This document shows positions 1 through 20,867 of a DNA stretch of 20,867 nt, piece after piece. This DNA is from a virus. The notes beneath the pieces were generated by a model that saw nothing but the letters and a program-made list of their open reading frames with translations, did not search any database and was not told the DNA's origin. The position numbers were made by a program, and so were the translations under genes. Every line of letters starts with the position of its first letter. Positions within the stretch are counted from its first letter, which is position 1. Location: positions 1-20,867 of the IMG/VR virus record IMGVR_UViG_3300007344_009520; one strand, written 5' to 3'.

Positions 1-309
1 ATATATTGTTGTTTTGTTACATAAAACTTTATTGATATGCTCAATATTTATTGAATTATCAAGATAATTTTCTGCTATTATGTCTATGTTGTGACATATA
101 ATATATACATTTCCAGATAGTCTCAATTTTGATTCTATTATTAGTAATAATTTTGATATGTCTGGATATATTTCTAATATATTGCTACAATATAGATTTT
201 CTACAGAATTATCTGGTAAATTTTCTAATTCTTTTATTGATATTGTTGGGTAATCGGTATTTACGCCTAAAACATTAGGATATGTCAATGTGTATGATTT
301 ATTGCTCAT
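1..309 (-). CDS. methyltransferase-like protein, 3' end cut by window edge
   Basis: Open frame from an ATG at 309 running off the left edge, 103 codons visible. The segment around residues 33-60 (DNSVENLYCSNILE, then a leucine-rich helix and SGNVYIICHNID) has the spacing of the Methyltransf_11-type SAM methyltransferase core: acidic loop, strand 4, helix, strand 5, usually seen as DNSVDEIYASHVLEH and LKPGGKLILAVPDFD. The glycine-rich SAM-binding motif I, normally N-terminal to this, is absent or reduced to about 15 residues (YPNVLGVNTDYP). Either this is a shortened, possibly inactive relative or the resemblance is only structural. The start overlaps the upstream gene's stop by 11 bases, so the two are probably translationally coupled. 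It sits at the distal end of a cluster with two glycosyltransferase-like genes, which fits a role in sugar or surface modification. The family call is inference from pattern. Confidence 0.5.
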   Translation of the reverse strand, partial: MSNKSYTLTYPNVLGVNTDYPTISIKELENLPDNSVENLYCSNILEIYPDISKLLLIIESKLRLSGNVYIICHNIDIIAENYLDNSINIEHINKVLCNKTTIY

Positions 310-730
310 TTTGTATATTTAAAAGATATTGATTGATTTGATTTAGATGTAGAAAGCTATAGTTAGAATATGAGTTTTTAGTTTTTAGATATAACTCCAT
401 ATCGGCTGTAATCATACTGATATCGCATATAGAAACTAATCTATTATAGTTCTGTTTTGTATCAAACAAAGACGAAACGTTTCCATGATTAACCACCACT
501 ATTTTGCTTAAAAATTTTTTATATATTGGTAAAATTGTTTCTAGCTTATCGAGGTCTACTATATATATGTCATATACTTCAAACAAAGATATGTTTTTAT
601 AATCAAATATGTTAAAGTAACTATCGCTAATATATTTTATGATATTTTCTTTGTATTGAGTATTTAATAATAAATTTATTGGTTTGGTGTTTGTTGTATA
701 TTTGTCTATAATTTTAGAAACAATTGTCAT
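299..730 (-). CDS. hypothetical protein in the glycan cluster
   Basis: Not recognised. The 143-residue protein alternates short hydrophobic strands and helices (for example DIYIVDLDKLE and LSKIVVVNHG), which suggests a small alpha/beta fold, perhaps Rossmann-like. No signal peptide, long hydrophobic span or catalytic motif is visible. I chose the ATG at 730 instead of the upstream ATG at 769 because 730 is preceded by an AGAGG ribosome-binding site eight bases away, whereas 769 has none and would overlap the upstream gene by 56 bases. From 730 the overlap with the upstream gene (stop at 714) is 17 bases, and its own stop overlaps the next start by 11 bases. It is the third gene of a tightly overlapped set with two GT-B-type genes, so a role in the same modification pathway is possible but unproven. 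Confidence 0.65.
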   Translation of the reverse strand: MTIVSKIIDKYTTNTKPINLLLNTQYKENIIKYISDSYFNIFDYKNISLFEVYDIYIVDLDKLETILPIYKKFLSKIVVVNHGNVSSLFDTKQNYNRLVSICDISMITADMELYLKTKNSYSNYSFLHLNQINQYLLNIQNEQ

Positions 731-1811
731 CGAATATACCTCTTGGGTTGAATTTGAGATAGCAATCATTTTCTATATTTTTGTTCATTAATGTATTATA
801 TATTAAAACAAGTTTTTCTTTTATAGATTCGTCTAATATGTTAGGATATAAATTAAACTCATTAAAATATGATTGTGAATAATTTACAAAATTTCTAAAA
901 CTAGACCTATACGTTTGTATCAAATATTTTGGATCAAAAAATAAAATATCAGAAATATCACATATTGATATACAAAATTTCGACATTTCGTGAGCTAATA
1001 AAACATGGTTGTTTGTTCTGTAGTCTATATTAATATAGCAGTCTCCATCCTTGTGGAATTTAACGTATGAAGCTTTATCCATCCATGGGTTGCCAGATAT
1101 AATTGTTACCAATTGGTTAATTAAACTCTTGTTTATAAAAACCATATTATCAGTTATATTTTGTAATATTTTTTGAACAGGTTTTTCTGTATCCGAATTG
1201 CAAGAATTATCAACAAATATAGACAGTTTAACATTTGATGTTTTATAGAAAGTTGCAAGAAAATTAAAAATTAAGTTTTCCAAATTTTGTATTTGAGAAA
1301 GATCTATTACTGTATAATAGTTTATGATTTTATCATTTGATGATAAATTGTCGTGTTGGGTTATATCTATCGGATCAGTTAATAACATAGAATCATGGGG
1401 GTATCCTACGATTTTAATTTTTTTTTCATCTACTATTTCAGACAAAAATATTTTGTAATTTTTATCCCAAACCCATATTTCATCGAATAAAGATATTTTA
1501 TTTTGTATGCTAGGTTTTCTAGTTATAAAATGATCTGGATTATATATTACTATATTTTTGTACCCTTGATGTACTTCTAACAAATCGATTGGAATATATT
1601 GTATTATTGTATCAATATTTTGTTTTTGAAAATTATATTCGCACAATTGTTCTACGAACTTCGGCACATTGATACTGCTAAAATCTGGAACATTCTCCAT
1701 GCAAACATCTGTTGTTTTGCCTAAAATTTGGGCAATACAGTATGATAAATACCCATCTTTTGTTGCAGATTCGTAACTTGACAAATATAATTTTTTATTT
1801 GTTGTATGCAT
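714..1811 (-). CDS. diverged GT-B glycosyltransferase-like protein
   Basis: 365 residues. Residues about 108-140 (LFDEIWVWDKNYK, then KIKIVGYPHD) match the end of the N-terminal Rossmann domain of family 4 glycosyltransferases, where the pattern DEIWVPS..., then KV.VIPHG..., is common. Residues about 164-200 (YTVIDLSQIQNLENLIFNFLATF) match the first strand-helix of the C-terminal domain, usually FLSVFDWSPRKNLE.LI.AF. The later region that normally carries the EX7E donor-sugar motif reads GDCYINIDYRTNNHVLLAHEM and lacks the expected first glutamate. The fold is therefore likely kept while the classic nucleotide-sugar site is not obvious: it may be a non-canonical transferase or a non-catalytic partner of the neighbouring enzyme. 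Its ATG overlaps the upstream glycosyltransferase stop by 17 bases. No strong ribosome-binding site is seen, consistent with coupling. Confidence 0.6.
   Translation of the reverse strand: MHTTNKKLYLSSYESATKDGYLSYCIAQILGKTTDVCMENVPDFSSINVPKFVEQLCEYNFQKQNIDTIIQYIPIDLLEVHQGYKNIVIYNPDHFITRKPSIQNKISLFDEIWVWDKNYKIFLSEIVDEKKIKIVGYPHDSMLLTDPIDITQHDNLSSNDKIINYYTVIDLSQIQNLENLIFNFLATFYKTSNVKLSIFVDNSCNSDTEKPVQKILQNITDNMVFINKSLINQLVTIISGNPWMDKASYVKFHKDGDCYINIDYRTNNHVLLAHEMSKFCISICDISDILFFDPKYLIQTYRSSFRNFVNYSQSYFNEFNLYPNILDESIKEKLVLIYNTLMNKNIENDCYLKFNPRGIFDDNCF
739..743 (-). promoter_or_regulatory. ribosome-binding site that decides the start at 730
   Basis: AGAGG on the minus strand, eight bases before the ATG at 730, inside the 3' end of the upstream gene. 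The competing ATG at 769 has no purine-rich stretch in front of it. Confidence 0.6.
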
Positions 1812-3405
1812 ACAAAATATAGTCTTCCACTAATTTTTCTTTAGAGCAGCGTAATTCGTCTATGAAGGCTTTCATATTGGTGTATTTTTCCAGTTTTTCT
1901 AGTGCTTGGTTTTTATCAAATGGAACAATCTTGTTATTACTATCCCTACTAATGCCATAATCCATTTCTACTAAAGTAGTTTGTATAAAATTGGTGAACA
2001 TTAATTTTTTATCGAGTATAATATTTTCGCATATGTCTTTTATTAAATCAAAATTAGATAATTTGTTGTTAATATAAATTTTTTCAGATAAAGAGTATTG
2101 CTTTTCTTCTTGCCAATTACAATTGCTGGATATATCGATATCGTCAAATATTTCCTCCCAAATTTTGCTTATATTATCCCAATTATAAAGCTCTTGAGTT
2201 TTTTTGCAAACTTCCACTTTTTTATTGTTTTTGTATACAACATCCGAAGATATATAATCATTTATTAATCCAACCGTATGTCCTATATCTGGATAAGCTC
2301 TTTTGGCATGGTTTTCTATTTCATAAGAAAGAGAACTCAAATTTATTGCGTAACCACCAATGTTTCTTACAATTTCTGACATCGCACTATAATCAACAGA
2401 CATAACTGGTACGCCACAAGCAGAAGCTTCTATTTGTGGCATTCCAAAGCCTTCGCATACCGCATATTGTATATACAGATCAAACATATTGTATATATCA
2501 GACAAGTCTTCATCCGATATACCATCGGAAGTACTGCTTAATGTACATTGAAAATTGTTACATTTAGGACAAAATGTTTGTGGTCCTACAAACTTAGACG
2601 GGAAAAAATGTGAACAACTTTTGCATTTATAAGTAAAATAAACATAATTAGTAATGCCAAAATCTAATAACAGTGAAGGTATATTCCAACCGGCCATTTC
2701 CGGAAAGGTAGTATGCAAATATAAAATAGCATTAGAATTTTTTTCTCGAACTTTGGATAAAACTTCGAATAATCCAGGTATTAACTTTCTTCTTTGATTG
2801 CGCATTACTGATCCGATAACAAAGCTATCCTGAGGTATACCGAAATCAGTTCTTCTGTTACGTTTAGGTTTAAATATATCTGTATTTATACCTGCAGGAG
2901 TAGTTTTTGGCCAAAGATTATCAAATTTTTTTAGATATTCTTTAGCCCATAATGTATAAGGCACCAAAACATCGGCAGTATTAAAAGACGTCAACCATTC
3001 TGTTTTTTGCGGTATAGAATCCATTGCTGGCATTATTACCCATTTAAAAAACCTTCTAAGAGGAGAAGATGATTCGAAATCAAACATCCAAGGATCTCTT
3101 ACATCAAAAACTATATCTGGTTTAAAGTCTAAACATACTATATCAAATCTCCAATGACCAAACTGATTAATAGGACTCGACTTATATTTTTTAAATCTCT
3201 CATCTTTTGCATCAACACCGTTTGCATAGTACATCCAAGGTATGGATTTTGATCTTGGGTCGTTTACGGTTCCATAACATCCAAGTTCTGCTATTTCGTA
3301 TTTATCGGTTTTATATAATCTAGAAAGAATTTCTCGACCATAATTGGCATAACCAGAATTTAAAAAACTGGCTTCATTGCATAGCAGTATTCTTTTTTTT
3401 CTCAT
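1795..3405 (-). CDS. GT-B (family 4-like) glycosyltransferase with zinc-ribbon insertion
   Basis: 536 residues. It should transfer a sugar from a nucleotide-sugar donor; the acceptor (virion protein, phage DNA or host surface) is unknown. The N-terminal GT-B domain starts RILLCNEASFLNSGYANYG. The C-terminal domain begins near residue 195 (VIGSVMRNQRRKLIPGLFEVLSKV, a typical GT4 block) and has the EX7E motif as E318-GFGMPQI-E326 followed by ASACGVPV. Between these a four-cysteine ribbon is inserted: C261-x2-C264 and C279-x2-C282. About 150 extra residues follow the GT domain, ending in a charged helical tail. The start at 3405 is an ATG without a clear Shine-Dalgarno sequence, 17 bases after the hairpin that follows ssb. 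It is first in a three- to four-gene overlapped cluster. The family is secure, the substrate is not. Confidence 0.88.
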   Translation of the reverse strand: MRKKRILLCNEASFLNSGYANYGREILSRLYKTDKYEIAELGCYGTVNDPRSKSIPWMYYANGVDAKDERFKKYKSSPINQFGHWRFDIVCLDFKPDIVFDVRDPWMFDFESSSPLRRFFKWVIMPAMDSIPQKTEWLTSFNTADVLVPYTLWAKEYLKKFDNLWPKTTPAGINTDIFKPKRNRRTDFGIPQDSFVIGSVMRNQRRKLIPGLFEVLSKVREKNSNAILYLHTTFPEMAGWNIPSLLLDFGITNYVYFTYKCKSCSHFFPSKFVGPQTFCPKCNNFQCTLSSTSDGISDEDLSDIYNMFDLYIQYAVCEGFGMPQIEASACGVPVMSVDYSAMSEIVRNIGGYAINLSSLSYEIENHAKRAYPDIGHTVGLINDYISSDVVYKNNKKVEVCKKTQELYNWDNISKIWEEIFDDIDISSNCNWQEEKQYSLSEKIYINNKLSNFDLIKDICENIILDKKLMFTNFIQTTLVEMDYGISRDSNNKIVPFDKNQALEKLEKYTNMKAFIDELRCSKEKLVEDYILYAYNK

Positions 3406-3422
3406 AGTTTCAGTATATGCAA

Positions 3423-3454
3423 AATAGCCGGCGACCGTTAAATCGCCAGCTATT
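3423..3454 (-). terminator. hairpin after ssb, probable terminator
   Basis: On the minus strand the transcript can form a 12-bp stem, AAUAGCUGGCGA paired with UCGCCGGCUAUU (one G-U wobble), with an 8-base loop. The wobble exists only in minus-strand RNA; a plus-strand transcript would have a C-A mismatch, which supports the orientation. It lies 20 bases after the ssb stop. The U-run after the stem is short (the stem ends AUU and is followed by UUG), so it may be a weak terminator or an RNA-stabilising hairpin. Confidence 0.6.
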
Positions 3455-3474
3455 CCACATAATTAATTGGTTTT

Positions 3475-3852
3475 TCAGAATGCGACGGCTTCGACTTCTT
3501 CGTTGGCCTTATCCGTATTTTTCTTTTTAGAAAGCTTAGCAATTTTAGCAAAATTACTAACTCTAACTTTCATTGTCGAATGCTTTACGCCATCCTTTTC
3601 CCATGAATCATTTCTCAGTGAGCCTTCAACAAATACAAGATCTCCCTTTTTAAAAGTTTCAGAGATTGTATCTGCTCCAGAATCCCATGCTTCACATGGA
3701 ATAAAAGAAGTTATCTTATCTCGGGATCCATCGGCTCTAGTAAATTCTCTAGAAACAGCAACGGTAAAATTTACCACTGAAGTACCCTTTTCTCCCACAC
3801 TTCTTAATTCAGGATCACGAGCCAAATTACCACGCAAAATAACAGTATTCAT
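3475..3852 (-). CDS. ssb: single-stranded DNA-binding protein
   Basis: 125 residues, one bacterial-type OB fold. The N-terminus MNTVILRGNLARDPELR, the block VVNFTVAVSREF around residue 30 and the strands FIPCEAWDSGADTI and GDLVFVEGSLRNDSW are diagnostic of SSB. It coats single-stranded DNA at the phage fork. The linker is short and lysine-rich, and the tail ends EEVEAVAF: a terminal phenylalanine after acidic residues, but not the DDDIPF-type tip of most bacterial SSBs, so partner binding may be phage-specific. The ATG at 3852 has a GAAAGG ribosome-binding site eight bases upstream. A sigma70-like promoter lies upstream at 3912-3940 and a hairpin downstream at 3423-3454, suggesting independent, probably strong expression. 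A plus-strand frame of similar length covers the same bases and is a shadow. Confidence 0.96.
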   Translation of the reverse strand: MNTVILRGNLARDPELRSVGEKGTSVVNFTVAVSREFTRADGSRDKITSFIPCEAWDSGADTISETFKKGDLVFVEGSLRNDSWEKDGVKHSTMKVRVSNFAKIAKLSKKKNTDKANEEVEAVAF

Positions 3853-3860
3853 ATAAATTA

Positions 3861-3866
3861 CCTTTC
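3861..3866 (-). promoter_or_regulatory. strong ribosome-binding site of ssb
   Basis: GAAAGG on the minus strand, eight bases from the ssb ATG, within a predicted leader of about 53 bases that starts near 3905. Confidence 0.7.
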
Positions 3867-3911
3867 ACTTATAAATGTTGAAACCAATGACACTCAACGG
3901 ACCTTATTCTT

Positions 3912-3940
3912 ATAATAACATCTGGACCAGGATCGGTCAA
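3912..3940 (-). promoter_or_regulatory. sigma70-like promoter of ssb
   Basis: On the minus strand a -35 box TTGACC (3935-3940) and a -10 box TATTAT (3912-3917) are separated by exactly 17 bases. Each matches the consensus at five of six positions. It lies in the 91-base gap between the polymerase C-half (stop ends at 3944) and ssb, one of the larger gaps in the window. The predicted transcription start is near 3905. Confidence 0.7.
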
Positions 3941-3943
3941 GCC

Positions 3944-5581
3944 CTAGACTTGCCATATTTTTTTAACTATCAACGAGTCTCCTTCCTTGTTCTTATTTCC
4001 ACTTATAACTACAGTGTTGCCTGGCTCTATCAGATCTTTAAATTCTGAAAATGCTTCTGGAAACAATATCACAGAGTCCACACTTCCTGTTGAATCTGAA
4101 ATCGTAACAAAAGCCATTTCACTGCCTGGATTTTTTCCTTTTTTTGTTTTAGTTATTTTTACATCTATTATTTCACTAGCAATACTAATTGTTTTTAATA
4201 AAGTATTCTTAAATTCTGAACAAGTAATATTAGCCCCCAAATGATCACAACCATCTATTTTTGAACACGTTAAGGCTACTCCTAGAATAGCGTACTCGTT
4301 ATCCGCTATCCATTCGGGGCTATCTATAAGCGTATATGGGGGATTTTGTAAGATTTTTAAAGCATCAGATATAGCTTTATGTCGTTTAGAAGAAGATAGC
4401 ATCTGCCCTCTTCCTGTGGGCGATTCCAAAACTTTCGATAACAAATCTTCTGTGCTTTCAAGACCTATTAAACATTCATTATTCAATATATTCGAATATT
4501 CTTTACTAGTAAATACAGACAAACAATTTAAACACGCTATCATATAGTTTCTACTGTATTTCATGTAGTCTAAACCTCCGGCAGTAATCATATTTTTCAC
4601 TGCGGATGAGTTCATATGTCTTAATATTTTTATATAAAGTTCTGGAAACTTTATGTTTGGTATATCAAAGTTATTATCATCAATTATTTTTTTTAATTTT
4701 TTATATACGGATAAACCAAAGCCTTTTATATTGGTTAAACCGAAGCATATTTTTTGTTCGTGCAAAAGAAAATTTTCATTCATCAGCCTTAAATCGGGTA
4801 GCATCACGCTTATGCCCATTTCTTTTGCATTATTCACTAATTCTCTAATTTCTCGTTGTGGATTAATTTTGTCTTTAGCAAACATTAAATACGACAAGAA
4901 AAAAACTTTAGGGAAATGAGATTTTGCATAAGCTGACAAAAATGCATTAAACGCATAACTAACCGCATGAGACTTATTAAAAGAATATCTTTGAGATTTT
5001 TCGATCCAATTAAACAATTCTGTAGCTTCTGAATTAGAAACTATATTTAATTTCTTGGCGCCAGATATAAACTTTTCTTTAAGTTTCGCCATTTCTTCTG
5101 GTTTTTTCTTGCCGATTGCTTTACGTAGCATGTCTGCTTGTTGCAGATCAAAACCAGCTATTTTCTGAGCTATTTGCATAGCCTGTTCTTGATAAATCAT
5201 TTCTCCGTATGTTTTATTCAAAATATCTTTTAAGGCAGGATGGAAGTAGTCTACCGCTTCTTTTCCATTTTTTTTATCTATATAATGATTAGTTACACTC
5301 TTGCCTTCTCTAAAAGCTTCCAAACATCCTGGTCTCATTATGCTAACTAAAGCCGCTAGTTCTTCTATATTTGAAGGTTTCAATCTTTTAGCAAGAGACT
5401 GTCCTAATCTGGACTCTAATTGAAAACACCCTTTGGTGTTTCCATCTGACAAGATTTGCCACGTTCTTCGACAATCTAAATTAATTTTAGATATATCTAA
5501 ATTAAAATATATATTTGGTATCTTTTGTTCTTTGATAATATCAAAAGAACATCCGCAAGATTTATAAACAAACTGTTTCAT
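3944..5581 (-). CDS. DNA polymerase III alpha subunit, C-terminal half (fingers to OB fold)
   Basis: 545 residues making the second half of a split DnaE-type replicative polymerase. It begins with about 25 residues not found in E. coli DnaE (KSCGCSFDI...), then joins the family at INLDCRRTWQILSDG and CFQLESRLG (residues 33-60). Fingers-domain blocks follow: LVSIMRPG, GEMIYQEQAMQIAQKIAGF, DMLRKAIGKK and YSFNKSHAVSYA (to about 211). The HhH region is near 320-340 (AVKNMITAGGLDYM) and an OB fold occupies 470-545 (IIDVKITKTK ... FVTISDSTGSVDSVIL ... VVISGN). None of the three catalytic aspartates is here; all are in the gene at 6527-8374. An obvious internal clamp-binding motif is not seen. The ATG overlaps the exonuclease stop by one base (TAATG), so translation is probably coupled. 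Confidence 0.9.
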   Translation of the reverse strand: MKQFVYKSCGCSFDIIKEQKIPNIYFNLDISKINLDCRRTWQILSDGNTKGCFQLESRLGQSLAKRLKPSNIEELAALVSIMRPGCLEAFREGKSVTNHYIDKKNGKEAVDYFHPALKDILNKTYGEMIYQEQAMQIAQKIAGFDLQQADMLRKAIGKKKPEEMAKLKEKFISGAKKLNIVSNSEATELFNWIEKSQRYSFNKSHAVSYAFNAFLSAYAKSHFPKVFFLSYLMFAKDKINPQREIRELVNNAKEMGISVMLPDLRLMNENFLLHEQKICFGLTNIKGFGLSVYKKLKKIIDDNNFDIPNIKFPELYIKILRHMNSSAVKNMITAGGLDYMKYSRNYMIACLNCLSVFTSKEYSNILNNECLIGLESTEDLLSKVLESPTGRGQMLSSSKRHKAISDALKILQNPPYTLIDSPEWIADNEYAILGVALTCSKIDGCDHLGANITCSEFKNTLLKTISIASEIIDVKITKTKKGKNPGSEMAFVTISDSTGSVDSVILFPEAFSEFKDLIEPGNTVVISGNKNKEGDSLIVKKIWQV

Positions 5582-6279
5582 TAGCCAATAAAAGAATTTT
5601 GGAACTTGATTTTTTTGAATAAATTTCTATGCAATCTTAAGAATCTAATAAGTATTTCTGCGGTGTCTTTGACGTCTTTAAGAGCGTCATGAGCATTTTC
5701 TCCAGATATACCCATATATTTTCTAACATTGTCAAGAGTTAGGCTGTCTAAATCTGAAGATCCCTCAAACCAATAAAATAACAAATTCATGATATCCACA
5801 GTATCTCTAGGATAAAATAAATCAGTATTACCTTCCTTGTTTAGATTTTTATATTTTTTGCTCAATCTTTCTACTATTTTAAGATCAAATCTAAATATAT
5901 TATATCCTGCAGCTATAGGAGCGCTAAACATAGATTTTCTACTGCTGCGAGTATGATAATTTTGTAAGTATTGAACAAAACAATTCCAAGACTGTGTTTG
6001 GTCGGGATATTCTTTCCAATTTGATAAAACTTTTTTAGGTGTTATGCCTAAAATTTTACCGTGCCAATCCAATATGTCTGAATCATCGTAAGGGTTTTCG
6101 TCTTGAGATTCTGATAGTTTATCCGGCTTCAGATTAATATTGAACTCTGAATTGTCTATAATTTCTAACTTTACTGGATCTATCATGACAGCAGCTATTT
6201 GTACTGGGCTGCATATAGATGGATCAGATCCGTCTGTCTCCATATCGAAGACACAAATTTTCCTATTTTTTATAAGCAT
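5581..6279 (-). CDS. DnaQ-like DEDDh 3'-5' exonuclease (proofreading)
   Basis: 232 residues. Exo I is D12-M-E14-T in VFDMETDG, Exo II is around GYNIFRFD with D132, and Exo III is H197-D-A-L-K-D202 with the histidine that marks the DEDDh subclass. The middle reads FYPRDTVDIMNLL, typical of epsilon-like exonucleases that track the substrate strand. It lies between the two halves of the polymerase alpha gene and overlaps the C-half start by one base, which argues that it acts as the proofreading subunit of this polymerase; the pairing is inference. Compared with E. coli epsilon (243 residues) there is no recognisable long C-terminal alpha-binding tail. The start ATG is three bases after the previous stop, with no strong ribosome-binding site. 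Confidence 0.92.
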   Translation of the reverse strand: MLIKNRKICVFDMETDGSDPSICSPVQIAAVMIDPVKLEIIDNSEFNINLKPDKLSESQDENPYDDSDILDWHGKILGITPKKVLSNWKEYPDQTQSWNCFVQYLQNYHTRSSRKSMFSAPIAAGYNIFRFDLKIVERLSKKYKNLNKEGNTDLFYPRDTVDIMNLLFYWFEGSSDLDSLTLDNVRKYMGISGENAHDALKDVKDTAEILIRFLRLHRNLFKKIKFQNSFIG

Positions 6280-6282
6280 TAA

Positions 6283-6468
6283 TCAGTTATTATCTGTTAC
6301 TTTGGTAACTTCCTCTAATGGCTTAATAACAATCTTGGGGTTGGGATCACCAGTTAATCTAGCATTACAACCAACTTTACAACAAGAAACACGTTCCTCT
6401 TTAACTTTAACATGTTCAACATTGTTGTATAGAAATTTTTCACCTACTTTTAATTCAAAGAATTTCAT
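6283..6468 (-). CDS. small conserved-looking protein with Cys cluster
   Basis: 61 residues. Not assigned to a named family. The pattern MKFFELKVGEKFLYNN...VKVKEERVSCCKVGCNAR suggests a small beta-barrel-like protein (strand-turn-strand after KVGEKF) with three clustered cysteines, C29, C30 and C34. It could be a structural or regulatory accessory of the polymerase because it lies between the N-half and the exonuclease. It is certainly translated-looking: a strong ribosome-binding site AAGGGAG sits eight bases before the ATG, better than that of most neighbours, and the exonuclease starts three bases after its stop. A weak promoter may lie in the 58 bases upstream. Confidence 0.75.
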   Translation of the reverse strand: MKFFELKVGEKFLYNNVEHVKVKEERVSCCKVGCNARLTGDPNPKIVIKPLEEVTKVTDNN

Positions 6469-6476
6469 TATTTATA

Positions 6477-6483
6477 CTCCCTT
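6477..6483 (-). promoter_or_regulatory. strong ribosome-binding site of the 61-residue protein
   Basis: AAGGGAG on the minus strand, eight bases from the ATG at 6468. It is one of the best Shine-Dalgarno matches in the window and is the main argument that this small frame is a real gene. Confidence 0.7.
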
Positions 6484-6526
6484 AGAAACGAACACATATA
6501 CCATATTAGTCAAGAAGCAGAAACGG

Positions 6527-8374
6527 TCAACCTGCTAAAAATTCGCGTACTTTCATAATTTTATCCAACAATGCTACGCCCAATATATCAAATTTAATTA
6601 CACCTATTGATTCAAGATCAGACATCTCCATACCTGCTATAGTTTGGCCGGTTTTACTATCATAAACCATAGGACATATGCTGGATAAATCTTGTGCGGA
6701 CACAGCAATTCCTGCGGCGTGTTTTGATTGATGGCATTTAACGCCCTCTAAACGTATGGCCTGTTCAAATCTTTTAGACAAAGGGCCGTGCAAAGAACCA
6801 TCAGACTTTATCTGACACCACTGTTTTAATTTTTTGCCTTCGTTTTCTAATGCCCATTTTATGATTGATGCTTCTCCGTACTCTTCTTTCATTTCCTGTA
6901 GATCGTCGGCAATTTTTGCTTCATCTGGTATATTTTCAGTAATCTTATTCATTTCATCAAAAGATATTGTGTCATACACCCTTAAAACTTCTTTCAATCC
7001 CCTTCTACTTTTTAAGGTATTATACGTTATCATCTGACTAACTTTATTTTCACCATACATATTTTTAATATGTTCGATAACCAATTCTCTTTTTTCTATT
7101 GGTACATCTACATCAATATCAGGCATACTAATTCTACCACCAACATTCCTTCCTGCGTTATAGAATCTTTCAAAGATAAGATCATATTTTATAGGATCGA
7201 TAGTGGTAATTCCCAACAAATAAGATACTAAGGCCCCAGCAGCACTTCCTCTGCCTGGACCCGGAAGCCATTTATTATCTTTAATAAAGTCTACTATGTC
7301 TTTTACTATCAAAAAATACCCAGATAAATTTGCGGACATTAATACGTTTAATTCGTAATCTAGTCTATCTTTGTAGGTTTCTGATAGATTGTTTTCTAAA
7401 ATTTTTTGATACGTAATTTTTTTCAAATACTCCGCTTCTGTATAATCCCCTGGACATTTAAATGGAGGAAGTCTTGGTTCATCCAAGATATTAAAATTTT
7501 CACACATTTGATTTATTAGGTGAGTATTGCCCAATTCCTCTTCTGTATGAAGCAGACTCATTTCTTCGTTAGACAAAATGTAAAAATTGTCTGATTTAAA
7601 AAATGTTTTTAATCCAAAGTCCTCGTTGGCTAGCAATTTTTTAGTTACATTTGGTATAGTTGTTTTGAGATTATTGCATAATAATATTCTTTGATCTACG
7701 GCATCCGTTTTATTGGCATAGTGAGCATCTATGGATGCGACTAAATTAATATCCAACAATGATTTATTTTCTCTATAAAAATTAGTTAATAGCTTTTGAG
7801 AATCACAATTTTCTCTATCCATCAATTGAGCTTCGATAAAAACATTATTTTTACCAAACATTTCTTTTAAGATATCTATTTTGGACTTGGCTATAGTAAC
7901 AGCATCACTGTTAAGTTTATCTTGACACAATATATCATTTGATACTACAGAACCGGGGTGTCCTGTCATGCATATAAAATTTTCTAAACTATACTCGGAT
8001 AATTCAGATAAAGATATTCTGGGCTTATGATAAAAATATTCTTTGCTATTGGATTTAGATACGATCTTTATAAGCTCTCTCCAAGCTTTTATATTTTTGC
8101 ACAAAATGAGCATATGAGATAACTTTGAATTATCTTTGGATTGTATCTTTGCAGATTCTTTACAGATGTATAATTCTATTCCCAGAATAGGCTTGATGCC
8201 TTCTTTAGACATTTTTTGATAAAATTGAACATTTCCACTAATTGTTCCATGATCGGTTATTGCACAGGATTCGATGTTTAGATCACAACATCTTTTTGCT
8301 ATTTGTTCGGGTTTCGATAATCCGTCCAAAAGGCTATAGTGAGTGTGAACATGTAAAGGTATATATGAATTCAT
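6527..8374 (-). CDS. DNA polymerase III alpha subunit, N-terminal half (PHP and palm)
   Basis: 615 residues holding the PHP domain and the palm with all catalytic residues. PHP: H8-V-H10-T-H12-YS, TD41-H42-GT, GIELY near 65 and DAHY at about 216-219, so the metal ligands look intact. Palm: PGPGRGSAAGALVSY near 371-385, PDID421-V-D423 (first two catalytic Asp) and KFD596-ILG (third). The protein stops 19 residues later, at KVREFLAG, in what is a linker in E. coli DnaE. The rest of the enzyme is encoded 946 bases downstream as a separate gene. The ATG overlaps the stop of the upstream nuclease gene as ATGA, so the two are coupled. PHP domains of DnaE proteins bind the epsilon exonuclease, and that gene is also between the halves. 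The stop codon TGA is part of a TTGACC box. Confidence 0.93.
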   Translation of the reverse strand: MNSYIPLHVHTHYSLLDGLSKPEQIAKRCCDLNIESCAITDHGTISGNVQFYQKMSKEGIKPILGIELYICKESAKIQSKDNSKLSHMLILCKNIKAWRELIKIVSKSNSKEYFYHKPRISLSELSEYSLENFICMTGHPGSVVSNDILCQDKLNSDAVTIAKSKIDILKEMFGKNNVFIEAQLMDRENCDSQKLLTNFYRENKSLLDINLVASIDAHYANKTDAVDQRILLCNNLKTTIPNVTKKLLANEDFGLKTFFKSDNFYILSNEEMSLLHTEEELGNTHLINQMCENFNILDEPRLPPFKCPGDYTEAEYLKKITYQKILENNLSETYKDRLDYELNVLMSANLSGYFLIVKDIVDFIKDNKWLPGPGRGSAAGALVSYLLGITTIDPIKYDLIFERFYNAGRNVGGRISMPDIDVDVPIEKRELVIEHIKNMYGENKVSQMITYNTLKSRRGLKEVLRVYDTISFDEMNKITENIPDEAKIADDLQEMKEEYGEASIIKWALENEGKKLKQWCQIKSDGSLHGPLSKRFEQAIRLEGVKCHQSKHAAGIAVSAQDLSSICPMVYDSKTGQTIAGMEMSDLESIGVIKFDILGVALLDKIMKVREFLAG

Positions 8375-9345
8375 TCTATTGAGCCTGGAGCTTTGTATTT
8401 TCCAACATTGTAGCCCGGAGCTGTGTATTTGTCAATGACTGCATTTAAGCCATGAAGCTCCGTATCGTGTTTAATTTGTTCACATTTGGTCATATGTGAA
8501 TTTTTAGGCGTCACTTGATTGTCTCTATATTCTATAAGCGGCTCATCAAATGATGTTTTACCAAAATGACAAAGTTTGTTGCATTTCCAGCTTCTATTTA
8601 ATTTTGGTTTTTTGCATCTTTTAATTTCTTCAAATTTTTTCCTTATCATGTTTTCCGTTTCTGGAAGCTGACTTCTATCGTAATTCATACTAAATATACC
8701 GCCATCATTGATGAAATATATACTTACTATTATGTGATCTATATCAGGATATAGCATACTAGCAGCATAATGATACATTCTTAATTGAGGATCTTTTTCT
8801 AGTTTAGAAAAAGTTTTCTCTTGTCCAGTTGCCCAATCGAGCCTTCTGCCAGTTTTGTAATCTATTATTTCTAAAGTTGAATCATTTGCCTTGGCTATAA
8901 GGTCAATAGTGCCTTTTATGGCCAAATTCCCCTCCAAATCATTATATTTATAATACGCCCAAGGTTTTGTGATTTCTATATCAAAGTGTTGTTCCGGTTT
9001 AACAATATTTTGCGTTCGTGGATCAAAGATACCATTATGGTCTGTGAGGGCTCTGTAGACCCAAGAAACGCAGTCTTTTAAGTCTTTATCCGACCAATCA
9101 TGGTTTTTAAACCGACTGCTGTAATAATGGTAAATAGTATGAATTATGCTATCAAGATCATAATTATTGATATCTATATTTGGTATGATTTCATCATCGT
9201 AGTTATTTTTTTTATTTTGTTGACAGAGTTTAATACCGGCCAAAATTTCTAAAACTTTATGAACTATTGTACCTTTATCGGCCTTTTTATTAGATGGACT
9301 ACGATGGCCTAATACGTATTCTATGAAATATTGTTGTTCGCACAT
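8371..9345 (-). CDS. RecB/AddB/Cas4-type PD-(D/E)XK nuclease, possible Fe-S
   Basis: 324 residues. Motifs run in the order of the RecB nuclease family: KGTIVH29, GTID148, EIID162-Y-K164-TG and Q187-L-R-M-Y191. A cysteine near the N-terminus (C2, in MCEQQYFIEYVLG) and three near the C-terminus (C255-x3-C259, C288) are arranged like the 4Fe-4S ligands of AddB and Cas4, though spacing differs; the cluster is inference. The ATG at 9345 has only a weak ribosome-binding site, and the frame stays open for 19 more codons upstream, reading SSYGTHC just before MCEQQ, which resembles the usual family N-terminus. No ATG, GTG or TTG exists there, so a non-standard start or a loss of the true N-terminus is possible. 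The C-terminus has two copies of Y-x-APG. Likely role: DNA end processing in replication or recombination. Confidence 0.85.
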   Translation of the reverse strand: MCEQQYFIEYVLGHRSPSNKKADKGTIVHKVLEILAGIKLCQQNKKNNYDDEIIPNIDINNYDLDSIIHTIYHYYSSRFKNHDWSDKDLKDCVSWVYRALTDHNGIFDPRTQNIVKPEQHFDIEITKPWAYYKYNDLEGNLAIKGTIDLIAKANDSTLEIIDYKTGRRLDWATGQEKTFSKLEKDPQLRMYHYAASMLYPDIDHIIVSIYFINDGGIFSMNYDRSQLPETENMIRKKFEEIKRCKKPKLNRSWKCNKLCHFGKTSFDEPLIEYRDNQVTPKNSHMTKCEQIKHDTELHGLNAVIDKYTAPGYNVGKYKAPGSIE

Positions 9346-9386
9346 ACAATGTGTTCCATAAGAACTACTGCGTAAATATGTAATAA

Positions 9387-9983
9387 TTATGATAGCACCT
9401 TTTTATTTTTTAAAAAGTTAAGTATAACCTGATTTTGTTCTGGGATAGAAAGATTTTCGTTATAGATTACAAGATCGAAATTTTGTGAATCATAATTAGA
9501 TTCATCTAAAGCAGTTTCGCTTTCATGATCAGAATTGTATGGATTTCTTGTTAATTTTATTACCAGACCGCCAACCGCTTTTACTGCCTCAACTTCATTA
9601 GGGAATCTACAATCTGCGATTATGGCAATTTTGGGTTTTTCTTTTTGTATTTTATTTATAGTAGCACTAGACCATACGTTATGTTTCATTTTGCGAAAGA
9701 TATTTGTGCCAACAAACTGCATAACTTCTCTTGCGGTCATTTGTTTTCCATCATCCCAATAACAATCCACTAATTCGTTTTTTTGATCATCGGAACCATA
9801 ACACTGGTCGTGCGTTAAGCCTAATACTTCGATGCATATGTTTTCTTTTAGGGGATCTGCAAAATTATATATTTTGGCTTTATTAAAACCTTCTATTTTT
9901 CCGTTAAAATATTTAACTACAAATTCTGAACATGTAGTTTTACCAGACTGTTTTCTTCCTGCAAACGCTACAATTTTAGTCAT
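9387..9983 (-). CDS. deoxynucleoside monophosphate kinase
   Basis: 198 residues, P-loop kinase resembling phage dNMP kinases (T4 gene 1 type), which phosphorylate dNMPs to dNDPs. Walker A is G9-RKQSGKT16 right at the N-terminus. The block REVMQFVGTNIFRKM near 85-100 and the block IIADCRFPNEVEAV near 121-134 are characteristic of the family; the latter carries the conserved D-C-R-F-x-N-E. The lid-region arginine is within KLTRNP. The ATG overlaps the end of the primase gene by eight bases. In context it feeds the polymerase together with the reductase and deaminase at the other end of the window. Confidence 0.88.
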   Translation of the reverse strand: MTKIVAFAGRKQSGKTTCSEFVVKYFNGKIEGFNKAKIYNFADPLKENICIEVLGLTHDQCYGSDDQKNELVDCYWDDGKQMTAREVMQFVGTNIFRKMKHNVWSSATINKIQKEKPKIAIIADCRFPNEVEAVKAVGGLVIKLTRNPYNSDHESETALDESNYDSQNFDLVIYNENLSIPEQNQVILNFLKNKKVLS

Positions 9984-11160
9984 AAATGTTTTCCTTGATA
10001 TAATTTTTAATTTGTGTTTGTATTTCTTCTGGGGTCATATCCCCCACATCATTTTTAGTTATTTCGGGACAAAATATTCTATAGGTTTGGGAAAACTTTT
10101 TTATGATTTGTTTTTTAGCAGAAGCTCCTGCCGCATCATTATCGGTCAAAATCACAATATTCATAGCCCCCGACATGTCTAATAAAAATTTTTGTTTTTG
10201 CCCAATGCTAGAACCAAATATAGCGACAGAGTTGTGTATAGAATTTTCTTCTAATCTCCAAACATTGCCGGGGCTTTCTACTATTATAACAGTTTTGGTA
10301 TTCTTTATATGATCTTTTGCAAACCATAGGTTGTATAAGGTTTCTTCGGCCTTAAAGCCTTTATTATGTCTCCACTTAGAATATGAGAAAAGATATTTAT
10401 CTGGACATTTTTTAGACTGGTCATGGAAATATCCGCAATTGTCACATTTTTCGAATATGCTTCTACCTGTACATCCAATCATGTACTTATAATCAACATC
10501 ATATATCGGCACTACCACTCTTTGATACATAGGTTTGCCATAGCTATTACAAAATCCTACATCATATTTATCTAATATGTTTTCGGAATAACCTCGATTC
10601 AAATAATATTTTGCTGGAATTTGTAAAGAATTTCTAATGGTTTTTCTAGTTATGAATTGATTGTTAAATAATGGTTTGTTATTTATGGTTTTTATATTTT
10701 TAACAAATTTTTGTTTTTCATTATTTTTAATTTTAGGTATTTTTGTTAAATCAAGTTTTAGAAAATTTTCAATAAATTTTAAAGCCTCTTTAAACGATAT
10801 TAGCTTATCGCCATCCTGTTGCCAATTATGTTTTCTGTGGGATAAAATACCTCTAATAAAACCTATAATAGAGGGCATAAATATTTTTTCGCACTGATGG
10901 GAACGACATTTCCAATTACCTCTATAAACTTCTCCATAAGGATATATATTCAATGCTGTTGTATTGTCTCCTCCATGCACGGGACATGCAGAAATAAACA
11001 TCTTATCTGTTTGACGATATTCGATGTCAAAATAGTCCAGCAATTCATCTATACGATCAGATAATTGATCGCTGATGTTTTTCAGTTGTTCTTGATCAAG
11101 CGAATGGGATTGCTTGGTTTTGTTGTTCATTGTCAATAATGAATCCATCATCAGAGCCAT
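9976..11160 (-). CDS. DnaG-type DNA primase with extra cysteine cluster
   Basis: 394 residues, makes RNA primers at the fork with the adjacent helicase. The N-terminal zinc-binding domain has C59-PVH62 and C85-RSHQC90 (CHC2-like). The TOPRIM domain has VIIVE295-SPGN and LTD340-N-D342-AAG. Between them, within the RNA-polymerase-like core, sits an additional cluster: C239-D-N-C242, H246 and C252 in a loop after GRSIFEK, where ordinary DnaG proteins have no zinc site. The C-terminal helicase-binding domain is short or missing, as in many phage primases. The start is uncertain: the ATG at 11160 overlaps the helicase gene by 65 bases, and an internal ATG at 11130 would reduce this to 35; neither has a clear ribosome-binding site and residues 1-20 look unconserved. 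Confidence 0.9.
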   Translation of the reverse strand: MALMMDSLLTMNNKTKQSHSLDQEQLKNISDQLSDRIDELLDYFDIEYRQTDKMFISACPVHGGDNTTALNIYPYGEVYRGNWKCRSHQCEKIFMPSIIGFIRGILSHRKHNWQQDGDKLISFKEALKFIENFLKLDLTKIPKIKNNEKQKFVKNIKTINNKPLFNNQFITRKTIRNSLQIPAKYYLNRGYSENILDKYDVGFCNSYGKPMYQRVVVPIYDVDYKYMIGCTGRSIFEKCDNCGYFHDQSKKCPDKYLFSYSKWRHNKGFKAEETLYNLWFAKDHIKNTKTVIIVESPGNVWRLEENSIHNSVAIFGSSIGQKQKFLLDMSGAMNIVILTDNDAAGASAKKQIIKKFSQTYRIFCPEITKNDVGDMTPEEIQTQIKNYIKENIYD

Positions 11161-12559
11161 CGTTAGAGTTTGAATTTAAGAGTTCTATCCTAGTTTTACC
11201 TTCTGTAATTTTAGCACACCAACCTTTCATATTACAATTTATATAATCGTTATCGTCTAAACCACCTCCGTGTCTACTAATAACAGGAACCAGTTTACGA
11301 TTGCCATTTTTAGCACCATCTTCGGCTATTTCTTCATCTGTTTTGCGTTTGAAGATTGTAAAATTACTACATAACCAAATGATTCTATCAGAACCAGAAG
11401 CTGTATCTGTAGTTTCTTTAGTTATACCATCTCTATTTAGTTGTACAAATGCAACTATTGGAACTTTATACTTTGTACAAAAATTGTGTAACGCAGTCAT
11501 CATAAAACCAAGAACTTGGTATTCTTTAAGGTCTTGTGAAATACCCTGAGAATCCATAAGTTTTAAATAGTCATAAAATATAACACAGTCTTTTATTGAA
11601 CCATCTTCATTGGTTCCTACAACTTTGGAAACCCATCTTCTCATTAATGAGAGCTGCTCGTCAAAACTCTTACCCGCTATAGATTTATAATAAATAGGCA
11701 CATCAGAAAGTTCTTTAATAGCTTCCTGTATTTTTTGACGCTTAGAGGAAGTGTTAGAAAATTTACCAGTCTCAATATCGTTTATATCTATTTCTGTCAT
11801 CATGGCCAAAAGTCTGTTGAGATGATCTTCGTGCGTCATTTCTGTGTCTAGATTAAGTACAGGTATACCCTGTTTTGCAATATGCAAACCCATATTATCT
11901 ACTAACAAAGTTTTACCCGTTTTAGGTCTAGCGGCAATCACATTTACTGTGCTTTTTCTTAAACCTCCACCTATAGATTTATCATAAACAGGAAAGCCTG
12001 TAGATATACCGATTTGATCTATAGGATTCTGTATCAGATTCTCTATATAGTCTTCTAAGTCCTTGCTAATTAATATAGGATTATTATCGTTATCATTAAG
12101 TTTATTTGTAAAATCAAATACAGTGTCTTCTGCAACATTCAATATCTGTGATATACTTTCCGTTCCATCAATATCTAATAAATTTTCTTTTGCTGTATCT
12201 AATTGTTTGTATAGAGATCGAGCTATCGATAATTTTTTAATTTTTGCAGAAAACTTGGCTATATTATTTTGACTTGTATTAAAATGCAAAATAGCTTTTA
12301 AATGCTCTATCTCTTCATCTCGCGATAGTATCTGATATAAATTTAATTCTTGAGATGATGACAATATTGATGGTAAATCAATTTGCTTAACATCATGTTG
12401 GTCAAATAAATTTTTTAGACACTTGTAGATGATTATATTGCTATCGACAGTAAAACAAGACTCATCCAGAAGCTCTTCCACATCGACATATAAATCTTGT
12501 CCAAATTGAATCAATCCAGACAGAACTGCTCTTTCGGCGGATACATCAGTTAACGACAT
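11096..12559 (-). CDS. DnaB-like replicative DNA helicase
   Basis: 487 residues, hexameric 5'-3' fork helicase. The N-terminal DnaB domain is recognisable at residues 1-110 (SAERAVLSGLIQFG). The RecA-like ATPase has GISTGFPVYDKSIGGGL (185-200), Walker A A210-RPKTGKT (the usual first glycine is alanine), catalytic E240 in LDTEM, Walker B VIFYD330-YL, FVQLNRDG with Q373 as sensor and SRHGG near 428-432 as arginine-finger region. The tail is acidic (SNDGSDDG) and ends QAIPFA. Its stop lies inside the primase coding region, so helicase and primase are co-translated. The ribosome-binding site before 12559 is weak. The domain layout is complete, with no sign of an intein or frameshift. Confidence 0.93.
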   Translation of the reverse strand: MSLTDVSAERAVLSGLIQFGQDLYVDVEELLDESCFTVDSNIIIYKCLKNLFDQHDVKQIDLPSILSSSQELNLYQILSRDEEIEHLKAILHFNTSQNNIAKFSAKIKKLSIARSLYKQLDTAKENLLDIDGTESISQILNVAEDTVFDFTNKLNDNDNNPILISKDLEDYIENLIQNPIDQIGISTGFPVYDKSIGGGLRKSTVNVIAARPKTGKTLLVDNMGLHIAKQGIPVLNLDTEMTHEDHLNRLLAMMTEIDINDIETGKFSNTSSKRQKIQEAIKELSDVPIYYKSIAGKSFDEQLSLMRRWVSKVVGTNEDGSIKDCVIFYDYLKLMDSQGISQDLKEYQVLGFMMTALHNFCTKYKVPIVAFVQLNRDGITKETTDTASGSDRIIWLCSNFTIFKRKTDEEIAEDGAKNGNRKLVPVISRHGGGLDDNDYINCNMKGWCAKITEGKTRIELLNSNSNDGSDDGFIIDNEQQNQAIPFA

Positions 12560-12567
12560 AGTTTATA

Positions 12568-12978
12568 TTAGCCTGAGGATGTTGAGCATTTGTTACATTT
12601 ATATCTATCTCTAGACTCCGGTAAAATTTTAGCATTTATGGTATCTTCTTTACCACAAACTCTGCATTTAACTTTTATCAAAGACACCGACCTATTTCTG
12701 GGAGTAGGAGCATATTGTGCAAGTTTTTTATCTATAGTTGTATCTGACTTATGCATATTCATTTCTGGCATTTCTAAAAACTTATTTTGATGCTCTTCAT
12801 ACGATCTACCCCTTTTTTCTTTGAGTGTTTTGGTATGACTTTTGTTTTTGGAGTTTTTTGTTTTGGGTTTTTCTATTTTTGCATCTACACTTTCATCGTG
12901 TATTTGTTCTTCATTTTCTACCACCAGCTTTTGCAAAATACCTATCAAAGCTTTTACATCGTTTTTATCAAGTTCCAT
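12568..12978 (-). CDS. zinc-ribbon protein of unknown function
   Basis: 136 residues, no named family recognised. Residues 1-25 form an acidic helix (DVKALIGILQKLVVENEEQ). Residues 35-60 are a lysine-rich, low-complexity linker. The C-terminus is a four-cysteine ribbon, C105-R-V-C108 and C128-N-K-C131. Helix, basic linker and zinc ribbon suggest a DNA- or protein-binding adaptor. It sits between a helical protein next to the recombinase and the replicative helicase, so a role in helicase loading or in linking recombination to replication is conceivable but not shown. A good ribosome-binding site, AAGGTG, precedes the ATG by six bases. It overlaps the upstream gene by 11 bases. Confidence 0.75.
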   Translation of the reverse strand: MELDKNDVKALIGILQKLVVENEEQIHDESVDAKIEKPKTKNSKNKSHTKTLKEKRGRSYEEHQNKFLEMPEMNMHKSDTTIDKKLAQYAPTPRNRSVSLIKVKCRVCGKEDTINAKILPESRDRYKCNKCSTSSG

Positions 12979-13474
12979 GTTTCACCTTATTTTTTTGTAT
13001 ATTCATCAGTATATTGGATAAGTTATTTAGAGAATTAGCTATATAAGATAATCTATTAATTCTTTGTTGCGCATATTTTTTAATTTTATTCAACGAATAT
13101 GCTTTTTCATTATGCTTTATAGCTTGGATAGATTTTTCAACAAAGCCATAACCTTTATAAGAATTCAGCTCATCTGCAATTACGGTTTTTATTGTTTCGT
13201 CAGCCCAATTAAATCTTGCTTGTTCTCTATTAATAGTTCTTTGAGTATGAAAACTAAATTGTGCTAATCTATAAGCTATTTGACCACAATCCTCTGGAGT
13301 TAATTTTTCTATTTCATCTCTACTCATGGTTAAGTATGAATTTAACTCAGATTCCGCCATAATTCCAGGATTATATTGTGGTAAACCCATGGATGTTTCA
13401 TATTCATCTAATATGGTATCCCAATAAGATACTTCTTCTTTAGAATTCATAGTTTTTGTATTCTTTGTTTCCAT
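12968..13474 (-). CDS. helical protein, candidate UvsY-like recombination mediator
   Basis: 168 residues. The C-terminal two thirds are predicted helical and rich in K, R, N and Q: AQFSFHTQRTINREQARFNWAD, then GFVEKSIQAIKHNEKAYSLNKIK, then AQQRINRLSYIANSLNNLSNIL. This order (N-R-E-x-A-R helix, a K-rich helix with Y-x-x-x-K, and a Q-R-I-x-R-L helix) is similar to the UvsY family that loads UvsX recombinase on SSB-coated DNA. The similarity is judged by eye and is weak, so the call is tentative; the neighbourhood (two genes after UvsX, before helicase) supports it. The ATG at 13474 has only a weak GGA in front and overlaps the upstream gene by 28 bases; an alternative ATG at 13450 would overlap by four. 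Confidence 0.5.
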   Translation of the reverse strand: METKNTKTMNSKEEVSYWDTILDEYETSMGLPQYNPGIMAESELNSYLTMSRDEIEKLTPEDCGQIAYRLAQFSFHTQRTINREQARFNWADETIKTVIADELNSYKGYGFVEKSIQAIKHNEKAYSLNKIKKYAQQRINRLSYIANSLNNLSNILMNIQKNKVKHGT

Positions 13475-13854
13475 TGTTCCAAATTTTCGTTGTATGGTAA
13501 TTCTATATATTCTAGATTGTTATTTTCGCACCAATTCTTTTTTTCTAAATCTCTTTTTTTATGTCTCATAAATCCCAAAGCATTAGAATGATAATGGGCT
13601 ACAAACTTATAATGTTGCTCTCCGTGAACTTCTATAGCCTTTTTTAATAAAGGTATGTAAAAGTCCAAATACAGTGTTTCTGTTCTTCTAAGAGGAATAG
13701 GCACTTCTTGTAAAACGGGTATTGTGGGATATAGGGTTTTTAATAATGCTAGTGTTGATTTATGTAATGAAGACTGTTTTTTTCGATTATTATTTATATG
13801 CCCCAATATATTCCATTTTACTCGATTACCATCTAAATCAATTACAAATGTCAT
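13447..13854 (-). CDS. small PD-(D/E)XK-like endonuclease (VSR/DUF559 type)
   Basis: 135 residues. The core LYLD64-FYIPLLKKAIE75-V-H77-GEQHY and the later HKKRDLEKKNWCENNNLEYIELPY match the fold signature of the Vsr/DUF559 group, in which D, E-x-H/Q and a following K-x-x-D-x-x-K helix form a compact single-domain endonuclease. It probably cuts branched, mismatched or specific DNA. Being alone between the recombinase and a putative mediator, it could be a recombination-intermediate resolvase; a free-standing homing nuclease is the alternative. It overlaps the recombinase stop by four bases (ATGA), showing translational coupling, which fits a resident gene. The residue assignments are by pattern and not aligned. 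Confidence 0.65.
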   Translation of the reverse strand: MTFVIDLDGNRVKWNILGHINNNRKKQSSLHKSTLALLKTLYPTIPVLQEVPIPLRRTETLYLDFYIPLLKKAIEVHGEQHYKFVAHYHSNALGFMRHKKRDLEKKNWCENNNLEYIELPYNENLEQWKQRIQKL

Positions 13855-14870
13855 TTGAGTCCCATTGTATTTTTAATTTGATCATACAAAGAATCATAGG
13901 CATCTTTGTTGTCTACCAAATATTGCCTAACCTTTTCTAGGCCTTGTAATTTTTGTTTATCTTTTTCTTCAAGAAATGATAGTGTATACCAAGATCCTGC
14001 TTTGGTTATTAGGCCCATGTCTGAGGCCAAAGTGGCTAATTCCATAGCCTTATCTATTCCTTGTCCATATCGTATATAACTTGTTATAGTTCCTCCAGGA
14101 GGACCAATAGCTGAACATTGAGTTATCCATTCAATTTCTTGTCCTATTTGAGTTTCATTATTTTGTGTGCCTACCATCCAGGGTTTATGGAATTTGGCTC
14201 TTAGCTTAACATCTGTTTGATATGCTACGGCCTGTCCAGATTTTTCTTTCCACTCTACATTGCCATATCCAGGGTTACCCATCAAATGAGTGATACCTAT
14301 TACTATGGTCCTATTAACAGGTATAACGTTTGCTACTTTTCTACAAAATTTAGCTAAAAGTTTAGCCCCATCTGCTCTTTGCATTTTATCCATATCCGAC
14401 GTTATCTCTGCTTCAGTACATAGTGCAGAGTACGAGTCTATTATTAAAACACACTCAGGCTCTTCATTAATAATTCTTTCAGCAATTTGTAAATATTCTT
14501 CGGCATGCAGAATTTTTCCTGTTTGAGATCCTATGATATGAAATCTATCTAAATCTAAACCAGATATTCCTTCTAGGTCTCGTTTTTTCAATCTACCTTC
14601 TATATTTAGGTAGTACACTGTTCTCGGACCCTTTTCGCCATTATACTCCGGTTTTTGTGCAGTTGCGGCGAAGTCTAAGCTCGTAGTTGTTTTACCACAC
14701 TTTGGCTGACCTGTAAGAATAACAAAACTTCCTTCTGGTATTCCTCCTCCTAGGATAATGTCCAAAGCCGGACTAACAGGTATAGTTTTTAAATCTTTAT
14801 CTATTAAGGCTTTGCCGTCTATAATTATGTTATCGCCAAAATTTTTTGTTACAGAATCCTTAATCGCCAT
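13851..14870 (-). CDS. UvsX/RecA-family recombinase
   Basis: 339 residues, forms filaments on single-stranded DNA and performs strand exchange. Walker A is G54-QPKCGKTT, the catalytic glutamate is E91 in LNIEGR, and Walker B is VLIID145-SYSAL. The segment IGITHLMGNPGYG (about 190-203) has histidine where bacterial RecA has the allosteric glutamine (NQIR), a feature I associate with phage UvsX. ALDIILGGGIPEGSFVILTG at 35-54 is typical of the RecA core. It is slightly shorter than E. coli RecA (353) and has no long acidic tail. The ATG at 14870 overlaps the upstream gene by 11 bases and has an AGAGGA ribosome-binding site about eight bases upstream. Together with the next two genes it likely forms a recombination module. 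Confidence 0.92.
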   Translation of the reverse strand: MAIKDSVTKNFGDNIIIDGKALIDKDLKTIPVSPALDIILGGGIPEGSFVILTGQPKCGKTTTSLDFAATAQKPEYNGEKGPRTVYYLNIEGRLKKRDLEGISGLDLDRFHIIGSQTGKILHAEEYLQIAERIINEEPECVLIIDSYSALCTEAEITSDMDKMQRADGAKLLAKFCRKVANVIPVNRTIVIGITHLMGNPGYGNVEWKEKSGQAVAYQTDVKLRAKFHKPWMVGTQNNETQIGQEIEWITQCSAIGPPGGTITSYIRYGQGIDKAMELATLASDMGLITKAGSWYTLSFLEEKDKQKLQGLEKVRQYLVDNKDAYDSLYDQIKNTMGLK

Positions 14871-15282
14871 TATCTATTTCCTCTAATTTTGATAATATAT
14901 TTTTTTTTGCTTTGTTTTGCTTTGTCTTTGGTTTGTCAATTCTATCAATCTTTATAGATTTTTTATGAGTTTCCGACAACTTAGCGACCTCTTGTGTTAT
15001 TATATCTATCAGGTGAGGCGCTCGCAAAGAATAAATTTTTTGTCCTTTTGGGGTTTTGAGCGCTCTAATGATGGGTATAATGTCGTATTTTTTCAAGAGT
15101 TTATTGGCTGAAGCTATTTGATTGCGAAAAAATTTCTCCCATTTGGGACTTTGCCAAAATTTAAAATGCAAATCTTCTTTGTTAATTTTTGCTTTATTTT
15201 CGCATATCAATTCTGTCAGATATTGAGCTGCAGAAACATCCTTACCATTAGAATATTTGGAAGGATACTTATTATTTGCCAT
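14860..15282 (-). CDS. conserved-looking hypothetical protein before the recombinase
   Basis: 140 residues, function not recognised. The N-terminal part, DVSAAQYLTELICENKAK followed by FKFWQSPKWEKFFRNQIASANKLLKKYD, is helical with many aromatic and basic residues. The middle GQKIYSLRAPHLIDIITQE suggests a short beta hairpin, perhaps a winged-helix-like DNA-binding fold. The C-terminus is a lysine-rich tail (KPKTKQNKAKKN). No membrane segment or zinc site. It overlaps the upstream stop and the recombinase start by 11 bases each, so it is translated in lockstep with the recombinase, and a DNA-associated role is likely but only inferred. Confidence 0.75.
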   Translation of the reverse strand: MANNKYPSKYSNGKDVSAAQYLTELICENKAKINKEDLHFKFWQSPKWEKFFRNQIASANKLLKKYDIIPIIRALKTPKGQKIYSLRAPHLIDIITQEVAKLSETHKKSIKIDRIDKPKTKQNKAKKNILSKLEEIDNGD

Positions 15283-15637
15283 CTTGATTTGGTCTAAAAA
15301 TATGTTTTTGGTTTCTGTTTGTTTGAGGATCTACATTTTTTTTAACGGTGTCATTCATCATAGAGGCTTCTTGTGTCATAATCATAACATGGTTACTTTT
15401 TTTTGCCGAAGTTTGATTAATCATTAAGTTTTTGCTTACGATTTTCTTTGCGGCAGATTTGGAAGCTGTTTTGATAGGATCAGATTTTTTTGTATTTTTA
15501 CTAGATTGATTTTTTTCTATTGTAGATATAACCTGTTTTGTTGTAATCTTTAATTCTGACGCAATAGTATCTTGATCTTTTCCAATATGGTTTAACCAAT
15601 TTATTGCATATATTTGGGTTTTATTAAGTCTAGCCAT
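15272..15637 (-). CDS. small basic protein with helix-turn-helix-like N-terminus
   Basis: 121 residues, no family recognised. Residues 4-42 (LNKTQIYAINWLNHIGKDQDTIASELKITTKQVISTIEK) have the look of a sigma-region-4 or Xre-like helix-turn-helix: helix, D-x-x-T-I-A-S-E-L helix, turn at KITT and recognition helix. After a lysine/serine-rich linker (45-65), residues 70-100 contain MINQTSAKKSNHVMIMTQEASMMND, a distinct second segment, and the end is HIFRPNQ. It may be a DNA- or RNA polymerase-binding regulator. The start ATG overlaps the upstream stop by one base (TAATG). Confidence 0.7.
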   Translation of the reverse strand: MARLNKTQIYAINWLNHIGKDQDTIASELKITTKQVISTIEKNQSSKNTKKSDPIKTASKSAAKKIVSKNLMINQTSAKKSNHVMIMTQEASMMNDTVKKNVDPQTNRNQKHIFRPNQDGK

Positions 15638-16038
15638 TATTCAGCCTCTCTTTCAGCATTATGTAACCATGACAAATTTTTTGTTCTTAAAAAGTTAAGA
15701 TATAGATTAAATACTTTTAGATTTACAGCCTTGAATTTAAAGTCTTTACAAGTCTTATCCAAAAATTTGCTACCGATTTCATCCTTACCGTACATACTCA
15801 TAGGATTGTATATTTTTTTAGAAGCATTAGTTTTAACAAAAAGTCTGTGTGAGCCATCACTTTTTATTATTTTTTTAGCGAAGGTTCTCTCGTCATCCTT
15901 TTCCAATCTGGGGTTATTTTGAGAATCTAAAAAGTCATAATCATCTATAAAGCCGTAGTATGCATTTTCAATCAATTTGGGTTCTTCTTCATTGACCACT
16001 TTTTGTTGAAATATACAATCGCTTATATCTTGTCTCAT
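15637..16038 (-). CDS. conserved-looking hypothetical protein
   Basis: 133 residues, function not recognised. An acidic N-terminal third (NEEEPKLIENAYYGFIDDYDFLD) is followed by a basic core with IIKSDGSHRLFVKTNASKKIYNPMSMYG, which reads like a beta hairpin, and a C-terminal aromatic helix pair (VNLKVFNLYLNFLRTKNLSWLHNAERE). No zinc, nucleotide-binding or membrane motif. The ATG at 16038 has a good GGAG ribosome-binding site seven bases upstream, located inside the last codons of the FmdB-like gene. It is one of three unassigned genes between the zinc-ribbon protein and the recombinase. Confidence 0.75.
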   Translation of the reverse strand: MRQDISDCIFQQKVVNEEEPKLIENAYYGFIDDYDFLDSQNNPRLEKDDERTFAKKIIKSDGSHRLFVKTNASKKIYNPMSMYGKDEIGSKFLDKTCKDFKFKAVNLKVFNLYLNFLRTKNLSWLHNAEREAE

Positions 16039-16039
16039 A

Positions 16040-16384
16040 TCATCTCCATTTTATTTTTTTAGGTTTATTTATGCGTTTCATGCCTTTTGGTAGAGGTTTT
16101 TCTGGCACCGTTTCTTTATAAGAATTATGTTTTCTGTATAGATCATTTTTTTGATCTTCGCTCATAGTTTCTGAATTTCTATGAGCCAAATGACCCAATG
16201 TTTTAATTTCCGATTTAGCCAACTTTACAGAAGCATTTATAGTGGTCATGTCTTCTCCATAATCTCGAATAGTATATTCGGATTCACAGATTGAACATTT
16301 TACGTTTTCGTTATAGTCCCTAATAGAGCATACAACACTAAATTTATTTTTACAGTCGTTGCAAATGTAAGAATATTCAGGCAT
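16040..16384 (-). CDS. FmdB-like zinc-ribbon protein
   Basis: 114 residues from the ATG at 16384, which gives MPEYSYICNDC, the canonical FmdB-family opening (MPxYxYxC). A TTG two codons upstream (16390) is open too but less likely. The ribbon is C8-N-D-C11 and C30-S-I-C33. The remaining 80 residues are charged, with a polar helix (KSEIKTLGHLAHRNSETMSEDQ) and a basic end rich in K and P (KPLPKGMKRINKPKKIKW). FmdB-type proteins are small putative regulators of unsettled function and are common in large phages. It overlaps the HNH gene's stop by eight bases and its own end holds the ribosome-binding site of the next gene. Confidence 0.8.
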   Translation of the reverse strand: MPEYSYICNDCKNKFSVVCSIRDYNENVKCSICESEYTIRDYGEDMTTINASVKLAKSEIKTLGHLAHRNSETMSEDQKNDLYRKHNSYKETVPEKPLPKGMKRINKPKKIKWR

Positions 16385-16967
16385 AATCAAAGTAAGATTG
16401 TGGTAAGTATATTTGCCATTCTGTAGGTATGCTATACTCTATATTAGATAGTTTGTGTGCTATCGGCAAGTATTTGTTAGTTTTTTCCGGCCTAAAAGGC
16501 AGTTTAGATAAATTCATATTTGCTTGTTTAGGAGTTTTGTTACCCTTTTTCCTATTGCATACAGAACAACACGTGACTATATTTGTCCAATTAGTTGGAG
16601 AACCTAAAGAATAATCCCAGGTAGATTTAGGTATCACATGATCATAAGTTAAATCTTTGGGCAAAAATTGCTTGTTACAATATTGACAAGTAAACTTATC
16701 TCTTATAAAAATATTTTTTCGAGAAAACACCACTCCATATTTCAGATATTTAAAATAATGTTTAGTCTTGGCAACGGCTGGTATAGGATGTTTTTTATTA
16801 TTAACACATTGTATGTAATCATGTTTATAAAAATCTATTATTTCTATACCATAGTTATTATTATTTTCATATTTTATTTTCCAATATATGGCTTTTTTCC
16901 AATCTATAATAGATATTGGAGAATAATCCGCATTCAATAAAAGACATTTTTTATGATCAGACCGCAT
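16377..16967 (-). CDS. HNH endonuclease
   Basis: 196 residues. The N-terminal half starts with CLLLNADYSPISIIDWKKAI, a domain that precedes HNH in a widespread bacterial and phage family (usually VLVLNADYxPLSV). The HNH core is C94-QYC97, D109-H110 (YDHVIPKS), N129 and C134-S-V-C137, followed by NRKKGNKTP. It cuts double-stranded DNA with metal help. The zinc-holding CxxC pairs and the D-H/N/H residues are all present. It overlaps PhoH by 11 bases at its start and the FmdB-like gene by eight bases at its end, so it is built into the operon and not loosely inserted, in contrast to most free-standing homing endonucleases. A role in DNA processing or host DNA degradation is as likely as homing. 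Confidence 0.88.
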   Translation of the reverse strand: MRSDHKKCLLLNADYSPISIIDWKKAIYWKIKYENNNNYGIEIIDFYKHDYIQCVNNKKHPIPAVAKTKHYFKYLKYGVVFSRKNIFIRDKFTCQYCNKQFLPKDLTYDHVIPKSTWDYSLGSPTNWTNIVTCCSVCNRKKGNKTPKQANMNLSKLPFRPEKTNKYLPIAHKLSNIEYSIPTEWQIYLPQSYFDYA

Positions 16968-17664
16968 TTTCCAGTGTTTCTAACTTAGCAAGAATTTTAC
17001 CTATAATAGGATTTCTAATTATGTCATCATTTAACAATTTCGATATTCCTATGTCTGGAACATCATGCAATATTTTGATGAGATTCATAAAGCCACCCTG
17101 CATATTTTTATATAGATCTGATTGGCCCGTATCTCCTGTTAAAACCATTTTACTGTCATGACCTATTCGAGTCAATAGCATTTTTAACTGATCATATGAA
17201 GCGTTTTGGCATTCGTCAGCCACTACAAAGGCGTTATGAAAGTTTCTACCTCTCATTAAACCAAGAGGTACTACTTCTATTTTATGTTGGGTTTTTAATG
17301 CCCCATATTGGCTCATTGGTATAAAGTAAGCAATTTCATCTAATATAGGCAGTAAATACGGATGCAACTTTTCTTCTGCTGTTCCGGGTAAAAAGCCTAA
17401 CTTTTCTCCAGATTCTACTACCGGCCTAGTTATAATTATTTTTTCAACTTTATCTTCTAGCAAATATTCTAAAGCTATGCCTATCGCGATATGGGTTTTT
17501 CCACTACCAGCAACACCTTGACAAAAAGTTATAGTGTTTTCAACTATTGTGCGTATAAAATTATGTTGGTTTGGAGTTCTGGGTTTTAATCGATTCTTAT
17601 ATACAGGATGATGTGATAATGGATTTGTAGCATCTATAACCTTCTTTTTTTTATTTTTTCTCAA
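16957..17664 (-). CDS. phoH: PhoH-family ATPase
   Basis: 235 residues. Walker A is GVAGSGKTH near residues 56-64, followed by IIITRPVVESGEKLGFLPG, the PhoH signature block with TRP and G-x-x-x-E-K; Walker B is FVVADECQNA near 146-155, and LTGDTGQSDL closes the core. PhoH proteins are RNA/nucleotide-binding ATPases with helicase-like features; their role in phages is unsettled. The start is a TTG at 17664 (no in-frame ATG before residue 100), supported by an AAAGG ribosome-binding site eight bases away. The N-terminal 30 residues are lysine- and histidine-rich. The gene follows the reductase after a 23-base gap and overlaps the HNH gene at its end. Confidence 0.93.
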   Translation of the reverse strand: MRKNKKKKVIDATNPLSHHPVYKNRLKPRTPNQHNFIRTIVENTITFCQGVAGSGKTHIAIGIALEYLLEDKVEKIIITRPVVESGEKLGFLPGTAEEKLHPYLLPILDEIAYFIPMSQYGALKTQHKIEVVPLGLMRGRNFHNAFVVADECQNASYDQLKMLLTRIGHDSKMVLTGDTGQSDLYKNMQGGFMNLIKILHDVPDIGISKLLNDDIIRNPIIGKILAKLETLENAV

Positions 17665-17672
17665 AATTTACA

Positions 17673-17677
17673 CCTTT
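17673..17677 (-). promoter_or_regulatory. ribosome-binding site deciding the TTG start of phoH
   Basis: AAAGG (within GAAAGGTG) on the minus strand, eight bases upstream of the TTG at 17664 in the 23-base gap after the reductase stop. It justifies the non-ATG start, since no other start exists nearby. Confidence 0.65.
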
Positions 17678-17687
17678 CGAAATAAAG

Positions 17688-19886
17688 TTAAATTAGACAT
17701 GCTCCACCCGCACAACTAACTTCCTCTATTCCAGCAGTGTTATCCTCTGTTTCTACTAGTTGTGTATAATCAACTTTTTGATAGCTGTTGAATAAATCAC
17801 AATAAATTTTCCAATTATAAACGTCTTTCATGCAATATGTTAGACGTTTGATATCTCCATCAAAATATTTACCAGCGAAATTTTTCATTTTCGTGATAAA
17901 CTTAAGCTTGGATTCATCGTCTTCTGGTTTTGCTTGATCAAAAGTAACATAGTCACAAGCTGCCCATAAATTTTTATCAAAAACATTTAATGCTAATTCT
18001 ATTAATCCAGAACACCACAAAGCAGCATCGCCATATTCTTTGACAATCTCTCTACTTGTATAAACTGTAGTAAATGGCGCTTGTGGATAATCTTTGTCTC
18101 CGCTTTGCGGAATCAAACTAATACCAGCAAAATATTTACGATTATCATAAATATATTTGGTAACAGCATCCCATTCATCTGGTTTAACCGTAACAGTGTT
18201 GCTGACATTATGACTTAAATAGTCTTGAGTACATAAATTTTTATTTTTTCCAGCATTTACCCAATTTTTTTGAGCATCTTTAACTACCTCCAACATATCG
18301 ACCGCTGGCAACTGATTTTTGGTTTTTGCACCATCTGGTACTTCAATTGGAAATTTGATAACTTCATCTGTATTATTTGCTGACCAACTAGATTTTTCAC
18401 ATGCCTGCGGGTTATAATTTCTGAAGTGTTGATATGGTGCTTCTAAAATATTGGCTTGTACATGTCTTATATATCGTTTGGCGTGATGTGGGTGAATGCC
18501 AGAGCTAGTACCTAGCATACTACTACTTGTACCTTCTGGTTTTAAGCATGTTACCCTGGCAGCTTGATTTATTCCTATCTTTTTTGATAATTGTTTGTTA
18601 GTATCCACAGCAATTTTAGCGCCAGCTTTCAATACTTTTTCCGATAGAACTAGGTCATGTTTTTCCATAATACCCGTTAAAGAAACACCAAGCAGAGCCT
18701 CTCTAGCAAAAATTTTGCAACTAATTTCCCCAAGATAATCTAACTTAGTAAAACCAGCTTGTAAAGTACCTATAATAGCTGCGGCTTTACATCTTTCATA
18801 AAAATCATTCTCATTTTCTATTGAAGAACAATTAATGGTAGAAAGATTACAACCCTGCCAGCCGCTCTCATTTGTTTCTTCATCAACAGGCCACATGCCC
18901 ACTTCCACGCAAGGATTGAAAGTCATTTCTGTTGAATCGCTCCAAATAAATCCAGGTTCTCCAAATTCTTTCACACTTTCCATTAATTTTTCGAATTGCT
19001 CTAAAGTGGTTTCATTTTTTAGAAGCAATGCGGAATTGTTGCTTCTCGCCCTTTGCGGATTATCTATGTACCAGTTACCTGTTTTAGCCTTAGCCATTTC
19101 TTCATCATCAGCACTAAATAATGCTAAACTAGCAGACCTTCTAACCCCACCGCTTAATACCGCATCACTGCTATGCATAACAATATCATAAGCGTCAATT
19201 GGGCATAATTTTTTTTGTCCATTAGCAACACAACGATCTAATAGCGCTCTAATTTTTTCTAAGCCTTTAGCAAGAGGTTCATATCCTGGGGCTTTTCCAA
19301 TACCAGAACTTAATTCAGAACCTTGGGGTCGAATTTCAGAATAATCAAATATAACATATTGATCTTGATATGTTTTAAACCTCGCTTCTGCTGGTTTAAC
19401 AAAGTATGAACTTAATAAAACACCTAAAGCATCAGCCCAGCCTTCGATACTATCTTCAATCACATACTTTACGCCCTTATCTTTATCTTTTGCCTTTTGA
19501 GATAAATTAGGCAATTTAGCTACGTGATGTTTTTGTACACTAAACCCTGTGCCACTGCCGCACAATAATAACCAAAAACATTCTTGAAAAAATCTTAGTC
19601 TATCACAATAAGAGCTTGTGCAGTTATAAATTTTTGCATGTCTTTTAAGAATAGGCTCTCCACCAAACTGCAGGCCTCTTTGACTGCCAAGAACTTTTTT
19701 CTTGTACATCATATCATACGCCCAATCGATATCTTCTGAGATATTTTGGTCAGCATACATGGTATGCATCATATTTTTAACGCGTTCAACGGCTTCTTTC
19801 CATGTTTCTCTTCTATTTTTATTTTCTAACCATCTTGCATACTTACTAACAAATGTATAATTTTGAAGCTCTTGAAGCGCTGACAT
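17688..19886 (-). CDS. nrdJ: class II (adenosylcobalamin-dependent) ribonucleotide reductase
   Basis: 732 residues, close to the 739 of the monomeric Lactobacillus leichmannii enzyme, converts ribonucleoside triphosphates to deoxy forms. Active-site features: N324-P-C326-V-E328 on the thiyl-radical loop, C89 in YNCTSSYC and C346 in GCNLST as the reducing cysteine pair, and a C-terminal C725-AGGA-C730 relay pair two residues from the end. Blocks GSGTGFSVQKH, SGGVRRSASLALFS and LKPEGTSSSMLGTSSGIHPHH are typical of the RTPR family. No small subunit (NrdB) or activase (NrdG) gene is nearby, as expected for class II. AGGGG in front of the ATG is a good ribosome-binding site. It needs B12 from the host. 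No intein or intron break is seen. Confidence 0.95.
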   Translation of the reverse strand: MSALQELQNYTFVSKYARWLENKNRRETWKEAVERVKNMMHTMYADQNISEDIDWAYDMMYKKKVLGSQRGLQFGGEPILKRHAKIYNCTSSYCDRLRFFQECFWLLLCGSGTGFSVQKHHVAKLPNLSQKAKDKDKGVKYVIEDSIEGWADALGVLLSSYFVKPAEARFKTYQDQYVIFDYSEIRPQGSELSSGIGKAPGYEPLAKGLEKIRALLDRCVANGQKKLCPIDAYDIVMHSSDAVLSGGVRRSASLALFSADDEEMAKAKTGNWYIDNPQRARSNNSALLLKNETTLEQFEKLMESVKEFGEPGFIWSDSTEMTFNPCVEVGMWPVDEETNESGWQGCNLSTINCSSIENENDFYERCKAAAIIGTLQAGFTKLDYLGEISCKIFAREALLGVSLTGIMEKHDLVLSEKVLKAGAKIAVDTNKQLSKKIGINQAARVTCLKPEGTSSSMLGTSSGIHPHHAKRYIRHVQANILEAPYQHFRNYNPQACEKSSWSANNTDEVIKFPIEVPDGAKTKNQLPAVDMLEVVKDAQKNWVNAGKNKNLCTQDYLSHNVSNTVTVKPDEWDAVTKYIYDNRKYFAGISLIPQSGDKDYPQAPFTTVYTSREIVKEYGDAALWCSGLIELALNVFDKNLWAACDYVTFDQAKPEDDESKLKFITKMKNFAGKYFDGDIKRLTYCMKDVYNWKIYCDLFNSYQKVDYTQLVETEDNTAGIEEVSCAGGACLI

Positions 19887-19887
19887 A

Positions 19888-19998
19888 TTATCCCCTATTG
19901 ATAAGAGTTAAAAGGCCTAATATAACTAAGGCCTGGAAAGAAATTTGTTGCATGATGTCATTTTTAATTAAAAAATTGATCATATATATAATTAACAT
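19888..19998 (-). CDS. possible 36-residue hydrophobic peptide upstream of the reductase
   Basis: A small frame from an ATG at 19998 ends with TAA one base before the reductase ATG (TAATATG). The peptide has two hydrophobic stretches (LIIYMINFLI and ISFQALVILGLLTLI) and would be a membrane peptide. It fills most of the 135-base gap that is otherwise the longest non-coding stretch in the window. Against it: no ribosome-binding site precedes the ATG at 19998 or the internal ones at 19983 and 19953, and AT-rich DNA easily gives hydrophobic frames. The reductase ribosome-binding site lies in its last codons. It could also be a leader whose translation affects the reductase. Confidence 0.3.
   Translation of the reverse strand: MLIIYMINFLIKNDIMQQISFQALVILGLLTLINRG
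19891..19896 (-). promoter_or_regulatory. ribosome-binding site of the reductase
   Basis: AGGGGA on the minus strand, four bases before the reductase ATG at 19886. Upstream at 19913-19918 and 19929-19934 are two AGGCCT palindromes that could pair as a 6-bp stem with a 10-base loop in the leader. Confidence 0.6.
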
Positions 19999-20021
19999 TA
20001 TGTAAAATAGTTTGTTGTATA

Positions 20022-20489
20022 TCATAATACACCGCACAAAATTTTCAACCAAGAAAAATCTACATCAACATATTTTATGTTAATGCCAGACATCGCTATA
20101 AATTGATCAAAAATCTTTTTTTGTTTGTCATCAAATAATAATGTTCCATGATTCTTGGCCATTATAACAGTTTTTATGCCTTCTTGCCATAAAGACATTA
20201 TACAATTATTACAACATTGCCCTGTCACATACGCTATGCCATTTTCTGGTCGAATAACACAATTAGACAAAGCATTGCGTTCAGCGTGTATCATCCAGTC
20301 ATACTTATCTGGTCTATTTGTGGGTAAAACATCGTCATCGAGCCCTCTAGGAAAACCATTATAACCTATCCCTAGCACACGATTATTTTCGTCTGTAATT
20401 ACACAACCATGTTTTGTGTGTACGTCGTGACTTTTTTGAGAAATTACTTTAGCTAAGACTAAAAAGTATTGCTGCCATGGTATGTTCAT
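20022..20489 (-). CDS. dCMP deaminase
   Basis: 155 residues from the ATG at 20489. Zinc-dependent deamination of dCMP to dUMP, feeding dTTP synthesis. Catalytic H68-A-E70 in MIHAERNAL, zinc ligands C93-N-N-C96 in TGQCCNNC (the usual proline before the first cysteine is cysteine), and GIGYNGFPRG near 40-49 as in T4 and T2-type dCMP deaminases. The frame extends five codons to a TTG at 20504, but the ATG is better placed: MNIPWQQYF aligns with the typical family N-terminus, and the upstream codons are the -10 box of a promoter. With that promoter the transcript would start at the A of this ATG. It forms a nucleotide-supply pair with the reductase. Confidence 0.9.
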   Translation of the reverse strand: MNIPWQQYFLVLAKVISQKSHDVHTKHGCVITDENNRVLGIGYNGFPRGLDDDVLPTNRPDKYDWMIHAERNALSNCVIRPENGIAYVTGQCCNNCIMSLWQEGIKTVIMAKNHGTLLFDDKQKKIFDQFIAMSGINIKYVDVDFSWLKILCGVL

Positions 20490-20495
20490 ACTTGT

Positions 20496-20523
20496 ATTAT
20501 ACAACGTTGCAGCGATTTGTCAA
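20496..20523 (-). promoter_or_regulatory. consensus sigma70 promoter of the dCMP deaminase gene
   Basis: On the minus strand, TTGACA (20518-20523) and TATAAT (20496-20501) are both perfect matches to consensus, spaced 16 bases apart. The -35 box contains the TGA stop of the upstream gene. Only six bases separate the -10 box from the ATG at 20489, so standard geometry puts +1 on the first base of the start codon. Confidence 0.75.
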
Positions 20524-20867
20524 ACGTTATCTGTACAGATTTGTTTTACAAAACTAACAATTAGATCTTCAATATTTTTATTTTGTGTGTTTTTAGCCTT
20601 GGTAGTATGTCGCAAAAAATCTACAGAAGATCGTCTTAGTTCATTGAGTTGATCCACGGTGTGGATAACAGTTTTTTGTGGCATGACTTTGTACTTTATT
20701 AATTCTTTTTTAAGTTTTGTTTGTATTCTTGTTATTCCGTTTATGTTCTTTGATATAAAATTATTAATAAATGGTCTACTTAATGAGGGTTTGAAATCAT
20801 TTTTTACTATAAAATAGGTTTTTAAGTAGTGTAACAACCTTATTCTTTGTTTCGTTGTTAAATTCAA
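20520..20867 (-). CDS. hypothetical basic protein, 5' end probably beyond the window
   Basis: At least 115 residues, open to the right edge; the first visible codon is TTG, which may or may not be the true start. Not recognised. The visible part is helical and strongly basic (TKQRIRLLHYLKTYF, RIQTKLKKELIKYK), with no zinc, nucleotide-binding or membrane motif. A nucleic-acid-binding role is possible only by charge. Its TGA stop is embedded in the -35 box of the dCMP deaminase promoter, so it is likely the last gene of an upstream transcription unit. Confidence 0.6.
   Translation of the reverse strand: MNLTTKQRIRLLHYLKTYFIVKNDFKPSLSRPFINNFISKNINGITRIQTKLKKELIKYKVMPQKTVIHTVDQLNELRRSSVDFLRHTTKAKNTQNKNIEDLIVSFVKQICTDNV

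Follow-up and report, generated by a model that had tools for sequence, protein, structure and literature searches.

A DnaE-type DNA polymerase III alpha subunit (Pol III alpha) is encoded in this viral DNA as two separate genes, with a DnaQ-like exonuclease gene between them. This split is a lasting arrangement of a large uncultivated phage group and no sequencing accident. The two products are most probably (probability about 0.86) halves of one Pol III alpha that assembles non-covalently, serves as the phage's only recognisable replicative polymerase and has its own proofreader. The splitting of a phage Pol III alpha as such is already known (Iyer et al. 2021, PMC7824862). Apparently without precedent is a split form that possesses PHP, HhH and OB domains, is cut between palm and fingers, has a proofreader gene between its halves, and is the sole polymerase detected in a widespread lineage that is uncultivated. 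Among open-licence papers, no account of such an arrangement was found.

Organization of the replication cluster

The window, meaning the whole stretch of DNA that was analysed, is the entire 20,867-base virus record, and its genes lie on the minus strand. They are arranged in the order recA, helicase, primase, PD-(D/E)XK nuclease, DnaE N-half, 61-residue gene, DEDDh exonuclease, DnaE C-half, and SSB. The RecA/UvsX-like recombinase (13851..14870), a conserved upstream gene, and the DnaB-like replicative helicase (11096..12559) and DnaG-like primase with a Toprim domain (9976..11160) of the replication operon were recognised by Pfam and phrog matches. The PD-(D/E)XK nuclease (8371..9345; ORF and Pfam) belongs to the same operon and overlaps the start of the N-half gene by 4 nt. 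SSB (3475..3852) is the conserved gene after the C-half, as determined by Pfam and neighbourhood comparison.

The N-half (6527..8374) is a 615-residue protein with PHP, palm, and thumb and the aspartates D421, D423, and D596, identified from its ORF, Pfam, phrog_405, and an alignment of DnaE proteins. Its PHP domain covers residues 7-183 (7826..8356; Pfam and alignment to Taq DnaE), and the Pfam domain DNA_pol3_alpha, which represents the palm with the thumb, covers residues 317-599 (6578..7426). The C-half (3944..5581) has 545 residues and contains the fingers, HhH, and OB fold (Pfam DNA_pol3_finger, HHH_6, and OB; phrog_405). It begins with a new stretch (5470..5557), defined by alignment and structure prediction, which bears C9 and C11 (CGC) and C37 and is predicted to form a beta-hairpin. 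Between the halves lie the gene of a 61-residue protein (6283..6468) and that of a 232-residue DnaQ-like DEDDh 3'-5' exonuclease (5581..6279), the latter recognised by Pfam RNase_T, a phrog match, and DEDDh conservation. The first-pass annotation had described two intact polymerase halves, and this was borne out: all four ORFs are present at these coordinates on the minus strand. Each half has its own start and stop codon. The C-half and exonuclease genes overlap by 1 nt in the window, and operon-like overlaps of 4 or 8 nt occur at many gene junctions.

Position of the break

The phrog_405 profile (1190 positions) is covered from 41 to 613 by the N-half and from 613 to 1078 by the C-half. In comparison with E. 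coli DnaE, residue 604 of the N-half corresponds to DnaE residue 563, with 11 more residues beyond it, and the C-half begins at DnaE residue 569. The ends of the halves thus slightly overlap and the profile is covered without a gap, which indicates that nothing is missing at the break, as had been claimed from the first reading. The catalytic aspartates had also been assigned correctly, and the N-half of the window stops 19 residues past D596. In E. coli, cryo-EM handles palm and fingers (281-432 and 510-810) as a single rigid unit (PMC4703070), so the break separates palm from fingers within what is there a rigid block. The description of this site as a linker in E. coli DnaE was therefore loose.

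A single chain might still be restored from the two halves, through a split intein, splicing of an intron RNA, or ribosomal bypassing. Interruptions of this sort are common in phages: two members of the clade (L038 and L040) have inteins inside the C-half, the DnaE of phage KLEB27-3 contains an HNH gene and gives a weak match to a group I intron, and Jug phages splice introns (PMC12363816). However, neither half of the window carries an intein domain in Pfam. The motif YSFNKSH is continuous in its C-half, and the site indeed differs from the cyanobacterial split-intein site, as had been proposed. The N-half stops 19-30 residues past the third catalytic aspartate in about 125 of 135 contigs among the matches listed, and the N-terminal extension of the C-half is about 25 residues; both are too short for intein halves. 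Rfam introns were not found in the window, even at a relaxed threshold. The gap holds two conserved genes and about 866 nt, which is far beyond known bypassing, and the separate start and stop codons and short gene overlaps also argue against one chain. Rejoining is very improbable.

Conservation of the split among relatives

IMG/VR was searched with alignments of the N-half alone, which yielded at least 153 loci on at least 138 distinct viral contigs. As the query contained only the N-half, fused genes were equally findable. Among the IMG/VR matches listed, a fused gene was present in none of the 135 contigs with a complete N-half end, although this was the case that would have spoken against a genuine split. 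The C-half was a separate ORF in all 119 contigs that reach it. The exonuclease gene lay between the halves in 119/119 of these listed contigs and the small gene in 113/119. The order of N-half, small protein, DnaQ, and C-half that the first-pass annotation had proposed to seek in metagenomic phages is thus found, and the two genes inside the split are confirmed in the window.

Clustering at 80% identity gave 60 representatives, whose mutual identity falls to about 49%. In two trees that included fused DnaE from phages and bacteria, the sequences of split genes formed one clade with full support and a long stem. None of the named phages (50,697 records) had a sequence with more than 34% identity to the N-half. 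The 80 matches listed from a genome collection were all ordinary bacterial DnaE, 79 of them as a single ORF and the remaining one cut by a contig end. DUF1559 was detected in 2/25 records. This domain is typical of Planctomycetota, and with just two such records no host is claimed.

Several other candidates were rejected. Bacillus phage Jayan has its break elsewhere in DnaE, and it is almost identical to phage PS1, in which the gene is fused, so the Jayan split is recent. The split in KLEB27-3 is probably due to a group I intron, together with its HNH gene. Bacteroides phage DAC19 gave the best exonuclease match among named phages, but the neighbours of that gene are terminase, ligase, and helicase, with no DnaE, so this locus is unrelated to the cluster described here.

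A break introduced by sequencing or assembly, or a decaying gene, would also give two ORFs. Jayan shows that recent breaks occur, and the window has a three-base oddity in a conserved motif at 6999-7009. Its N-half reads KSRRGLKEV where two near-identical contigs and nearly all relatives have KGRGALKEV; the difference consists of three substitutions (6999, 7003, and 7009), which probably reflect either a rare allele or a mistake in assembly. The same split, however, is seen in these two contigs, which come from other metagenomes and are 99.8-99.9% identical to the window, and in 119/119 checkable relatives with mutual identity down to about 49%, and dN/dS, roughly estimated, is about 0.03. An artefact or decay is scarcely credible.

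How the split arose is a separate matter, compatible with non-covalent assembly of the halves. A homing endonuclease that has since departed may have made the split, after which the gap was filled by the genes of the small protein and the exonuclease, and the gene order would reflect this history and not a function. One relative (L050) still has an HNH-type endonuclease gene between the N-half and the small gene, and the intervening genes are somewhat variable (L094, L031, and L025). On the other side, 119/119 contigs retain the exonuclease gene in the gap, more than a neutral filler suggests, and the window has no endonuclease remnant. This origin is plausible, with odds a little below even.

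Constraint on the two halves

The three catalytic aspartates are invariant in 136/136 aligned rows, and the fingers residues R153, K154, K158, K159, Y199, N202, and H205 are invariant in 101/101 rows. At least 93% of rows preserve the positions of the PHP metal ligands, although residue 139 is His where Cys is usual, and DEDDh is retained in at least 122 of 124 exonuclease rows. Across 15 pairs, the N-half had a dN/dS of 0.034, the C-half 0.037, the exonuclease 0.026, and the small protein 0.107; these values are rough because synonymous changes are near saturation. The predicted fold of the C-half (AF2, pLDDT 87) matches DnaE over 533-543 columns. Judged by their conservation, with invariant active-site residues and dN/dS of roughly 0.03, both halves are functional, in agreement with the earlier reading. 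In the new N-terminal stretch of the C-half, C37 is present in 101/101 rows and C9 and C11 in 93/101, and these cysteines might form a putative metal site.

Alternatively, each half could have taken on a function of its own, with the N-half acting, for example, as a nuclease (through PHP) or a nucleotidyltransferase and the C-half binding DNA, while the phage uses the host polymerase. The conserved PHP ligand positions suggest that the N-half could have nuclease activity, and a clamp-binding motif was not found. Against this, the Pol III active-site signature is kept without exception in both halves, which lie within a complete replication cluster with helicase, primase, and SSB. Separate functions are improbable.

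In the preferred reading, assembly of the halves into one polymerase, the palm and fingers chains would be made side by side from one operon. The N-half would contribute the catalytic aspartates, thumb, and PHP domain, and the C-half the fingers, HhH, and OB fold. Any Pol III requires both the palm aspartates and the fingers; since the former are in one half and the latter in the other, the halves must meet for activity. They would assemble without a peptide bond into an active enzyme, and the DEDDh exonuclease from the gene in between would bind as its proofreading subunit. In E. coli, the exonuclease sits on the thumb and PHP domain (PMC4703070), so its docking surfaces would be in the N-half here.

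Other polymerases and clamp machinery

Sixteen large records of the group (106-244 kb) contained exactly one palm match and one fingers match each, on separate ORFs. No family A or family B polymerase (PolA, PolB) was detected in these 16 records, whose completeness is unrated, and the controls were positive. A further polymerase could be encoded in regions that the records lack, or be too divergent for Pfam. Likewise, beta clamp and clamp loader gave no match in the same 16 records of unrated completeness, and the control genomes were positive.

DnaE characteristically has a clamp-binding motif resembling QL[S/D]LF ahead of its OB fold (PMC3919608). In the C-halves, no such pattern was shared by more than 6 of 100 sequences, and in the exonucleases no match was shared by more than 6 of 123; none of the four proteins has a clamp-binding motif that its sequences share at a sensible place. 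The failure to find a clamp, a clamp loader, or such a motif weighs against the reading of a two-chain replicase. The sequence QRILL is frequent in the N-half and lies within the PHP region. A clamp-free four-part replicase may be imagined, composed of the palm chain, fingers chain, exonuclease, and small SH3-like barrel protein, in which the barrel or the cysteine hairpin stands in for the sliding clamp, but this is an unlikely proposal.

The 61-residue protein

The small protein has an invariant Cys-Cys pair and is predicted to be a small beta-barrel of SH3/KOW-like type (pLDDT 90), as determined from its ORF, alignment, and structure prediction. In a fold search its only matches were small phage proteins that are uncharacterised and, at a weak level, EF-P/Tudor-like barrels, and tblastn gave no match in cultured phages. 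The gene is absent from the locus in 6/119 contigs, which argues against an indispensable part. With this absence and its weaker constraint (dN/dS roughly 0.11), a role as an obligate core part is uncertain, and that of an accessory polymerase subunit is a guess. Next to a different phage polymerase, Iyer et al. (2021) observed a small gene with an SH3 fold and raised the question of a subunit role (PMC7824862); a parallel between the two proteins is suggestive only.

Comparison with known polymerases

The bacterial DnaE1-type enzymes of E. coli, T. aquaticus, and M. tuberculosis share with the phage halves the order PHP, palm, thumb, fingers, HhH, and OB, the catalytic aspartates and PHP ligand positions, and a separate DnaQ-like exonuclease. 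In contrast, the phage enzyme is encoded by two genes, the cysteine-bearing N-terminus is new on the fingers chain, and the C-terminal tau-binding domain and conserved clamp-binding motif of the bacterial enzymes were not detected in the phage halves. Identity to bacterial DnaE is at most 38% among the matches listed. The phage polymerase is a split variant of DnaE-type Pol III alpha and not a canonical member, which would be a single polypeptide.

The first-pass annotation had likened the arrangement to PolC. PolC also has a C-family core and a polymerase-associated exonuclease, but its PHP domain contains the exonuclease (PMC3919608) and its OB fold is N-terminal. The phage exonuclease, in contrast, has its own gene, located between those for palm and fingers, and the phage OB fold is C-terminal. 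Both halves are of DnaE type: phmmer matched the N-half to DnaE with an E-value of 1e-76 versus 1e-19 to PolC, the PHP domain of the window is continuous, and its OB fold is at the C-terminal end, as in DnaE. The likeness to PolC did not hold.

The cyanobacterial split-intein DnaE is also encoded by two genes, but its cut lies in the fingers, around YxFNKSH, and protein splicing joins the parts again. Within the phage clade, L040 has a split intein at YSFNK with an endonuclease gene between its parts, and the intein of L038 is continuous. Family B polymerases are also found split, as in gp43A/B of T4-like phages and PolB of Methanothermobacter. Phage MIJ3 has an intein-split PolB (PMC6892783). 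These systems, too, have a replicative polymerase in two chains or genes, but the polymerase family is unrelated.

Among Pol III enzymes, group 2.2 jumbo phages encode a minimal Pol III alpha in two separate proteins; according to a proposal by Iyer et al. (2021, PMC7824862), these come together as a single enzyme. That version comprises the core only, is encoded by distant genes together with a family B polymerase, and is cut between the NTP-binding and Mg/template-binding parts (PMC7824862). Here, in contrast, PHP, HhH, and OB are present, the cut is between palm and fingers, the halves are in one cluster with the exonuclease, and no PolB was detected in the 16 large records. Rossellomorea phage phiT1 (gp20/gp18, PV767480) resembles the present case, with DnaE cut at the same junction and a small gene between the parts. 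It differs in that the intervening gene encodes 49 residues, is unrelated by eye to the 61-residue gene, and is not accompanied by an exonuclease gene. phiT1 falls outside the split clade in the tree, but the AU test (p 0.106) is compatible with a shared origin.

Implications

Few large bacterial proteins are as conserved as the replicative polymerase. If the reading of two non-covalently assembled halves is true, the rigid palm-fingers block can hold together without a peptide bond in a whole viral lineage. The phages would provide a natural two-piece Pol III for testing the movement of the fingers, the hand-over to proofreading, and processivity, and the apparent absence of a clamp system in these genomes makes the processivity question directly testable. 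A laboratory system is available in phiT1, a cultured phage whose DnaE has its break at this junction. For annotation, the rule follows that polymerase halves are not to be taken for gene debris.

DnaE genes in named phages and doubtful records

DnaE is also encoded in two halves in a cultured virus, Rossellomorea phage phiT1 (4492-7774), where a 49-aa gene lies between the halves and the cut junction is the same as in the window. In Bacillus phage KLEB27-3, DnaE is annotated as two genes (4926-9296) that flank an HNH gene, and this region gives a sub-threshold match to a group I intron (22 bits, E 0.005). Two human-gut records labeled Bacteriophage (MT836494 and MT835501) carry DnaE sequences that are nested in the tree among chromosomal DnaE of Lachnospiraceae, and these records may be bacterial contigs.

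Sequence variation in the N-half

At 6999-7009 of the window, the N-half reads KSRRGLKEV, whereas the two near-identical contigs, like almost every relative, have KGRGALKEV. These 11 bases contain three substitutions relative to the near-identical contigs, and the window reading is likely an assembly error or a rare allele. Further differences from the near-identical contigs, shared between them, cluster at 5475-6533.

Genes and inteins in the related viral contigs

The small gene is absent from its usual place in the most divergent subgroup (L094 and its relatives L098, L100, L101, and L103). The N-half and exonuclease genes of L094 have two genes between them (8908-9775), one for a uracil-DNA glycosylase and one of 110 aa. 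Separately, part of the DnaE fingers and a glycosylase-like domain appear to be combined in phrog_4335. Only in contig L031 (9057-11561) is the small gene separated from the exonuclease gene by an 834-aa ORF, the start of which resembles RCC1-type repeats.

The C-half of L038 is 779 aa long (7707-10046) and carries an in-frame intein near residue 86 with an HNH-like segment inside. In L040, the C-half (12964-15833) is broken a second time, at YSFNK, by a split intein whose parts are separated by a distinct 306-aa endonuclease-like gene; this resembles the 'fractured gene' arrangement reportedly described by Dassa in 2009.

In L025 (9740-12370), an insert between the exonuclease gene and the C-half carries ThyX together with a pseudopilin-like gene of the DUF1559 type; the corresponding insert in L040 (9722-12967) has both of these types plus DUF1501. 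ThyX was identified by a Pfam match in L025, and its L040 counterpart is of the same sequence type. For these two contigs only, the DUF1559, ThyX, and DUF1501 insert genes suggest that the hosts are Planctomycetota.
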